From the NCBI RefSeq assembly GCF_003293745.1, contig NZ_PTLZ01000001.1:1-64000 (forward strand): a stretch of DNA of 64,000 nucleotides, given 5' to 3'. Within the stretch, counting starts at the first letter, position 1. Each line of letters opens with the position of its first letter. A program made the translations under genes and the position numbers. Positions 1 through 64,000 of this stretch are shown here, in pieces. Below the pieces are notes generated by a model. It had not been told where the DNA came from and did not search any database. It saw nothing but the letters and a program-made list of their open reading frames with translations. This stretch comes from Herminiimonas fonticola (GTDB lineage Bacteria; Pseudomonadota; Gammaproteobacteria; Burkholderiales; Burkholderiaceae_D).

Positions 1-68
1 ACCCCCATCACACCCAATTCAGCTCGCTACACTCTGCGTTTCGCTGCTTGTTCTGCGACGGGAGCCGA

Positions 69-97
69 ACTATAGCAAGCACCCAATGCCTTGGCAA
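69..97 (-). promoter_or_regulatory. sigma-70 promoter reading off the left edge
   Basis: On the minus strand a -35 hexamer TTGCCA (92-97) is followed after exactly 17 bases by a -10 hexamer TATAGT (69-74). Transcription would start near position 62 and run out of the window at position 1. The first 60 bases downstream contain no start codon with a ribosome site, so the controlled gene lies outside and could be protein-coding or a stable RNA. Hexamers and spacing are seen directly; activity is inferred. Confidence 0.6.
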
Positions 98-149
98 CCC
101 CTTTTGAGAAAATACTTTAATTCTTTTGAAATTACTTTTTGCGCAGGCC

Positions 150-926
150 TTAAACGTTCTTGAATTTCGCTGCGCGCTTCTCTACAAACGCACGCATTCC
201 TTCTTTCTGATCTTCTGTTGCGAAGGTGCTATGAAAGAGTCGGCGCTCGAACTGTACGCCTTCAGCCAACGTTGTTTCATAGGCACGATTGATGGATTCC
301 TTGATCATCATGACCATAGGCAGCGACATATTCGCGATGACGGTTGCTGCAGCCAATGCTTCTTCTAGTAACTTGTCCGCAGCAACTACACGCGATACCA
401 AGCCAGCGCGCTCGGCTTCTGCTGCATCCATCATGCGCGCCGTCAAACACATATCCATCGCCTTGGATTTCGACACCGAACGTGGCAAACGTTGCGTGCC
501 GCCAGCGCCAGGAATAATACCCAGCTTGATTTCAGGCTGACCGAACTTCGCCGTATCGGCCGCAATAATGAAGTCGCACATCATCGCGAGTTCGCAGCCG
601 CCGCCCAACGCATAACCAGCTACTGCTGCGATGACCGGCTTGCGCACGCTGCGAATCTGCTCCCAGTTGCGTGTGATGTAATCGCCTTTATATACATCCA
701 TATAAGAGTATGTCGCCATTGCACCGATATCAGCGCCAGCCGCGAAGGCTTTCTCGCTACCAGTAATAATCATGCAGCCGATGTCGTCGTCGCCATCGAA
801 CGATTGCAGGGCCAAACCCAACTCGTCCATCAACTTGTCGTTGAGCGCATTCAATGCGGCGGGCCGATTGAGAGTGATCAACCCGACCTTGCCGTGAATC
901 TCAACGAGGATATTTTCGTATTGCAT
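150..926 (-). CDS. enoyl-CoA hydratase/isomerase family protein
   Basis: A 258-residue crotonase-fold protein predicted to hydrate trans-2-enoyl-CoA to 3-hydroxyacyl-CoA in beta-oxidation or phenylacetate-type degradation. The crotonase signature runs from about residue 97 to 145. The two catalytic glutamates are in place: E112 in the [11 protein letters not shown] stretch and E132 in [19 protein letters not shown], and the oxyanion-hole segment FAAGADI is at 61-67. Length is normal for the short-chain single-domain family. A strong AAAGGAG ribosome site lies 7-8 bases before the ATG. It is not fused to a dehydrogenase and stands alone beside mltA, so the exact substrate (PaaF-like or general short-chain) cannot be told from sequence. 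Confidence 0.9.
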
Positions 927-967
927 GAATAGCTCCTTTAAAACCTACGCGCACTATTAAGAAGACA

Positions 968-2176
968 TCATTTCGGCAACAACACCCACATCTCGCCGCG
1001 CTGCTTCATGCGGCCAGCTTGTTCACCAGCTTCCGCACCAAAACCCCAGAAGTAATCAGCGCGCACCGGATTCTTGATGGCACTACCGGTATCTTGCGCC
1101 ATCACGAGGCGACGCAATGGGGTTTTACTCGCCGGCAACGTCGCAACCAAGAAGACTGGCGCGCCCAGCGGTATGAATTGCGGATCGACTGCAATCGAAC
1201 GCTGCGGCGTTAACGGCACGCCCTGCGCACCTTTTGGACCTACGTTGGGATCTATGACTTTTTCTTCCTTGAAAAAGACATAGCTGGGATTTGCGTTCAG
1301 CAATTCCTGCTGGCGCTTGGGATTGGCTTTCAACCATGCCTTGATGCCTTGCGCGGATGCCTGATCCAGCGTCAACTCGCCTTTATCTATTAGATAGCGA
1401 CCTATCGACTTATATGGATGACCGTTTTGATCTGCATACGCAATCCGCACCTGCTCTTTGCCATCGTCCAATTGCACGCGTCCAGAACCTTGCACCTGCA
1501 GGAAAAATGCATCGATAGGATCATCCACCCACACAATTTCTTTACCGATCAACGCATTTGACTGGCCCAGCTCCGCGCGAGAAGGATAGGCGACAACTTT
1601 ATTGCCCAGCAAACGGCCGCGTACGCGCTGACCTTTCAGCTCGGGGAAAACACTCACCAGGTCGATGGTCAGGATGTCATCGGGCGCACGATGCAGAGGT
1701 GTTTGATACTTGCCACCACGTTTGCGCGAACCTTGCAGCAGAGGTTCGTAATAACCGGTTACCGTGCCATAGAAGGAGCCATCCGGATTCGATACGCGAT
1801 ATGGCTGGAAGTAATTTTCAAAGAACTGTCGTACTGCATTTTCATCGTTGCCGTCGAGATTCGCCGCGGCGGCGCATGCAGCTTTCCAGTCCGGACGGCG
1901 AATCATCACTGCGCAGGAAGACAAAAATGCAGGCAAGGCCTCGCGCTGATCGTCATTCTTCCATCCCGGCAAAACCGCAAATGTCACCGGACGCAGTGCC
2001 GGATTGATCTCGGTCCGCGGCAGACTGGGTAAATCGCCCGACGGAATAGTCGGCTTGCCTGGGGTCACTGGAACCGATGGCTCCACGACGACCGGCTGCT
2101 GCGGTGGCCGCACCGTAGAGCATGAAACAAGGGCAAACAGAATGGATGCGAGTAAACTAAGGCGAATAAATGACAT
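968..2176 (-). CDS. mltA: membrane-bound lytic murein transglycosylase A
   Basis: MltA cleaves peptidoglycan glycan strands with formation of 1,6-anhydromuramyl ends, acting from the inner face of the outer membrane. The N-terminus is a lipoprotein signal ending in FALVSC, with the lipidated Cys near residue 19. A proline-rich linker follows, then the MltA barrel domain (TVTGYYEPLLQGS, AYPSRAEL, IVWVDDPIDAFFLQVQGSGRV). The C-terminal 3D domain carries the Asp-rich motif MAQDTGSAIKNPVRADYFWG, which holds the catalytic aspartate region. I place the start at the ATG at 2176 rather than an upstream in-frame TTG at 2191, because the signal peptide then begins MSFIRLSLL. No strong Shine-Dalgarno precedes it. 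Its 5' end lies only 14 bases from a divergent small gene. Confidence 0.92.
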   Translation of the reverse strand: MSFIRLSLLASILFALVSCSTVRPPQQPVVVEPSVPVTPGKPTIPSGDLPSLPRTEINPALRPVTFAVLPGWKNDDQREALPAFLSSCAVMIRRPDWKAACAAAANLDGNDENAVRQFFENYFQPYRVSNPDGSFYGTVTGYYEPLLQGSRKRGGKYQTPLHRAPDDILTIDLVSVFPELKGQRVRGRLLGNKVVAYPSRAELGQSNALIGKEIVWVDDPIDAFFLQVQGSGRVQLDDGKEQVRIAYADQNGHPYKSIGRYLIDKGELTLDQASAQGIKAWLKANPKRQQELLNANPSYVFFKEEKVIDPNVGPKGAQGVPLTPQRSIAVDPQFIPLGAPVFLVATLPASKTPLRRLVMAQDTGSAIKNPVRADYFWGFGAEAGEQAGRMKQRGEMWVLLPK

Positions 2177-2190
2177 GGGAGCAATTGGCA

Positions 2191-2334
2191 ATGTGGCTAT
2201 TATTTGTTGAAGCGGGAATCGCGTTGTTCTTGTTGATCTTTATCGTATGGTGGACGATGTTCTCGGGGCAGAAGAAACCAACTCAAGCACCGGCGAAAAA
2301 ATCAACACCACCAAAAGACGACAAGACTGAATAG
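2191..2334 (+). CDS. small single-pass membrane protein, 47 residues
   Basis: An ORF of 47 codons starting ATG TGG CTA. Residues about 2-24 form one hydrophobic helix (WLLFVEAGIALFLLIFIVWW), followed by a Lys/Pro/Thr-rich polar tail ending DDKTE. A GGGAG ribosome site lies 9 bases upstream (2177-2181). It is divergent from mltA (starts 14 bases apart) and converges on apaG, stopping 9 bases before the apaG stop. The clean ribosome site and the helix-plus-tail design support a real gene; the function is not recognised. Topology is probably N-out/C-in, since the positive charges follow the helix. Codon use looks like its neighbours. Confidence 0.65.
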   Translation: MWLLFVEAGIALFLLIFIVWWTMFSGQKKPTQAPAKKSTPPKDDKTE

Positions 2335-2343
2335 ACCAGAGAA

Positions 2344-2718
2344 TTAATGCAAAGTGCGCGGCAAGGACAAAACAAATTCAGGAATTTTGGCCGCAAACTG
2401 CTCGCCATCCTCAGCCACGCAAAAATACTCACCCGTCATTGAACCCTGCGGCGTCGCCATCGACATGCCGCTGGTGTATTCATATTGTTCACCCGGCTGC
2501 AACAAAGGCTGATTGCCGACCACGCCCAGACCACGCACTTCTTCAACATGGTTATTGGCATCCGTAATGACCCAATGCCGAGAAATAAGCTGCGCCGCGA
2601 CCAAGCCGGTATTTTTAATCGTTATTGCGTAAGCGAACACGTAATGCGAATGATCAGGATCAGATTGTTCCTCTAGATATTGCGTGGTGACGCTGACGGT
2701 AAATTCGTAGGATGCCAT
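2344..2718 (-). CDS. apaG: ApaG domain protein
   Basis: A 124-residue stand-alone ApaG protein, the family's usual length, forming a fibronectin III-like beta sandwich. Visible conserved elements are the N-terminal FTVSVTTQYLEEQSDP, the central ITIKNTG, the glycine motif VRGLGVVGNQPLLQPGE (about 60-77) and the C-terminal GSMTGEYFCV. In enterobacteria apaG is linked to Co2+/Mg2+ resistance and lies beside apaH and ksgA. Here it sits beside mltA and rpe, so no partner can be inferred. The molecular role is unsettled for the family. The ribosome site AGAGGAAA precedes the ATG at proper spacing. Confidence 0.93.
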   Translation of the reverse strand: MASYEFTVSVTTQYLEEQSDPDHSHYVFAYAITIKNTGLVAAQLISRHWVITDANNHVEEVRGLGVVGNQPLLQPGEQYEYTSGMSMATPQGSMTGEYFCVAEDGEQFAAKIPEFVLSLPRTLH

Positions 2719-2930
2719 GTGTTTCCTCTAATGCCGCGCATGCTTTGCCGCGTTTTCACTTCAAGATATATATGTATGCGCATGATAGCGCGTACACGCA
2801 CTCTGTATCACTCACTATATATAGCAGTCGCGAACCGAAGACATGAAAATCGCATTCGTCCGATCATCTTGCGGAACGCAGCCTGAGAGCCACGGGGTAA
2901 AATAGCCGCTTCATTTACAAATTTACGACC

Positions 2931-3596
2931 ATGGCCAACTATCGCATCGCTCCCAGCATTCTGTCCGCCGATTTCGCCCGTCTTGGGGAAGAAGTACGCA
3001 ACGTCGTCACCGCCGGCGCCGATATCATCCACTTCGACGTGATGGATAACCATTACGTTCCAAACCTGACCATAGGCCCCTTGGTATGCGAAGCGATACG
3101 CCCACACGTGCAAGTGCCTATCGATGTGCACCTGATGGTCAAGCCTGTGGATCGCATTGTCCCCGATTTCGCCAAGGCTGGCGCCAACATCATCACCTTC
3201 CATCCGGAAGCCTCCGATCACGTCGACCGCACGCTACAACTGATACGCGACAACGGTTGCAAAGCCGGTCTGGTCTTCAATCCCGCCACGCCTTTGCATT
3301 ATCTGGAACACGTGATGGACAAGCTCGACATCATTCTGCTGATGTCGGTCAATCCCGGCTTCGGCGGCCAATCCTTCATTCCGCACACACTGAAAAAAAT
3401 CGCGTCCGTACGCAAATTGATCGATGAATCCGGCCGCGACATCATGCTGGAAGTCGATGGCGGCATCAAAGTCGACAATATCGCCGAAGCTGCACGCGCT
3501 GGCGCAGATACCTTTGTCGCCGGCTCTGCCATTTTCGGCAAGCCAGACTACAAAGCCGTCATCGATGCGATGCGCAGCGAACTGGTGAAGGTCTAA
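2931..3596 (+). CDS. rpe: ribulose-phosphate 3-epimerase
   Basis: Interconverts D-ribulose 5-phosphate and D-xylulose 5-phosphate in the pentose phosphate (and Calvin) pathway, in the cytoplasm. The 221-residue TIM barrel has all family landmarks: [16 protein letters not shown] at the start, the metal-binding [17 protein letters not shown], the DVHLMV strand, [11 protein letters not shown] and the phosphate-binding LEVDGGI and AGSAIFG loops. The catalytic aspartates are in FDVMD and EVDGG. gph begins 2 bases after its stop. That link makes sense because phosphoglycolate phosphatase and rpe are commonly paired in proteobacteria, upstream of trpEGDC. Confidence 0.97.
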
Positions 3597-3598
3597 AT

Positions 3599-4300
3599 TT
3601 GTCTTCCAGCGTAGTTGAAAATCAAGTGTTGCATGGTATACGCGGTGTCATCGTCGATCTCGATGGCACCATGTTGCATACCGCTCAGGATTTGCACATC
3701 ACGATCAATCGGATGCGCGCCGACCTGGGTCTGGGACCGCTCACGCTAGAGACTGCGATCAGCTTCGTCGGCAAGGGCGCAGAAAATCTGGTGCGCAAAA
3801 GCATAGGCGTGGATTTTTCCGCCAGCGAAGTCGAGTTGCGCTTCAAGGAGGCACTCGCCCTGTTCGAAAAACATTATTTCGACGTCAATGGCGAATTCGC
3901 GACCGCTTACCCAGGCGTGCACGAAGGCTTGCAAGCCATGCGGGACCAAGGCTTGCGCATGGCCTGCGTCACCAACAAGCCGATGGCCTTCACCTTGCCG
4001 TTGATGGAAAAAACCGGCTTGCGCGATTATTTTGAAATCGTTTACGGCGGCGATTCTTTCGAGAAAAAGAAACCCGATCCTATGCAGTTGCTGCAAGTCT
4101 GCAAAGATTTTGGACTGCATCCATCGCAAGTCGTGGCAATCGGCGACTCCATCAACGACTCGCAGGCAGCACGCGCGGCGGGTTGCAAAGTTCTCAATGT
4201 GCCTTACGGCTACAACCACGGGCAGGCTATACAAGACGTCGATAGCGATGGTATAGTTTCTACGCTGCTAGACGCGGCACATCTTATTTCACCAACATAA
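3599..4300 (+). CDS. gph: phosphoglycolate phosphatase, HAD family
   Basis: Dephosphorylates 2-phosphoglycolate, which arises from oxidative DNA-end repair or photorespiration-type side reactions. HAD motifs are in order: motif I VDLDGTML (nucleophile Asp near residue 20), motif II VTNKP, motif III Lys in KKKPDP and motif [13 protein letters not shown]. The cap domain lies between motifs I and II. The length of 233 residues is usual. The start is a TTG at 3599, 2 bases after the rpe stop; a GAAGG sequence at the end of rpe can serve as ribosome site, so the pair is probably translationally coupled. Later in-frame starts would cut into the strand before motif I. Confidence 0.93.
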
Positions 4301-4306
4301 ATCATC

Positions 4307-4387
4307 ATGTCTCTCGACAAAAAACGACTCACAACACCAGGCGCGCATGAGGCCTGGCTATGGCGAGGCTGGCAAATCTGGCGCTGA
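4307..4387 (+). CDS. trpL: trp operon leader peptide, 26 residues, Trp-rich
   Basis: A 26-codon ORF starting 6 bases after the gph stop and ending 127 bases before trpE. Four of its last ten codons are TGG (residues 17, 19, 22 and 25: [10 protein letters not shown]), which fits a leader peptide that senses charged tRNA-Trp. The stop codon TGA (4385-4387) is the 3-base loop of a hairpin: TGGCGC (4379-4384) pairs with GCGCCA (4388-4393), extended by GGCAA (4371-4375) with TTGCC (4395-4399). A ribosome stalled on the Trp codons would block this hairpin. No strong ribosome site is visible, so translation may couple to gph. The Trp codons and hairpin are seen; the attenuation role is inferred. Confidence 0.75.
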
Positions 4388-4398
4388 GCGCCACTTGC

Positions 4399-4457
4399 CG
4401 TTGATCGTCCGCACGTTTTGCATTCCCTGCACTCCCGCGCGATCAGCAACGTTTTTT
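4399..4457 (+). terminator. candidate trp attenuator terminator
   Basis: CGTTGATCG (4399-4407) can pair with the downstream CGATCAGCAACG (4440-4451) as two helical blocks with a 3-base bulge, directly followed by six T (4452-4457). The 32-base loop holds a small TGCA/TGCA hairpin. Its first base is also the last base of the leader-peptide hairpin, so the two structures abut and could compete. The long loop makes it a weaker terminator than usual. The pairing is read by eye without an energy calculation. Confidence 0.45.
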
Positions 4458-4514
4458 GAACTACTTATTAAAGTACCAAACCGCTCGTCTACAATAGCGG
4501 TCCGGAGAGAACCC

Positions 4515-6011
4515 ATGACTGAACTCGAATTCAAATCGCTGGCCACGCAAGGCTATAACCGCATTCCACTGGTCGCCGAAGCATTCGCCGATCTGGAAAC
4601 ACCACTTTCACTCTATCTCAAACTGGCGCAAACCCAGGATGGCGGCAAAAATACCTTTTTGCTGGAGTCCGTCGTCGGTGGCGAACGCTTTGGCCGCTAT
4701 TCCTTCATAGGCCTGCCTGCCAACACCTTGATGCGCAGCTTCGGCACGCGTGTTGAAGTCGTGCGCAACGGCGCCATCGTGGAAACCTTCGAAGGCAATC
4801 CGCTTGAGTTCATCGCGGAGTTCCAGGCGCGCTATAAAGTCGCGATCTTGCCAGGCATGCCACGCTTTTGCGGCGGCCTCGCCGGCTACTTCGGCTACGA
4901 CACAGTGCGTCATGTAGAAAGCCGGCTCGCGCATAGCACACCAAAAGATGATCTCGGCCTGCCGGAAATCCAGTTGCTGCTGACAGAAGAATTGGCCGTC
5001 ATCGACAATTTGTCGGGCAAGCTTTATCTGATCGTATATGTCGATCCGACGCAGCCGGATGCGTATTTAAATGGTCGCCAGCGTCTGAAAGATTTGCGCG
5101 CCAAATTGCATCGCGCCGTCGAAGCACCGATCACCAGCGCATCGGTACGCACCAACACAATCCGCGAATTCGACAAACAAGATTATCTGGCCGCCGTCGC
5201 CAAAGCCAAGGAATACGTGATGGCCGGCGATCTGATGCAAGTGCAAATCGGCCAGCGTATCAAGAAGCCCTATGTCGATGCGCCGCTGACGCTGTATCGC
5301 GCATTGCGCTCGCTCAATCCATCGCCGTATATGTATTTCTACAATTTCGGCGATATGCAAATCGTAGGTGCATCGCCGGAAATTCTGGTCCGCAACGAAA
5401 CCGTGGCAAGCGGTAAAAAGAAAATCACAATACGTCCTTTGGCTGGTACGCGTCCACGTGGCGACACGCCAGAAAAAGACGCAATCCTCGCAAAAGAATT
5501 GCTGGCAGATCCAAAAGAAATCGCAGAACACGTGATGCTGATCGATCTCGCGCGCAATGATATTGGTCGCATCGCAGAAATCGGCAGCGTACTCGTCACC
5601 GACAAACTGGTGATCGAAAAGTATTCACACGTGCAGCACATTGTCTCGAATGTCGAAGGCACGTTGAAAGACGGCTTGTCGAATCTCGACGTGTTGAAAG
5701 CGACTTTCCCGGCTGGCACCTTGTCCGGCGCACCGAAAGTGCGCGCGATGGAAATCATCGACGAACTAGAACCGACCAAACGCGGCATTTACGGCGGCGC
5801 ATGCGGCTATCTATCCTTTGGCGGCGAAATGGATCTGGCAATCGCGATCCGCACCGGCGTCATCAAGGATGGCATGTTGTACGTGCAGGCCGCAGCGGGC
5901 ATCGTTGCCGACTCGGTACCCGAGATGGAATGGCAGGAAACTGAAAACAAGGCCCGCGCAGTATTACGCGCAGCGGAACAAGTGCAAGATGGTTTGGATG
6001 GGGAGATTTAA
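4515..6011 (+). CDS. trpE: anthranilate synthase component I
   Basis: Makes anthranilate from chorismate with ammonia from TrpG, the first committed step to tryptophan. 498 residues. The N-terminal domain carries the FLLES segment, which in this family forms the tryptophan feedback site. The C-terminal chorismate-binding domain shows PFxx-type blocks: [33 protein letters not shown] and [23 protein letters not shown] followed by [11 protein letters not shown]. The open frame runs further upstream to 4347, but the ATG at 4515 has a GGAGAG ribosome site 7 bases before it and matches the family N-terminus ([18 protein letters not shown]). trpG starts on the base after its stop. Confidence 0.97.
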
Positions 6012-6575
6012 ATGTTACTGATGATCGATAACTACGACTCCTTTACCTACAACCTGGTGCAGTATTTCGGTGAACTCGGTGAAGAAGTCGTCACCGTGCG
6101 CAATGATGAAATCACGCTGGAACAAATCGCAGCGTTGAAACCGGAACGCATCTGCATTTCGCCCGGCCCTTGCACACCGCACGAAGCTGGCGTATCAATA
6201 CCTGTATTGCAGCAATTTGCAGGCAAGCTACCCATCCTCGGCGTGTGCCTCGGTCATCAGGCGATAGGTGCAGCCTTCGGCGGCAAAGTCGTGCGCGCGC
6301 AGCAAGTCATGCATGGCAAGACTTCGCAGATTACGCATACCGGCATCGGCGTGTTCAAGGATTTGCCTAGCCCGTACACAATCACTCGTTACCACTCGCT
6401 GGCGATCGAACGTTCTTCATTGCCGGCTTGCCTGGAGGTGACGGCATGGACAGACGATGGCGAGATCATGGGCGTGCGTCACAAGGACTTTGATATCCAA
6501 GGTGTGCAATTCCATCCTGAATCCATCCTGTCCGAACACGGCCACGCACTGTTGAAAAACTTCCTCGTCCGCTAA
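6012..6575 (+). CDS. trpG: anthranilate synthase component II, glutamine amidotransferase
   Basis: Class I glutamine amidotransferase that supplies ammonia to TrpE. 187 residues, with the family opening [16 protein letters not shown], the catalytic Cys in [10 protein letters not shown] (about residue 79) and the His/Glu pair in [21 protein letters not shown] is the oxyanion/PGP motif. It is not fused to TrpD. The ATG directly follows the trpE TAA with a GGGGAG ribosome site inside the end of trpE, a typical coupling of two subunits needed in equal amounts. In betaproteobacteria the same subunit may also serve PabB; that is inference. Confidence 0.96.
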
Positions 6576-6617
6576 ATGGATAATGCTGGTCGCCATTTGA
6601 ATACAGAAAGTCTCGTC

Positions 6618-7652
6618 ATGCCGATTACTGATCAAGAAGCCCTTATGCGCTGCATCGATCATCGTGAAATTTTCCACGATGAGATGCTGCACCTGTTCCG
6701 CAAAATCATGCGCGGCGAAATGTCGCCTGTGATGATTGCGGCGCTGACGATGGGCTTGCGTGTGAAGAAAGAAAGCATAGGCGAGATCGCTGCCGCCGCG
6801 CAGGTCATGCGTGAATTTTCCACCAAAGTACCATTGGCCGACACCACCAATCTGCTCGACATCGTCGGCACGGGTGGCGATGGCGCTAACACCTTCAATA
6901 TTTCTACCGCATCGATGTTTGTTGCCGCAGCTGCAGGTGCGCGCATTGCCAAGCACGGCGGTCGTAGCGTGTCGTCCTCGTCAGGTAGTGCCGATGTACT
7001 GGAATCGCTGGGCGCAAACATCAATCTGAAGCCGGAGCTGGTCGCTGAATCGATAGCGCAAACCGGCATAGGCTTCATGTTCGCGCCGAATCACCACGCT
7101 GCGATGAAACATGCTGCACCGGTGCGCAAGGAACTCGGCGTACGCACGATCTTCAATATTCTCGGGCCTTTAACCAATCCCGCTGGTGCGCCGAATATCT
7201 TGATGGGCGTCTTCCATCCTGACCTGGTTGGCATTCAAGTCCGCGTACTGCAGCGCCTGGGGGCACAGCATGCAATCGTGGTCTGGGGTCGCGATAATAT
7301 GGACGAAGTATCGCTGGGTGCAGCAACCCTAGTTGGCGAATTGATCAACGGCGAAATCCGCGAGTATGAAATCCATCCGGAAGATTTCGGCTTGCAGATG
7401 ATTGCCAGTCGTAATCTGAAAGTTGCCGATTCGCTGGAATCGAAAGTGAAAATTTTTGAAGCGCTGGATAACGTCAATGGCGCCGCACGCGATATCGTCG
7501 CATTGAACGCAGGCACCGCATTGTACGCAGCCGGCGTCGCCAGTTCTATCGCGGATGGATTGAAACAAGCACGCGAAGCGATTGCTTCGGGTGCGGCACG
7601 TGCCAAGCTGGAACAATTTGTTAAGGTCACGCAAGCGCTAGGCAAAGCCTGA
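6618..7652 (+). CDS. trpD: anthranilate phosphoribosyltransferase
   Basis: Transfers the phosphoribosyl group of PRPP to anthranilate. 344 residues from the chosen start. The glycine-rich PRPP loop is [14 protein letters not shown], followed by [21 protein letters not shown] and the metal-binding region [12 protein letters not shown]. The open frame also allows an ATG at 6576 adjoining the trpG stop, which would add 14 residues with no family likeness. The ATG at 6618 begins [23 protein letters not shown], which fits the usual N-terminus. Neither start has a good ribosome site, so readthrough coupling from trpG is likely. Third gene of the trpEGDC set. Confidence 0.95.
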
Positions 7653-7713
7653 CGCGATCGCATGCTTGCGAAATTGCGCGCATTATCTGCACCACTATTT
7701 GAGTTGAATCGCC

Positions 7714-8514
7714 ATGTCCGACATTCTGAATAAAATCCTGGCCGTCAAAGCCGACGAAGTCGCTGCCGCGAAAAAATATCGCAGCCTGGCAAGTTTGCGT
7801 AGCGAGGTCGAAACAGATAAAGAAGCGCGCGCAGCCATACGCGGTTTTGAGAATTCACTGCGTCAGAAAATTGCTGGCGGTAATGCGGGCATCATTGCCG
7901 AAATCAAAAAAGCCTCGCCATCGAAAGGCGTGATTCGTCCTGATTTCCATCCTGCGGAAATCGCTATCAGCTATGAACAATATGGCGCGGCTTGCTTGTC
8001 GGTGCTGACGGATGTGCAATTTTTCCAGGGCGCGCCCGATTATTTGAAACAGGCGCGTGCTGCGTGTGCCTTGCCGGTATTGCGCAAGGATTTCATCATC
8101 GATCCATATCAACTTTATGAAGCGCGCTCATGGGCTGCAGATTGCATTCTGTTGATCGTTGCGGGCCTGGATCACGGTTTGATGGCAGAACTGGAAGCAT
8201 GCGCGCATGAGCTCGGCATGAACGTGCTGGTGGAAGTGCACAACGCGGAAGAACTCACCGCGGCTCTGCGTTTGAAAACTACTTTGCTGGGTGTGAACAA
8301 TCGCAATTTGCGTACGTTTGAAACATCCTTGCAAACCACACTGGATTTATTGCCGCGCATTTCGCCAGACAAGCTGGTGATTACCGAATCCGCGATCGTT
8401 ACGCCGGATGATGTGAAAAAAATGCGCGATGCCGATGTACACGCATTCCTGGTCGGCGAAGCATTCATGCGCGCACCTGAACCAGGTGTGGAACTGAGTC
8501 GCCTCTTCAACTAA
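7714..8514 (+). CDS. trpC: indole-3-glycerol phosphate synthase
   Basis: Converts 1-(2-carboxyphenylamino)-1-deoxyribulose 5-phosphate to indole-3-glycerol phosphate. 266-residue TIM barrel, not fused to TrpF. Signature elements: [17 protein letters not shown] (catalytic Lys), [16 protein letters not shown] (second catalytic Lys and substrate loop), [20 protein letters not shown] and ITESAI. Last gene of the set, 61 bases after trpD and followed by a hairpin. trpF, trpB and trpA are absent from the window, matching the common betaproteobacterial split of the pathway into trpEGDC and trpFBA. Confidence 0.96.
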
Positions 8515-8520
8515 AACATA

Positions 8521-8570
8521 AAGCTGCGGTAGCGAGCGCTATCGCAGCTTCAATGTCTATTCTGTTTTTT
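8521..8570 (+). terminator. hairpin terminator after trpC
   Basis: A 12-bp stem, AAGCTGCGGTAG (8521-8532) with CTATCGCAGCTT (8539-8550) and one G-T wobble, encloses a 6-base loop. A run of six T ends at 8570 after a 14-base gap. It lies between convergent trpC and the M61 peptidase gene and could serve both strands. Confidence 0.65.
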
Positions 8571-8580
8571 CAAACAGCCC

Positions 8581-10371
8581 TTATTTAAGCCATGCATCGC
8601 GCAGTCGAACTGCGGCAGTCGGCTTCGCTTCAGCCGTCAGCGTCACGTTAGGAGCATCGGATACCTGCACTTTCGCCTTCAGATTCAATAATTCATCGCG
8701 ACGGAATACGTGCAGGGCTATCGCATCGCCGACGCGATAACGACCAAGCACGCCATCCAGATTCGTTCCTGTCACACGCAAGCCATCAATCGCGACCAAC
8801 ACATCGCCAGCCGACACACCGGCTTTGTGTGCGGTGCCACTCTCATACACGTTCGCCACCTTGCAATCGTTACCATCCCGCACAGTGCGCCAACCCAAAC
8901 CCGGCTTGCCATTTTTGCGCTCATCGGCAAACGCGATGCCGAATGGCGTCAGCAATTTCGACAGAGGTAAGTCGTCCGTGCCGCGTACCCAGCGATCCAG
9001 CACGCGCTTCAACTTCAACCCGGTAACGCTATCGAACAAATCATCGACTTCGTTTTCCGTCACACCGCGTCCTTCTGAGCCGCCCTGATAAAAATCTCGA
9101 CCATATTGCTGCCACAAGGCGAGCATTACATCGTCCAGCGATTTCTTGCCCTTGGTTTCCGCGCGTATCGTCAGATCGAGCGCAAGGCCGACCAGCGAAC
9201 CTTTGGTGTAATAGCTGACGATGGAATTGGTCGCGCTTTCATCCTGTCTATAATATTTGCTCCACGCGTCGAAGCTGGATTCGGCCACGCTTTGTTTGTG
9301 GCGACCGCTGCCGCGCAAGACGCTGTTAACGGTTTTAGCAACCAGCTTCAGATAAGCCGACTCGTCGATCACACCGCTACGCACCAGCATCAGATCGTCG
9401 TAATAACTGGTGAAGCCTTCAAACAACCACAGCAGTGGCGTGTAATTTTCGGTCGCCAGATCATACGGAACAAACGCAGCAGGCTTGATGCGCTTGACGT
9501 TCCACGTATGGAAATATTCATGGCTGCACAAACCAAGAAAGGTGCGATAACCATCACTCATTTCCTGCTGTCCTTTGACCGGAAGGTCGGCACGCGAGCA
9601 AATCAGTGCGGTTGATGCGCGATGTTCGAGACCGCCGTAGCCATCACCTACTACCATCGTCATGAAAACATAGCGATCTACCGGCGCGCGTTTGCTCTTG
9701 GGTTCAAAGAATGCAATTTGCGTTTCGCATATTTTTTTCAAATCCGCCGTCAGACGTGGCAAATCGAAATTCGGCACCTTGCCTGTAAACACCACGTCAT
9801 GTTGCACGCCATGCGCCTTGAACGTCGCCAAGGCAAAGGTTCCCAGCTCAACTGGATGATCGATCAGCTCATCGTAATTCGATGCGATGTAAGTGCCGAA
9901 GCCATACCGTTTGGCGTCTAATTGCCGCATCGCGGTGGCGACTCGCCATTTCTCATGGTCCTCGCCTTGCGGTTTTTGAATATCGACGATGTGTACACTT
10001 TCCTCACGATCCTGTACGCGTAGAAAAACGCTGGTGCCATTGAAAAAGCCATGCGTCTGATCCAGATGCGCAGTGCGCACCGACAAATCCCATGCATACA
10101 CTTCGTAACTTACCGTCAATGGTCCGATGCATTCATCCGCGATCCAAGTGTGTTTATCGAGCTTGCTCAGCCCGACTTTTTTACCGTCGGATTCAGCGCT
10201 GATTTGCACGATGTTTTTGGCAAATTCGCGAATCATGTAACTGCCAGGTATCCACGCCGGCAAAGAGAAGCATTGGCCAATTTCATCTGGTTGATTGACC
10301 GTCACTGTGACTGTATACAGATGTGCTGCCAGATCCTTGGGAATGATGGTGTAGTAAATTGCGTTGTTCAT
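8581..10371 (-). CDS. M61 family metallopeptidase with PDZ domain
   Basis: 596 residues. The family includes glycyl aminopeptidases. Layout: an N-terminal beta-rich M61 domain (YTVTVTVNQP, AWIPGSYMIREF), then the gluzincin active site HEYFHTWNVKRIKP near residue 284 (two zinc His and catalytic Glu) with the third ligand downstream in WLFEGFTSYYDDL. The C-terminal PDZ domain covers about residues 480-580 (GTAHKAGVSAGDVLVAIDGLRVT). No signal peptide is evident, so it is probably cytoplasmic. The PDZ domain may recognise substrate C-termini; that is inference. It is convergent with trpC and lies downstream of dsbC but is separated from it by a terminator. Confidence 0.88.
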   Translation of the reverse strand: MNNAIYYTIIPKDLAAHLYTVTVTVNQPDEIGQCFSLPAWIPGSYMIREFAKNIVQISAESDGKKVGLSKLDKHTWIADECIGPLTVSYEVYAWDLSVRTAHLDQTHGFFNGTSVFLRVQDREESVHIVDIQKPQGEDHEKWRVATAMRQLDAKRYGFGTYIASNYDELIDHPVELGTFALATFKAHGVQHDVVFTGKVPNFDLPRLTADLKKICETQIAFFEPKSKRAPVDRYVFMTMVVGDGYGGLEHRASTALICSRADLPVKGQQEMSDGYRTFLGLCSHEYFHTWNVKRIKPAAFVPYDLATENYTPLLWLFEGFTSYYDDLMLVRSGVIDESAYLKLVAKTVNSVLRGSGRHKQSVAESSFDAWSKYYRQDESATNSIVSYYTKGSLVGLALDLTIRAETKGKKSLDDVMLALWQQYGRDFYQGGSEGRGVTENEVDDLFDSVTGLKLKRVLDRWVRGTDDLPLSKLLTPFGIAFADERKNGKPGLGWRTVRDGNDCKVANVYESGTAHKAGVSAGDVLVAIDGLRVTGTNLDGVLGRYRVGDAIALHVFRRDELLNLKAKVQVSDAPNVTLTAEAKPTAAVRLRDAWLK

Positions 10372-10475
10372 GCTCTGCCGTGGAAGGAATGCGATAGCGC
10401 TAGTTTAGCTGCATACGTCCGCACGCGCATACATGCGGCTTGTGATCGCAAGCAAAACTCACCAACTGGACACAC

Positions 10476-10506
10476 AAATAAAAACGGCCACGCAAGCGTG
10501 ACCGTT
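10476..10506 (-). terminator. Rho-independent terminator after dsbC
   Basis: Read on the minus strand, a stem of two 5-bp blocks (AACGG 10483-10487 with CCGTT 10502-10506, and CACGC 10489-10493 with GCGTG 10496-10500, one mismatch between them) is followed by a T-rich tract (10476-10484). It lies 22 bases past the dsbC stop and separates dsbC from the M61 gene. Confidence 0.75.
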
Positions 10507-10527
10507 CAAATCATCGAGAAGATCGTA

Positions 10528-11247
10528 TTACCTGGTTGATGAAAGTTTGGCTTCCAGTGCCTTGGCATCGATCGCACCCGGGATACGCGAGCCATCGGCG
10601 AAGATGATAGTCGGCGTACCGGTTACTCTCATGCTGCGCCCGAGTGCCAATACTTTTTCGTGCGGCGCAACGCAATTGTCAGATGCAATAGCAGGATTTT
10701 TACCGTTCAACATCCATTCGTCCCAGGCTTTGTTGCGGTTCGCAGAACACCAGATGTTGCGCGAACGAGTAATCGAATCCGGCGACAGAATGTTGTACAT
10801 GAAAGTGTAGACAGTAATATCGTTGATTTCTTCCAGCGTCTTGCGGAATTGTTTGCAATAGCCGCAATTCGGATCTTCAAACACGGCAATCACGCGCTTG
10901 CCATTGCCCTTGACCTGTTTCATCGCAGCTTCCAGCGGCAAATCGCTGAACGCGACCTTGTTGATTGCATCCAGGCGCGCCTTGGTGTAATCCTGATAAG
11001 TTTTGGTATCCACCACGCGACCGACGAATAAATACTGCGCCTTCGCATCGGTATAAATAATGTCGTCGTTCACTTGCACTTCAAACAAGCCGGAATACGG
11101 CGTTTTAGTCACAGACATTACTTTTGCTTCATCACCGAGCCGTGGCTCAATCGCTTTCCTTACAGCCGCTTCTTGCGCCGTTTCCGCAAATGCAGAAGCA
11201 AAAGTCAAACCCAGCAATACTGCAAACGCAGTCTTGATCATTTTCAT
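10528..11247 (-). CDS. dsbC: thiol:disulfide interchange protein DsbC
   Basis: Periplasmic disulfide isomerase that corrects wrongly paired cysteines. 239 residues. A cleavable signal peptide ends at about SAFA (residue 21). An N-terminal dimerisation domain follows (to about residue 85), then a thioredoxin-fold domain with the active site DPNCGYC (C128 and C131) and the cis-Pro loop VTGTPTIIFADG. The second conserved pair is C182-like in IWCSANR and DNCVAP. A GGAAA ribosome site precedes the first ATG. DsbC needs DsbD for reduction; no dsbD is in the window, but dsbB, the oxidase of DsbA, is at 21.9 kb. Downstream of the Ubi hydroxylase by 69 bases, so possibly co-transcribed. Confidence 0.94.
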   Translation of the reverse strand: MKMIKTAFAVLLGLTFASAFAETAQEAAVRKAIEPRLGDEAKVMSVTKTPYSGLFEVQVNDDIIYTDAKAQYLFVGRVVDTKTYQDYTKARLDAINKVAFSDLPLEAAMKQVKGNGKRVIAVFEDPNCGYCKQFRKTLEEINDITVYTFMYNILSPDSITRSRNIWCSANRNKAWDEWMLNGKNPAIASDNCVAPHEKVLALGRSMRVTGTPTIIFADGSRIPGAIDAKALEAKLSSTR

Positions 11248-11316
11248 TGTTAATTTCCGATTAAATTTTTGAGCAGAAGTTGATTCAACCTGCCAACAAA
11301 ATACTGCGCGCTCTTA

Positions 11317-12534
11317 TTACTGATTCTTGCTGCCCATCGCATGACCGATCAAACGCCTTTTTAAGACCGGCAACTTGTTCACCAAGTTCAATCCCAAATT
11401 GCGGGCTATGCGCAAAGGTTCGAATGCCGTGCCAAACAAGCGTGCCAAACCATCGGTCGCAAATTGCATCAGCAGTATATCTTCCTTGCGCGAACGCGCG
11501 TAACGCGCCAGCACGCGTGCGTCGCCGCAATCGCGATGCTCTTCGCGCTCAACGACTGCTTTGATCAAACCGGCAACATCGGCAAAGCCCAGATTCATTC
11601 CATGTCCAGCCAGCGGATGCACCACATGCGCGGCATCGCCGATCAAGGCGACGCGTGCTGCTGTAATCGCGTGCGGGCGTATCAAGGACAAGGGAAATGA
11701 TTTCACTACTTCCGGCTGCAAAGGCGTCAGTGTGCCGAGTTCAGTAGCGGCCAAGGCACTCAGGCGTGCGGCCAGTTGCGTTAGCGATTCCTGCGACAGA
11801 GTATCGGCCAAGGCATCCGGCGCCGACCATACCAGCGACACTTGATTGCCAGGCAAAGGCAGCAAGGCGATGACGCCTTCCGCTACCGAGAACCATTGAT
11901 GTGCAGCGCCGTGATGCGGTTTTTCGCATGCGAAATTACTGACAATCGCGCGCTGGCCATAAGGACGGTAATCGAAATCGATATTACATTGCGAGCGCAC
12001 CCAGGATTGCCCGCCATCCGCACCAATCACCAACTCGGCGCTTAGCGTGTCGCCGTTTTCCAACTGCACGCTAGCAGCCTGATCGCTTATTTTCAAATCG
12101 ACTGCGCGACCATTGACGGCTCTTACGTTTGACGCAAACTTCAGTGCAGCATCCAGTGCCTGATTCAAATTACGGTCTTCCACGATCCAGGCCAAAGTGC
12201 CGACGCGCGCACCATATGCATCAAATGCCAATTCACCGGCAGCATCGCCATTCACCATCATGGAATCGACAGGTGCGATACGCCCAGTATCCAGCGCCTC
12301 CCATACTTTTACAGAGGACAATAAATTATGCGCGACATGATTGACGGCATAGACCCGCACATCCCAGGCTTCCGCGACAGAAGTTGGTGGCTGCGCTGCT
12401 TTATTGGAGGATGCGGAAAGCGGGCTGAGTGGACTAAGTAAGGCAACTTTCAATCCCGCTTGCGCAAACCCAAGCGCAGCCACTTTGCCAATGGCACCAT
12501 CGCCGATAATACAAACGTCGCTTTGTATATGCAT
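11317..12534 (-). CDS. UbiH/UbiF/COQ6-type FAD-dependent hydroxylase
   Basis: Class A flavin monooxygenase of the ubiquinone-biosynthesis family, which hydroxylates the benzoquinone ring of CoQ precursors. 405 residues from the ATG at 12534. The dinucleotide motif is DVCIIGDGAIGKVAALGFAQAG at the N-terminus; the second FAD motif IGDAAHVVHPLAGHGMNLGFAD lies near residue 300, with YGQRAIVSNFACE in between. The open frame continues upstream through the tRNA-Phe gene, so the long version is impossible; an ATG at 12594 would add 20 hydrophobic residues without a ribosome site. Which ring carbon it attacks cannot be told. In betaproteobacteria UbiH, UbiF and UbiM-like forms are easily confused. Confidence 0.85.
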   Translation of the reverse strand: MHIQSDVCIIGDGAIGKVAALGFAQAGLKVALLSPLSPLSASSNKAAQPPTSVAEAWDVRVYAVNHVAHNLLSSVKVWEALDTGRIAPVDSMMVNGDAAGELAFDAYGARVGTLAWIVEDRNLNQALDAALKFASNVRAVNGRAVDLKISDQAASVQLENGDTLSAELVIGADGGQSWVRSQCNIDFDYRPYGQRAIVSNFACEKPHHGAAHQWFSVAEGVIALLPLPGNQVSLVWSAPDALADTLSQESLTQLAARLSALAATELGTLTPLQPEVVKSFPLSLIRPHAITAARVALIGDAAHVVHPLAGHGMNLGFADVAGLIKAVVEREEHRDCGDARVLARYARSRKEDILLMQFATDGLARLFGTAFEPLRIARNLGLNLVNKLPVLKRRLIGHAMGSKNQ

Positions 12535-12611
12535 AAAGCCGAACCTGTGAAAAAGAAGATAAAACACTGCAAGAACTTGCTTGAGTGAGAACATTATAGC
12601 GGCTGCGATCA

Positions 12612-12659
12612 ATTCAAATTGAATGTAGTGCTTGCATATTCCAATAGTTTTGCTATACT
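12612..12659 (+). promoter_or_regulatory. tRNA-Phe promoter with upstream palindrome
   Basis: A -35 TTGCAT (12632-12637) and a -10 TATACT (12654-12659) are separated by 16 bases, with a GC-rich discriminator TGCGCGCC before the tRNA, a hallmark of stringently controlled stable-RNA promoters. A 13-base palindrome ATTCAAATTGAAT lies just upstream (12612-12624) and may be an UP-type or regulator site. The promoter is well supported; the palindrome's role is unknown. Confidence 0.75.
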
Positions 12660-12669
12660 TGCGCGCCTT

Positions 12670-12745
12670 GGCCTGGTAGCTCAGTCGGTAGAGCAGAGGA
12701 TTGAAAATCCTTGTGTCGGTGGTTCGATTCCGCCCCGGGCCACCA
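12670..12745 (+). tRNA. tRNA-Phe (anticodon GAA)
   Basis: A 76-base cloverleaf with encoded CCA. The acceptor stem GGCCTGG pairs with CCGGGCC (one G-T), the D arm is GCTC/GAGC around AGTCGGTA, the anticodon stem GAGGA/TCCTT encloses TTGAAAA with anticodon GAA, and the T arm GGTGG/CCGCC holds TTCGATT. The variable loop is 5 bases (GTGTC). All invariant positions are present. It is the only tRNA in the window, and it has its own promoter and terminator. Confidence 0.98.
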
Positions 12746-12751
12746 AATTCA

Positions 12752-12788
12752 ATGCGGGTTAGCAGCTGGTCTGCCAACCCGCATTTCT
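12752..12788 (+). terminator. tRNA-Phe terminator
   Basis: A perfect 9-bp stem ATGCGGGTT (12752-12760) / AACCCGCAT (12776-12784) with an inner GCAG/CTGC helix and a CTGGT loop. It is followed by TTCT, a short T tract. It starts 6 bases after the tRNA CCA end. Confidence 0.85.
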
Positions 12789-12941
12789 ACATCTGAACAC
12801 CTCCCGCAAAATCTGTCACATTCGTGCATTCACAAGCGTCATCATTTTTTGCGCGTCAAATTATTCTCTCTTTCTTCGTATTCCATTCATCGTCCAGCAT
12901 CCAAGAAATCAAGTAATCAACAAGACATCATTTTGACTTAG

Positions 12942-13010
12942 TATGATCGATACAGGATTGTTGCAGCCATCCTGTATCGTGCCGATACGGCACCATGTAT
13001 GGCCTTTTTT
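12942..13010 (+). promoter_or_regulatory. structured leader before the yidB-like gene
   Basis: Three hairpins stand back to back. First an 11-bp perfect stem CGATACAGGAT (12948-12958) / ATCCTGTATCG (12969-12979) with a 10-base loop. Second GTGCCG/CGGCAC (12979-12984, 12988-12993) with an ATA loop. Third CCAT/ATGG (12993-12996, 12999-13002). Six T follow (13005-13010) immediately before the GGAGG ribosome site. A TATGAT hexamer at 12942-12947 could be the -10. The arrangement looks like a leader that can stop transcription or hide the ribosome site. The pairing is seen directly; the regulatory role is inference. Confidence 0.5.
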
Positions 13011-13020
13011 GGAGGTTATG

Positions 13021-13437
13021 ATGGGATTACTCGATCAACTGGCAGGACAGGTAATGGGTTCTCTGGGCGCGCAAAAACAGGATCCGGTCGCACAAGGTGA
13101 TTTGCTGGGCGGTGTAATGGGCCTGATCAATAATGCCGGCGGCCTTCCAGCACTTTTGCAGCAACTGCAGGGCGGCGGATTGGGCGACCAGGTTGCATCC
13201 TGGATAGGCACAGGGGAAAATCAGGCAGTCTCGGGGGATCAGATCATGGATGCCCTGGGCGCAGACAATATCCAGCAAATTGCGCAACAGGCCGGCGTGG
13301 AACCTGAACATGCATCAGTCGGCCTGGCCCAGCTTCTGCCGCAAATTATCGACCAGCTCACACCAAATGGACAGGTTCCGCAAAATGAGTTGTTACAGCA
13401 AGGACTAAGCATGTTGAAAGGCAAATTCTTTGCTTAG
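13021..13437 (+). CDS. YidB family protein (DUF937)
   Basis: 138 residues, glycine-, glutamine- and leucine-rich, starting MGLLDQLAGQVMGSL. The DUF937/YidB pattern is clear: an N-terminal LLDQLAGQV helix, GLPALLQQLQGGGLGDQVASWIGTGEN (about 42-68) and a C-terminal half LGADNIQQIAQQAGV followed by GLAQLLPQIIDQLTPNGQVP. It has no signal peptide and no membrane helix. The function of the family is not established. The frame is open from 12943, but the GGAGG at 13011-13015 sets the start at the second of two ATGs (13021), with a 5-base spacing. It is a single gene behind a strongly structured leader. Confidence 0.85.
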   Translation: MGLLDQLAGQVMGSLGAQKQDPVAQGDLLGGVMGLINNAGGLPALLQQLQGGGLGDQVASWIGTGENQAVSGDQIMDALGADNIQQIAQQAGVEPEHASVGLAQLLPQIIDQLTPNGQVPQNELLQQGLSMLKGKFFA

Positions 13438-13603
13438 GGTTGTTGCCGGAAGAAGCTAGGTTTTACGGGCGTCTTCCGACAAGGTTGATGCAATGGATGT
13501 CAACTGAACGGAGTCTCTGGTCGTTGTAATTACGGCAGTACGGTAGTAGTGGTATCAATACTTAAAAAAGTGTTTTTCAATTACCCATTCTTGAGAGGTT
13601 CCA

Positions 13604-13924
13604 ATGAACAAACTTTTAACACTTCTTGTTTCCAGCGCCTTTGCTACCTGTGCCTTTGCTGCAGATCCTGCGCCGGCCAAAACGCCAAGCCCGGCACAAC
13701 AGGCTCAGCAAGAAAAAATGGCCCACTGCAATAAAGACGCTACAGGCAAAAAAGGCGATGAGCGTAAAGCATTCATGAAATCATGCCTGAGTGGTGATGA
13801 CGCCAAAGTAAGCCCGGCACAACAGGCTCAACGCGACAAAATGAAGGCTTGCAATAACGACGCTACAGCGATGAAGGGCGATGAACGCAAAAAGTTCATG
13901 AAAACCTGCCTGTCCAAAAAATAA
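13604..13924 (+). CDS. psiF: PsiF repeat protein
   Basis: 106 residues. A signal peptide (MNKLLTLLVSSAFATCAFA) is followed by two PsiF repeats at about 30-65 and 68-105. Each has the pattern SPAQQAQ, K-M, C-N-DA, KGDERK-FMK-CLS, with two conserved cysteines per repeat. Exported, probably periplasmic. In E. coli psiF lies downstream of phoA and responds to phosphate starvation; its job is unknown. I looked for a PHO box in the 165 bases upstream and found only a poor half site (ATGTCAA), so phosphate control is not supported here. The ribosome site is GAGAGG. A strong terminator follows. Confidence 0.9.
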   Translation: MNKLLTLLVSSAFATCAFAADPAPAKTPSPAQQAQQEKMAHCNKDATGKKGDERKAFMKSCLSGDDAKVSPAQQAQRDKMKACNNDATAMKGDERKKFMKTCLSKK

Positions 13925-13963
13925 GTAAACACACTTCCGGCTTTTACTTCAGCTAAAGCCATT

Positions 13964-14005
13964 AAAAAAACGGACAAGGCATATTGGGTGCCTTGTCCGT
14001 TTTTA
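13964..14005 (+). terminator. strong terminator after psiF
   Basis: A perfect stem, ACGGACAAGGCA (13970-13981) with TGCCTTGTCCGT (13989-14000), is flanked by an A run on the left and five T on the right, so it can act on both strands. The loop is 7 bases. It lies about 40 bases past the psiF stop and, on the other strand, downstream of the 58-residue gene at 14106-14282. Confidence 0.9.
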
Positions 14006-14105
14006 TTGATTCAGTAGCTACGCGCTACCAGCGGTCATTCATATAAAACAAACGTGTGCAAACACGTTATTGCGTCATGAGACGTCATTCAAGCGAAATT
14101 CAGAT

Positions 14106-14282
14106 TTAAAGCAAACTCCAGCCAAACAGTATCTCCATAAGCGATAAACCTCCCAAAATAAGCAGTGGGACGCCGATCGAAAACGCCAACAGCGTCAGGA
14201 TGTCAAACTCAGCCTCTCTTAAATCATCTTTGGAATGTTTGAAATGCGGGAGATGCCAGGAATCAAAGAGATGTACTTTCAT
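14106..14282 (-). CDS. small membrane protein, 58 residues
   Basis: A 58-codon minus-strand ORF. A polar, His/Asp-rich N-terminus (MKVHLFDSWHLPHFKHSKDD) precedes a hydrophobic segment from about residue 28 to 56 (LTLLAFSIGVPLLILGGLSL, then MEILFGWSLL), one long or two short membrane helices. A GGAGGC ribosome site sits 5 bases before the ATG, and a -35/-10 pair lies upstream. These signals make it a convincing gene despite its size. I do not recognise the family. Convergent with psiF and sharing its two-way terminator. Confidence 0.7.
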   Translation of the reverse strand: MKVHLFDSWHLPHFKHSKDDLREAEFDILTLLAFSIGVPLLILGGLSLMEILFGWSLL

Positions 14283-14326
14283 GATTGCCTCCGGTCAGTT
14301 CCAACCTTCTCGGTTCTTGCACTTTC

Positions 14327-14354
14327 AGTATAGAAAGTATCCCGCAACAATCAA
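14327..14354 (-). promoter_or_regulatory. promoter of the 58-residue membrane protein
   Basis: Minus-strand -35 TTGATT (14349-14354) and -10 TATACT (14327-14332) with a 16-base spacer. The start would fall near 14320, giving a leader of about 38 bases to the ATG at 14282. Confidence 0.5.
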
Positions 14355-14712
14355 TGCATTTTAAATAACTCTGTGACGTGCTTGATATTCATATGGAAGC
14401 TCGCAACTCATCAGAAAAAATCGCGTAGCGCAGACTCGCTGACCAACCACCGATCAAATCAGGCCGGCTATAGAACTAAAAATGGAAGCTGACGTGAGAT
14501 ATTTTGTTGAATCCAGCAATTTGCGGGAGTACATTTAATCGGCCACAGTTGTCAGAAAAAGACTGACATGAGGCAAAAAAACCATAAACAACAGGTATTC
14601 CGCCTCGGATTTTGTGAAATATTGTCACATCAGAACGGTTGAAGACCCAGCATGAGAATACTTTGTTAAATTAGAGAAACAAAATACAACTTGCTCCTGA
14701 AGCGCCAAAAAT
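14355..14712. promoter_or_regulatory. non-coding region before the response-regulator operon, with two inverted repeats
   Basis: No supportable ORF is present. Two inverted repeats with 7-base spacers lie in the half nearest the operon: TGTCAG/CTGACA (14550-14555, 14563-14568) and TGTGA/TCACA (14613-14617, 14625-14629). They are candidate operators for the regulator encoded next door or for another factor. A TTGAAG at about 14639 could be a -35, but no good -10 follows at 17 bases. The rest shows nothing I can name. Confidence 0.35.
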
Positions 14713-15402
14713 ATGCGAATTGCCGTACTCGATGATGACCGTAGCCAGACCGATTTAGTCTGTCAGGTTCTCAATGCTGCTGGTCACTTCTCCCACCCGT
14801 TTCAAAGTGGCAAAGAATTGTTGAATCAACTGCGTCGAGAAAGTTTCGACATGCTGATTATTGACTGGCAGGTACCAGACCTTAGTGGTGCCGATGTGTT
14901 GCGCTGGGCGCGCGAAAAGCTGCCAGCCAATTTGCCGGTCCTGTTCATGACCAGCCGCTCTGGCGAAGACGACATCGTGGCTGGTTTGGCCGCAGGCGCC
15001 GACGACTATATGATCAAGCCGATTCGCCGTGGCGAATTGCTGGCACGCGTGCAAGCCTTGCTGCGCCGCGCCTATCCAAGTCAGAATCCGATCGAGCAGA
15101 TCCAGTTCGGCAATTTTATATTTGAAGCACGTACCGGACGCTTGACCGTGTCGGGTACACCGGTTGAAGTAACGCAAAAAGAATTTGATCTGGCTTTGCT
15201 GTTCTTCCGCAATCTGGGACGTCCGTTGTCGCGCGCCTACATTTTGGAAGCGGTATGGGCCAGGGATGTAGAAATTCCATCGCGAACCATGGACACTCAT
15301 GTATCCAGAGTCCGGAGCAAGCTACAATTGCGTCCAGAACATGGTTTTCGACTGGCTCCGGTTTATAGCTACGGCTATCGCCTGGAACAAATGACTGGTT
15401 AA
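14713..15402 (+). CDS. OmpR/PhoB-type response regulator
   Basis: 229 residues. The receiver domain (1-120) has the acidic pair in LDDDR, phospho-acceptor D51 in IIDWQVPD, T80 and K102 in IKP. The C-terminal winged-helix DNA-binding domain (about 130-225) has VEVTQKEFDLALLFFRNLGRPLSR and the recognition helix SRTMDTHVSRVRSKL, ending YGYRLE. First gene of an operon: 32 bases to the LysM-FecR gene, then 21 bases to a CHASE2 histidine kinase, its likely partner. Inverted repeats upstream suggest autoregulation. Targets cannot be named. Confidence 0.93.
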   Translation: MRIAVLDDDRSQTDLVCQVLNAAGHFSHPFQSGKELLNQLRRESFDMLIIDWQVPDLSGADVLRWAREKLPANLPVLFMTSRSGEDDIVAGLAAGADDYMIKPIRRGELLARVQALLRRAYPSQNPIEQIQFGNFIFEARTGRLTVSGTPVEVTQKEFDLALLFFRNLGRPLSRAYILEAVWARDVEIPSRTMDTHVSRVRSKLQLRPEHGFRLAPVYSYGYRLEQMTG

Positions 15403-15434
15403 GCTAGCGCACAAGGTTTGCGCGGAGAGATGAC

Positions 15435-16844
15435 ATGCGCATTCCCCTTCAAAAATTGATGCTGGTCGCTGCGCTGACAATAGGATCGTTCCTGTTCGTC
15501 AGTGTGCCCGTTGCCGCTCAAACGCCGGGCAGCATCAAGGTCAATGTATCCGGCATCACCTATTACGCGCAATCAGGCGATACCCTGATCTCCATCGCAC
15601 AGCGTCTGACGAGTAAAAGCGGCAACTGGGTCGCAATTGGCCAAGCCAACAAAATCAATAAAGATAGCAATATCCCTATCGGCACCGCGATCCTCATCCC
15701 TGCCGAATTGTTACCCGACGAACCTAGCGAAGCCATCGTGACTGCACGTAACGGCTCCATCACCGCAACTGCGGCAGATGGCAGTTCGACTATCCTGAAC
15801 ATCGGCAGCCGCATCACCGAAGGCATGCGCATCACGACAGAAGCCAACAGCTTCCTGACCATTTCGCTAATCGATGAATCACGCGTTTCTGTGCCGTCCA
15901 ATAGCAGCGTACTGATAACCAAACTGCGCAAATCCTTGTACACCGCCAGCCCGCGCACCGAAGTCAAATTGATGCGTGGCCGTGTCGTGTCACGCGTGTC
16001 GCCACTGGATGTCAATCGAGGGCGCTTCGAAGTCCATACGCCATTGTCAGTTGCCGGTGTACGTGGCACATATTTCCGCGTCAGCATTAACAATCAAAAA
16101 GTCACGACTGAAGTCCTGGAAGGCCGCGTCGCAGTAGGCTCACTACAAGCACCGGAAACACGCATGCTGCCGCTGGCCAAAGGCAATCTCATCACGCGCG
16201 ATGTCATTGGGCCGGCAATCGATTTGCTGCCGCCGCCACAATTGACCGGCACACCATATCGACAAGATGAAGCTGTGAAATTCAACATAGAACCAATCAC
16301 CGACGCGCGCGCCTACCACGTGCAAATCGCACAGGATGGCGAACTTCTGAACCTGCTGGCGGAAGCCAACAGCAATACCAATGAAGTCGTGATCAACAAT
16401 ATTCAGGAAGGCAATTATTTTGTGCGAATTGCCGCGATCGATAAATTCGGCCTGGAAGGCATGCCACGCACCATGGCTGCCAACATCAGAAATCGCGAAT
16501 CTTTCCAGGCACTGCCGACGCAGGCGGCACCGTCAGTCGTCGATGGCGACTTCAAGGAATTGGTATTGCGCTGGCCGGGCTCCGCCAACCAAAAGTACAA
16601 CGTGCAAGTTGCGCGCGATATGGAATTCAGCTGGCTGCTCTTTACCACCAGCGTTACCGGCAATGAAATCAAACTTCCTCGTCCGTCGTTCGGCACTTAC
16701 TTCGCCCGCGTGCAAAGCGTCAATGCGAATGGCAGCAGCAATCCGTTCTCGTTTGCACAAACCCTGATTGTGACGGATCAATGGATCATCAATGACGGAC
16801 ATCCTTTGCGTCCGAAAGAAATCTCGCGCAGTACACCCCGCTAA
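15435..16844 (+). CDS. exported LysM-FecR domain protein
   Basis: 469 residues. A signal peptide ends near VAAQ (29). A LysM domain covers about 41-90 (YYAQSGDTLISIAQRL, then NWVAIGQANKI, then IPIGTAILIP) and should bind peptidoglycan. A FecR domain spans about 105-236 (GSSTILNIGSRITEGMRITT, then FLTISLIDESRVSVPSNS, RGRFEVHTPLSVAGVRGTYF). The C-terminal half (about 270-460) looks like two fibronectin III-type repeats (YHVQIAQDGELLNLL; YNVQVARDMEFSWLL). There is no membrane anchor, so it should be periplasmic or wall-bound. Sitting between the regulator and a CHASE2 kinase, it is a candidate ligand-side partner of the sensor. FecR here is only a domain name; no iron-dicitrate genes are near. 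Confidence 0.88.
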   Translation: MRIPLQKLMLVAALTIGSFLFVSVPVAAQTPGSIKVNVSGITYYAQSGDTLISIAQRLTSKSGNWVAIGQANKINKDSNIPIGTAILIPAELLPDEPSEAIVTARNGSITATAADGSSTILNIGSRITEGMRITTEANSFLTISLIDESRVSVPSNSSVLITKLRKSLYTASPRTEVKLMRGRVVSRVSPLDVNRGRFEVHTPLSVAGVRGTYFRVSINNQKVTTEVLEGRVAVGSLQAPETRMLPLAKGNLITRDVIGPAIDLLPPPQLTGTPYRQDEAVKFNIEPITDARAYHVQIAQDGELLNLLAEANSNTNEVVINNIQEGNYFVRIAAIDKFGLEGMPRTMAANIRNRESFQALPTQAAPSVVDGDFKELVLRWPGSANQKYNVQVARDMEFSWLLFTTSVTGNEIKLPRPSFGTYFARVQSVNANGSSNPFSFAQTLIVTDQWIINDGHPLRPKEISRSTPR

Positions 16845-16865
16845 GCTGTTCAGCACACACACTTG

Positions 16866-19256
16866 ATGAGACCTCGTTGGCTTTCTCCACTCAGGCAGCG
16901 TCTTGCGCTGCGTGAGTGGCTGGTATTGCTCTTCATCCTGACTGCGATTGCGGCGACTGTCAGTTGGCAAAATGGTCTGAGTCGGCTGGATCAATCGCGC
17001 TATGACTTGTTCTTGTCCACGGTCGACAAACCTACACCGGACGACATCATCATTGTGGCGATCGATGACTATAGTCTGGCGCAACTCGGTCGCTGGCCAT
17101 GGACGCGCGCAGTTCATGCAGACTTGATCAACAAACTGAACCAAGCCCAGCCACGCGCAATCGGATTCGATGTAATTTTGTCGGAACCAGAGCCGTCGCG
17201 AACAGATGGCACATCCTCCGGCGACCAAAAACTGGCAGCGGCATTGAAGCAAAATGGCCGCACTGTTTTACCTGTAACCATCACGAATGCAGGACATGGT
17301 CTGACTGCAAATTTGCCGACACCAGAACTTGCTGCGGCAGCCAGCGCACTCGGCCACATCAATCTGACGCACGATAACGACGGCGTGGTTCGCAGTGTAT
17401 TTTTACGTGAAGGCCAGGGCGGTCAATGGTGGCAAAATTTCTCGGCTGCGCTACTGACTATCGGCGAATCAGAACAGACCGCACCGACGCTTCCAAAAAG
17501 CGCTGTGCAAACCAATGTTGCCGGCCTCGATAGTTGGCAACGGGCCGACCAGATGTATATACCGTTTGCCGGCAACGTTGGTCATATCCAGTCAATCCCG
17601 TATGTTGCGGTGTTGCGCGGCGAAGTCCCGGCCGAATTCTTTACCGATAAATACGTGCTGATAGGCGCCACCGCACCCGGCATGACAGATTCGTATCCGA
17701 CGCCGGTTGCCGGCAATACAGGGGCAATGCCAGGAATCGAAATCCATGCGCAAATACTCAACAATCTGATGCAGGGGAAAAGCATCCATATCGCCACTCC
17801 ATTGGAGGCGATCCTGTTTTCTGTCATCCCGGTATTCATGGCGATGCTTGGTTATTTACTGCTATCGCCGCGCCGCGCCTTGTTCGCTGCAGGCATGTGG
17901 TTATTGATTACGGTTTTAACCAGCTATATCGGCTTGCGCTTCATGAACATCTGGCTGCCACCATCGATCGCCATCATTGCCATCGTGATCTCTTATCCTT
18001 TATGGAGCTGGCGACGATTGGAAGCCGCCATCAACTATCTGGGGCAGGAATTTACCCGCCTCGACAAGGAGCCGCATTTACTGCCGGAAGAAAAAACTGC
18101 ACCATCATCCGAAGCTGTCACCGATGTACTGGAGCAGCGCATCTCGGCGATGAAAAATGCAGCACGCCGGGTGCGTGATTTACGCCAGTTCGTTTCTGAC
18201 AATCTGGACAATCTGCCGGATGCCACGCTCGTCACGTCCATCGATGGCCTCATCTTGCTGGCCAACCGACATGCAAATGATTATTACTGGAGCCTGGGAC
18301 GTGACAATGTGCGCGGCGTCTCGGTGATTGAATTACTGGCGCAACTCAAAATGCCGGTCCCTGTCGATCAGGCCATCAATCTTTCTTTTGACTGGCCGCA
18401 TCTGCTCGATCTGAACCATGCTCAGGCCTTGCTCAACGGCGTCTCTGCGCAAGATCATGCGGGGCGCGATCTACTGGTTAAAAGCGGCCCGTGTTATTCG
18501 GCCACGAATCTACTGACAGGCTGGATCGTCAGCATTCTCGACATCTCAACGATACGTGCGATCGAGCGCAGCCGTGATGAAACCCTGCGCTTTTTGTCGC
18601 ACGACATGCGCGCACCGCAAGCATCGATTCTGGCCTTGCTCGAATTGCAGCATGAAAGCTCTTCCGAATTGCCACAGCAGGAACTCTTTGCCCGTATTGA
18701 AAAAGCCTGCCGCAAGACACTCGGCCTGGCAGATAATTTTGTGCAGTTGGCGCGTGCGGAATCGGAGGAATATCGCCTGGAAGAAGTCGACTTCCAGGAT
18801 CTGTTATTTGATGCCTCCGATGAAATGTGGTCGCTGGCAAAAAGTCGACACATTGATCTGAAGGTCGATATTGCAGAAGGCGAATATTCAGTCCGTGCCG
18901 ACCGTACCTTGCTGACACGCGCATTAAGCAATTTGATGTCGAATGCGATCAACTACAGCCCCGATCACACCAGCATCCTCTGCGCGCTATGGTCGGAACA
19001 GGACGGCGAACAAATACGCGTCATGTGCAGTATTTGCGATCATGGCTATGGCATTGCCGATGCCGATCAAGGCAAACTGTTTCAGCGTTTCCAGCGTGTC
19101 GATTTGCCTAACCAGCCACGTCACGACGGCGTCGGCCTGGGATTGGTATTTGTAAAAACCGTCATCGAGCGCCATCTGGGCGAAATTCGCTTCGTCAGCG
19201 TGGCAGGCAAGGGCACAACATTTACACTCAGCCTGCCGCTCTGCCTCAGTATTTAA
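16866..19256 (+). CDS. CHASE2-domain sensor histidine kinase
   Basis: 796 residues from the ATG at 16866 (a TTG one codon earlier is also in frame). One N-terminal membrane helix (about 20-38) leads into a periplasmic CHASE2 domain (about 40-300: LDQSRYDLFLSTVDKP, IVAIDDYSLAQLGRWPW, AIGFDVILSEPE). Three membrane helices follow (about 310-390), then a linker and a PAS-like region. The HisKA domain holds H579 in FLSHDMRAPQ, and the HATPase domain carries the N box NLMSNAINYSPD and glycine boxes DHGYGIAD and GVGLGLVFVKTV. Third gene of the operon. CHASE2 ligands are unknown; the LysM-FecR neighbour suggests wall or envelope sensing, which is inference. Confidence 0.92.
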   Translation: MRPRWLSPLRQRLALREWLVLLFILTAIAATVSWQNGLSRLDQSRYDLFLSTVDKPTPDDIIIVAIDDYSLAQLGRWPWTRAVHADLINKLNQAQPRAIGFDVILSEPEPSRTDGTSSGDQKLAAALKQNGRTVLPVTITNAGHGLTANLPTPELAAAASALGHINLTHDNDGVVRSVFLREGQGGQWWQNFSAALLTIGESEQTAPTLPKSAVQTNVAGLDSWQRADQMYIPFAGNVGHIQSIPYVAVLRGEVPAEFFTDKYVLIGATAPGMTDSYPTPVAGNTGAMPGIEIHAQILNNLMQGKSIHIATPLEAILFSVIPVFMAMLGYLLLSPRRALFAAGMWLLITVLTSYIGLRFMNIWLPPSIAIIAIVISYPLWSWRRLEAAINYLGQEFTRLDKEPHLLPEEKTAPSSEAVTDVLEQRISAMKNAARRVRDLRQFVSDNLDNLPDATLVTSIDGLILLANRHANDYYWSLGRDNVRGVSVIELLAQLKMPVPVDQAINLSFDWPHLLDLNHAQALLNGVSAQDHAGRDLLVKSGPCYSATNLLTGWIVSILDISTIRAIERSRDETLRFLSHDMRAPQASILALLELQHESSSELPQQELFARIEKACRKTLGLADNFVQLARAESEEYRLEEVDFQDLLFDASDEMWSLAKSRHIDLKVDIAEGEYSVRADRTLLTRALSNLMSNAINYSPDHTSILCALWSEQDGEQIRVMCSICDHGYGIADADQGKLFQRFQRVDLPNQPRHDGVGLGLVFVKTVIERHLGEIRFVSVAGKGTTFTLSLPLCLSI

Positions 19257-19359
19257 GCGCGCCCAAAACACCTCCTTGCATGCCTAAGGGCAAGAGCTTC
19301 GTACCATAGTGCAACAGGCTATAATATGCATCGACTCAACTCGAACGTTGGTGCCATAA

Positions 19360-20649
19360 ATGCAACTGCTGGCCGTCGGCCTCAACCACACTACCGCGCC
19401 TGTTTCTCTGCGCGAAAAGGTAGCCTTTCCTGCTGACCAACTCGGTCAAGCGGTGGCTTCCGCGCGAGGGTGGTATGGCCGCAGCGACCAGCAAAACATT
19501 TCCGATGAAGCAGCGATACTTTCGACCTGCAACCGCACCGAGTTGTATGCCGCCAGCCACTTGCCCGGCGGCGTGAATGAAGCGATCGATCTGACGGCGC
19601 ACTTCCTCGCCGAATATCACAAGCTGCCTTATTCTGAATTACGTCCCTTCCTGTACGCACTGCCGCAAGACAATGCCGTGCGTCACGCATTTCGTGTTGC
19701 ATCTGGTTTGGATTCGATGGTGTTAGGCGAACCGCAAATTCTCGGCCAGATGAAAGACGCCGTGCGCCATGCAGAAGCGGCAGGCGGACTCGGCACTTAT
19801 TTGCATCAAATGTTTCAGCGCACTTTCGCCGTTGCAAAAGAAGTACGCAGCACGACGGAAATCGGCGCACACAGCGTGTCGATGGCAGCGGCTTCGGTAC
19901 GTTTGTCGCAACGCATCTTCGACAAACTATCCGAACAAAATATATTGTTCATCGGTGCCGGCGAAATGATCGAGTTGTGCGCCACACACTTCGCTGCGCA
20001 AAATCCACGATCACTGACCATCGCCAACCGTACGCTGGAACGCGGTGAAGCACTCGCCCATCGTTTCAACGGTCGCGCGATTCGCCTCGCTGACTTGCCG
20101 GACCAACTGGCAACTTACGACATCGTTATTTCATCGACGGCATCATCGCTACCTATCATCGGCCTCGGCATGGTGGAGCGCGCGATCAAGGCACGCCGCC
20201 ACAAGCCGATGTTCATGGTCGATCTGGCGGTACCACGCGATATCGAACCAGAGATCGGCCGCCTTGACGACGTCTTCCTGTACACCGTCGACGATCTCGG
20301 CAACTTTGTGCAAACCGGCGTGGAAAATCGCCAGGCTGCGGTAGCACAGGCAGAAGCAATTATTGAAACACGCGTGCAATCTTTCATGCACTGGATGGAC
20401 GCGCGCGCCGTTGTTCCTGTCATTCAAGACCTGCATGAATCCAGCGAAACCATGCGCATGATAGAACTGGAACGTGCGCGCAAATTGCTGGCCAAGGGCG
20501 AAGACATCGATGCCGTATTAGAAGCGCTGTCAAAAGGCTTGACTGCAAAATTCCTGCATGGTCCGCAACAGGCACTCAACAATGCACAAGGCGACGAGCG
20601 CGCCCGCCTCGCCGCCTTGCTGCCGCAACTCTTCCGTACCAAGCGCTAG
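19360..20649 (+). CDS. hemA: glutamyl-tRNA reductase
   Basis: Reduces glutamyl-tRNA to glutamate-1-semialdehyde with NADPH, the first step of C5-route tetrapyrrole synthesis. 429 residues. It starts [20 protein letters not shown]; the nucleophile is C57 in [31 protein letters not shown] and the NADP fold [15 protein letters not shown] follow, then the dimerisation helix region at the C-terminus. First of hemA-prfA-dsbB-prmC; hemA-prfA-prmC order is widespread in proteobacteria. A TATAAT (19320-19325) is a likely -10 with a poor -35. Only a weak ribosome site is visible. Confidence 0.96.
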
Positions 20650-20765
20650 CGACGCTCTTACGCGATCTCTGCACGCTGCTGCAGACTTATACAAAATCTT
20701 GTTTGCCGCCAGTTTACAAAGCTGCCGCAAACCACCGAATCAACCCTCGCATACAAGAACAAACC

Positions 20766-21851
20766 ATGATGAAACCATCCATGCTCAGCAAGCTCGATCA
20801 ATTGACCGAGCGCCTGGCTGAAGTGAATGTGCTGCTGATGCAGGAAGATGTCACCTCCAATATGGACAATTACCGCAAGCTGACGCGCGAACATGCAGAG
20901 CTAGGTCCTCTGGTCGCGCTGTACGGTAATTACACGCAAGCCGATAACGACATCAAGGATGCGCAGAGCATGCTGTCCGATCCTGACATGAAGGATTTTG
21001 CGCAGGAAGAAATGGCGGCGGCGAAGGCACGCATGGAGCAGCTGGAAATCGATCTGCAAAAAATGCTGTTACCGAAAGATCCTAATGATGAACGCAATAT
21101 CTTTCTGGAAATTCGCGCCGGCACCGGTGGCGATGAATCCGCATTATTTGCTGGCGACCTGCTGCGCATGTACACGCGCTTCGCCGAACGCAATCGCTGG
21201 CAGATAGAAATGGTGTCCGAGTCTGCATCCGAAGTCGGCGGTTACAAGGAAGTGATCGTGCGTGTGGTTGGCAACGGCGCGTATTCAAAATTGAAATTCG
21301 AATCCGGTGGCCATCGCGTACAACGCGTGCCGGCAACAGAAACCCAGGGCCGCATACACACGTCGGCCTGCACCGTCGCCGTCATGCCTGAAGCCGACGA
21401 GGTTGAAGACGTCAACATCAATCCGGCCGACTTGCGCATCGATACCTATCGCGCATCCGGCGCCGGTGGTCAGCACATCAACAAAACCGATTCGGCAGTG
21501 CGCATCACACATCTACCGACCGGCATCGTGGTTGAATGCCAGGATGATCGCAGCCAGCACAAGAACAAGGCGTCGGCATTGAAGGTATTGGCGGCGCGCA
21601 TCAAGGATGTGCAGTTGCGCGAACAGCAATCGAAGGAGGCAGCAACGCGCAAATCGCTGATCGGCTCGGGCGATCGCAGCGAACGCATACGCACGTATAA
21701 TTTCCCGCAAGGCCGCATGACCGATCACCGCATTAATCTGACTTTATACAAGCTGGATTTCATCATGGATGGCGACCTGGCCGAGTTGACCAATGCACTG
21801 GCGGCAGAACATCAAGCCGATTTGCTGGCAGCGCTAGGCGACGCCAGTTGA
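20766..21851 (+). CDS. prfA: peptide chain release factor 1
   Basis: Reads UAA and UAG and releases the peptide. About 361 residues from the ATG at 20766 (or 20769, one codon later); the open frame runs back to 20703 but family N-termini match [12 protein letters not shown]. The codon-reading PxT motif is RVPATETQG, and the universal GGQ is in [21 protein letters not shown] with the nearby [17 protein letters not shown]. The glutamine in GGQ is the substrate of PrmC, encoded two genes downstream. 116 bases after hemA. Confidence 0.97.
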
Positions 21852-21921
21852 TGCACAATTCTGCTGAACCTTATTCGATAGCCACCACTCATACCGTGCA
21901 CTGTTTCTCCAAGAAAAGACC

Positions 21922-22413
21922 ATGAAAAAATCCAAACCCGTTTTACTCGCAGTCGCCTTCGTATCGCTGGCATTGTTAGCCGTGGCACTCTATCTGCAGC
22001 ATGTCGAAAATATGCAGCCATGTCCGCTCTGCGTGATCCAGCGTTACGCCTTTGCTGCCATCGCCATCATCTGCCTGATTGCGGCATTCCGCAAAGAAGC
22101 TACCGCCAAAATCGGTGCCGCGCTGGCTGCATTGGTATCTCTGGCAGGAGCCGGCGTCGCTGGCTGGCACATTTATATCAAGGCACATCCAACCGTATCT
22201 TGCGGCATCGATCCTCTGGAAACGTCGTTGAATACGATCCCTACCGCCAAGCTCTTGCCATTCCTGTTCCAGGCAGATGGTTTGTGCACGACTGAATACG
22301 CACCTATCCTGGGCCTGTCTTTGCCGCAATGGGCGCTGGTATGGTTCGTCGTGATTGCGATATTCCTGTTGCGCACTGCGTTCCAGAAAAAGTCTTCGTA
22401 CACATCGTATTAA
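21922..22413 (+). CDS. dsbB: disulfide bond formation protein B
   Basis: Inner-membrane quinone oxidoreductase that reoxidises DsbA. 163 residues with four membrane helices (about 8-25, 43-56, 64-82, 140-156). The two periplasmic cysteine pairs are present: C34/C37 in QPCPLCVIQ and C94/C122 in TVSCGID and ADGLCTTE. The conserved Arg after the first pair (R41) is present and in this family helps bind quinone. It is inserted between prfA and prmC, 70 bases after prfA; its stop is 13 bases before the prmC start. Functionally it belongs with dsbC at 10.5 kb. Confidence 0.95.
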   Translation: MKKSKPVLLAVAFVSLALLAVALYLQHVENMQPCPLCVIQRYAFAAIAIICLIAAFRKEATAKIGAALAALVSLAGAGVAGWHIYIKAHPTVSCGIDPLETSLNTIPTAKLLPFLFQADGLCTTEYAPILGLSLPQWALVWFVVIAIFLLRTAFQKKSSYTSY

Positions 22414-22426
22414 ACTACTTGCGCGC

Positions 22427-23263
22427 ATGATGAGCATCCTGGCCGGCGATACGATTGCGAGCATCATGCGTAGCGCGCCGGTAGAACAACTGGAAGCACG
22501 CATGCTGATTGGTCACGTCACGCAGTTGACGCGCGTGCAGCTGATTACGCAATCAGAGCGCGCATTAAATACCGCTGAAGCAGAACAGCTCAATACCTTG
22601 TTTCAACGTCGCATTGCAGGCGAGCCCATGGCTTACCTGCTGGGCGAACGCGAATTCTTCGGTCTGACATTTCAAGTCGATCCTGCAGTGTTGATTCCGC
22701 GACCGGATACCGAATTACTGGTTGAATTGGCCTTGCAGCATTTGCCGTTACATGGTCGCGTGCTGGACATGGGTACCGGCTCGGGCGCGATTGCGATTGC
22801 GATTGCACACACACGGCGCGACGCGCACGTTACCGCGCTGGATGTGAGCGAAAATGCCTTGCTGGTCGCACAAGGCAATGCAAAAAATAATCAGGTTGAT
22901 GTTGAGTTCTTGCGTAGCGACTGGTTCGTCGCAATCGCTGAACAGCAGTTTGATTTGATCGTTTCCAACCCACCTTATATCGTCGCCGGCGATCGCCATT
23001 TATCGGAAGGCGATTTGCGCTTTGAGCCGATAGATGCGCTCACCGATCACGCAGATGGTTTATCAGCCTTGCGCATCATCAGCCAGCAGGCTGCGCGCTA
23101 TCTGTCTGCCGATGGCTGGCTATTGATGGAGCATGGTTACGATCAGGCTGAGGCTGTACGCGACTTGTTAAGCGAAAATAATTTCACTGAAGTACAAAGC
23201 TGGTGCGATCTGGCGAACATTGAGCGCGTGAGTGGCGGGAAGAAATCCCGCACAGGAAGTTAG
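22427..23263 (+). CDS. prmC: release factor glutamine N5-methyltransferase
   Basis: Methylates the GGQ glutamine of RF1 and RF2. About 278 residues from the ATG at 22427 (a second ATG follows at once). The open frame extends back into dsbB but those residues have no family likeness. An N-terminal helical substrate domain (LEARMLIGHVTQLTR, EREFFGLTFQVDPAVLIPRPDTELLVE) is followed by the SAM-binding motif VLDMGTGSGAIAIAIA and the catalytic NPPY in IVSNPPYIV. It completes hemA-prfA-dsbB-prmC. A GCGGGA/TCCCGC hairpin lies inside its last codons (23235-23251). Confidence 0.95.
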   Translation: MMSILAGDTIASIMRSAPVEQLEARMLIGHVTQLTRVQLITQSERALNTAEAEQLNTLFQRRIAGEPMAYLLGEREFFGLTFQVDPAVLIPRPDTELLVELALQHLPLHGRVLDMGTGSGAIAIAIAHTRRDAHVTALDVSENALLVAQGNAKNNQVDVEFLRSDWFVAIAEQQFDLIVSNPPYIVAGDRHLSEGDLRFEPIDALTDHADGLSALRIISQQAARYLSADGWLLMEHGYDQAEAVRDLLSENNFTEVQSWCDLANIERVSGGKKSRTGS

Positions 23264-23294
23264 TAGCACCGTCTGCATCAATTAGGCAATCAAC

Positions 23295-23819
23295 TCAGGC
23301 TGCCAACTCTTTTTTCAGCAATTGATGCAAGGCCGGGAAATCAGGTTCACCCACATATTTCTTGATGATGTGACCATCCTTGTCGATCACCAATGTGGTT
23401 GGCGTCAATTGGATATCACCAAAAGATTTTGCCAGCCCACCTTGCGTATCGAGCACCACGGTAAATGGCAGTTTGCGCGTCTCGACAAAATTCAACACAT
23501 AATTTGGCGGATCGTAAGCCATCGCGACGGCGACAAATTCCAGACCTTGCGCATGATATTTCTTGAACGTCTCTATCATCTCCGGCATCTCTTTGACGCA
23601 AGTCGTGCACGAGGTCGCCCAGAAATTGATCATCACGACCTTGCCGCGCAAATCCTGTGTAGTGATTTTCTTGCCTTGCAGATTGACGAAGGTGACATCA
23701 GGTATCGTTTCTTTCTGCGATACCGATAGATAACCAACTACCACCAACACTGCGACTATGAGCAATGCCGCCAGCTTGAGCCAGCGACGTTTGGGACTTG
23801 CGGGAACTGATGTTTGCAT
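23295..23819 (-). CDS. membrane-anchored TlpA/ResA-like thioredoxin
   Basis: 174 residues from the ATG at 23819 (a TTG three codons earlier is also open). A single N-terminal membrane anchor (about 15-30) leads to a periplasmic thioredoxin-like domain: VTFVNLQGKKITTQDLRGKVVMINFW, active site SCTTC (C71, C74) and LVIDKDG near the cis-Pro region (LTPTTLVID). The AhpC/TSA-like fold and the insert after the active site are typical of TlpA/ResA reductants used in cytochrome c maturation or thiol repair. No ccm genes lie nearby, so the substrate is unknown. Convergent with prmC. A TATAAT (23873-23878) upstream is the likely -10. Confidence 0.88.
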   Translation of the reverse strand: MQTSVPASPKRRWLKLAALLIVAVLVVVGYLSVSQKETIPDVTFVNLQGKKITTQDLRGKVVMINFWATSCTTCVKEMPEMIETFKKYHAQGLEFVAVAMAYDPPNYVLNFVETRKLPFTVVLDTQGGLAKSFGDIQLTPTTLVIDKDGHIIKKYVGEPDFPALHQLLKKELAA

Positions 23820-23872
23820 AATCGACAATCCGGGGCAGATAAGCCTGTAGTTATACCTATGAAGCTGCGCCC

Positions 23873-23908
23873 ATTATAGTCAGGTCCGACTCCCAGCGTT
23901 TAGTCGGA
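23873..23908 (-). promoter_or_regulatory. promoter of the TlpA-like gene with inverted repeat
   Basis: Minus-strand -10 TATAAT (23873-23878). The -35 position shows no good hexamer but is covered by a perfect 7-bp inverted repeat TCCGACT (23885-23891) / AGTCGGA (23902-23908) with a 10-base spacer. This looks like a regulator site at -35, or the tail hairpin of the upstream M48 gene. The repeat is seen; activator control is inference. Confidence 0.4.
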
Positions 23909-23932
23909 AAATGTAAGTGCATTCCATCGGTT

Positions 23933-25906
23933 TTATGACAAGGATGCATCCGGCCAACCTGAAGCGGTATAGACAGCGGCCACTGCAGCAGGCATCGGCG
24001 CTTCAATCGCAGCACAAATCGCACGCAACAAATCGGCCAGCGGTAGTGGCAAGGGCGATTGCTCGCCGGCGATCGCCAGCAAGGATTTGATCAATGCCGG
24101 ATTAGCCAAAGGCGCCAACTGATTGGCTTTATCCAATGCGGTCTTTATCCTGCCGTAACTTAATGCGGCGATTTCGATTAAATCCGTTTTCACCAAAAAG
24201 AGAGCCGGAGAGAAATCTGCCGCGCGTATGAACAATGACTGCGCAGACTGCTGCAACAGTGGTGCGGCCACATGCGCCACTAGAGAAAACAAGACATGGC
24301 ATTCCGGCTTCAACTCAGTCACTGCAGAATATTTAACGCGTACCGCACGGTTTGCCTGCACAGCAAGGCGACGCACCAGTACCGTTTGCAAAACGAATTC
24401 ATTCAGACTCACACGCTGATCGCTGGCGATCATTCGCTGGACCTGGGCCAGCATCGCATCCCGAGCCGTAATCGGTAATTGCCGCAACGCCGGCATCATC
24501 AAATCAAGCAGGGGTAGGCGTGCATCGGCGGGCAAGCGCGCGATCGCTGCAGCAAATTGTGCAACTTTTGCTGCTTGCTGCGGCAGATATTCAGACAAGC
24601 ATTGCCGCTGCGGACTTTGTTCCCGCTCAGGACCAAGCAATAAGGCGTAAACCAGTAAAGGCGCAGCGTAAGGATCATGCACTGCCTGATCTATCTCCGG
24701 ACACAATCTGATTTTAGCGAGTGCGCCGCCGTAAGCTTGTGCGGCCGTCGCGGCAATTGCATCAGTGCTTGCAAGCAGGTCTGATTTCATCTCGGCCAAC
24801 GAACTGGCGGCATAAGCAATGTCCGGCAAAGAACCAGTCGGCACAGGGAAGACGACATCTTCCGCCGGCATTTCCTGTGCATCCAGCAAAGCAACATCAC
24901 GGCCATAAATACGCCGCAGGCGTTCACGCAATGGTGGATGCGTTGCAAAGAGGCCCGCCATTAAATTAGGTCGCACCGCACTTAAAAACAAATGAGAAAG
25001 CTGCTCTGCATTTCGATGCTCGATGTAGGCACCCGAAAAACTTTTGCGACTCAGCCCGCCTATCTTGCGCAAGGCATTACCGAGGCCATCCGGATTTCGC
25101 GTGAATTGAACTGCACTGGCATCGGCGAGAAATTCTCGCTGGCGTGAAACGGCGGATTTGATTAAACGACCGAAAAAAAGTCCTATATATCCAATTACAA
25201 AAAACGTGACGCCAAACGCAAGCGCCGCTATGTGAAACACAGTAATTTTTCTGACCGTAACGCTGTCATCAGAGCTGTACAAGACAAATTCCATGGTCTT
25301 CCGGCCAAAATCACCAACCATCTCTATACCGAATAACACTCCGAGCAACTTGAGATTCAGGCGCATGTCGCCATTCAGGATATGGCTGAATTCATGGCCG
25401 ACCACGCCTTGCAATTCATCCCGCGTAAGACGTGTCAATGTGCCGCGTGTGACCGCAACTACCGCTTCATTCGGGTTGTATCCTGCGGCGAATGCATTGA
25501 TCGATTCTTCCTTGTCCAGCAGATAAACCCTGGGACAGGCAATGCCGGATGCAAGTGCCATTTCTTCCACGACGTTGAGAAGACGTCGTTCATGTATGTC
25601 ACTCGTATTGAGTGCAACCATGCGACCGCCAGCCATGCGTGCCACGGCATCGCCGCCATCACGGAGATTGAACGTCTCAATCAAGGTTCCACCGCAAATC
25701 AGAATGACGGTGACAACGGTATTGGTAAGAAAAAATCCGTGAGGGTAGTGATGCGCACCTGACCAGGGCTGGCCCTGTATCAGTATCCACAGCAATGCCA
25801 TGACAAAATTGACTGCGAGCACAATCGCCAGCACCGCGAGCGCGAACAGCCGCACCAGCATTCTGGTCTGCCGTCTTGCATGCTCCTGCTGTTCGAAGAA
25901 ATTCAT
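23933..25906 (-). CDS. M48 metalloprotease, HtpX-like core with long C-terminal extension
   Basis: 657 residues. Two N-terminal membrane helices (about 20-45 and 55-75) precede the M48 core: IACPRVYLLDKEESINAFAAG, the zinc motif GVVGHEFSHILNGDMRLN (near residue 170), two more helices, and the third ligand in REFLADASAVQFTRNPDGLGNAL. HtpX itself stops near 290 residues. Here about 320 further residues follow, mostly helical and Ala/Leu-rich, with no motif I know. I use the ATG at 25906 (MNFFEQQEHARRQ), not the upstream GTG. It lies just downstream of lemA; the lemA-M48 pair is recurrent in proteobacteria. Likely inner-membrane protein quality control; substrates unknown. Confidence 0.88.
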   Translation of the reverse strand: MNFFEQQEHARRQTRMLVRLFALAVLAIVLAVNFVMALLWILIQGQPWSGAHHYPHGFFLTNTVVTVILICGGTLIETFNLRDGGDAVARMAGGRMVALNTSDIHERRLLNVVEEMALASGIACPRVYLLDKEESINAFAAGYNPNEAVVAVTRGTLTRLTRDELQGVVGHEFSHILNGDMRLNLKLLGVLFGIEMVGDFGRKTMEFVLYSSDDSVTVRKITVFHIAALAFGVTFFVIGYIGLFFGRLIKSAVSRQREFLADASAVQFTRNPDGLGNALRKIGGLSRKSFSGAYIEHRNAEQLSHLFLSAVRPNLMAGLFATHPPLRERLRRIYGRDVALLDAQEMPAEDVVFPVPTGSLPDIAYAASSLAEMKSDLLASTDAIAATAAQAYGGALAKIRLCPEIDQAVHDPYAAPLLVYALLLGPEREQSPQRQCLSEYLPQQAAKVAQFAAAIARLPADARLPLLDLMMPALRQLPITARDAMLAQVQRMIASDQRVSLNEFVLQTVLVRRLAVQANRAVRVKYSAVTELKPECHVLFSLVAHVAAPLLQQSAQSLFIRAADFSPALFLVKTDLIEIAALSYGRIKTALDKANQLAPLANPALIKSLLAIAGEQSPLPLPLADLLRAICAAIEAPMPAAVAAVYTASGWPDASLS

Positions 25907-26010
25907 TGCGCCGTGCGGGATTCTAGTGCGCACGCATTACGCACAACCACAAAGATCAAGCGCATACGACTCACGCTTTCCGACGGCGGCAAGCTTGATG
26001 TGTTCAACAA

Positions 26011-26601
26011 TCAGAACACGACTTTGATCGCCTTGCGTTCTTCCGGCGTTTCTGTAGCCTCCAGCAATTCTGCCGCTTTGAAACCGAAGGAATTGGCAAT
26101 TACCGAACCGGGAAACTGCTGGATCGCAACGTTGTATGACATCACGCTATCGTTGTAACCCTGACGCGCAAAGGAGATGCGATTTTCTGTGCTGCTGAGT
26201 TCTTCGCTCAACTGCATCATGGTTTGATTTGCCTTCAGGTCGGGATAAGCTTCCGACAAGGCGAAGAGTTTGCCCAGTGATGCACTCAGTGCGTCGTCAG
26301 CGGCGACCATCTGCTTGAATGCGCTTGCATCTGCAAGATGACCCGAGACTTTATTGTTCGCATCGACTGCATGATTGCGTGCCGAAATGACCGCTTCCAA
26401 TGTCTCGCGTTCGTGCGCCATATAGGCTTTGGCGGTTTCGACCAGATTTGGAATCAGATCGTAGCGACGCTTGAGTTGCACGTCGATTTGAGAAAACGCG
26501 TTCTCGAAGTAATTGCGCAAGGCGATGATGCGGTTGTATACGCCTACGCCCCAGAATACGACGACTGCGATGATGGCCAGTAAAACGAGCACTGCTGTCA
26601 T
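26011..26601 (-). CDS. lemA: LemA family protein
   Basis: 196 residues. One N-terminal membrane helix (about 2-20) precedes the LemA helical domain: YNRIIALRNYFENAFSQIDVQLKRRYDLIPNLVETAKAYMAHERE (about 22-68), then the C-terminal helices ending ESAE-like FGFKAAELLEATETPEERKAIKVVF. The chosen ATG has a GGGAGCA ribosome site; an in-frame TTG lies four codons earlier. The short N-terminal stretch outside and the long helical part inside is the family's usual topology. Function is unknown for the family; it often travels with M48 or TPM proteins, as here. A terminator separates it from dolP. Confidence 0.92.
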   Translation of the reverse strand: MTAVLVLLAIIAVVVFWGVGVYNRIIALRNYFENAFSQIDVQLKRRYDLIPNLVETAKAYMAHERETLEAVISARNHAVDANNKVSGHLADASAFKQMVAADDALSASLGKLFALSEAYPDLKANQTMMQLSEELSSTENRISFARQGYNDSVMSYNVAIQQFPGSVIANSFGFKAAELLEATETPEERKAIKVVF

Positions 26602-26615
26602 GGTTGCTCCCAATG

Positions 26616-26645
26616 AAAAAGCCGCACGACAAACTGTCGCGCGGC
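26616..26645 (-). terminator. Rho-independent terminator between dolP and lemA
   Basis: On the minus strand GCCGCGCGACA / TGTCGTGCGGC (26635-26645, 26621-26631) forms an 11-position stem with one mismatch and a 3-base loop, followed by five T (26616-26620). It ends the dolP transcript. The lemA ribosome site begins immediately after, so lemA must rely on readthrough or on a promoter inside this 98-base gap. Confidence 0.8.
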
Positions 26646-26699
26646 CTCAATATATCACTCCAAAACTGCCGCTTGTTAAACGGCAATATTATTTAATCG

Positions 26700-28384
<1,685 letters not shown>

Positions 28385-28391
28385 CAGCGTA

Positions 28392-29681
28392 TCAGGGCGT
28401 TTCCAGCGGTTGCACGTTGCCGTCGCGATATATCGCCGGTTGCATGACACGATCAAAATGCGGCGCGCCCTGACCGAAACGAATTGCCAGTTTGCCGGTC
28501 ACGCCATCCAGATTGAATTCGTTTTGCTTGAGCGCGATATTGTGTGCGACGCGATAGGCATCGATGCCGAGCGCATACAAACGTTCGATATCCGGACTGA
28601 TGCGTTGTTCGCCGCTTTTCGCCAGATGCGGATAAGCCATTACGGCCGCATGATCCGATTGCAATTGCCACGGCATGTCGAGCAGACGCACACCTTCCAG
28701 ATCCAGCAACTTATCGGCACCCGCCCAATCGGCCAGTGCCAGAGGATTCAATTGCGAAGTACCGACCAAAGGCACATCACCACCAATAGCCAGCCGTAGT
28801 TGTATGGTTTGTGCAGCATCGAGTGCAACAAAAATCAGGGCCGGCTTTTCAGCCTGCATGCGTTTTTTCAATTGCACCAGTGCAGCCGCGTTAATAAAAC
28901 CGCTGCTCATGCCAAGCTCCATCGTTTCTGATGTCAAGCCGAGATGTCGCCATTCCGTCGCAAATGCTTTAACAGCACGACGCTGCCACGATGCATTCGT
29001 GGAAATCGCAAATGCCTTAAGCCCGGTCTTGCGCGCACCCAGCCAATCGGCGACCTGACGCGCCTCATCTTCTATCGACAAACCCATCACCAGCATATTC
29101 GTCGGCACGCGCATATCAGCGCCATCTGCCGCATCCAGTTGGGCCAATGCAATCGTCGGCTTGGTGACATTGCCGTTTTGCGCAATCGCGGTAGCACCGC
29201 TACGCGTCAGCGGCCCGACCACAATGTCATTGCGCATCGCGGCATCCAGATACGCGGACAGCACGTCTTGTGCTGAATCGCCGGTTTCCACCAGATTGAC
29301 GGTAATGTTGGCCGGCTCATATTGGTAAGCTGCCATGAAACCGGAGCGAACTGCGTCAGCTACTTGCGCCAGCGATTCCGAACGACGCGGCAACAACAGT
29401 GCAATCCGCACAGGCTGTAGACGGGTAACAACGACCGGCATTTCCACCGCCTCGAGAATCGGGCCGTTATTCAAATCATCATTTTCATCGCGCGGCAAAG
29501 CCAGATCGGTTTGAGCGAGTTGCAGCTTATCGAGTACCGAGCGCTGGGTCTGAATGCCGGGTAGACTGCTGGCAGCGCTGACAGCACCGCCGATAACAGC
29601 AGTTGTATTTGCCTGTACAGGCGCGCACAATCCGCTGATGGCCGCAGCCAGCACAAACATTCTCGCTAAATTTCCCAACAT
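28392..29681 (-). CDS. lpoA: LpoA-type penicillin-binding protein activator
   Basis: 429 residues. In E. coli LpoA is an outer-membrane lipoprotein that activates PBP1A. Here the N-terminus is a signal peptide MLGNLARMFVLAAAISGLCAPVQA; the LC pair does not form a proper lipobox (Leu precedes Cys), so lipidation is doubtful and cleavage after VQA is likelier. The mature part is the periplasmic-binding-protein-like C-terminal domain (VRIALLLPRRSESLAQVADAVRSGFMAAY through IERLYALGIDAYR). The N-terminal TPR domain of the 678-residue E. coli protein is missing. Start chosen at the ATG with GGGAGAA upstream. Divergent from rsmI, with only 12 bases between the start codons. Confidence 0.85.
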   Translation of the reverse strand: MLGNLARMFVLAAAISGLCAPVQANTTAVIGGAVSAASSLPGIQTQRSVLDKLQLAQTDLALPRDENDDLNNGPILEAVEMPVVVTRLQPVRIALLLPRRSESLAQVADAVRSGFMAAYQYEPANITVNLVETGDSAQDVLSAYLDAAMRNDIVVGPLTRSGATAIAQNGNVTKPTIALAQLDAADGADMRVPTNMLVMGLSIEDEARQVADWLGARKTGLKAFAISTNASWQRRAVKAFATEWRHLGLTSETMELGMSSGFINAAALVQLKKRMQAEKPALIFVALDAAQTIQLRLAIGGDVPLVGTSQLNPLALADWAGADKLLDLEGVRLLDMPWQLQSDHAAVMAYPHLAKSGEQRISPDIERLYALGIDAYRVAHNIALKQNEFNLDGVTGKLAIRFGQGAPHFDRVMQPAIYRDGNVQPLETP

Positions 29682-29693
29682 CCGATTCTCCCA

Positions 29694-30659
29694 ATGACCG
29701 AACCAATCGACAGCGCATCCACGACCTTGCCGCTTATGCAAGACACCCTGCATGATGCATTACCGAATTTATTGCATGAAGTATTACGCGACGTCGAGCG
29801 GCAAATCTATCCTTCGGCGACATTATATGTGGTGGCTACACCGATCGGGAATGCAGGTGACATATCGTTGCGCGCTTTGCACACTTTATCGATAGTCGAT
29901 GCCGTTGCTTGCGAAGACACGCGGAATACCGGTCACCTTTTGACCCGCTACGGCTTGTCAAAAAAACTCATCGCGGCACATCAGCACAATGAGCGTGAAG
30001 TGGCAGAAACGTTGATCCGTCGTTTGCAGGCTGGCGAACGCATTGCACTGGTATCCGATGCTGGTACGCCTGCAGTCTCCGACCCGGGCGCGCGCATAGT
30101 CGATGCGGTGCGTAATGCCGGTTTGCGCGTGGCGCCCTTGCCGGGCGCATCTGCTGCCGTGGCCGCATTGTCGGCCAGCGGCTTGCTGAATGATCAATTT
30201 TATTTTGTCGGCTTTTTGCCTGCCAAAGCCAAACAGCGCGAAACATTTTTATTCAAGCTGAAGAGCGTCACGGCAACCATGGTGTTTTACGAAGCACCGC
30301 ATCGCATAGTCGAAACCGTGGAAGCATTGACCAGCACGTTCGAGGCTACGCGTCATGTCGTATTCGCACGAGAATTAACCAAGATGTTTGAAGAAATCCA
30401 TCGCTGCACATTGGCCGAAGCCAATGCATGGATCAATGCGGAAGCCAATCGGCAAAAAGGCGAGTTTGTCGTACTGCTGGAAGGCGCACCTGCCGCTGGT
30501 GACCAGGACGAGATCGAGGCCGAGCGTATTCTGAAAATCCTGTTGCAGGAGTGTTCAGTAAAACAGGCTGCGACACTCGCCGCGCATATCACCGGACAAA
30601 AGAAAAATGCCTTGTATGATCGTGCTTTGCAAATGAAAGCCGACAGCGAATCTCACTAA
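29694..30659 (+). CDS. rsmI: 16S rRNA C1402 ribose 2'-O-methyltransferase
   Basis: Methylates the ribose of C1402 in the decoding centre together with RsmH. 321 residues. The tetrapyrrole-methylase fold is clear: TLYVVATPIGNAGDISLRAL, VACEDTRNTGHLLTRYG, RIALVSDAGTPAVSDPG and PLPGASAAVAALSASGL. About 42 residues precede the usual start of the fold; they may be real or the start may be the internal ATG at 29736. It is divergent from lpoA and meets rlpA tail to tail, 2 bases apart, without a terminator. Confidence 0.94.
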   Translation: MTEPIDSASTTLPLMQDTLHDALPNLLHEVLRDVERQIYPSATLYVVATPIGNAGDISLRALHTLSIVDAVACEDTRNTGHLLTRYGLSKKLIAAHQHNEREVAETLIRRLQAGERIALVSDAGTPAVSDPGARIVDAVRNAGLRVAPLPGASAAVAALSASGLLNDQFYFVGFLPAKAKQRETFLFKLKSVTATMVFYEAPHRIVETVEALTSTFEATRHVVFARELTKMFEEIHRCTLAEANAWINAEANRQKGEFVVLLEGAPAAGDQDEIEAERILKILLQECSVKQAATLAAHITGQKKNALYDRALQMKADSESH

Positions 30660-30661
30660 AA

Positions 30662-31684
30662 TTAACGCTGCACCACAAACGGTTTGGCGCCCGCCATACC
30701 GTGCACTTGCGCAGCCGCAGCAGCAGCCGCTTCACGGGTAGCGAACGGACCGCTGTACAAACGGAATAAATTATTCGACGGTTCGACAGTCAATTGCGGC
30801 AGGACGCCGCCTGCATCTTGTACCAAACGCGTGCGTACACTTTCCGCATTGACGGCTTGCGAATACGCACCGAATTGCAGGTAAAAACCACTCGCTACTG
30901 GCGTTGCAGCAGAGCTGGACGAGGTACTCCCATTCGAAACAAATGTAACCGGCTGTATCGCCGCTGGCGCCAACTGCGTGGATTCGGTCATCGGCATCGC
31001 AACTACCTCCATCGCCACGGTAGATGTAGATGCATTCCCTTTGTTCGCCAGGATCTGCTCTATATCAGCCGGCAACAATCGTTCAACTTGCAGATCTGCA
31101 CTGCCATGCCCGATATAACCCAGTTTCAACGCTGCGGTGTACGACAGATCGATCACGCGACTCGAATGGAAAGGCCCGCGATCATTGACGCGCACGATTA
31201 CTTGTTTGCCGTTGCTTAAATTAGTCACGCGTGCGTACGAAGGTATCGGCAAGGTCGGATGCGCGGCCGACATTTTGTACATATCGTAGAGTTCGCCGGA
31301 TGAGGTTTTCTGACCGTGGAATTTTTTGCCATACCAGCTGCCGCGTCCTTTCTGTTTGAAGGGTCGCGCATCGGTAATCGGCACATACTGCTTGCCGAAT
31401 ACAACGTAGGGTTTATTGCCACTTTTTGAATACGGCTCGATGCGCGGCTCTGCATCCGGCGTATCCAGCAAACCTTCCGGCGTCACATCGCCCGGACCAT
31501 CATCCTTGTAGTAACCGCCGCGACCGGAACCGGCAGGCGGCAGATTTGGATGTGCTGCGCTGCCCGAACGTGCCGCAGGCGACTTGCCGGATGAAGAAGT
31601 GTCGAGCGGTACGCTGCTGCAGGCGGCCAGTGCCAGAATCGGCAGCAAGACCAGAATGCGCGATGTTGAAAAATTCCATTGCAT
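30662..31684 (-). CDS. rlpA: RlpA septal lytic transglycosylase with SPOR domain
   Basis: 340 residues. Lipoprotein signal with lipobox LALAAC (Cys near residue 22). The double-psi beta-barrel domain lies at about 115-205 (GRGSWYGKKFHGQKTSSGELYDMYKMSAAH with the catalytic Glu in SGE, and VRVNDRGPFHSSRVIDLSYTAA with the Asp). A Ser/Ala-rich linker leads to the C-terminal SPOR domain (about 265-340: GFYLQFGAYSQAVNAESVRTRL), which binds denuded glycan at septa. Last gene of the mreBCD-mrdA-rodA-rlpA run, 53 bases after rodA. In Pseudomonas RlpA cleaves naked glycans; the same role is inferred. Confidence 0.93.
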   Translation of the reverse strand: MQWNFSTSRILVLLPILALAACSSVPLDTSSSGKSPAARSGSAAHPNLPPAGSGRGGYYKDDGPGDVTPEGLLDTPDAEPRIEPYSKSGNKPYVVFGKQYVPITDARPFKQKGRGSWYGKKFHGQKTSSGELYDMYKMSAAHPTLPIPSYARVTNLSNGKQVIVRVNDRGPFHSSRVIDLSYTAALKLGYIGHGSADLQVERLLPADIEQILANKGNASTSTVAMEVVAMPMTESTQLAPAAIQPVTFVSNGSTSSSSAATPVASGFYLQFGAYSQAVNAESVRTRLVQDAGGVLPQLTVEPSNNLFRLYSGPFATREAAAAAAAQVHGMAGAKPFVVQR

Positions 31685-31737
31685 TGCTTGCTCCTAATGA
31701 AGGTTGCCTGCCCATCACAAGCAGTGAAGCGGCGAAA

Positions 31738-32841
31738 TCAGCTTTGCATCAATTTTCTATGGCGCTGTATGCTCATCAAAATACCCACGCCCAAACCGAG
31801 CGTGACGAATGCAGTGCCGCCATAACTGACGAATGGCAAAGGCACGCCGACCACCGGCAGAATGCCGCTGACCATTCCCATGTTCACGAATGCGTATGTG
31901 AAGAAAATCATCGTGATCGCGCCGGCCAATAGACGGCTGAACAATGTCGGTGCATTGGCCGCGATGATCATGCTGCGTCCGATCAGGAGCAAATACAGCA
32001 ATAACAAAATGCTGTTGCCGATCAAGCCAAATTCTTCCGAGAATACCGCAAAGATAAAATCGGTAGTGCGTTCGGGAATGAATTCCAGATGTGCCTGGGT
32101 GCCATTCAACCATCCTTTGCCGGTGATGCCACCGGAACCGATCGCAATCGTCGACTGGATAATATGGAAGCCCTTGCCTAGCGGATCTGTGGTTGGGTCA
32201 ATCAAGGTCAACACCCTGCCTCTTTGATAGTCATGCATCATCGACCATACAACCGGCAGGCTGGCCAGCATGGTTATCACGGCCGCCACAATGACTTTCC
32301 ATGACAGGCCGGCAAAGAAGATCACATAAAACCCGGCCGCCAATACCAGCAATGAAGTACCCAGATCCGGCTGACGCATGATCAGACCTACAGGCGCAAC
32401 CAGCAACAAGCCAGCAACCAGAAACTCACGCCAGCGCGTCATGCCTTCACGTTTTTGAAAAAACCACGCCAGCATCATCGGCATTGCGATCTTCATGATT
32501 TCGGACGGCTGAATAATCATGCCGACATTGATCCAGCGTCTTGCGCCATTCCTGATCAAGCCAAACATCGCCACGCCGACCAGCAAGCTCACGCCAACGA
32601 TGTACAGCGGCACCGCAAAGCGCATCAACGTCTGCGGCGGAATCATTGCAGCAATCCACATCACCATGAAGGCGATCATGATGTTGCGAATATGATCTTC
32701 AACCCGGCCAGGAAAATCGATGCCGGCAGAATAAAGTGTCACCGTTCCGAGCGCCAGAATCAAACCGACAATCAGGATCAAGGGGCCATCGAATACCTGC
32801 ACGTAAGGCTGCAAGATTTGCCATGGAGAACGCTTGTTCAT
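31738..32841 (-). CDS. rodA: rod-shape SEDS glycosyltransferase RodA
   Basis: 367 residues, about ten membrane helices. SEDS landmarks: RRWINVGMIIQPSEIMKIAMPMMLAWF, LIMRQPDLGTSLLVLAAG, the long periplasmic loop with the WLNGTQAHLEFIPERTTDFIFAVFSEEFG signature, and GVPLPFVSYGGTAFVTLGLGVGILMS at the end. RodA polymerises glycan strands for side-wall growth with PBP2. It lies 60 bases after mrdA, its partner gene. FtsW is excluded by the mrdA/mreBCD context. Confidence 0.96.
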   Translation of the reverse strand: MNKRSPWQILQPYVQVFDGPLILIVGLILALGTVTLYSAGIDFPGRVEDHIRNIMIAFMVMWIAAMIPPQTLMRFAVPLYIVGVSLLVGVAMFGLIRNGARRWINVGMIIQPSEIMKIAMPMMLAWFFQKREGMTRWREFLVAGLLLVAPVGLIMRQPDLGTSLLVLAAGFYVIFFAGLSWKVIVAAVITMLASLPVVWSMMHDYQRGRVLTLIDPTTDPLGKGFHIIQSTIAIGSGGITGKGWLNGTQAHLEFIPERTTDFIFAVFSEEFGLIGNSILLLLYLLLIGRSMIIAANAPTLFSRLLAGAITMIFFTYAFVNMGMVSGILPVVGVPLPFVSYGGTAFVTLGLGVGILMSIQRHRKLMQS

Positions 32842-32901
32842 GCACGCTCCAATCGCAACAATGCATACATGTGTAGAAATCGTATCGATGGCGTCATGGA
32901 T

Positions 32902-34809
32902 TTAATCTGTGAGTTCATCTTCTGGAATAGGCGCAACTTTGACTGGTGCCTTCATGTCAGGACGCTTGCCCAGCAAATAAAAATCCATCGCCACCTTGGC
33001 AATCGGCGCAGCAGCAGCGCCCCCGAAACCGCCGTTCTCGACGATGAGGGCGATCGCTATACGTGGATTGTCAGCCGGTGCAAATGCCGTGTACAAAGCG
33101 TGATCGTGGTGTCTGTCCGAGATTTTGCTCGCATCGTATTTCTCACCTTTTTTGATCGCGATCACTTGCGCAGTACCGGTCTTGCCGGCAGACACATACT
33201 CTGCTTTGGAAAACACACGTGCACCGGTACCTTCCTTGTTGACACCGACCAGTGCGCGCTTGATGACATCGATGTTTTCCTGCTTCAAGGGAATGCGATA
33301 ACTTTCTTTCGGCACCGTCAATGTACGTTGACGTGTCACGCCGTTTTCAATTTCCCGCACCAGATGCGGCTTCATGACAATGCCATTATTCGCCAGTGTT
33401 GCGGTCGCATGTGCCATCTGTAACGGTGTAAACGAGTTATAACCTTGACCAATACCGATGGAAATGGTTTCGCCGGCATACCATCTTTTTTGTTCCGGTT
33501 TTTTGTATGCAGCAGCCTTCCATGCGGTGGATGGCAACACGCCGGTGCGTTCAAACTTCAGATCGATACCGGTCTTCTGGCCGAAGCCGAACGGCTTCAT
33601 GAAATCATGTATCGTGTCGACGCCAAGATCGTTGGCCAGCATGTAGTAATAAGTATCGCAAGATTGCACTATCGATTTGTACATATCGACCATGCCATGC
33701 CCGCCTTCTTTATCGTCGCGGAATTTGTGATTACCGAACCAGAAGAAACCCGGATCGGCAATCGCATCCGACGGTTTGCGCCTACCCAACTCCAAAGCGG
33801 CTAATGCCATGAATGGTTTATAAGTCGAACCCGGCGGATAGGCCCCCGACAACGGACGATTCAACAGCGGATGATCCGGCGAATTATTCAACAAGTCCCA
33901 GTTCTGCTGATCGATACCTTCAACAAACAGATTTGGGTCGAAGGTCGGCATCGATACATACGCCAGCACATCGCCGGTCGAAGGTTCGATTGCAATCAAG
34001 GCGCCGCGCCTATCGCCGAAAGCCTGTTCGACCACTTTCTGCAATTCAATATCGATAGATAGAATCAGATTGTCGCCGGGCGTCGCTGCAGTGCGTGACA
34101 AGGTCCGGATTGGGCGTCCACCAGCGGACACTTCCACTTCTTCGTAACCTGTACGTCCGTGCAATTTATCTTCGTAGTTTTTTTCCAGACCTTCTTTGCC
34201 GATGTGTTCGGTGCCACGATAGTTGGTCGCGTCGTCACTAGCGTCGATTTCTTTCGCTTCACGCGTATTGATGCGGCCGATGTAACCGATTACATGCGAG
34301 GCAACCGAGCCGAGTGGATACTGGCGAAACAGGCGCGCCTGAATCTCAACGCCGGGGAAGCGATAACGTTGCGCAGAAAATCGTGCGACTTCTTCATCGG
34401 TCAAGCGCACGCGTATCGGTGAACTGGCCAGATTGCGTGATTCTTCCTGCAGCTTCTTGAAACGCTTGCGATCTTTCGGTTGAATATCGACCAGTGTCGC
34501 CAATTCATCAATCAGCGTTTCAAGATCGCCGTCGATTTTTGAAGGAGTGATTTCCAGCGTATAGGCAGAGTAATTACGCGCCAGCACCACACCGTTTCTA
34601 TCCAGGATCAGACCGCGATTTGGCACGACAGGCACGACGGAAATCCGATTTTCTTCAGCCTGCGCTACATAATCGTTGTGTTTGTATACCTGCAACCAGA
34701 TGAAGCGCGCCAGCAGGCAGCCGAACAAAACAAACACCATCACGCCCGCCACAGACAGGCGCAGGCGGAAGAGATGTAATTCGCGTTCGGTATTTTTTAA
34801 TTCAGTCAT
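32902..34809 (-). CDS. mrdA: penicillin-binding protein 2
   Basis: 635 residues, the class B transpeptidase that cross-links side-wall peptidoglycan. A short cytoplasmic tail and one membrane helix (about 15-35) precede the pedestal domain, then the penicillin-binding domain: SxxK as GSTYK near residue 328 (nucleophile Ser), SxN equivalent in SCDTY, and KTG in SAGKTGTAQVIAIKKG. The C-terminus PEDELTD is polar. mreD ends 33 bases upstream. Only a weak ribosome site is visible. Confidence 0.97.
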   Translation of the reverse strand: MTELKNTERELHLFRLRLSVAGVMVFVLFGCLLARFIWLQVYKHNDYVAQAEENRISVVPVVPNRGLILDRNGVVLARNYSAYTLEITPSKIDGDLETLIDELATLVDIQPKDRKRFKKLQEESRNLASSPIRVRLTDEEVARFSAQRYRFPGVEIQARLFRQYPLGSVASHVIGYIGRINTREAKEIDASDDATNYRGTEHIGKEGLEKNYEDKLHGRTGYEEVEVSAGGRPIRTLSRTAATPGDNLILSIDIELQKVVEQAFGDRRGALIAIEPSTGDVLAYVSMPTFDPNLFVEGIDQQNWDLLNNSPDHPLLNRPLSGAYPPGSTYKPFMALAALELGRRKPSDAIADPGFFWFGNHKFRDDKEGGHGMVDMYKSIVQSCDTYYYMLANDLGVDTIHDFMKPFGFGQKTGIDLKFERTGVLPSTAWKAAAYKKPEQKRWYAGETISIGIGQGYNSFTPLQMAHATATLANNGIVMKPHLVREIENGVTRQRTLTVPKESYRIPLKQENIDVIKRALVGVNKEGTGARVFSKAEYVSAGKTGTAQVIAIKKGEKYDASKISDRHHDHALYTAFAPADNPRIAIALIVENGGFGGAAAAPIAKVAMDFYLLGKRPDMKAPVKVAPIPEDELTD

Positions 34810-34842
34810 TCGGCGTCAATACCGGCTGTCGGTGATGGCACA

Positions 34843-35358
34843 TCAAAGCGGCCGCGTGTCGTCGCGATTGATCGCCCGGCGCTGCGGCGCGAGTAAGATC
34901 CACGCCACAATAGGCCAGAGTAAAGCAGAAACTATGCTCTCTGCAAAATACAACCAACCCGGAAATCTGCCACCCACAATCAAGCGGACAATCAGCTCCA
35001 CGATCTGCGCCCCCAGCAACAATACGAACACATGCAATGCTTGTGTGCCGGCTGGGAACCACAGTACACGCCTATGAATCATGATGGCGAAGTAAGACAG
35101 CAGCGTGTACGCCAATGCGTTCTCACCGAGCACCGCTGCATCATGCACATCCATCAGCAGCCCCATGAAAAACGCGACGCCGATACCTACCTTGCGCGGC
35201 TGATGCATGCTCCAGAACACCAGAATCAACGCAACAAAATCGGGAATGCCTATCCATTGCCCCCATGGCAGCAGGTTCAACAAAAATGCCGCGATCAAAC
35301 TCACCGCTATAAAAAGCGGACTGGCCGGCAACAGAATGTAATGTGGCTGATGATTCAT
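34843..35358 (-). CDS. mreD: rod-shape protein MreD
   Basis: 171 residues, five or six membrane helices (LLPASPLFIAVSLIAAFLLNLLPWG, IPDFVALILVFW, VGIGVAFFMGLLMDV, and so on). The motif PDFVALILVFWSMHQPRKVGIGVAFFMGLLMDVHDAAVLGENAL is typical of betaproteobacterial MreD. Its start overlaps the mreC stop as ATGA (35355-35358), so the two are translationally coupled. It works with MreC and RodA/PBP2 in the elongasome. Confidence 0.94.
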   Translation of the reverse strand: MNHQPHYILLPASPLFIAVSLIAAFLLNLLPWGQWIGIPDFVALILVFWSMHQPRKVGIGVAFFMGLLMDVHDAAVLGENALAYTLLSYFAIMIHRRVLWFPAGTQALHVFVLLLGAQIVELIVRLIVGGRFPGWLYFAESIVSALLWPIVAWILLAPQRRAINRDDTRPL

Positions 35359-36350
35359 CGTGTGGATGTCGCTGGCTGTGAGGCAGATGCAGGCGCGGGC
35401 GGAGATTCAACAATACCTTTGCCCGACGTACCGTTGGTGCGGCTTGCAGCATGCCGCAAGATGCCGGTCATTTTTGCGTTCTTGTCTTTTGTATCGTCTG
35501 CCGGACGTGGTTCGGCTTTGTTCGCGGTCAATAGAATCAGCAATTGACGATTGCGATCGAGCCCTGCGGAAGGCTGGCACACGATGCGCGCGAATGAATC
35601 TGTCGATTTGTTTTCTACCAGCGACACCGTCGCAACGGCAAGGCCAGGCGGATAAATGCCATCAATACCAGACGTCACCAATACATCGCCTTTTTGAATA
35701 TCCGCATTGGTCGGCATGAAGCGCAGATCGAGTACATTCGATTGACCACGGCCATAGGCCACGCTGCGCAAGCCATTACGCACGACTTGCACCGGAATCG
35801 CCTGATTCTTGTCCGTCAACAAAGTGACTTCGGACGTAAATGGAAAAACGCGTGTGACCTGACCCACCACACCGATGTGATCAATCACCGGCTGGCCCGG
35901 CGCCACACCGTGTTGAAGGCCGCGATCCAGCACGATCTTGCGGGTGAATGCATCACGCGTGTCATACAGAATTTCGCCCATCACCGACTTCACCGGCAAA
36001 CGTTCGCTGGTCCCGAGCAAATGACGCAATTGAGCATTTTCAGCCAGCAGTTGCTGACCTTGCTGCAAAGTCCGCGCGTTGGCGGTTTGCTGCAGTTTGA
36101 GTTTTTCGTTTTCCGATTTGATATCGGAAAGTGAAGTGAAATAATCGCCGATGGAATAAAGAACATCGCGCGGCGCGAGCGCAACGACCTGTAGCGGGTA
36201 CAAGGCGGTGGAAATCACCTGGCGCACTACAGCAAGCGAGCGCATGTGCGAATCGACACCCAATAGCACCAATGCAATCAGGGCGAAGAACACCATCTTT
36301 GCGCGTGCCGAGGCACCTTGTTTGAAGAGTGGTGGCGGGCTGTATTCCAT
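35355..36350 (-). CDS. mreC: rod-shape protein MreC
   Basis: 331 residues. One N-terminal membrane helix (about 19-37) and a coiled coil (about 65-110: SLSDIKSENEKLKLQQTANARTLQQGQQLLAENAQL) lead into the beta-rich MreC domain (about 115-275: GEILYDTRDAFTRKIVLDRG, VIDHIGVVGQVT, VLVTSGIDGIYPPGLAVATV). The last 50 residues are Ala/Pro/Ser-rich and disordered. MreC links MreB to PBP2 in the periplasm. A 34-codon reading frame ends on the base before its ATG; see findings. Confidence 0.95.
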   Translation of the reverse strand: MEYSPPPLFKQGASARAKMVFFALIALVLLGVDSHMRSLAVVRQVISTALYPLQVVALAPRDVLYSIGDYFTSLSDIKSENEKLKLQQTANARTLQQGQQLLAENAQLRHLLGTSERLPVKSVMGEILYDTRDAFTRKIVLDRGLQHGVAPGQPVIDHIGVVGQVTRVFPFTSEVTLLTDKNQAIPVQVVRNGLRSVAYGRGQSNVLDLRFMPTNADIQKGDVLVTSGIDGIYPPGLAVATVSLVENKSTDSFARIVCQPSAGLDRNRQLLILLTANKAEPRPADDTKDKNAKMTGILRHAASRTNGTSGKGIVESPPAPASASQPATSTR

Positions 36351-36501
36351 TTAATACTTGTTGGCGAACCTGCCGAAGACCATCTGTACAGGCTGCGCTG
36401 TCAGGACATTGCGTCCTGCAGCCGCAGCTTGCGTTACAAAAAATTGTGCTTTCATGACAGTGTGCATGTCAGCCCGCCAAAGATAAAACCGTGTGCTCGA
36501 A

Positions 36502-37845
<1,344 letters not shown>

Positions 37846-38148
37846 ATGTCTCTAGCTCTTTCCGATGTCAAACGTCTATCAATGCTCGCGCAAATCGACC
37901 TCACCGAGGCGCAATCCGAACAAACGCTGGATAAGTTAAATGGCATCTTCGCACTGGTTGAACAATTGACTGCCGTGGATACGACAGGCGTAGAACCGCT
38001 GAATCATCCGATCGCCATGTTGCTGCCGGATCTGTCGCTGCGCCTGCGCGAAGACAAAGTCAGCGAGCCGAATCGTCGCGACGATTACCAGCAAGTTGCA
38101 CCAGCCACGCAAGACGGCTTGTATCTGGTGCCGCAAGTCATCGAATAA
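37846..38148 (+). CDS. gatC: Asp-tRNA(Asn)/Glu-tRNA(Gln) amidotransferase subunit C
   Basis: 100 residues, starting MSLALSDVKRLSMLAQIDLTEAQ. The C-terminal half has the family's NHPIAMLLPDLSLRLREDKVSEPNRRDDYQQVAPATQDGLYLVPQVIE, which wraps around GatA. The open frame extends upstream to 37618, but residues before the ATG at 37846 are not family-like and lie in the promoter region. First gene of gatCAB. The enzyme amidates Glu-tRNA(Gln) and/or Asp-tRNA(Asn), so the organism probably lacks one of GlnRS or AsnRS; that is inference. Confidence 0.95.
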   Translation: MSLALSDVKRLSMLAQIDLTEAQSEQTLDKLNGIFALVEQLTAVDTTGVEPLNHPIAMLLPDLSLRLREDKVSEPNRRDDYQQVAPATQDGLYLVPQVIE

Positions 38149-38230
38149 GTTTTAGCGCGGCTTTTGCAGCAAAGGCAGCAACGCGCAATCGGAACAGACC
38201 TTATTCCGCAACCGAATACCGACATTGATC

Positions 38231-39688
38231 ATGCATACCAAAACCATCAAAGAATTATCCGTCCTGCTGCAGACTAAAAAAGTCTCGGCGACCGAATTGT
38301 CGAAACTATTCCTGGATCGTATCAAGGCCAGCGATTTGAATTCATTTCTGCATGTGGATGAAGCACTGACTCTACAACAGGCAGCGGCCGCAGACCAACG
38401 TATTGCCAGCGGCGACACGACTGTACTGACAGGCGTACCGATTGCGCACAAGGATATTTTCGTTACGCGCGGCTGGCGCTCGACCGCCGGCTCGAAGATG
38501 CTGGAAAATTACGTCAGCCCCTTCGACGCAACCGTGGTGGAAAACTTCAATCAAGCCGGCATGGTCACACTGGGCAAACTGAATTGCGATGAATTCGCGA
38601 TGGGTTCATCGAATGAAAATTCCTATTTCGGCGCAGTCAAGAATCCATGGGACAAGATCGCGATTCCAGGCGGTTCGTCCGGCGGCTCAGCTGCAGCAAT
38701 CGCCGCACGCCTGACACCCGCATCTACCGCGACAGACACCGGCGGCTCGATCCGCCAACCGGCAGCCTTGTGTGGCGTGACCGGCATCAAACCAACTTAT
38801 GGCCGCGTGTCGCGCTTCGGCATGATTGCATTTGCATCTTCCCTCGATCAAGGCGGCCCGATTGCAAAAACCGCCGAAGATTGCGGCCTGTTATTGAATG
38901 CAATGGTCGGTTTCGATGAACGCGATTCGACCAGCATAGAACGCGAGAAGGAAGATTTCACCCGCGACTTGAACCTCAGCTTGCAAGGTTTGAAAATCGG
39001 TATCCCGCGCGAATATTTCGGCGCTGGTTTATCTGCCGATGTAGAACAAGCCGTACGTACTGCGCTGAAAGAATATGAAAAGCTGGGCGCCACCTTGGTC
39101 GATATTTCATTGCCGAAAACCGAACTGTCGATTCCAACTTATTACGTGATTGCACCGGCTGAAGCATCGTCCAATCTGAGTCGTTTCGACGGTGTACGTT
39201 ACGGTTTCCGCGCCAAGGACTACACGGACTTATCCGACATGTATTGCAAGACGCGCGCGCAAGGTTTTGGCGATGAAGTCAAACGCCGCATCCTGGTTGG
39301 CGCCTATGTGCTGTCGCATGGTTATTACGACGCTTACTACCTGCAGGCGCAAAAAATACGCCGCTTGATTGCGCAGGATTTCCAGCAAGCATTCACGCAA
39401 TGCGACGTCATCATGGGGCCGGTTGCGCCGACCGTCGCGTGGGATCTGGGCGACAAGGCCGATGATCCAATCGCAAACTATCTGGCTGATATTTTTACGC
39501 TGTCGACCAGCCTCGCAGGCTTGCCCGGCATGTCGATTCCCTGCGGCTTCGGGCAAGGCGAAAAAAATGCGAAGCGTCCGGTTGGCCTGCAAATCATAGG
39601 CAATTATTTTGCCGAAGCAAAATTGCTGAACGTTGCGCATCAATATCAGCAAGCGACCGACTGGCATCTGCGCCAGCCGACCGAGTAA
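38231..39688 (+). CDS. gatA: Asp/Glu-tRNA amidotransferase subunit A
   Basis: 485-residue amidase-signature enzyme that releases ammonia from glutamine for GatB. The Ser-cisSer-Lys triad is present: Lys in [10 protein letters not shown], and both Ser in [50 protein letters not shown] (cis-Ser in GGSSGGS, nucleophile in TDTGGSIR). Start at the ATG at 38231; a TTG two codons earlier is in frame. 82 bases after gatC. Confidence 0.97.
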
Positions 39689-39736
39689 GCAATCGTCACA
39701 TCAGTCAAACACGCACAACGCGAACAAGGAAATATC

Positions 39737-41197
39737 ATGCAGTGGGAAGTCGTAATCGGTCTGGAAACGCATACGCAGTTGACGACTCAGACAAAAATTT
39801 TCAGCGGCTCACCGACGCAATTCGGCGCAGCGCCAAACACGCAAACCTCGCCGGTTGATCTGGCCTTGCCCGGCTCATTGCCGGTAATGAATCGTGGCGC
39901 GGTCGAACGTGCCATCCAGTTTGGTCTCGCAATAGGTGCAACGATTGCGCCGCACTCGGTGTTTGCACGTAAAAATTATTTCTATCCCGATCTGCCCAAG
40001 GGTTACCAGATCAGCCAGATGGATTTGCCAATCGTGCAAGGCGGCCGCATCTCTTTCGCAATGGAAGTCGACGGCAAAACCGAGATTCGTTCCGTGCAAT
40101 TGACGCGCGCGCATCTGGAAGAAGATGCCGGCAAATCGCTGCATGAGGATTACCACGGCATGACCGGCATCGACTTGAATCGCGCCGGCACACCCCTGCT
40201 GGAAATCGTCACCGAACCGGATATGCGTAGCGCCGCAGAAGCGGTTGCCTACGCCAAGGCGCTGCACACGCTGGTGACCTGGATAGGCATCTGCGACGGC
40301 AATATGCAGGAAGGCTCATTCCGCTGCGACGCCAACGTCTCGGTACGTCCGGTCGGACAAAAAGAATACGGCACACGTTGCGAGATCAAGAATCTGAACT
40401 CCTTCCGCTTCATGGAAGACGCAATCAATTATGAAGTGCGCCGCCAGATCGAATTGATAGAAGACGGCGGCCGCGTTGTACAAGCGACTCGTCTATACGA
40501 TCCGGATAAAAAAGAAACGCGCGAAATGCGCAGCAAGGAAAACGCGCACGATTACCGCTATTTCCCCGATCCGGATTTGCCGCCACTCGTCGTCAGCGCA
40601 GCATGGATAGCACGCGTACAAGCTGCGATGCCGGAACTGCCAGGTGCAATGCGCGAGCGTTTTGTGCGCGATTACAGCTTGTCGGAATATGACGCAGCGA
40701 TATTGACGCAATCAAAAGCGATGGCAAATTACTTTGAAGCCGTCACCGCAATCACAGGCAAGGAACAAGCCAAGCCGGCTGCAAACTGGTTGATGGGCGA
40801 CGTCGCATCGACACTCAATCGCGAAGGCATCGAGATCACCGCGTCCCCAGTCAGCGCAGCGCAACTCGCCTTGCTATTGCAACGCATCGCCGATGGCACC
40901 ATCTCCAACAAACTGGCGAAAGAAGTATTCAGCGCGATGTGGGACGCCAAATCAGACAGCGCAACCTTAGCCGACGAAGTGATCGAATCGAAAGGCTTGA
41001 AGCAAATTTCCGATAGCGGTGCACTGGAGAAAATCGTCGATGACGTATTGGCAGCGAACGCCAAATCGGTGGAAGAATTCCGCGCCGGCAAGGAACAGGC
41101 CATTAATGCTCTGATGGGGCAGGCGATGAAGGCCAGTAAAGGGAAGGCCAATCCTGCGCAGCTCACTGAATTGCTGAAGAAAAAACTGACGGCTTGA
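39737..41197 (+). CDS. gatB: Asp/Glu-tRNA amidotransferase subunit B
   Basis: 486 residues. It activates the tRNA-bound carboxylate with ATP and transfers ammonia from GatA. The N-terminal cradle domain holds the family signature [34 protein letters not shown] and [23 protein letters not shown]; the helical and YqeY-like C-terminal tail domain runs from about residue 300 and ends in a Lys-rich stretch. The ribosome site AAGGAAA precedes the ATG. Last gene of gatCAB, followed by a strong terminator. Confidence 0.97.
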
Positions 41198-41218
41198 TTA
41201 AGTAAGGCAAAAACAAAA

Positions 41219-41249
41219 AGCGCGCTCCGTAAAATGAGCGCGCTTTTTT
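41219..41249 (+). terminator. terminator after gatCAB
   Basis: A perfect 9-bp GC-rich stem AGCGCGCTC (41219-41227) / GAGCGCGCT (41236-41244) with an 8-base loop and six T (41244-41249). An A run before it makes it usable from the other strand as well. Confidence 0.93.
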
Positions 41250-41376
41250 ATGCAACGAAAAAAAGGGGGAACAGAGCAGTTTTTAAAATTTTCCAAGCCA
41301 TTCAAATGGAAACATTTATATACCGCCTAGACAGTTCCCGACCGCTAAAAATCTCCTGCGTACTTTCTAGCCAAGG

Positions 41377-41991
41377 TTATCGAGCAGATGCCGTTATAAT
41401 TTCGCGATAACGTTGCAGCGTCAAATCGTATTTGGCATGGACTTGCGCCAATTCGATTTCGCTATCGCTGATTCTGACCTTCAGATCACGCACGTTTTGG
41501 TCGGCTCGATCCAGTTTGTATTGCAAACCCGCTGGAACCACGCCTTTTTTCTTTTGCGCTTCGACTGCTGCTTGCGCTTCTTTCCAGTCTCTATCTGCGC
41601 TCGACAAGGCTTTCTTTTGCTGGGCGATCTGATCGCTGATGACGCTGGTGTCGCGTTTGCGTGCGGCCGTGATGTCTTCTTCGCTGCGATAGCGTGCAGA
41701 TAGGGCGCGGTCTGATTTTTTCTGTTCATCAGCAGCGACCAGTTCGGCTTTTTTCTTGTCGTCCTGCTGCTGTTTTTCGCGTTTTTGCTCTGCAGTGAGC
41801 GGCGCGGAAATATCTCTTTTTACTGCGCCGTTATTGCCGTATTCGCGGATTGCGCGATCTGCGCACTCCGGAATAGGTCTGTCGGAAGTGAGAGTACGGC
41901 CGGATGCGTCCTTGCACATGTATATGGCTGCGTGCGCACCCGACGCGATGAATATTGAGAGAAAAACCAGTGTCTTGACTGCACCTTTCAT
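41377..41991 (-). CDS. exported DUF4124 coiled-coil protein
   Basis: 204 residues. A signal peptide ends at about SGAHA (22), then a DUF4124 domain at about 23-65 (IYMCKDASGRTLTSDRPIPECADRAIREYG) with two cysteines that can form a disulfide. From about residue 68 the protein is a charged, Lys/Glu/Gln-rich coiled coil (EKQQQDDKKKAELVAADEQKK and QKKALSSADRDWKEAQAAVEAQKKK). Periplasmic; function unknown. It lies 28 bases after the pyrE stop on the same strand as pyrE. Confidence 0.8.
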   Translation of the reverse strand: MKGAVKTLVFLSIFIASGAHAAIYMCKDASGRTLTSDRPIPECADRAIREYGNNGAVKRDISAPLTAEQKREKQQQDDKKKAELVAADEQKKSDRALSARYRSEEDITAARKRDTSVISDQIAQQKKALSSADRDWKEAQAAVEAQKKKGVVPAGLQYKLDRADQNVRDLKVRISDSEIELAQVHAKYDLTLQRYREIITASAR

Positions 41992-42019
41992 TTCACTCCC
42001 CAGAATAAAACAACGGCTG

Positions 42020-42685
42020 TTAGGTCACGCCGTACCTTTTGCGATAAGCAGCGACTGCATCCTTGTACTGCGCCTGTTCGGAATCGGCTCCCGCATTCGA
42101 CAGGTATTCAAACAAATCCGACAAATTACCGATTGATACCACCGGCATGTCGTAGGTCTTACTGACTTCCTGCACCGCCGAATGGGCGGACAAGGCATCG
42201 TCTGCGCCCGAGCGTTCCATCCGGTCCAGCGCAATCAATACTGCACATGGCGTTGCACCTGCCGCACGGATCATGTCTACCGATTCGCGCACCGAGGTAC
42301 CGGCAGAAATCACGTCATCGATAATCACCACACGCCCTTGCAACTTGGCACCGACCATGGTGCCGCCTTCGCCGTGATCCTTGGCTTCCTTGCGATTAAA
42401 CGCAAACGACACATCGCGGCCCTTGTTCGCCAGCGCCACTGCGGTCGCCGAAGCGAGCGTGATGCCTTTGTACGCAGGGCCAAACAGCATGTCGAATTCG
42501 ACACCCGAATCGATCAGGGTCTGCGCATAAAACTCTGCCAGACGCGCCAGCGTGCCACCCTGATTAAACAGTCCGGCATTAAAAAAATAAGGCGAGGTGC
42601 GACCGGCCTTGGTAACGAATTCGCCGAAACGCAATACGCCGGTATCAACCGAAAACTTGATGAATTCTTGCCGTAAATTGTTCAA
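42020..42685 (-). CDS. pyrE: orotate phosphoribosyltransferase
   Basis: Converts orotate and PRPP to orotidine 5'-phosphate in pyrimidine synthesis. About 221 residues from a TTG at 42685, which has GGAG 6 bases before it and yields [24 protein letters not shown]. coli PyrE has 213. Longer versions of the frame are unlikely. PRPP motif: [24 protein letters not shown]. Catalytic-loop Lys lies in [14 protein letters not shown]. Divergent from the exonuclease III gene, 175 bases apart. Confidence 0.93.
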
Positions 42686-42860
42686 AGCAACTCCATAACG
42701 GGTAAAAGTGACGAAAATTGTCGCTATTTGCGCGACCAAGGCCACATTTTAAATCGTTATCGGATGCACATGCCGGTAAATGCAAAGGGCATGCCCGGCG
42801 CCTAAAGACCAAGTGCATTGAATCGGTTATCCTGAGCGCCTCATTTTTTAAACGACTGCC

Positions 42861-43640
42861 ATGTTAAAAATTATCTCCGCCAATTTGAATGGCATACGCT
42901 CAGCCGCAAAAAAAGGCTTCTTTCCGTGGATCGCAAAACACGATGCGGATTTTATCTGCGTGCAGGAACTGAAAGCGCAGGAAGCGGACATGACGCCGGA
43001 GTTTTTGACGCCGGAAGGTTACTTCGGCTATTTCCACTACGCCGAGAAAAAAGGTTATTCCGGCGCCGGCGTATATTGCAAAACCAAACCGGACAATGTG
43101 CAGATCGGCTTTGGCTGCAGCGAATTCGATGCGGAAGGCCGCTATGTGCAATGCGACTTCGGCAATCTGAGTGTAATTTCCGTCTACTGTCCGTCCGGCT
43201 CATCCAGCGAAGAACGTCAACTGGCGAAGTTCCGTTTCATGGACGTATTTCTGCCGCACTTGCTGGCATTGAGGGCACTCGGTCGCGAGTTCGTCATCTG
43301 CGGCGACTGGAATATTGCACACAATGAAATCGATCTGAAAAACTACAAAGGCAACAAGAAAAATTCCGGCTTCCTGCCTGAAGAACGTGCGTGGCTGACG
43401 CGTGTGCTCGATGAGGTGGAACTGGTTGATGCCTATCGCCACCTGCATCCGACGACGACGGAGGAATGCTATACATGGTGGAGCAATCGCGGTCAGGCAT
43501 GGGCCAAGAACGTAGGCTGGCGCATCGATTATCAAATCGCGACGCGCAATCTGGCAGCCACGGCGAAGACTACGTCCATCTACAAGGACGAACGCTTCAG
43601 CGACCATGCGCCACTGACGGTTGATTACGACTGGAAATAA
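42861..43640 (+). CDS. xthA: exodeoxyribonuclease III
   Basis: 259 residues. EEP-fold DNA-repair enzyme with AP endonuclease and 3'-5' exonuclease activity. Catalytic elements: the N-terminal SANLNGIRSA, the metal Glu in CVQELKAQ (E37), the Asp/Asn pair in ICGDWNIAHNEIDL, the Trp/Asp stretch GWRIDYQIAT and the final SDHAPLTVDYDWK. The IHNEIDLKN-type loop is close to the Neisseria ExoIII form. Single gene, divergent from pyrE. Confidence 0.95.
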   Translation: MLKIISANLNGIRSAAKKGFFPWIAKHDADFICVQELKAQEADMTPEFLTPEGYFGYFHYAEKKGYSGAGVYCKTKPDNVQIGFGCSEFDAEGRYVQCDFGNLSVISVYCPSGSSSEERQLAKFRFMDVFLPHLLALRALGREFVICGDWNIAHNEIDLKNYKGNKKNSGFLPEERAWLTRVLDEVELVDAYRHLHPTTTEECYTWWSNRGQAWAKNVGWRIDYQIATRNLAATAKTTSIYKDERFSDHAPLTVDYDWK

Positions 43641-43692
43641 ATCAGGCGGCTGACCGAGCGGGAGTCCTGCTTGGTCAGTTCCCTTCAAGACC

Positions 43693-43726
43693 TTTTCACG
43701 AAGCTGTCACAAAGCGTTTTTATACT
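43693..43726 (+). promoter_or_regulatory. PHO box and -10 of phoX
   Basis: TTTTCAC (43693-43699) and CTGTCAC (43704-43710) are direct half sites 11 bases apart, matching the PhoB consensus of two 7-mers (CTGTCAY) with a 4-base spacer. The second half site is perfect. A -10 TATACT (43721-43726) begins 11 bases after the box, the geometry of PhoB-activated promoters where the box replaces the -35. The next gene is phoX, a phosphate-starvation phosphatase. The site is seen directly; control by PhoB is inferred. Confidence 0.75.
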
Positions 43727-43812
43727 CCCTACAACGCGGGGATCGCACGACAAATTCCATTTCAGGCTTGCGGCCACACGCGCCTCGCAACTCACCTTAC
43801 CCTGGAAAAAAC

Positions 43813-45786
43813 ATGTCCGATCAAACTTCGCTTTTTCGTCGCCAAACCCTGAAATTTCTTGCCAGCGCGCCGCTACTGCCACTGGGCGCCTCATCTGCCT
43901 TGCTTGCTGCTTGCGGCGTCATCACCACCAAATCGCAATCGGCAGAATACGTTTCCACCAGCTTCACATCGATGGCAGCACCTACGCTGGCAAATGCCGC
44001 TGCGATGGCGACCACGGCAGTCGGCGCAACGCTCAATGTTCATTACGGTGACAACTCCACGCAACGATACAAACTCGCGTATCAACCATTCTTCATTACC
44101 GGCGAACAAGTACCGGATGGCAAAGGTGGCACTATCCTGAGTGGCGGCTACTTCGACATTCACAACAAACCCATTATCGATAAATCGGTCGCCGGCAAAG
44201 AACGTCAATTCTTTTCGGATGCACCCGATGGCACGTCACTATTGTCGCTGCCAAATCCAAGCGTGACCGGCATCAAGGGCAAAGCCGTGTTCGCCGTCGT
44301 CCAGTTTGAATACCTGACTCGCGATCAGCTGGGTGCAGCAAGCGACAAGAACAATGCCTACGGCACTTTGCCATCCCCAATTGCCGTGCTGACGCTGGAT
44401 CAGAATCAACAGACTGGCAAACTCAGCCTGGTTAAATATCACAACGTCGATACGTCGAGTGCTCACGGCTTGTGGATTACCTGCGGTGCCAGCCTGTCGC
44501 CGTGGAACACACATCTGTCCAGCGAAGAATACGAACCGGATGCGCAGTTCATCGCTGAAAACACTCTCTTCAAAAAATACAGCAAGAATCTGTTCGGCGA
44601 TGAAAACAAAGCCAATCCCTATCACTACGGCCATCTGCCGGAAGTAACGGTTAATCCGGATGGTAGCGGCACGATCAAGAAGCACTATTGTCTGGGTCGC
44701 ATCTCGCACGAGTTGATACAAGTGATGCCGGACAATCGCACCGTGTTGATGGGCGACGATTACACCAATGGCGGCTTCTTCATGTTTGTCGCGGATAGAG
44801 AAAAAGATTTGTCGGCAGGTACCTTGTATGTCGCCAAAGTCGGCGCAGGTTTTTCCGTCGATCCATACGCATTGGGTGCAACGCTAAGCTGGATCAAACT
44901 GGGACATGCCACCAGCACTGAAATCGAGAAACTGGCCGACACCTTGAAGCCGTCCGACATCATGAGCAGCGTGAAGACCGATCCGCTCGATGCCAGCTAT
45001 ACCAAGATTTTTGCCGATGGCGTTGCCAACTGGGTCAAACTGAAACCGGGCATGGAAAAAGCCGCAGCCTTTCTCGAAACACATCGCTACGCCAACCTGG
45101 TCGGTGCCAGCATGGGTTTCACCAAGATGGAAGGCACGACCGTCAACATCAAGGATAAGATCGCATACTCCGCGCTGCAGAATATCCAGAACTCGATGGT
45201 CAAAAACGATCCCGCATGGCGCGCATCGACCGGCATCACGATCAACAAGGCCATCGTGGCTGGCGGCGTATTCGCACACAATCTGGATGGCGATCAAAAA
45301 GATACGAGCGGCATAACGATCAAGAGCGAATGGGTACCGATCAAAACCAAGGCCTTGCTGGTAGGCGAAGACACGCCGGCGGATGCATTGGGCAACCTCG
45401 CCAATCCGGAAAAAATTGCGAATCCCGACAACCTGAAATTCTCGGAAAAAATGCGCACGCTATTCATAGGCGAAGACAGTAGTACGCACGTGAATAATTT
45501 TTTATGGGCGTACAACGTCGACACGAAAAAACTGTCGCGCATCATGTCCATGCCAGCCGGCGCAGAAGCAACCGGCTTGCATGCTGTCGACGAAATCAAT
45601 GGCTGGACTTACATCATGAGCAACTTCCAGCATGCGGGCGACTGGAGTGGAAAATTGCACAGCAAGGTGAAAGATCAACTCGATCCATTGATCAAGGCCA
45701 ACTACAACGATAGATTCGGCGCAGCAGTTGGTTACCTGACCGCCGAACCGACGCAGATGACTTTAACTAAAAAACAATCAATCTAG
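43813..45786 (+). CDS. phoX: PhoX-type alkaline phosphatase (DUF839)
   Basis: 657 residues. A twin-arginine signal SLFRRQTLKFL is followed by a hydrophobic stretch ending SALLAACG; the LAAC could also be a lipobox, so it may be a Tat-exported lipoprotein or a free periplasmic enzyme. The PhoX body shows SAHGLWITCGASLSPWNTHLSSEE, RISHELIQVMPDNRTVLMGDDYTNGG and the GEDSSTHVNNFLWAYN block, with Ca/Fe-ligand acidic residues. PhoX cleaves phosphate monoesters (some also diesters) and is folded before export. The start is the ATG at 43813, not upstream codons of the open frame. A PHO box lies about 100 bases upstream. Confidence 0.9.
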   Translation: MSDQTSLFRRQTLKFLASAPLLPLGASSALLAACGVITTKSQSAEYVSTSFTSMAAPTLANAAAMATTAVGATLNVHYGDNSTQRYKLAYQPFFITGEQVPDGKGGTILSGGYFDIHNKPIIDKSVAGKERQFFSDAPDGTSLLSLPNPSVTGIKGKAVFAVVQFEYLTRDQLGAASDKNNAYGTLPSPIAVLTLDQNQQTGKLSLVKYHNVDTSSAHGLWITCGASLSPWNTHLSSEEYEPDAQFIAENTLFKKYSKNLFGDENKANPYHYGHLPEVTVNPDGSGTIKKHYCLGRISHELIQVMPDNRTVLMGDDYTNGGFFMFVADREKDLSAGTLYVAKVGAGFSVDPYALGATLSWIKLGHATSTEIEKLADTLKPSDIMSSVKTDPLDASYTKIFADGVANWVKLKPGMEKAAAFLETHRYANLVGASMGFTKMEGTTVNIKDKIAYSALQNIQNSMVKNDPAWRASTGITINKAIVAGGVFAHNLDGDQKDTSGITIKSEWVPIKTKALLVGEDTPADALGNLANPEKIANPDNLKFSEKMRTLFIGEDSSTHVNNFLWAYNVDTKKLSRIMSMPAGAEATGLHAVDEINGWTYIMSNFQHAGDWSGKLHSKVKDQLDPLIKANYNDRFGAAVGYLTAEPTQMTLTKKQSI

Positions 45787-45820
45787 ATTACTCAAATTTT
45801 TGCAAAGCATTTGGGTAGCC

Positions 45821-45870
45821 CAGCCAATACAACAAAGCGGAGCCTGAGCTCCGCTTTGTTGTATTGGCTG
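45821..45870. repeat. 23-bp perfect inverted repeat with 4-base loop
   Basis: Positions 45821-45843 and 45848-45870 are exact reverse complements (23 of 23), enclosing CTGA. The arms begin CAGCCAATAC and end GCGGAGC. The structure starts 35 bases after the phoX stop. It is far longer and more perfect than ordinary terminators here and lacks a T tract after the stem, though T runs occur within the 3' arm. It probably ends or protects the phoX message. Confidence 0.85.
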
Positions 45871-45976
45871 CCGCATGTTTCATTTTTACTTGCGGCCTAA
45901 AGTCTACCGGGCGCAGGGACTGCTAAGCCTCTACAATTCAGCCTTCAGCCAGTTCGCCGCATAAGCACCTAATTCC

Positions 45977-47131
45977 ATGTCTACCGAATATCCGTTGCCA
46001 CTCACATCACGTTTAGCCCGCTTCCACTCCATCGCCACACCGTTTCTTTTCATTTTGCTCGGCGTGATCTATGCATCGTGGGCGGCGCGCATTCCGGCGA
46101 TACGTGATGCGCTGCAATTGAGCCCTTCGCAACTGGGCATCGTATTGCTGGGTGGCGGCTTTGGCGCAGTCGGATCGTTTCCACTCGCAGCGTGGATGGT
46201 GAACAAATTCGGCGGACGCCGCGCAGCATGGTATTCGGGATTGGGATTGATCCTTGTCTTGCCGAGTCTGGCGCTCGCGCCCAGCATGGTGTGGCTAGCC
46301 ATCGTTGCGATTGCCCTGGGTGCTGCATCAGGTTGTTTTGACGTTGCCATCAATGCAATCGGCACCGCCCATGAAAAAGCGGCGGGGCGCTCGACCATGT
46401 CTTTGTTGCACGCATGGTTCAGCTTGGGCGCAGTATGCGGCGCACTGCTTGGCAGTGCGATGGCGGGATTCGCCATTACACCACTGATGCATTTCAGCAT
46501 TGCGTCGCTTCTCTTGTTGTTGCCTTTGTATATCGCTTATCAAGCGCTGCCGCCGGACCAGATCGTGCATGCAGAAAGCAAGGCGATGTTCGCTGTCGCG
46601 CACGGCCCTTTGGTCGCACTCGGCATCATCGGTTTTTGCGGTGCGGTGGCGGAAGGGTCGATTGCCGACTGGAGCGGTGTCTTCATGAAAGATGAAATGG
46701 GCGCGCACGATGGTGTCGCACCTTTGGCCTACGCCGGCTTTGCTGCATTGATGTTGTTGGCACGCATGGTGTGCGATCGCTTGAAAGATAGATTCGGCGC
46801 ACGGCGTGTCGTCGCAAGCGGCGCATTGTTTGCCGCATTTGGCATCTTCGTCGCCATTGCAGCGTTGAATATTCCGTTGACGATTATCGGTTTTGCTTTC
46901 GCCGGCGCCGGGTTTGCCGCGGTGTTTCCATTTGTTTTCAGCGCAGCCGGCCGACATGGCTCAACTGCATTGGCAGCAGTCGCGACCTTCAGTTACAGCG
47001 GTGGCTTGATCGGGCCACCAGTGGTAGGTTTTCTGGCGCAAGGTTGGGGCATGCAAGTTGCGGTCGGATTGATAGGCGTGATGGCGATTGCCATTGCCAT
47101 CGCAGCCAGTCGCGCGCGCTGGCTGGAGTAG
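45977..47131 (+). CDS. MFS transporter, YbjJ-like
   Basis: 384 residues, about twelve membrane helices. The first half has ILLGVIYASWAARIPAIRDALQLSPSQLGIVLLGGGFGAV, the MFS loop 2-3 motif as NKFGGRRAAWYSG, and FDVAINAIGTAHEKAAGRSTMSLLHAWFSLGA. The pattern WAARIPAIRDAL and the LLHAWFSLG block are typical of the YbjJ subfamily of uncharacterised transporters. The second half carries ADWSGVFM and DRLKDRFGARRVVASGA. Substrate unknown. It stops 3 bases before the stop of the convergent MOT1-like gene. Confidence 0.85.
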   Translation: MSTEYPLPLTSRLARFHSIATPFLFILLGVIYASWAARIPAIRDALQLSPSQLGIVLLGGGFGAVGSFPLAAWMVNKFGGRRAAWYSGLGLILVLPSLALAPSMVWLAIVAIALGAASGCFDVAINAIGTAHEKAAGRSTMSLLHAWFSLGAVCGALLGSAMAGFAITPLMHFSIASLLLLLPLYIAYQALPPDQIVHAESKAMFAVAHGPLVALGIIGFCGAVAEGSIADWSGVFMKDEMGAHDGVAPLAYAGFAALMLLARMVCDRLKDRFGARRVVASGALFAAFGIFVAIAALNIPLTIIGFAFAGAGFAAVFPFVFSAAGRHGSTALAAVATFSYSGGLIGPPVVGFLAQGWGMQVAVGLIGVMAIAIAIAASRARWLE

Positions 47132-47134
47132 AAA

Positions 47135-48316
47135 CTACATTTTCAACCAGCCGCGCTGATGCACGTGGTGCAATACGATGCCGGCGACAAATCCTGCGCC
47201 TACATTCCACATGCAAAGTGCGGCAGTCAATAACACGACTGCGCGCGCACCACGATCAGTCGGGAAAGCGCTGCAACCAAGCGCCAGTTGCGCACCGCTT
47301 AAAAACAGAATCACGCCAAGCACGGCAGCCGGAAAAATCTTGAACAGCAGGTCGACGGAATCGCTGAAGAAAAAAGCCAGCACCAGTAGTACGCCACCGA
47401 GAATCACCACAGAGCCACCGGTTCTTGCGCCGAAGGCAATATGCCCAGCCATGCCGCCGGCACCATGGCACATAGGCACGCCACCCACAGAAGCACTGAA
47501 CAAATTCATGATGCCGGTGGAAATCGATATGCCACCTTCCGTCACTGCGCGTTGCGGAAACAGGCGATTGTTTTCTTCCTTGATGGCGATCACTGCATTG
47601 CCTAATGTCAGTGGCAATTGCGGCAGCGCCAGCAATACTGCGCCTACAAAAAACTGATTCCAGGATAGTGCGCCCAATGCAAACGTAGGCGCATGAAAAG
47701 CGATGTCGGTTTTTGACAAGGCATCCAGCAGTGCTGGATTTTGCAGCACGCCGACCAGTACGCCAAATGCCAGCAACACAAACATGGCCGGGATTTTTTT
47801 ATTCCCCATCAACAGCAGGGTGCCGATACCGGCGATGACGGCAATCAGCCAATCGCTTTGCATCATCTTTATGCCTTGCAGCATGAAGCCGAAACCCAGC
47901 CCGAATACAATACCAATCACCACTGTCGGCGGCACCATCTTCGCCAGGCGCGAAGCCAGTCCGGTCAAGCCGAGAAACAACCACGCACAGCCAGTCACCA
48001 GCGCTGCGCTATAGACTGCGGCGGGAGTAACGATGGCCGTTTGTACCGCCTGCAATGCGGCGACGGCGCCTATCGCTTTCATCGGTTGCACAGGAATCGG
48101 CGTCTGGTAATACAAACCCGCCACCAGCATCGCCATCCCAAAAGCAAACAGTACGCCGAACGGGTCCATCTTCAGCACGCCGATGTAGGCAGCAATGAAC
48201 GGGATCAAGGTTCCCAGATCGCCAAACGCGCCCGCCCATTCCATGCGGTCATAGCGATTGCCGCTGGCCGCTACTGCGTCAGGAAGAGGGTAATGGATAC
48301 GTTCACGGTTTTCCAA
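47135..48316 (-). CDS. MOT1-like molybdate/sulfate transporter
   Basis: 393 residues, about ten to twelve membrane helices, no STAS domain. Family features: AGAFGDLGTLIPFIAAYIGV near the start, FALFGMAML-type helix 2, YYQTPIPVQPMKAIGAVA (the substrate-binding PVQPMK motif of MOT1), LPQLPLTLGNAVIAI and FGARTGGSVVILGG. Plant and bacterial MOT1 proteins move molybdate; the SulP relationship leaves sulfate possible. No mod genes lie nearby. It is followed upstream, on the same strand, by a DUF6352 gene 7 bases away, suggesting one transcript. Confidence 0.82.
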   Translation of the reverse strand: MENRERIHYPLPDAVAASGNRYDRMEWAGAFGDLGTLIPFIAAYIGVLKMDPFGVLFAFGMAMLVAGLYYQTPIPVQPMKAIGAVAALQAVQTAIVTPAAVYSAALVTGCAWLFLGLTGLASRLAKMVPPTVVIGIVFGLGFGFMLQGIKMMQSDWLIAVIAGIGTLLLMGNKKIPAMFVLLAFGVLVGVLQNPALLDALSKTDIAFHAPTFALGALSWNQFFVGAVLLALPQLPLTLGNAVIAIKEENNRLFPQRAVTEGGISISTGIMNLFSASVGGVPMCHGAGGMAGHIAFGARTGGSVVILGGVLLVLAFFFSDSVDLLFKIFPAAVLGVILFLSGAQLALGCSAFPTDRGARAVVLLTAALCMWNVGAGFVAGIVLHHVHQRGWLKM

Positions 48317-48323
48317 AATGGAT

Positions 48324-49346
48324 TCAGGAAATCGATGCCAACGGTAAATTCAATAATAGATTTTGCGGTTTGATACGCAGCACATCTGATGTGTTCATCG
48401 CACACGCAAGATAAACCGGACGGCCGGCGACATCGGGCCGCACTACCGACGGATCGACGAAATCAAGTTGAAAGAGGGAGAGGATGCGACGATTGCGCGC
48501 TTCGTCCAGCTCGACGCCGGCATATAGATCATTGAGTATGCCAGTCGCTTCTGCATCCAGACCGATATGCCACGCCCAGTGCTTGGCTTCGATGGCACGC
48601 AATGGTCTCACCACTACCGCGACACCGTAGAAATGAGTTATCCATTTTTCAATGACGCGACAAAATGCAGTCAAGGCAGCGCGGCCGTAAGCAAAACTGA
48701 CGACAGTATCGTGACGTTCATTGCGCGCCCAATAAGTCTGGGCGTTTTCCTGATCGATGACATCGAGTTCGACACGGCGCGGTTTGGTATTGGCTTCGAT
48801 CAGCAATCTGCCGATATCGCCATAGTTGCTGCCGCTGGCATGCAGATCCACCGTTGCAGCATCGGCCAGCATGACGGCACTTTCTTCTATCGCCACTTTT
48901 TGCGGGCGGAAAAACAATTCGGCGGCGCGTACCTGCAATGCTTCTTCCGTGCCTTCCAACATGCCGTGCACAATGATCTGCGCCAACTGGTCGATGAAAA
49001 CCGGCGGCACAGTCACAGTGCCGGCGCGGAAAATATCGAGATAGGCCGCTTCCAGCGAAGTTGCCGCAAGCAGCCTATCTCGCCATGCCAGCAACACTCG
49101 ATAGTTCTCGCGTGCATCAGCATCTTCAAATTTCGCAAGCTCTGCCTCGCTTACGGCGCGACGCGGCGCACTCAGCAACGCTGCATGCAAAGCCAATTCA
49201 TGCGCACAGGATTCGGCAACCGGTGCCACTTCAGGTCTGTGCCACCATGCGCGCAACAAATCATCAGTCAGTACAAGACGACCGTCGGCATCGCGTTGCG
49301 CCATAGTGAAGCCGGAATGCGGCCAGAAATCGCTTGATGTCGGCAT
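48324..49346 (-). CDS. DUF6352 family protein
   Basis: 340 residues, soluble, no signal peptide. The N-terminus has SSDFWPHSGFTMAQRDADGRLVLTDDLLRAWWHRPEVAPVAESC, the pattern I associate with DUF6352 proteins of betaproteobacteria. The central region (about 115-200) is helical with FIDQLAQIIVHGMLEG and LFFRPQKVAIEESAVMLADAATVD; FYGVAVVVRPLRAIEAKHWAWHIGLDAEATGILNDLY follows. DUF6352 genes often sit among enzymes of cofactor or molybdopterin metabolism, but here the only hint is the adjoining MOT1-like gene. Function unknown. Confidence 0.75.
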   Translation of the reverse strand: MPTSSDFWPHSGFTMAQRDADGRLVLTDDLLRAWWHRPEVAPVAESCAHELALHAALLSAPRRAVSEAELAKFEDADARENYRVLLAWRDRLLAATSLEAAYLDIFRAGTVTVPPVFIDQLAQIIVHGMLEGTEEALQVRAAELFFRPQKVAIEESAVMLADAATVDLHASGSNYGDIGRLLIEANTKPRRVELDVIDQENAQTYWARNERHDTVVSFAYGRAALTAFCRVIEKWITHFYGVAVVVRPLRAIEAKHWAWHIGLDAEATGILNDLYAGVELDEARNRRILSLFQLDFVDPSVVRPDVAGRPVYLACAMNTSDVLRIKPQNLLLNLPLASIS

Positions 49347-49358
49347 TATTTGAAAATC

Positions 49359-50003
49359 TTATTTAAAAAATTTCTTGTCGCCGGTTTTCAGATCGAGCGC
49401 GTAGCGCACGCCGTTTTCGGTCAATATCATTTCATCCGGCGGTTCGTCGCCGGCGAGCACACCGTAATTCACTGGCAAGCCTTCGCCTTTGCGTATCAAT
49501 TCATCGGCGCGTTCATACACATTCGGGCAACCGGTTTCTGCCATCAGCGATTGCACAATCGCGACTTTCCACGCATCGACACCAGCCGACTGGAATTCGC
49601 AAATCAAAAAACCATTTTGATCGCCGTACCAATCCACCAGCAAACCCGATAGTTCGTCTTCATCGCCGATGATCAAAGGCAGGCGTTTGGCGGCACCTAT
49701 TCTTTTACCTTTAGCGGCATCAATGCGCTTGTGCACGGCAGTTTTGACGCGACGCTTGATCAAGGCGTGATCGATAGGTTCGTTTTGATCGAAACTCCAG
49801 ACGCGGGCGCGTATCTGCGACTTGGGCGCATGCGCAGCGCGCGCCAGGAATTTTCCCGACGATGAATGAACCAGTGCAGTCGCGCCTGACTTCATGCGTT
49901 CCGCCGGTTTGCCATCGACGCGCTCGACCGCCGACGCATAAATCCAGGGCTGGCGTTCGAGCAGGCTTTTTTCCTTGCCTTGTTTAATGGTAATGATCAA
50001 CAT
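49359..50003 (-). pseudogene. truncated RlmI-type 23S rRNA methyltransferase
   Basis: 214 residues that align with the N-terminal half of RlmI-type methyltransferases (E. coli RlmI, 396 residues): the PUA domain (GKEKSLLERQPWIYASAVERVDGKPAE, SQIRARVWSFD) and the central EEHEE-like domain (LPLIIGDEDELSGLLVDWYGD, ICEFQSAGVDAWK). The frame stops at LKTGDKKFFK, where family members continue with the KTG-FYLDQRDNR block and the whole SAM-binding domain. The next gene starts 12 bases later, so the catalytic half is gone. It could still make an RNA-binding PUA protein, but it cannot be an active methyltransferase. Confidence 0.75.
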
Positions 50004-50095
50004 AAAAGCGGCTCACGGTAATGCGAAATGATTAAGAGTGTGTATGAAAAATACAGCTTGAAGGCGTCCATCATAAACCGCAACGCATATGAAAG

Positions 50096-50122
50096 AAAAT
50101 TTAACCTTCATTTAACCGATTT
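50096..50122 (+). promoter_or_regulatory. candidate sigma-28 (FliA) promoter of cheV
   Basis: AAAA (50096-50099) and ACCGATTT (50115-50122) are separated by 15 bases. The sigma-28 consensus is TAAA-N15-GCCGATAA, so the match is 3 of 4 and 5 of 8, with the core CCGAT intact. It lies 108 bases before a chemotaxis gene, the class of gene sigma-28 controls. A CCACGAT/ATCGTGG hairpin (50189-50206) follows in the leader. Suggestive only. Confidence 0.4.
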
Positions 50123-50229
50123 AGGCGCAGAATGCGTTCACACTGGTGCCAAGATTTCCTTTCGACAGTCAAACTGACGAACAAGACACCACGATAAAAA
50201 TCGTGGACTCATAAAATACTGGAGACATG

Positions 50230-51198
50230 ATGGATACGACACAAAAGGAGATTGATGAACGCTCCGGTCTGACCTCGAACAATAAATTTGAATTAATGCT
50301 TTTTCGTCTCGGCATTTCTCCTCATTCAGAAACCAGCGAAGTGTATGGTATCAATGTATTCAAACTGCGCGAATTGATGGCGATGCCGACGGTAAATTCG
50401 ATTGCCAACTCTCCTCCACACATTATGGGCATGGCGAATATTCGGGGCCAGCTCATCCCCGTAATCAATTTGCCGGCTGCACTTGGGTGCACGCCAGCTA
50501 CCGGTTTGAACATCCTGATGGTGACCGAATTTGCGCGCACGACACAAGCGTTTGCGGTGGAAGAGGTAGATGAAATCGTCCGCCTGAACTGGAGTCAGGT
50601 ACGCGCAGCAGAAGGCGCTGCTGCCGGCGGTGGCACCATCACCAGCATCGCGCAACTGGATGCTGATTTGAACAACACGCGTTTGGCGCAGGTATTGGAT
50701 GTGGAGCAAATCCTGCGCAACGTCATGCCGTCCAATATTGCGGACATCGATACTGACAAGATAGACAATTCGGTCACCCTGCCACCGGGTGCAGTAATTT
50801 TAGCTGCGGATGATTCAGCTTCGGCACGCATGTTGATCAGTGGCTGCCTGGATGCGATGGGTCTGCCTTTCGTCATGGCGAAAACCGGCCTCGAAGCCTG
50901 GAAGATGCTGGATGCATTCAGCGATGCCGCCAGCAAGGAAGGCAAGAGCGCAGTCGACAAGGTGGCGTTGGTTCTGACCGATCTGGAAATGCCCGAGATG
51001 GATGGCTTTACGCTGACCAAGAAAATCAAGGGCGATACCCGTTTCAATAAAATTCCGGTCGTCATTCACTCCTCCTTATCCGGTGCAACAAATGAAGTGC
51101 ATGTCAAAAGTGTGGGGGCCGATGCGTATACCGCCAAATTCAAGGCGGAAGAACTGGCAGCAACCTTGCTCGACGTTTTGGCCAAGGCGCGCAAGTAA
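50230..51198 (+). CDS. cheV: chemotaxis protein CheV
   Basis: About 322 residues. An N-terminal CheW domain (about 22-165: FELMLFRLG, FKLRELMAMP, MGMANIRGQLIPVINLP) is joined to a C-terminal receiver domain (about 185-320) with acidic ILAADDSASARML, phospho-acceptor Asp in LVLTDLEMPEMDGF and Lys in AYTAKFKAEEL. CheV couples receptors to CheA and can be tuned by phosphorylation. Two ATGs stand at 50227 and 50230; GGAG at 50221-50224 favours the second. No other che genes are near, so it is a scattered member of the system. Confidence 0.93.
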   Translation: MDTTQKEIDERSGLTSNNKFELMLFRLGISPHSETSEVYGINVFKLRELMAMPTVNSIANSPPHIMGMANIRGQLIPVINLPAALGCTPATGLNILMVTEFARTTQAFAVEEVDEIVRLNWSQVRAAEGAAAGGGTITSIAQLDADLNNTRLAQVLDVEQILRNVMPSNIADIDTDKIDNSVTLPPGAVILAADDSASARMLISGCLDAMGLPFVMAKTGLEAWKMLDAFSDAASKEGKSAVDKVALVLTDLEMPEMDGFTLTKKIKGDTRFNKIPVVIHSSLSGATNEVHVKSVGADAYTAKFKAEELAATLLDVLAKARK

Positions 51199-51388
51199 GC
51201 GCGTAAGTTCACTCACTTCTGCTGTACGCTGATGGATGTCGTCCATCACCGTAATTCTTTGCATCACCTTCATCTCAATCCACTTCTTGCTTTGACACCA
51301 TGCTGCGGCTTGCCGCATGCGCGCTCTTGTGTCAGCATCTGTCCCTGCCGACTATCCGTCGGCCAGCCCACTCAACAAGGTAAGCAGA

Positions 51389-52747
51389 ATGATTTTCCGC
51401 AATAGCGACGTGCCACGGCATTCATGGTCAGATACGCTCAAGGTCTACCGTGAACCCGCTACCGTACGCATGCTGTTTCTGGGATTCTCTGCTGGTCTGC
51501 CACTCATGTTGGTGCTGGGCACGCTCAGTTTCTGGTTGCGCGAAGCGGGCATAGATCGCAGCACGATCGGTTACTTGAGCTGGGTCGGTCTGGCTTATGC
51601 CTTCAAATGGGCATGGGCGCCCTTGGTCGATCGCATGCCCATTCCATTTTTGACACGTTGGCTGGGACGTCGCCGCAGCTGGCTATTGCTATCCCAAAGC
51701 GCGATCATCGCCGGCTTGCTCGGCATGGCACTCAACGACCCTCACATCGCCTTGCAACCTGTCGTATGGTGCGCGCTCGCGGTCGCCTTCGGCTCAGCCA
51801 CGCAAGATATTGCACTGGATGCTTTCCGTATCGAATCGGCCGACATCGATCGGCAGGCTGCGCTCGCTGCCGGTTATCAAACCGGCTATCGGCTGGCAAT
51901 GATCTGGGCCGGTGCGGGCGTCTTGTGGATAGCCGCGCGCGCCGAAGTAGTGGATGGCGGCACTTACCAGGCCGGTGCCTGGCACGCTGCCTATCTGGTG
52001 ATGGCCGCCTCGATGCTGCTGGGCGTATTGACGGTACTTATTTCCAAAGAGCCGATACGACGTGAATTGCCTCCAGCCAAAAATGTGGCTGCATGGCTGG
52101 ATGATGTCGTGGTTGGCCCATTCCGCGATTTCATCCTGCGTTATCGCTGGCAGGCAGTATTGATCCTGGCGTTGATCGCGACCTACCGCATCAGCGACGT
52201 GGTGATGGGCATCATGGCCAATCCGTTCTACGTCGATATGGGTTACAGCAAGGATGAAGTGGCGGCGATCACCAAAATCTTTGGCGTCATCATGACCCTG
52301 GTTGGCGCATTTATCGGTGGCGCACTCTCGATGCGTTTCGGCATGATGCGCATCCTGACTCTGGGGGCAATCTTGAGCTCGGCCAGCAATCTGCTGTTTG
52401 CATGGCTGGCGGGGCATGGTCACGATGTGACGATGCTGGTCTTGGTGATTTCTGGAGACAACCTTGCAAGCGGCATCGCCAGCGCAGCGTTTATCGCTTA
52501 TTTATCCAGCCTGACCAACGTCAATTATTCGGCGACGCAGTATGCGTTGTTGAGTTCGATGATGTTGCTGCTGCCAAAATTTTTGGCGGGATATTCCGGC
52601 ACCTACGTCGATGCTTACGGCTACAGTAATTTTTTCACTGCTACTGCGCTGCTGGGTGTGCCGGTGATCATATTGCTTTGGTTTTCCGCCAGAGCGAATA
52701 AAACGCCGGCTCAGAAAGAACAAGTTTCAGTACAACCTGAAAATTAA
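51389..52747 (+). CDS. ampG: AmpG muropeptide permease
   Basis: 452 residues, about twelve to fourteen membrane helices. It begins MIFRNSDVPRHSWSDTLKVYREPATVRMLFLGFSAGLPLMLVLGTLSFWL, with GLPLMLVLGTL and AYAFKWAWAPLVDR, the AmpG signatures, and ATQDIALDAFRIE in helix 5. It imports anhydro-GlcNAc-MurNAc peptides released by lytic transglycosylases such as MltA and RlpA of this window. The start is the ATG at 51389 with AAGG upstream. Its stop overlaps the stop of convergent metW by 3 bases. Confidence 0.92.
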   Translation: MIFRNSDVPRHSWSDTLKVYREPATVRMLFLGFSAGLPLMLVLGTLSFWLREAGIDRSTIGYLSWVGLAYAFKWAWAPLVDRMPIPFLTRWLGRRRSWLLLSQSAIIAGLLGMALNDPHIALQPVVWCALAVAFGSATQDIALDAFRIESADIDRQAALAAGYQTGYRLAMIWAGAGVLWIAARAEVVDGGTYQAGAWHAAYLVMAASMLLGVLTVLISKEPIRRELPPAKNVAAWLDDVVVGPFRDFILRYRWQAVLILALIATYRISDVVMGIMANPFYVDMGYSKDEVAAITKIFGVIMTLVGAFIGGALSMRFGMMRILTLGAILSSASNLLFAWLAGHGHDVTMLVLVISGDNLASGIASAAFIAYLSSLTNVNYSATQYALLSSMMLLLPKFLAGYSGTYVDAYGYSNFFTATALLGVPVIILLWFSARANKTPAQKEQVSVQPEN

Positions 52748-53355
52748 ACTGCCTGTTTTTTACGCAGGCGGAATACGGCCAGACTGCCGCGCCAGTTCGG
52801 CAAAAAGGATACCGGCTGGCCATCCTGCAGAGCGACACACTCGATCACTTCCAGGCCGACTTCATTCGCCAGCTCTTCAAAATCCTTGATCGTCGCGCAA
52901 CGCAGGTTCGGCGTGTCATACCATTCATACGGCAAACTTTTCGATACCGGCATGCGACCGCGCAGCAAGGAAATACGATGCGGCCAGTAGGCAAAATTCG
53001 GGAAGGACACGATCGCATCGTGACCGACGCGAGAAATATCGCGCAGCACGCCTTCTACATTTTTCATCATCTGCAGCGCAGATAAACACAGCACCGTATC
53101 GAATGCATTGTCGGCAAAGATTGCCAAGCCCGCTTCCAGATCGCGCTGAATGACAGATACGCCGCGTTGCACACATTCCGGAATTTTATCGTCGTCGATT
53201 TCAATGCCATAACCACTGCATTGCTTGTCAGTTTGCAGATAGTCGAGCATGACGCCGTCGCCGCAACCCAGATCGAGTACTTGCGTACCGTTACCTATCC
53301 AATGCGCGATGAAAGCGAGGTCAGGACGCAGCACGCTTAATTGTTCAAAGTTCAT
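52744..53355 (-). CDS. metW: methionine biosynthesis protein MetW
   Basis: 203 residues, Class I SAM-methyltransferase fold. Motif I is [16 protein letters not shown], motif II region [14 protein letters not shown] and post-I acidic YGIEIDDDK. MetW accompanies MetX in proteobacteria and is needed for full homoserine acyltransferase activity in some; its own reaction is unclear. The start overlaps the metX stop as ATGA (53352-53355), so both are made from one SAM-II-controlled message. Confidence 0.95.
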
Positions 53356-54509
53356 GCGCTTGCTCCTGCCTTCAAACTACCGCCATCGATTTCCTTATAA
53401 GCGCGCGCAAAATACGCACGCACCACATTCATGTAACGCTGATCGTCAAGCAGGAAAGCATCGTGTCCATGCGGCGCATCGATTTCTGCATAGGTGACCG
53501 TACGTTTGTTGTTGACCAGCGCCTGCACCATTTCATGGCTGCGCTCAGGCGCAAAGCGCCAATCGGTAGAGAAAGACACCAGCAAGAATTCTGCACGTGT
53601 ATTCGACAAAGTCTTGGTTAGATCGCCGCCAAAGTCTTTTGCCGGATCAAAATAATCGAGCGCCTTGGTAATCAGCAAATATGTATTCGCATCAAAGTAT
53701 TCAGAGAACTTGTCGCCCTGATAGCGCAGATACGATTCGATTTCAAAGTCGATGCCAAAGCCGAATTGATACGCGCCCGAGCGCAAATCGCGCCCGAACT
53801 TCACCGCCATGTCGTCGTCTGATAAATACGTGATGTGGCCCAGCATGCGCGCTACGCGCAAGCCATTCTTGGGTACCACGCCATGTTCGTAAAAATCGCC
53901 GCCGTGATAATCCGGGTCAGTCAAAATCGCCTGACGCGCCACATCGTCGAATGCAATGTTTTGCGCCGTCAGTTTTGGCGTCGATGCAATTACGACGCAA
54001 TGACGCAAGCGTTCAGGAAACAAAATGCTCCACGCCAGCGCCTGCATACCACCGAGCGAGCCACCCATCACCGCAGCGAATTGCTGAATGCCCAAAGCAT
54101 CGGCCAGACGCGCTTGCGACTGTACCCAGTCTTCAACGGTAACGACGGGGAAATGCGCACCATACGGTTTGCCGGTCGCCGGATTGACGTGCATAGGCCC
54201 GGTCGAGCCAAAACAGGAACCAAGATTGTTGACGCCAATGACGAAGTACTTATTGGTATCCAGCGCCTTGCCGGGGCCGACCATATTGTCCCACCAGCCC
54301 TTGGTGCTGGCATCTTCGCTGTAATGACCAGCAACGTGATGCGATGCATTCAGCGCGTGACAAACCAGCACCGCATTCGAATGATCTGCATTCAAGGTGC
54401 CATAGGTTTCATACACCAGCGTGTAGTCGCAAAGTTTCGCGCCGCTCTGCAAAGGCAGCGGCGTCGAGAAAAACATGGATTGCGGTGCAACGATTCCGAG
54501 AGAGGTCAT
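53352..54509 (-). CDS. metX: homoserine O-acyltransferase MetX
   Basis: 385 residues, alpha/beta-hydrolase fold. It activates homoserine with acetyl- or succinyl-CoA for methionine synthesis. The nucleophile elbow is [13 protein letters not shown] (Ser near residue 150). Asp and His of the triad lie in [20 protein letters not shown] and in [24 protein letters not shown] and [20 protein letters not shown] are family blocks. The acyl donor cannot be settled by eye; many proteobacterial MetX use succinyl-CoA. It lies under a SAM-II riboswitch and terminator. No clear ribosome site precedes the ATG. Confidence 0.94.
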
Positions 54510-54587
54510 GTTATCTATTCACGAGAAATTGCTTAAATGCGGCGCTGAAATACGACACCGTACAGCGCTGGTTTTCTCTGGTATTCC

Positions 54588-54627
54588 AAAAAACAAAAAG
54601 CCCGAAAAGCGGTCAGCTTGGCGGGCT
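54588..54627 (-). terminator. terminator in the metX leader
   Basis: On the minus strand AGCCCG (54622-54627) pairs with CGGGCT (54599-54604) and an inner AAGC/GCTT helix (54616-54619, 54607-54610) caps it, followed by a T-rich tract of eleven bases with one G (54588-54598). It lies between the riboswitch and the metX start, where the ligand-bound aptamer could favour termination. Confidence 0.75.
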
Positions 54628-54651
54628 AAATTCGAAACTCGATTGCGAGCA

Positions 54652-54704
54652 CGCTTTAGCCGTATTTATTATGCGCCCGCAAGCTGATGTCAAATCGGCG
54701 CCAT
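54652..54704 (-). promoter_or_regulatory. SAM-II riboswitch
   Basis: Read on the minus strand, the element starts GGCGCCGATTTG (54691-54702), goes through CAGCTTGC (54679-54686) and the second P1 arm GGGCGC (54674-54679), and ends ATAATAAATACGGCTAAAG (54654-54672). The conserved SAM-II parts are all there in order: P1 arms GCGCC/GGCGC around a GATTTG loop start, a CTTGC segment, an ATAAAT stretch and GGCTAAAG, which forms the pseudoknot side. It lies at the +1 of a promoter and upstream of metX, the classic SAM-II target. Recognition is by memory of the family; a covariance search would confirm it. Confidence 0.85.
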
Positions 54705-54710
54705 GGCGTA

Positions 54711-54739
54711 AGAATAAACAAGTCGCCCGTCGCCGTCAA
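54711..54739 (-). promoter_or_regulatory. metXW promoter
   Basis: Minus-strand -35 TTGACG (54734-54739) and -10 TATTCT (54711-54716) with exactly 17 bases between. The predicted start near 54704 falls two bases before the first paired base of the SAM-II aptamer, so the aptamer is the very 5' end of the message. Confidence 0.75.
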
Positions 54740-54830
54740 ACTGACTGTGACGCCATGCGCATCAATTGTTTGATATCTCCTCCACGCGAGGGAAATTGGC
54801 ATGCAGTCGAGCAGAAGTTAAAATACAACG

Positions 54831-54930
54831 TGCAATTATTGCAATTAAAGCTCAGGTACCCAACACCAAACCGATACAACGCGCCTGCTTCAGGCAATGT
54901 TAATTAGTAGCCAAACGCATTAAAATGCGA
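54831..54930. promoter_or_regulatory. palindromes before the glycosyltransferase operon
   Basis: The part of the 455-base metX/glycosyltransferase gap nearer the plus-strand operon has no ORF. It contains TGCAATTATTGCA (54831-54843), a 13-base palindrome that is also a tandem of TGCAATTA (second copy ends at 54847), and CGCATTAAAATGCG (54917-54930), a 14-base palindrome 34 bases before the ATG. They are candidate operator sites. No convincing -35/-10 pair is visible. Confidence 0.35.
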
Positions 54931-54964
54931 CACCGGAAATAAAAAACGGATTTAGAGGGACAGA

Positions 54965-55819
54965 ATGATAAACAAAGCGGCACCATCCCCCTTAACCTTG
55001 GCTGAAAATCAGCAAGCAATCTCGACGTCCAGCACCGCACCAGCATTGCCCACACTGACCATTGCTGTATTGACAAAAAATGAGGCGCGCCGCATCAGTG
55101 GCTGCCTGCAGAGTGCTGCATTTGCCGATCAATTGATCGTCGTCGATAGCGGTAGCACTGATAACACTCGCGAGCTTGCGCAAGCGGCGGGCGCAGAGGT
55201 TTTTAACTATCCCGACTGGCAAGGTTTCGGCGTACAACGCAATCGCCTGCTTGCTCACGCCAAGAGCGACTATATTTTCTTTCTTGACGCAGACGAAGTC
55301 ATCACCCCCGAGCTGCGGACAGCATTGCAGGCAGCCGTGCATTCGGGAGCCCGCGCCGTCTGGAAAATTCGTTGGCTACAGGTCGCTTTCAACCGGGAAT
55401 TAAAATATTTTCGATCTCAGGCCACACTGGAACGCCTGTTTCGCCGCGACATGTTGCTAGAGTATGTAGGCATTGTGCACGAACAGGCCATATTGACGAA
55501 TGAGCCCACACCACGCGTCATATTGGATGGAAAGTTATTGCACTACTCTCGGGAAACCGTGCGCGGCAGTCTCGAAAAACTCCTGCAATATTCCATGCTC
55601 GGTGCAGCCAAGCGCGCCGAAAAAGGAAAGCGTGGCGGCATACTGCGCGGCGCGGCATCAGGGCTTTCATTATTCTTGCGGTTGTATATTGTTCAACTTG
55701 GATTTCTCTGCGGCGGCCCCGGATTTCTCCATTGTTTTTTCGTCGCGCTTGAAGGATTTTTCCGCTATGTAGCGCTCAAATATGATTACGACAGCCTGAG
55801 TTCCGATGTCGCCCGTTGA
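54965..55819 (+). CDS. family 2 glycosyltransferase, WaaE/KdtX-like
   Basis: 284 residues. GT-A fold: LTIAVLTKNEARRISGCLQSAAFADQLIVVDSGSTDNT (nucleotide-binding Asp in VVDSGS), then FFLDADEVITPEL with the DxD metal motif, and a C-terminal region with RLFRRDMLLEYVGIVHEQ (VHE catalytic base). The final 60 residues include one or two hydrophobic helices, so it is membrane-associated. Similar proteins add a glucose to the first heptose of lipopolysaccharide core, or build capsule. Its end overlaps the next gene by 14 bases. No strong promoter is seen, but palindromes lie upstream. Confidence 0.85.
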   Translation: MINKAAPSPLTLAENQQAISTSSTAPALPTLTIAVLTKNEARRISGCLQSAAFADQLIVVDSGSTDNTRELAQAAGAEVFNYPDWQGFGVQRNRLLAHAKSDYIFFLDADEVITPELRTALQAAVHSGARAVWKIRWLQVAFNRELKYFRSQATLERLFRRDMLLEYVGIVHEQAILTNEPTPRVILDGKLLHYSRETVRGSLEKLLQYSMLGAAKRAEKGKRGGILRGAASGLSLFLRLYIVQLGFLCGGPGFLHCFFVALEGFFRYVALKYDYDSLSSDVAR

Positions 55820-57110
55820 ACCAGTTCAATCCGTAGAAATCAGCGCTTCCCGTCTACGTAGAAAAAACATGACACGAACCGCCGGCCTTTGCTTGTTGGG
55901 GACGCTATTGGCCCTGGGTTCATTGCACACAAAAACCCTGGGGGCAGCCTGGCTTGGTCTATGCATCTGGGGATTCAAAGGTCCATTCAATCTACGCAAC
56001 ACCCATACCAACAAGATGACATCTGCCGCCGCGTCTGCGTGGCTGATTGGTTGCGGGGTTGCGTTGCTGCTTGCCAGTCTTTGTGTCTTTATCTGGGCAG
56101 AGGATGGTGACATCCTCAATCCGCAATTCCGTTTATTGTTCCCCGCAGCGGCCGCCTTATTCCTGATTCGCCGCAACGCCATCTCGATACCAATACGGAT
56201 AGGCATGACACACGCTGTTGCGGCTGCAAGCATTCTGGCTTTCTTGTGGTCGGCATTCTGGTGGATGCGTGGTGTAGATGTTCGTGGATCTTTAGCCAGC
56301 AATGCCATTCCATGGGCAGTAGCCGTAAGTTTCAATGCTTGCCTACTGCTGCCAATGGCCTTGTCAAAAAAAGAATCTGCCACTCGACGATGGATCTGGT
56401 TTTTCGGCACAGCATGTGGCATAGCTGCGGTACTACTGTCGCAATCGCGCGGCGCTTTTTTGGTAATCCCATGGTGTGGCCTGGTATACGCATGGTTCTG
56501 GCATAAGAAAACACACGCTTCCCACACGAGATTTCATCGCACCTTGCTAGGACTTTTCTGTGCTGTGGCTGTGTTGCTGGCTGGCGCCTGGTGGGGACCG
56601 GGTGATGTCCTCCGCATGCGTCAAGCGGCACAAAACATTCAAGAATTTCAGAGTACTGAAAATTACAATACCTCCGGCGGTGCACGCCTTTATCTGTGGG
56701 ATCTGGCTTGGACAGGTATCAAGCAATCCCCTTGGATAGGCATAGGCAGTGTTGAACGTATGCGGCGCATCCAGCATGCAGGGGATGGAGGCTCCGAAGA
56801 AGAGTTGGCCAAATTGAGTGATGTACGCCAGTTGGGACACGTTCATAATCAATATCTCAACGCCGCTCTGGACGGTGGTGCCATCGGCTTGACTGCCTTA
56901 CTTGCGCTGTTGGCAGGCATGACAATCGCAACGCGTCGACTGGCGCGTATCGATCCTGTGGCCGCATGGCAGATGGGTGGTGTGTTGTTCATGCATGCGA
57001 CTGCGAGCCTGACCAACGTCAATTTTTTGCACAACTACTACGTAATGGCACTGTCGCTGGCAGCTGTAATGCCGCTGCTGGCTGCGCGCAACGAGCCCCC
57101 TTCCTTATAG
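55806..57110 (+). CDS. O-antigen ligase family protein (WaaL/Wzy-like)
   Basis: 434 residues, about ten membrane helices and a large periplasmic loop (about 260-350) with the Wzy_C pattern SGGARLYLWDLAWTGIKQSPWIGIGSVERMR and the conserved His in LGHVHNQYLNAALDGGAIGLTALLAL. Such proteins join O-antigen to lipid A-core, or polymerise O-units. Ligase and polymerase cannot be separated by sequence alone; the small neighbouring set of core-type transferases favours WaaL. The start ATG lies inside the end of the upstream transferase gene, so translation is coupled. Confidence 0.82.
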   Translation: MSPVEPVQSVEISASRLRRKNMTRTAGLCLLGTLLALGSLHTKTLGAAWLGLCIWGFKGPFNLRNTHTNKMTSAAASAWLIGCGVALLLASLCVFIWAEDGDILNPQFRLLFPAAAALFLIRRNAISIPIRIGMTHAVAAASILAFLWSAFWWMRGVDVRGSLASNAIPWAVAVSFNACLLLPMALSKKESATRRWIWFFGTACGIAAVLLSQSRGAFLVIPWCGLVYAWFWHKKTHASHTRFHRTLLGLFCAVAVLLAGAWWGPGDVLRMRQAAQNIQEFQSTENYNTSGGARLYLWDLAWTGIKQSPWIGIGSVERMRRIQHAGDGGSEEELAKLSDVRQLGHVHNQYLNAALDGGAIGLTALLALLAGMTIATRRLARIDPVAAWQMGGVLFMHATASLTNVNFLHNYYVMALSLAAVMPLLAARNEPPSL

Positions 57111-57117
57111 AGCAACC

Positions 57118-58089
57118 ATGCACATTCTGATTGTTAACCACAGCCCTATACCTGTGTTCGCTTACGGTGGTACCGAACGTGTCATTTGGGATCTGGGCCG
57201 TGCACTGGTACGCGCCGGACATCGCGTAAGCTACCTTGTGCCAGAGGGCTCTCACTGCGACTTTGCTGAAGTGCTTCTTCTGCAGAGAGATATCCCATGG
57301 GAAGCACAAGTACCTGCCGGAGTGGATATAACGCATTTCCAATTCAATCCCAACGTGCCTCTGAATTTTCCTCATGTAGTTACGCAACATGGCAACTCAT
57401 CGGAGAGCGTTCCATTGCCGCGTAACACTGTCTTCGTTTCAAAAAATCACGCGCAGCGTCACGGTTCAGATGCCTTTGTTTACAATGGACTGGATTGGTC
57501 GGCATACGGCGCTGTCAACTGGCAAGCCACGCGCACACACGCTCATTTTCTCGGCAAGGCAGCGTGGCGCGTTAAAAATGTACAAGGCGCCATCGATGTA
57601 GCGCGTGCTGCGCATATTCCTCTAGACGTATTGGGCGGCAACCGCATCAACCTTAAACGTGGCTTCCGGTTCACGTGGTCACGCCAGGTTAAATTTCACG
57701 GCATGGTGGGTGGCGACAAAAAATTCCAGCTACTCAACACTTCACGTGGTTTGGTGTTTCCAACCTTATGGCATGAACCATTCGGCCTGGCAGTGATCGA
57801 GAGCCTGTATTTTGGCGCGCCTGTATTCGCGACGCCTTACGGCGCACTACCCGAGATTGTCACGCCTGAATGCGGCATTCTTTCCACCAGTAGAGCAACC
57901 CTTGCGCAAGCAGTATCGCGCAGTAAATTTGATCCGCATGCCTGTCATGCACGAGCGTTAACTTTCAACTCAGACCAGATGGCGAACGATTATCTATCCA
58001 TCTATACAAGGGTACTTGCCGGAGAATCATTAAATCCCGTATCCCCTGTATTGCATGGCGATATCAAGCATCTTCCCTGGACGGCATGA
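57118..58089 (+). CDS. family 4 glycosyltransferase
   Basis: 323 residues, GT-B fold. N-terminal MHILIVNHSPIPVFAYGGTERVIWDLGRALVRAGHRVSYLV, with the GGTER acceptor loop; C-terminal donor part FLGKAAWRVKNVQGAIDVARA, FHGMVGGDKKFQLLNTSRGLVFPTLWHEPFGLAVIESLYFGAPVFATPYGALPEI (E-x7-E motif in EPFGLAVIE). Third gene of the cell-surface cluster, 7 bases after the ligase. Sugar unknown; probably a lipopolysaccharide core or glycan transferase. A 90-base gap without features follows before chrA. Confidence 0.86.
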   Translation: MHILIVNHSPIPVFAYGGTERVIWDLGRALVRAGHRVSYLVPEGSHCDFAEVLLLQRDIPWEAQVPAGVDITHFQFNPNVPLNFPHVVTQHGNSSESVPLPRNTVFVSKNHAQRHGSDAFVYNGLDWSAYGAVNWQATRTHAHFLGKAAWRVKNVQGAIDVARAAHIPLDVLGGNRINLKRGFRFTWSRQVKFHGMVGGDKKFQLLNTSRGLVFPTLWHEPFGLAVIESLYFGAPVFATPYGALPEIVTPECGILSTSRATLAQAVSRSKFDPHACHARALTFNSDQMANDYLSIYTRVLAGESLNPVSPVLHGDIKHLPWTA

Positions 58090-58179
58090 ACGACAGTACT
58101 CGAAGAGCTGCAGCCATTCGCTTACCCACGGCACGATTAATGGAGCATGCCGGACTAACGTTACGCATTCGGGTGCTGA

Positions 58180-58800
58180 ATGAACACACCGTCAAATAAA
58201 TATTCTTCCAGTCAAAATGGGCCGAATCCTGATGAGCCTGACTTTTATAAAGCCAGGCCGCAATCCCTCAAGGATCTGTTCCTCTCATTTAGCCTGCTTG
58301 CACTGCAGGGTTTTGGCGGCGTCATGGCCATCGTGCAGCAAGAACTGGTCGAAAAAAAGAAGTGGCTAACGCGGGAGGAATTTATTGAAGACTGGGCCGT
58401 TGCGCAGATCATGCCGGGCCCGAATGTAGTCAATCTATCCATCATCATCGGCGGACGTTATTTTGGTTGGCGTGGCGCCCTCGCTGCGCTCGCCGGCATG
58501 TTATGTCTGCCCTTGCTGCTCGTGCTGGCGATCTCAATTCTTTACGCACCCTACGCTCATCATCCCCAGGTAACCAATGCCTTGCGTGCGATGGGCGCCG
58601 TTGCGGCAGGACTCATTTTGGCTACAGGTTTTCGCCTGATCGCCGCCATGAAAAATAATCCACTGGGCCCGCGTACATGCTTTGTGCTGGGCGCGCTTTG
58701 CTTTATCGCGGTTGCCTTGCTGCGCATACCCTTGATCTATCCGTTGTTCGGTCTTGGCGTCATCGCCTGCGTGCTGGCTTATCGAAAGATCGCGCGATGA
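58180..58800 (+). CDS. chrA: chromate transporter, first half (short ChrA)
   Basis: 206 residues, one CHR domain with about six membrane helices. The CHR pattern is FLSFSLLALQGFGGVMAIVQQELVEKKKWLTREEFIEDWAVAQIMPGPNVVNLSIIIGGRYFGWRGALAALAGM. Full-length ChrA carries two such domains in one chain; here they are two genes that overlap as ATGA (58797-58800), a known short-chain CHR pair. The pair exports chromate, or perhaps another oxyanion, driven by the proton gradient. The N-terminal tail (about 1-25) is hydrophilic. Confidence 0.88.
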   Translation: MNTPSNKYSSSQNGPNPDEPDFYKARPQSLKDLFLSFSLLALQGFGGVMAIVQQELVEKKKWLTREEFIEDWAVAQIMPGPNVVNLSIIIGGRYFGWRGALAALAGMLCLPLLLVLAISILYAPYAHHPQVTNALRAMGAVAAGLILATGFRLIAAMKNNPLGPRTCFVLGALCFIAVALLRIPLIYPLFGLGVIACVLAYRKIAR

Positions 58801-59381
58801 ACGAGACGCTGCATCTTTCGCTGCATACTACCGACTGGCTGAATCTTTTTCTCCACTATCTATCGTTGTCGCTGCTTTCATTAGGCGGAGCGCTAGTCAC
58901 GGCACCTGAAATGCACCGCTACCTGGTCGCTGAACAAAACTGGCTGACAGAGCCACAGTTCAGCGCATCGATTTCCATCGCACAGGCAGCCCCCGGCCCG
59001 AATATTTTATTTGTGGCACTGATGGGTTGGAATATCGGATTGAACGCAGGCAGCATGACGGCCGGCTTGCTCGGCATGCTCATCACGATGACGGGCATCA
59101 TGATACCTAGCAGTCTTTTTACCTACACGGCAACACGCTGGGTGCATCACAATCGCGAGTTGCGTAGTGTGCGGGCTTTTAAGCAGGGGATGGGGCCGAT
59201 CGTGGTTGGACTGATGCTGGCAACCGGTTGGATACTGGCCAGTACGCACAGCACACTATCGAAGGATTGGCCGCTTTGGTTACTGACCACAGCAATCATT
59301 CCTGTGGTGTTGAAAACCAAAATCCACATCTTGTGGTTGCTGCTTATCGGCGCGGCTTTAGGTTGGTTCGGGCTGGTATAA
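58797..59381 (+). CDS. chrA: chromate transporter, second half (short ChrA)
   Basis: 194 residues from the ATG at 58797, which overlaps the stop of the first half. CHR domain: LFLHYLSLSLLSLGGALVTAPEMHRYLVAEQNWLTEPQFSASISIAQAAPGPNILFVALMGWNIGLNAGSMTAGLLGM, with the conserved APGPN motif matching MPGPN in its partner. The two halves should insert with opposite topology and form a dimer, as in the described short CHR pairs. The longer open frame back to 58677 overlaps the first gene and is rejected. Confidence 0.88.
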   Translation: MNETLHLSLHTTDWLNLFLHYLSLSLLSLGGALVTAPEMHRYLVAEQNWLTEPQFSASISIAQAAPGPNILFVALMGWNIGLNAGSMTAGLLGMLITMTGIMIPSSLFTYTATRWVHHNRELRSVRAFKQGMGPIVVGLMLATGWILASTHSTLSKDWPLWLLTTAIIPVVLKTKIHILWLLLIGAALGWFGLV

Positions 59382-59404
59382 AAACTTCATTAAAAAGAAA
59401 TTTT

Positions 59405-61153
59405 TTACAGCAATCGTAGTTGTTCGACCGCTTCGTTAATCGCTTTCGGTTCATACAGACGCGAGATCTTGCGCGTAGCTGGTGTCAGCACATTCAAATC
59501 GCTGTTCAAAATTTCATTCTTGACTGCCAGCAATTGCGACGGATGCATGGAGAATTCACGCAAGCCCATTCCCAGCAGCAAACGTGTCATCTGTGTGTCG
59601 CCAGCCATCTCGCCGCATACCGAAATCTCGACACCTGCTTTTGCTGCGATGGCAATCGTCGTCGACAGCAAATACAACACGGCCGGGTGTAAAGGATTGT
59701 AGAGGTGCGCCACTTCATGGTCGACGCGATCGATAGCCAACGTGTACTGGATTAAATCGTTGGTACCGATAGACAGAAAATCCAGACGCTTGATGAACAA
59801 GGGGAGCGTCAATGCAGCAGCAGGAATTTCAATCATCGCGCCGATAGGCAAGACTGGATCGAACTTGATTTTTTCTTCGCGCAGTTGCGCTTTTGCCTGC
59901 GCAATCATCGCCAGGGTTTGATCAATTTCAAATGCATGCGCCAGCATGGGAATCAGCAACTTGATCGGGCCAAATGCGGAGGCGCGCAAAATCGCGCGCA
60001 ACTGCGTCATGAACATTTGCGGCTCGGACAGACAGAAGCGGATCGCGCGCAAACCCAGCGCAGGATTGAGCGCAGTCTGTTCGGCAAAATCCATAGGTTT
60101 GTCGGCACCGATATCCAGCGTACGTATCGTGACTGGGCGGCCCTTCATCGCGACCACGGCTTTTTTATAAGATTCAAATTGTTCGTCTTCGGTCGGCAAT
60201 TTGTGTGCGTGTCCGGTACGTCCCATGAATAAAAATTCGGAACGGAACAAACCGATACCATGTGCACCCGCATCCATTGCATGCGCACAATCATCAGGAA
60301 ATTCAATATTCGCCAACAAGGTGATCGCCGTACCATCCAAGGTCACCGACGGCATTTTTTTAAGCTTGCCGAGTTTTTTACGTTCTCGTATCTGGCGCGC
60401 TTGTTTTTCGCGATACTGATCGAGCACCACTGACGTAGGATCGACCACCACCACGCCGGCATCGCCGTCAATGATCAGCCAGTCGCCTTGCTCTATCAGC
60501 GTCGATGCATTGGAGACGCCGACCGTAGCCGGGATATCCAGACTGCGCGCAACGATGGCGGTATGCGAGTTTTGCCCACCGACATCAGTGATAAATCCGC
60601 TAAAGGCACGATCGCGAAACTGCAACATATCGGCTGGCGAAATATCGTGGGCGACAACAATCATGCTAGCGCTGCCTTCGTTTCCGTCAACCTTGGGCAG
60701 GAAATTGGCGCTGCCGGTCAACGCTTTCAGGACGCGTTCACCAACCTGTTGAATATCCGCCTTGCGCTCACGCAGATAGGCATCTTCAATCTCTTCAAAC
60801 TGCGATGACAATTCTTCAATCTGTGTGACCAGCGCCCACTCGGCGTTGTAATAACGCGAGCGTATGATATCGAGCGGCATTTCGGAAATCATCGGATCGG
60901 ACAGGATCAGCGCATGCACGTCGATGAATGCACCCAACTCAGCCGGCGCATCCTGCGGCAATTCATTCCAGATGGTTTGAAGCTCGGCATGTACGGCAGT
61001 AATCGCACACTGGAGGCGTGCAACTTCCGCCTCGACCTGATCATCGGCGATCAGGTAATGCTGCACGTCGAGCGCGGCAGGTGCGAGGATATGCGCACGG
61101 CCGATTGCGATACCGCGCGATACTGGAATGCCATGTAGCGTGAAAGAAGTCAT
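59405..61153 (-). CDS. ptsI: PTS phosphoenolpyruvate-protein phosphotransferase (Enzyme I)
   Basis: 582 residues, starting the PTS phosphorelay: phosphate from PEP to its own His, then to HPr. Phospho-His is H197 in DVGGQNSHTAIVARS. The PEP-binding barrel shows IRTLDIGADKPMDF, FLSIGTNDLIQYTLAIDR and the metal Glu/Asp near GVEISVCGEMAGD. The start is an ATG after an in-frame TTG. Last gene of the run; no sugar EIIBC is present in the window. Confidence 0.96.
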   Translation of the reverse strand: MTSFTLHGIPVSRGIAIGRAHILAPAALDVQHYLIADDQVEAEVARLQCAITAVHAELQTIWNELPQDAPAELGAFIDVHALILSDPMISEMPLDIIRSRYYNAEWALVTQIEELSSQFEEIEDAYLRERKADIQQVGERVLKALTGSANFLPKVDGNEGSASMIVVAHDISPADMLQFRDRAFSGFITDVGGQNSHTAIVARSLDIPATVGVSNASTLIEQGDWLIIDGDAGVVVVDPTSVVLDQYREKQARQIRERKKLGKLKKMPSVTLDGTAITLLANIEFPDDCAHAMDAGAHGIGLFRSEFLFMGRTGHAHKLPTEDEQFESYKKAVVAMKGRPVTIRTLDIGADKPMDFAEQTALNPALGLRAIRFCLSEPQMFMTQLRAILRASAFGPIKLLIPMLAHAFEIDQTLAMIAQAKAQLREEKIKFDPVLPIGAMIEIPAAALTLPLFIKRLDFLSIGTNDLIQYTLAIDRVDHEVAHLYNPLHPAVLYLLSTTIAIAAKAGVEISVCGEMAGDTQMTRLLLGMGLREFSMHPSQLLAVKNEILNSDLNVLTPATRKISRLYEPKAINEAVEQLRLL

Positions 61154-61250
61154 CAAAATCAGGTCCAGTCCGTATCAGTAAAAACTGAAGGCAATGTGAA
61201 AAACAGACCAGCGCATGCAAGCAAAACGCCTGCCATTTGCTCCGGTTTAT

Positions 61251-61520
61251 TTATTCGCCTTCACCGAACTTGTCTTGAATCAGCAATTCGAGTGCGTCGA
61301 AGCATTCTTTTTCATCAGGGCCGTTGGTTTCCAGCATGACCTTGGAGCCTTTTCCGGCAGCCAGCATCATCACGCCCATGATGGACTTGGCATTGACGCG
61401 GCGTTTGTTGCGCGTCATCCAGACTTCACTTTGGTATTTTGCGGCTAACTGTGTCAGCTTGGCAGAAGCGCGTGCATGCAAACCCAGCTTGTTGATAATC
61501 TCAATCTCTTGTTCAATCAT
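61251..61520 (-). CDS. ptsH: PTS phosphocarrier protein HPr
   Basis: 89 residues. Phospho-His H15 in NKLGLHARASAKL and S46 in NAKSIMGVMMLAAGKG, the HPr-kinase site found in proteobacteria with HprK. The fold is normal. 31 bases after EIIA and 97 before ptsI. Confidence 0.96.
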   Translation of the reverse strand: MIEQEIEIINKLGLHARASAKLTQLAAKYQSEVWMTRNKRRVNAKSIMGVMMLAAGKGSKVMLETNGPDEKECFDALELLIQDKFGEGE

Positions 61521-61551
61521 TTTTATTATAAGAATTATTTAAATCAATTAA

Positions 61552-61959
61552 TCAATTCGCCGAGAGCCGTACGCGGTTGTCCACCCTGACCGCGCCTCCT
61601 TGACCACCGGCTAATGCCATCTCAACTACAACATCCAAGGTATCTTGCCGATACGTAATTGCCCGCAACAACATCGGCAAGCTGATACCGGCAATCACCG
61701 CAACATTTTCGACATTGCACAAACCCAAGGTGCAATTCGATGGCGTACCGCCCATCACATCGGTGATGACCAGCACGCCAGAGCCATCATCCAAACCGGC
61801 GATAGCGTTCTTTGCCAATTGCTCGACTTCGCACGTATCCTGATCCGCATTGACGTCTATCGAATCCAGTTTTTCCGGGCGCGAACGAAATACATGCGTG
61901 GCCGCCGCGATAAAGGCTTGCCCCAGAGGTGCGTGCGTCAATAACAGAATACCAACCAT
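61552..61959 (-). CDS. PTS EIIA, mannose/fructose-family
   Basis: 135 residues, the EIIA-Man fold. It opens MVGILLLTHAPLGQAFIAAATHVF, with phospho-acceptor H9 in LTHAPLG, then DVMGGTPSNCTLGLCN and the dimer helix VIAGISLPMLLRAI. Lone EIIA-Man proteins next to HPr and EI occur in the regulatory PTS of Burkholderiales, where they signal carbon or nitrogen state rather than feed sugar. No EIIB, EIIC or EIID is near. It follows gshB by 66 bases, in the same direction. Confidence 0.9.
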   Translation of the reverse strand: MVGILLLTHAPLGQAFIAAATHVFRSRPEKLDSIDVNADQDTCEVEQLAKNAIAGLDDGSGVLVITDVMGGTPSNCTLGLCNVENVAVIAGISLPMLLRAITYRQDTLDVVVEMALAGGQGGAVRVDNRVRLSAN

Positions 61960-62024
61960 CAGCTTTATTTAATCCGGTTTTTACAACAACTTACTCAAAT
62001 TTTTGGACAATTTCTTTTATTCAA

Positions 62025-62978
62025 TTACGAATTCCACGCTTCAGCCTGTTTTTCCAACGCATCAACAAACATCGCAGCGACATCGAAACCGGTTTGCTCC
62101 CTGATTTCCTGGAAGCAGGTCGGGCTGGTCACGTTTAATTCGGTCATGTAATCACCAATTGCGTCCAATCCTACCAGTAACAAGCCTCTTTTTAAAAGGA
62201 TGGGCGCCAGGGCTTCACCGATTTCGCGATCGCGCGCCGATATTTCACGTGCCACGCCCACACCGCCGACTGCGAGATTACCGCGAATTTCCGTTCCTTG
62301 CGGAATGCGCGCCAGGCAATACGGCACGACTTGCCCACCTATCAACAGGATGCGTTTGTCGCCTTCGGTGATTTCTGGAATGTAACGCTGCACCATGATG
62401 GTTTGACGTCCATTATCCGTCAGCGTCTCGATGATGGAACCGAGGTTGAGTGCATCGTCTTTTACGCGAAAAATCCCGGCACCGCCCATGCCGTCCAGCG
62501 GCTTCAGGATGATGTCGCGATGTTCGCCGTGAAAAGCCTTGATGCGCGTCGTATCGCTGCTTACCAAGGTCGGCGCTATGTATTGCGGAAATTGTGCAAT
62601 CGCGAGTTTTTCATTGAAGCTGCGTATCGCTTCCGGCTTGTTGAAGATGCGCGCGCCTTGTTGCTGCGCCAGCTCCAGCAAATAAGTCGCGTAAATGTAT
62701 TCCATATTGAAAGGCGGATCGGTACGCTCCAGAATCGCATCGAAGGCCGTCAATTCCTGCGCAATCGGCGCATCCAGGCGATACCAATCATTGTTGTCAC
62801 CGGTCAGCGTGACACGCGAAATATTCGCCACCACTTTACCGGCTTCAAACGCCATATCCTTGTGCTGGAATACATGGATCTCATGCCCGCGACGCGCGGC
62901 CTCCGCCATCATCGCGTACGTGCTGTCTTTATAAATCTTGAAGCCATCCAGCGGATCACATGCGAAAGCTATTTTCAT
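62025..62978 (-). CDS. gshB: glutathione synthetase
   Basis: Joins glycine to gamma-glutamylcysteine with ATP. 317 residues from the ATG at 62978, beginning MKIAFACDPLDGFKIYKDSTYAMM. ATP-grasp blocks: IILKPLDGMGGAGIFRVKDDALN, MVQRYIPEI followed by GDKRILLIGG, and the C-terminal GLDAIGDYMTELNVTSPTCFQEI. An upstream GTG three codons earlier is in frame. It lies 126 bases after gshA on the same strand. Confidence 0.96.
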   Translation of the reverse strand: MKIAFACDPLDGFKIYKDSTYAMMAEAARRGHEIHVFQHKDMAFEAGKVVANISRVTLTGDNNDWYRLDAPIAQELTAFDAILERTDPPFNMEYIYATYLLELAQQQGARIFNKPEAIRSFNEKLAIAQFPQYIAPTLVSSDTTRIKAFHGEHRDIILKPLDGMGGAGIFRVKDDALNLGSIIETLTDNGRQTIMVQRYIPEITEGDKRILLIGGQVVPYCLARIPQGTEIRGNLAVGGVGVAREISARDREIGEALAPILLKRGLLLVGLDAIGDYMTELNVTSPTCFQEIREQTGFDVAAMFVDALEKQAEAWNS

Positions 62979-63104
62979 CCTGCACACCCTGAAAGATCAT
63001 CTTGTCGCAGCATATGCTCGACAAGTTTTAATTTTGTGAAACCATTGCAGCGCAATTGAACAAGCACATGAATGACTAAGCCAACAGCGCTGGGCTGCAA
63101 TGCC

Positions 63105-64000
63105 TTAATACACTTCCGGATTCGGATCGGTTTTTTCCATTTCCAGCGACGCTGCCAGCAAAGCCAGGCGCGCTACGACACCGTACATGTAAAAACGATT
63201 CGGTGCAGCGGTACCTGGTTTGGCTTGGTAATCCGGCAAGGCATGTTGATGTGCAAACGCCAAGGGTACGAAATGTGCGCCCGGCGCATTCAGGTTTTCG
63301 TGATTGCCGCGCTCGGCGTGCACGCGATAGAAGCCACCCACCACATAGCGATCAATCATGTAGACGACAGGTTCGGCCACCGACTCATTGATGTGTTCGA
63401 AAGTTGGCACGCCCTCCTGAATCATGACGTCGGTAACTTCGAGACCATCCTTGACGACTGCCATCTTGTTGCGCTGCTTGCGGTTCAAATCCTTGACTTC
63501 GCTTGCATCGTGCACGGTCATGATGCCCATACCGTAGGTACCGGCATCCGCCTTGATGACCACGAATGGTTTTTCCTTGATGCCGTATTCCTTGTATTTC
63601 TTGCGCATCTTGGCGAGCAGGGTGTCGACATTGGAAGCGAGGCAATCGGTGCCTACATTTTCATTGAAATTAACGCCTTCGCATTTCATGAAATACGGAT
63701 TCAGCATCCACGGATCGACGTCTATCATCTTCGCAAATTTCTTCACCACTTCATCATAGGCGGCAAAGTGATTGGTCTTGCGACGCACAGCCCAGCCAGC
63801 ATGCAAAGGCGGCAACAGATTTTGTTCGTGGATGTTTTCCAGTATCGACGGCAAACCGGAGGACAAATCGTTATTCAGCAGAATTGTGCATGGGTCGAAG
63901 TTTTTAAGACCCACACGCCTACCGTTGTGCGAGCGCTCCAGTGGCTCCAGCGTCAAGGTCGTACCATCGGGCAGCTCGATAGGTGTTGGCCCGGTTACAT
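63105..64000 (-). CDS. gshA: glutamate-cysteine ligase, cut by the right edge
   Basis: The frame is open to the last base of the window, so only the C-terminal 298 codons are seen; the start lies beyond 64000. The protein matches the proteobacterial GshA type that is not related to the E. coli enzyme: ILLNNDLSSGLPSILENIHEQNLLPPLHAGWAVRRKTNHF, LNPYFMKCEGVNFNENVGTDCLASN, PFVVIKADAGTYGMGIMTVHD and VAEPVVYMIDRYVVGGFYRVHAERG. Makes gamma-glutamylcysteine, the first step to glutathione. The sequence before the visible ATG-free region continues in frame (GPTPIELPDGTTLTLEPLER), confirming the gene is not starting here. Confidence 0.95.
   Translation of the reverse strand, partial: VTGPTPIELPDGTTLTLEPLERSHNGRRVGLKNFDPCTILLNNDLSSGLPSILENIHEQNLLPPLHAGWAVRRKTNHFAAYDEVVKKFAKMIDVDPWMLNPYFMKCEGVNFNENVGTDCLASNVDTLLAKMRKKYKEYGIKEKPFVVIKADAGTYGMGIMTVHDASEVKDLNRKQRNKMAVVKDGLEVTDVMIQEGVPTFEHINESVAEPVVYMIDRYVVGGFYRVHAERGNHENLNAPGAHFVPLAFAHQHALPDYQAKPGTAAPNRFYMYGVVARLALLAASLEMEKTDPNPEVY

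Follow-up and report, generated by a model that had tools for sequence, protein, structure and literature searches.

The trp attenuator of E. coli (trpL; Rfam family RF00513), a textbook system, has a short Trp leader whose stop codon is followed by hairpins, with a U-tract terminator before trpE. Trp codons can also act on translation: in Bacillus subtilis, those of rtpLP, the leader of anti-TRAP, unmask the Shine-Dalgarno sequence of the following gene and so govern its translation, and the masked segment is located at the stall site or beyond it rather than at the start codon of the leader. In the erm and cat translational attenuators, which are induced by antibiotics, a ribosome binding site is kept closed until a ribosome stalls on the leader, and the sequestering arm is at or downstream of the stall site.

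For Sinorhizobium meliloti, the account of the trpE(G) attenuator in PMC7298713 places a Trp leader, peTrpL, before trpE and describes transcription attenuation. A 2013 Rfam-based survey suggests that amino-acid attenuators may have originated in the gamma-proteobacteria and lists the Trp leader RF00513 with a count of 48 (PMC3766115). Our literature search found no betaproteobacterial trp leader described among the titles and abstract openings listed, and an earlier description is possible.

Here we analyze the region upstream of trpE in a 64,000-nucleotide stretch of Herminiimonas fonticola DNA (contig NZ_PTLZ01000001.1, positions 1 to 64,000; the window). This region very likely contains a Trp-leader attenuator of trpEGDC. 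From sequence comparison, we consider it probable that positions 4228-4518 form a tryptophan-responsive trpEGDC leader with two layers, transcription attenuation and a translational lock made by pairing of the leader start with the trpE start, whose tryptophan-dependent opening we infer.

Results

A Trp-rich leader ORF between gph and trpE is conserved in relatives

The plus strand of the window carries, in order, rpe, gph, a short ORF, trpE, trpG, trpD and trpC:

2931-3596, plus strand: rpe, upstream of gph (profile-supported gene call)
3599-4300, plus strand: gph, between rpe and the leader, stop codon at 4298-4300
4307-4387, plus strand: Trp-rich leader ORF of 26 codons with W17, W19, W22 and W25 (ORF reading and conservation)
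4515-6011, plus strand: trpE, anthranilate synthase component I (TIGR00564 above cut-off)
6012-6575, plus strand: trpG (profile-supported gene call)
6576-7652, plus strand: trpD (profile-supported gene call)
7714-8514, plus strand: trpC (profile-supported gene call)

The start codon of gph (window 3599-4300) is apparently a TTG two bases past the rpe stop codon. A second chorismate-binding gene (G000:C1:585397-586233), with 37% identity to TrpE, is perhaps pabB. Searches for a TrpR gene and for a TRAP gene, each positive in a control genome, gave no match in the window's genome.

The original prediction placed a 26-codon ORF with TGG at four of its last ten codons between gph and trpE, and this reading is correct, the Trp codons being 17, 19, 22 and 25. 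It also proposed an alignment of relatives as a check. In the best 80 of 585 loci from a TrpE search of genomes (mostly Oxalobacteraceae, plus Cupriavidus, Ralstonia and Pandoraea), the Trp leader was kept in 80 of 80 loci, all with an AW(L/P)W core. One pass located leader starts with the W(L/P)WR motif, and a pass without the motif yielded identical leaders. The residue between the first two Trp residues was Leu in 70 and Pro in 22 of the 92 distinct leaders, and the core codons were near-constant in nucleotides (GCC in 86, CGA in 76, CGC in 82 and CAA in 66 of 92), which suggests a constraint on the RNA. A core present in all 80 loci is also what would be seen if the leader peptide, or the terminated leader RNA, acted in trans like peTrpL and rnTrpL of Sinorhizobium; however, the conservation of GCC, CGA and CGC as nucleotides fits an RNA constraint and the conserved MFL at the leader N-terminus is explicable by pairing (see below), so that we give trans action very little credence.

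The leader starts 6 bases past gph, as first described, but this closeness, which had been called unusual, is not peculiar to the window because close spacing is common in relatives (within 15 nt in 34 of 80 loci, median 21). The window leader peptide and the peptides of two relatives matched no Pfam or NCBIfam family at E values up to 1, and no Rfam family, including RF00513, matched window positions 3000-6500 at the same limit.

In a wider sample, 272 of 300 genomes of the same order had a TrpE match at E up to 1e-150, and upstream regions were examined in 69 order-level loci (the 29 best matches and 40 picked for spread). In 52 of these 69 loci, trpE was preceded by a short ORF whose final part has closely spaced Trp codons, compared with 1 on the reverse strand and 3.1 in shuffled sequences, with several of the 52 (L120, L136-L139, L152) resembling chance or sitting in the upstream gene. 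This wide set overlaps the first set, in that L085 repeats L012 and L094 repeats L078. From 40 further genomes of eight families we obtained 36 leaders, four genomes being without one, and in other orders of the class a leader was present in 6 of the 20 genomes read, out of 42 with TrpE (with a filter that also allowed GTG and TTG). Leader sequences vary by family (GASWRWWRLSSGWR, DRGAWPWRKP, EWRWRRW, TWRWR and others), with Trp codons retained where the remainder of the leader diverged.

A GTG-start Trp leader (VTNLRSFSWRQWLF) was read by eye in L096, from a 1.2-Mb genome, showing that at least one leader was missed by the ATG-only filter. L086, from the window's family, has neither a leader nor the gph promoter motif described below, and its trpE begins a few bases past gph. 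A DNA pattern for the leader core proved too loose, since 128 of 300 genomes matched it, mostly away from trpE among the matches listed; the window, which has CGAGGC, fails this pattern.

A promoter-like site within gph

Two elements bear on where transcription into trpE might begin:

4228-4257, plus strand: predicted leader promoter inside gph, with TATACA at 4228-4233, a spacing of 18 nt and an extended −10 TGGTATAGT at 4249-4257 (promoter scan)
4480-4501, plus strand: hairpin just 5′ of the trpE Shine-Dalgarno sequence, arms ACCGCT and AGCGGT (window fold; similar in relatives by eye)

From the predicted promoter, the leader transcript would start at about 4263-4265. The extended −10 overlaps a Gly-Ile codon pair of gph that reads GGT ATA in 73 of the 73 loci where the protein motif was located; in those loci, ATA accounts for 5.2% of all remaining Ile codons tallied across gph and trpE. 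The remaining 8 loci have GGTATAGT (4 loci), GCTATAGT (2 loci, L076 and L080) or neither (2 loci, L028 and L058). TATAGT, a −10-like hexamer, thus overlaps the 3′ end of gph in 79 of 81 loci. We therefore consider it probable that the leader is transcribed from a promoter of its own, to which read-through from rpe-gph may add. The promoter motif also occurs in the wide set, in 9 of 10 f1, 5 of 8 f30 and 3 of 7 f4 loci. L067 retains GGTATAGT 61 nt upstream of its leader, even though the long ORF called upstream there is rpe, not gph. The earlier suggestion that rpe-gph transcripts feed the attenuator needs qualifying: they may contribute, but need not be the main source, because the leader's own promoter-like site is conserved at the end of gph.

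TACAAT (4490-4495) in the loop of the 4480-4501 hairpin, repeated in several genera, is possibly a weak second promoter or merely a loop. If most trpE mRNA came from a promoter at this motif, between the terminator and trpE, the attenuator would be marginal. The recurrence of TACAAT before trpE in several genera is in keeping with such a promoter, but no good −35 is seen by eye, the motif is in a hairpin loop and was not observed in Massilia or Duganella in the selected alignment (see below), and the upstream site in gph is nearly invariant. We regard this explanation as highly unlikely.

Hairpins and terminator at and after the leader stop codon

Two hairpins lie at and beyond the end of the leader, before trpE:

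4371-4399, plus strand: hairpin 1:2, whose loop is the leader stop codon (minimum-energy fold)
4400-4457, plus strand: intrinsic terminator, arms 4400-4407 and 4440-4447, spacer AACG, T6 at 4452-4457 (fold and recurrence)

Both had been proposed in the original prediction, and both are present in the minimum-energy fold of 4300-4520 (z −3.94, with 0 of 200 shuffles as stable). Hairpin 1:2 pairs GGCAA (4371-4375) with TTGCC (4395-4399) and TGGCGC (4379-4384) with GCGCCA (4388-4393), leaving TGA (4385-4387) as the loop, and a GGCAATC/GATTGC or TTGCC pairing recurs in many relatives by eye. The second hairpin ends in six T (4452-4457), 57 bases from the trpE ATG at 4515. A simple terminator scan does not list this 4400-4457 terminator because the scan allows loops of 3-8 and the loop here is 32 nt.

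Counting the window, 52 of 81 loci have a stem followed by at least five T in the leader-trpE interval, compared with 4.8 in shuffles; the 29 loci that fail this test include all five Cupriavidus and all six Herbaspirillum loci. In the selected 26-locus alignment, RNAalifold shows compensatory double changes in the terminator stem, and the stem is absent from its prediction on 29 unselected loci, where the alignment is gap-rich. T-run terminators were present in the 5 loci tested of family f4. The Cupriavidus loci (L071, L073-L075, L078) keep the leader peptide 305-363 nt before trpE, with weak start:start pairing (see below), and no T-run terminator was found before trpE in these loci.

The E. 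coli antiterminator switch is not reproduced

The original prediction read this layout as ribosome-stalling attenuation. The Trp leader and the recurrent terminator agree with that reading, but a classical four-segment switch is not seen. Segments 2 and 3 adjoin in the window leader. Equilibrium folding of the window gave terminator pairing of 0.79-1.00 in every ribosome state and no clear antiterminator; since equilibrium folding also missed the E. coli switch, it is uninformative, and a co-transcriptional arm test was used instead. In the E. coli control, the arm was sequestered at 0.07 with no ribosome, 0.71 with a stalled ribosome and 0.03 with a ribosome at the stop codon. The corresponding values in the window were 0.52, 0.16-0.49 (stalled at W17) and 0.19, and those in the 51 testable loci of 81 were 0.73, 0.57 (first Trp codon) and 0.34. 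The arm test thus fits the E. coli control and not the window, the canonical 2:3 antiterminator of E. coli was not found, and these values, which come from folding energies, do not predict E. coli-like termination of an untranslated leader.

Two further candidates for antitermination were considered. Arm sequestration was hardly above that of shuffled leaders (0.73 vs 0.62, 39 loci) and is unconvincing as evidence. An extended 1:2 helix (GGCGAC:GTCGCC and similar) was suggestive as an antiterminator in Massilia and Duganella, and core:arm complementarity averaged −9.1 over 39 loci, many of them close relatives, compared with −7.0 for shuffled arms (median p 0.10); because the window's own value is weak (−4.2, p 0.54), we keep the modeled extended helix as a possibility.

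The leader start is predicted to pair with the trpE start

A further pairing, missed by the original prediction, which proposed stalling attenuation only, joins the leader start to the trpE start and points to translational control as well:

4305-4318, plus strand: 5′ arm of a long-range helix, TCATG TCTCTC GAC, covering the leader start codon (L001 duplex, window fold, swap and covariation tests)
4500-4518, plus strand: 3′ arm of the same helix, GTC CG GAGAGA ACC CATGA, with the trpE Shine-Dalgarno sequence and start codon (fold, duplex, covariation)

Pairing of the first leader codons with the trpE Shine-Dalgarno sequence was first seen in folds of distant families. The arms in the window were taken from the duplex prediction for L001, which has identical arms, and from the window fold. 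TCATG (4305-4309) pairs with CATGA (4514-4518), TCTCTC (4310-4315) with GAGAGA (4505-4510) and GAC (4316-4318) with GTC (4500-4502), with bulges of two and three nucleotides breaking the helix. In Oxalobacteraceae, the usual leader start, ATGTTTCTC, has the trpE start region, GAGAAACAT, as its reverse complement, and in L037 and L043 a leader with TTC CTC is matched by the trpE site GAGGAACAT. Only a weak start:start duplex is predicted for the loci of Undibacterium, Cupriavidus and Ralstonia and for some further loci.

When partners were swapped among 73 distinct loci, the mean duplex energy was −11.3 for own and −10.4 for swapped partners (1 of 5000 permutations). For 29 unselected loci (about one from each genus; Cupriavidus, Ralstonia and Pandoraea left out) the values were −12.4 and −11.0 (3 of 20000 permutations). 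Covariation in the same 29 loci was in agreement: 84.6% of the cells of the nine pairs were paired, compared with 82.0 in shuffles (3 of 500) and 27-66% when the arms were slid; cells changed on both sides numbered 9 vs 4.9 (9 of 500), and pairs with such a change 5 vs 3.2 (48 of 500). A selected alignment, A1, of 26 loci, which drops eight of the 29 (including the weak L012, L056 and L065) and adds five others, gave 92.3% paired vs 89.4, with 10 double-change cells vs 3.5 (0 of 500), and in it RNAalifold draws six of the nine helix pairs unaided. On the 29 unselected loci, a gap-rich alignment, RNAalifold draws no start:start helix and only a small core hairpin; thus, in going from A1 to all 29, it loses both the helix and the terminator, and covariation is lower yet above shuffles. 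Taken together, these sequence comparisons give moderate support to the predicted helix in the window's group.

We considered whether the locus is a plain, E. coli-like transcription attenuator in which the start:start pairing results incidentally from the likeness of the two initiation regions. The palindrome CATG pairs between any two starts, a purine-rich Shine-Dalgarno sequence faces a pyrimidine-rich leader start, the leader and terminator recur, and RNAalifold leaves the helix undrawn on unselected loci. However, species-swapped partners retain these general features and yet pair less well, and double changes occur on both sides of the helix. We judge this explanation to be unlikely, though still deserving of weight.

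Pairing with the trpE start can account for the conserved MFL or MSL N-terminus of the leader, so that selection on the peptide is not needed as the main cause of MFL. Some constraint on the leader peptide itself is possible, given pS of 0.61 and pN of 0.38 at leader codons 2-7.

The start:start helix in other families

For one leader per family from the 15 families with an identified leader, own partners averaged −20.9 and swapped partners −15.1 (0 of 20000). A further test used nine families picked because a first member had shown the helix, from which 44 distinct pairs were drawn (36 new leaders and 11 earlier ones). Since the families were chosen in this way, permutation was done within families: own pairs averaged −23.8, pairs swapped within a family −18.5 and pairs swapped between families −14.5, and 0 of 20000 within-family permutations reached the own-partner pairing. 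For the wide set, some leader starts were assigned by eye: an inner ATG was taken in L151, L127 and L107, and the start of L144 was set once its fold had been seen. In the nine families, the mean probability of pairing with the first stretch of the leader was 0.92 for the trpE start codon and 0.73 for the Shine-Dalgarno sequence. As controls, stretches upstream or downstream of the leader start, or 40-75 nt before trpE, showed no own-partner preference. Families f4 and f48 also lacked this preference for the start:start duplex. Six leaders from other orders of the class gave −20.5 vs −15.4 (44 of 10000). We conclude that sequence support for the predicted helix is strong in nine other families.

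These families also bear on the role of the terminator. Of the 47 leaders from the nine helix families, 31 lack a run of five T between the leader stop and trpE, which argues against a plain attenuator, although f13, among the strongest helices, has T-runs in 4 of 5 loci. Such strong helices without T-runs might instead point to a purely translational lock, with the terminator contributing little and tryptophan control arising from ribosome occupancy of the leader start. But a stem and T-run are frequent in the window's group (52 of 81 loci). The other families, f13 and f20 above all, may have terminators as well, since 15 leaders of the second set show a T-run behind a predicted stem whose 5′ arm is located within the leader ORF or immediately upstream of it. 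We therefore find a purely translational lock very unlikely.

In L149 1-921 (family f34), early leader codons make up the 5′ arm of a stem with seven T directly behind it (ACACGGAA...TTCCGTGTTTTTTT), which gives the appearance of a single element serving as both lock and terminator. In family f5 (L191-L196, L140, L141), most leader peptides start MAFHS, and CAC TCC can pair with GGAGT of trpE; this may be another peptide conservation that arises from RNA pairing.

The helix could also serve to couple trpE translation to upstream translation, of gph or of the leader, for stoichiometry and without tryptophan sensing. The gph stop codon is near the leader start (within 15 nt in 34 of 80 loci) and no Shine-Dalgarno sequence is evident by eye before the leader. 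Coupling of this kind is hard to square with Trp codons that are kept where the rest of the leader has changed, and we think it quite unlikely.

Ribosome occupancy of the leader start and predicted opening of trpE

We modeled the openness of the trpE start first on 21 picked loci and then on all 81. With a ribosome footprint on the leader start, predicted openness over the 81 loci rose from 0.34 to 0.51, with 61 loci rising by more than 0.05. A lone ribosome at the first Trp codon brought no change (0.34), and a stalled ribosome with another queued behind it gave 0.50. In 36 wide loci, openness was 0.27 for the free leader and 0.49 when a ribosome blocked its start; a single stalled ribosome gave 0.34, and adding a queued one gave 0.47. 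The E. coli trpE start showed no opening (0.71 free vs 0.61 with the start blocked). Thus, in the model, opening of the trpE site needs the leader start to be occupied as well, that is, by a second, queued ribosome.

Discussion

The Trp leader is real and widely conserved, and the terminator is present in much of the window's family. The two-layer reading is preferred here, in which tryptophan shortage may be sensed at two levels. With ample tryptophan, ribosomes would reach the leader stop codon and remove hairpin 1:2, so that the terminator forms; in transcripts that escape it, the empty leader start would pair with the trpE start and keep trpE closed. When charged tRNA-Trp is short, ribosomes would stall at W17 or W19 while others queue or initiate behind them. 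Stalling would make transcriptional read-through more frequent, and an occupied leader start could not lock trpE, so that enzyme synthesis would rise. The structure is backed by comparison; its tryptophan-dependent opening is what we infer from the modeling.

As a tentative generalization, in which our confidence is limited, we propose that across the Betaproteobacteria and some related orders, Trp leaders lock trpE at the leader's own start codon. The leader initiation region would be an antisense of the trpE initiation region, and ribosome traffic at or behind the Trp codons, not RNA ahead of them, would decide trpE translation, with the lock stacked on a terminator in the window's family. 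Such a lock, if it works as proposed, would add a geometry in which the sensing arm is behind the stalled ribosome. It would also explain the conserved N-terminus of the leader peptide and offer a simple route to attenuation without a terminator. A start:start lock was not found described in our literature search, and an earlier description is possible. The leader is without a match in Rfam, Pfam or NCBIfam, and it is frequent before trpE in the Betaproteobacteria sampled.

As in amino-acid attenuators generally, an ORF with many codons for the pathway product stands immediately ahead of the first gene, with an intrinsic terminator between them, and the trait of translational attenuators, here a trpE ribosome binding site sequestered by a leader arm, is present as a predicted helix. 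Like the trpE(G) attenuator of S. meliloti, it has a Trp leader before trpE and the marks of transcription attenuation; unlike peTrpL, its leader sequence is unrelated, and the part of that report considered here describes no start:start lock (PMC7298713). The short Trp leader, the hairpins after its stop codon and the U-tract terminator before trpE are as in E. coli trpL. However, segments 2 and 3 abut here and no 2:3 switch was seen, there is no Rfam match, the Trp codons are spaced rather than adjacent, a promoter-like site lies inside gph, and the start:start lock predicted here is not seen in E. coli. The Trp-codon leader and the predicted exposure of the next gene's Shine-Dalgarno sequence resemble rtpLP, although in another gene and another phylum. 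In contrast to erm and cat, the sequestering arm here seems to coincide with the start codon of the leader itself and so to precede the Trp codons.
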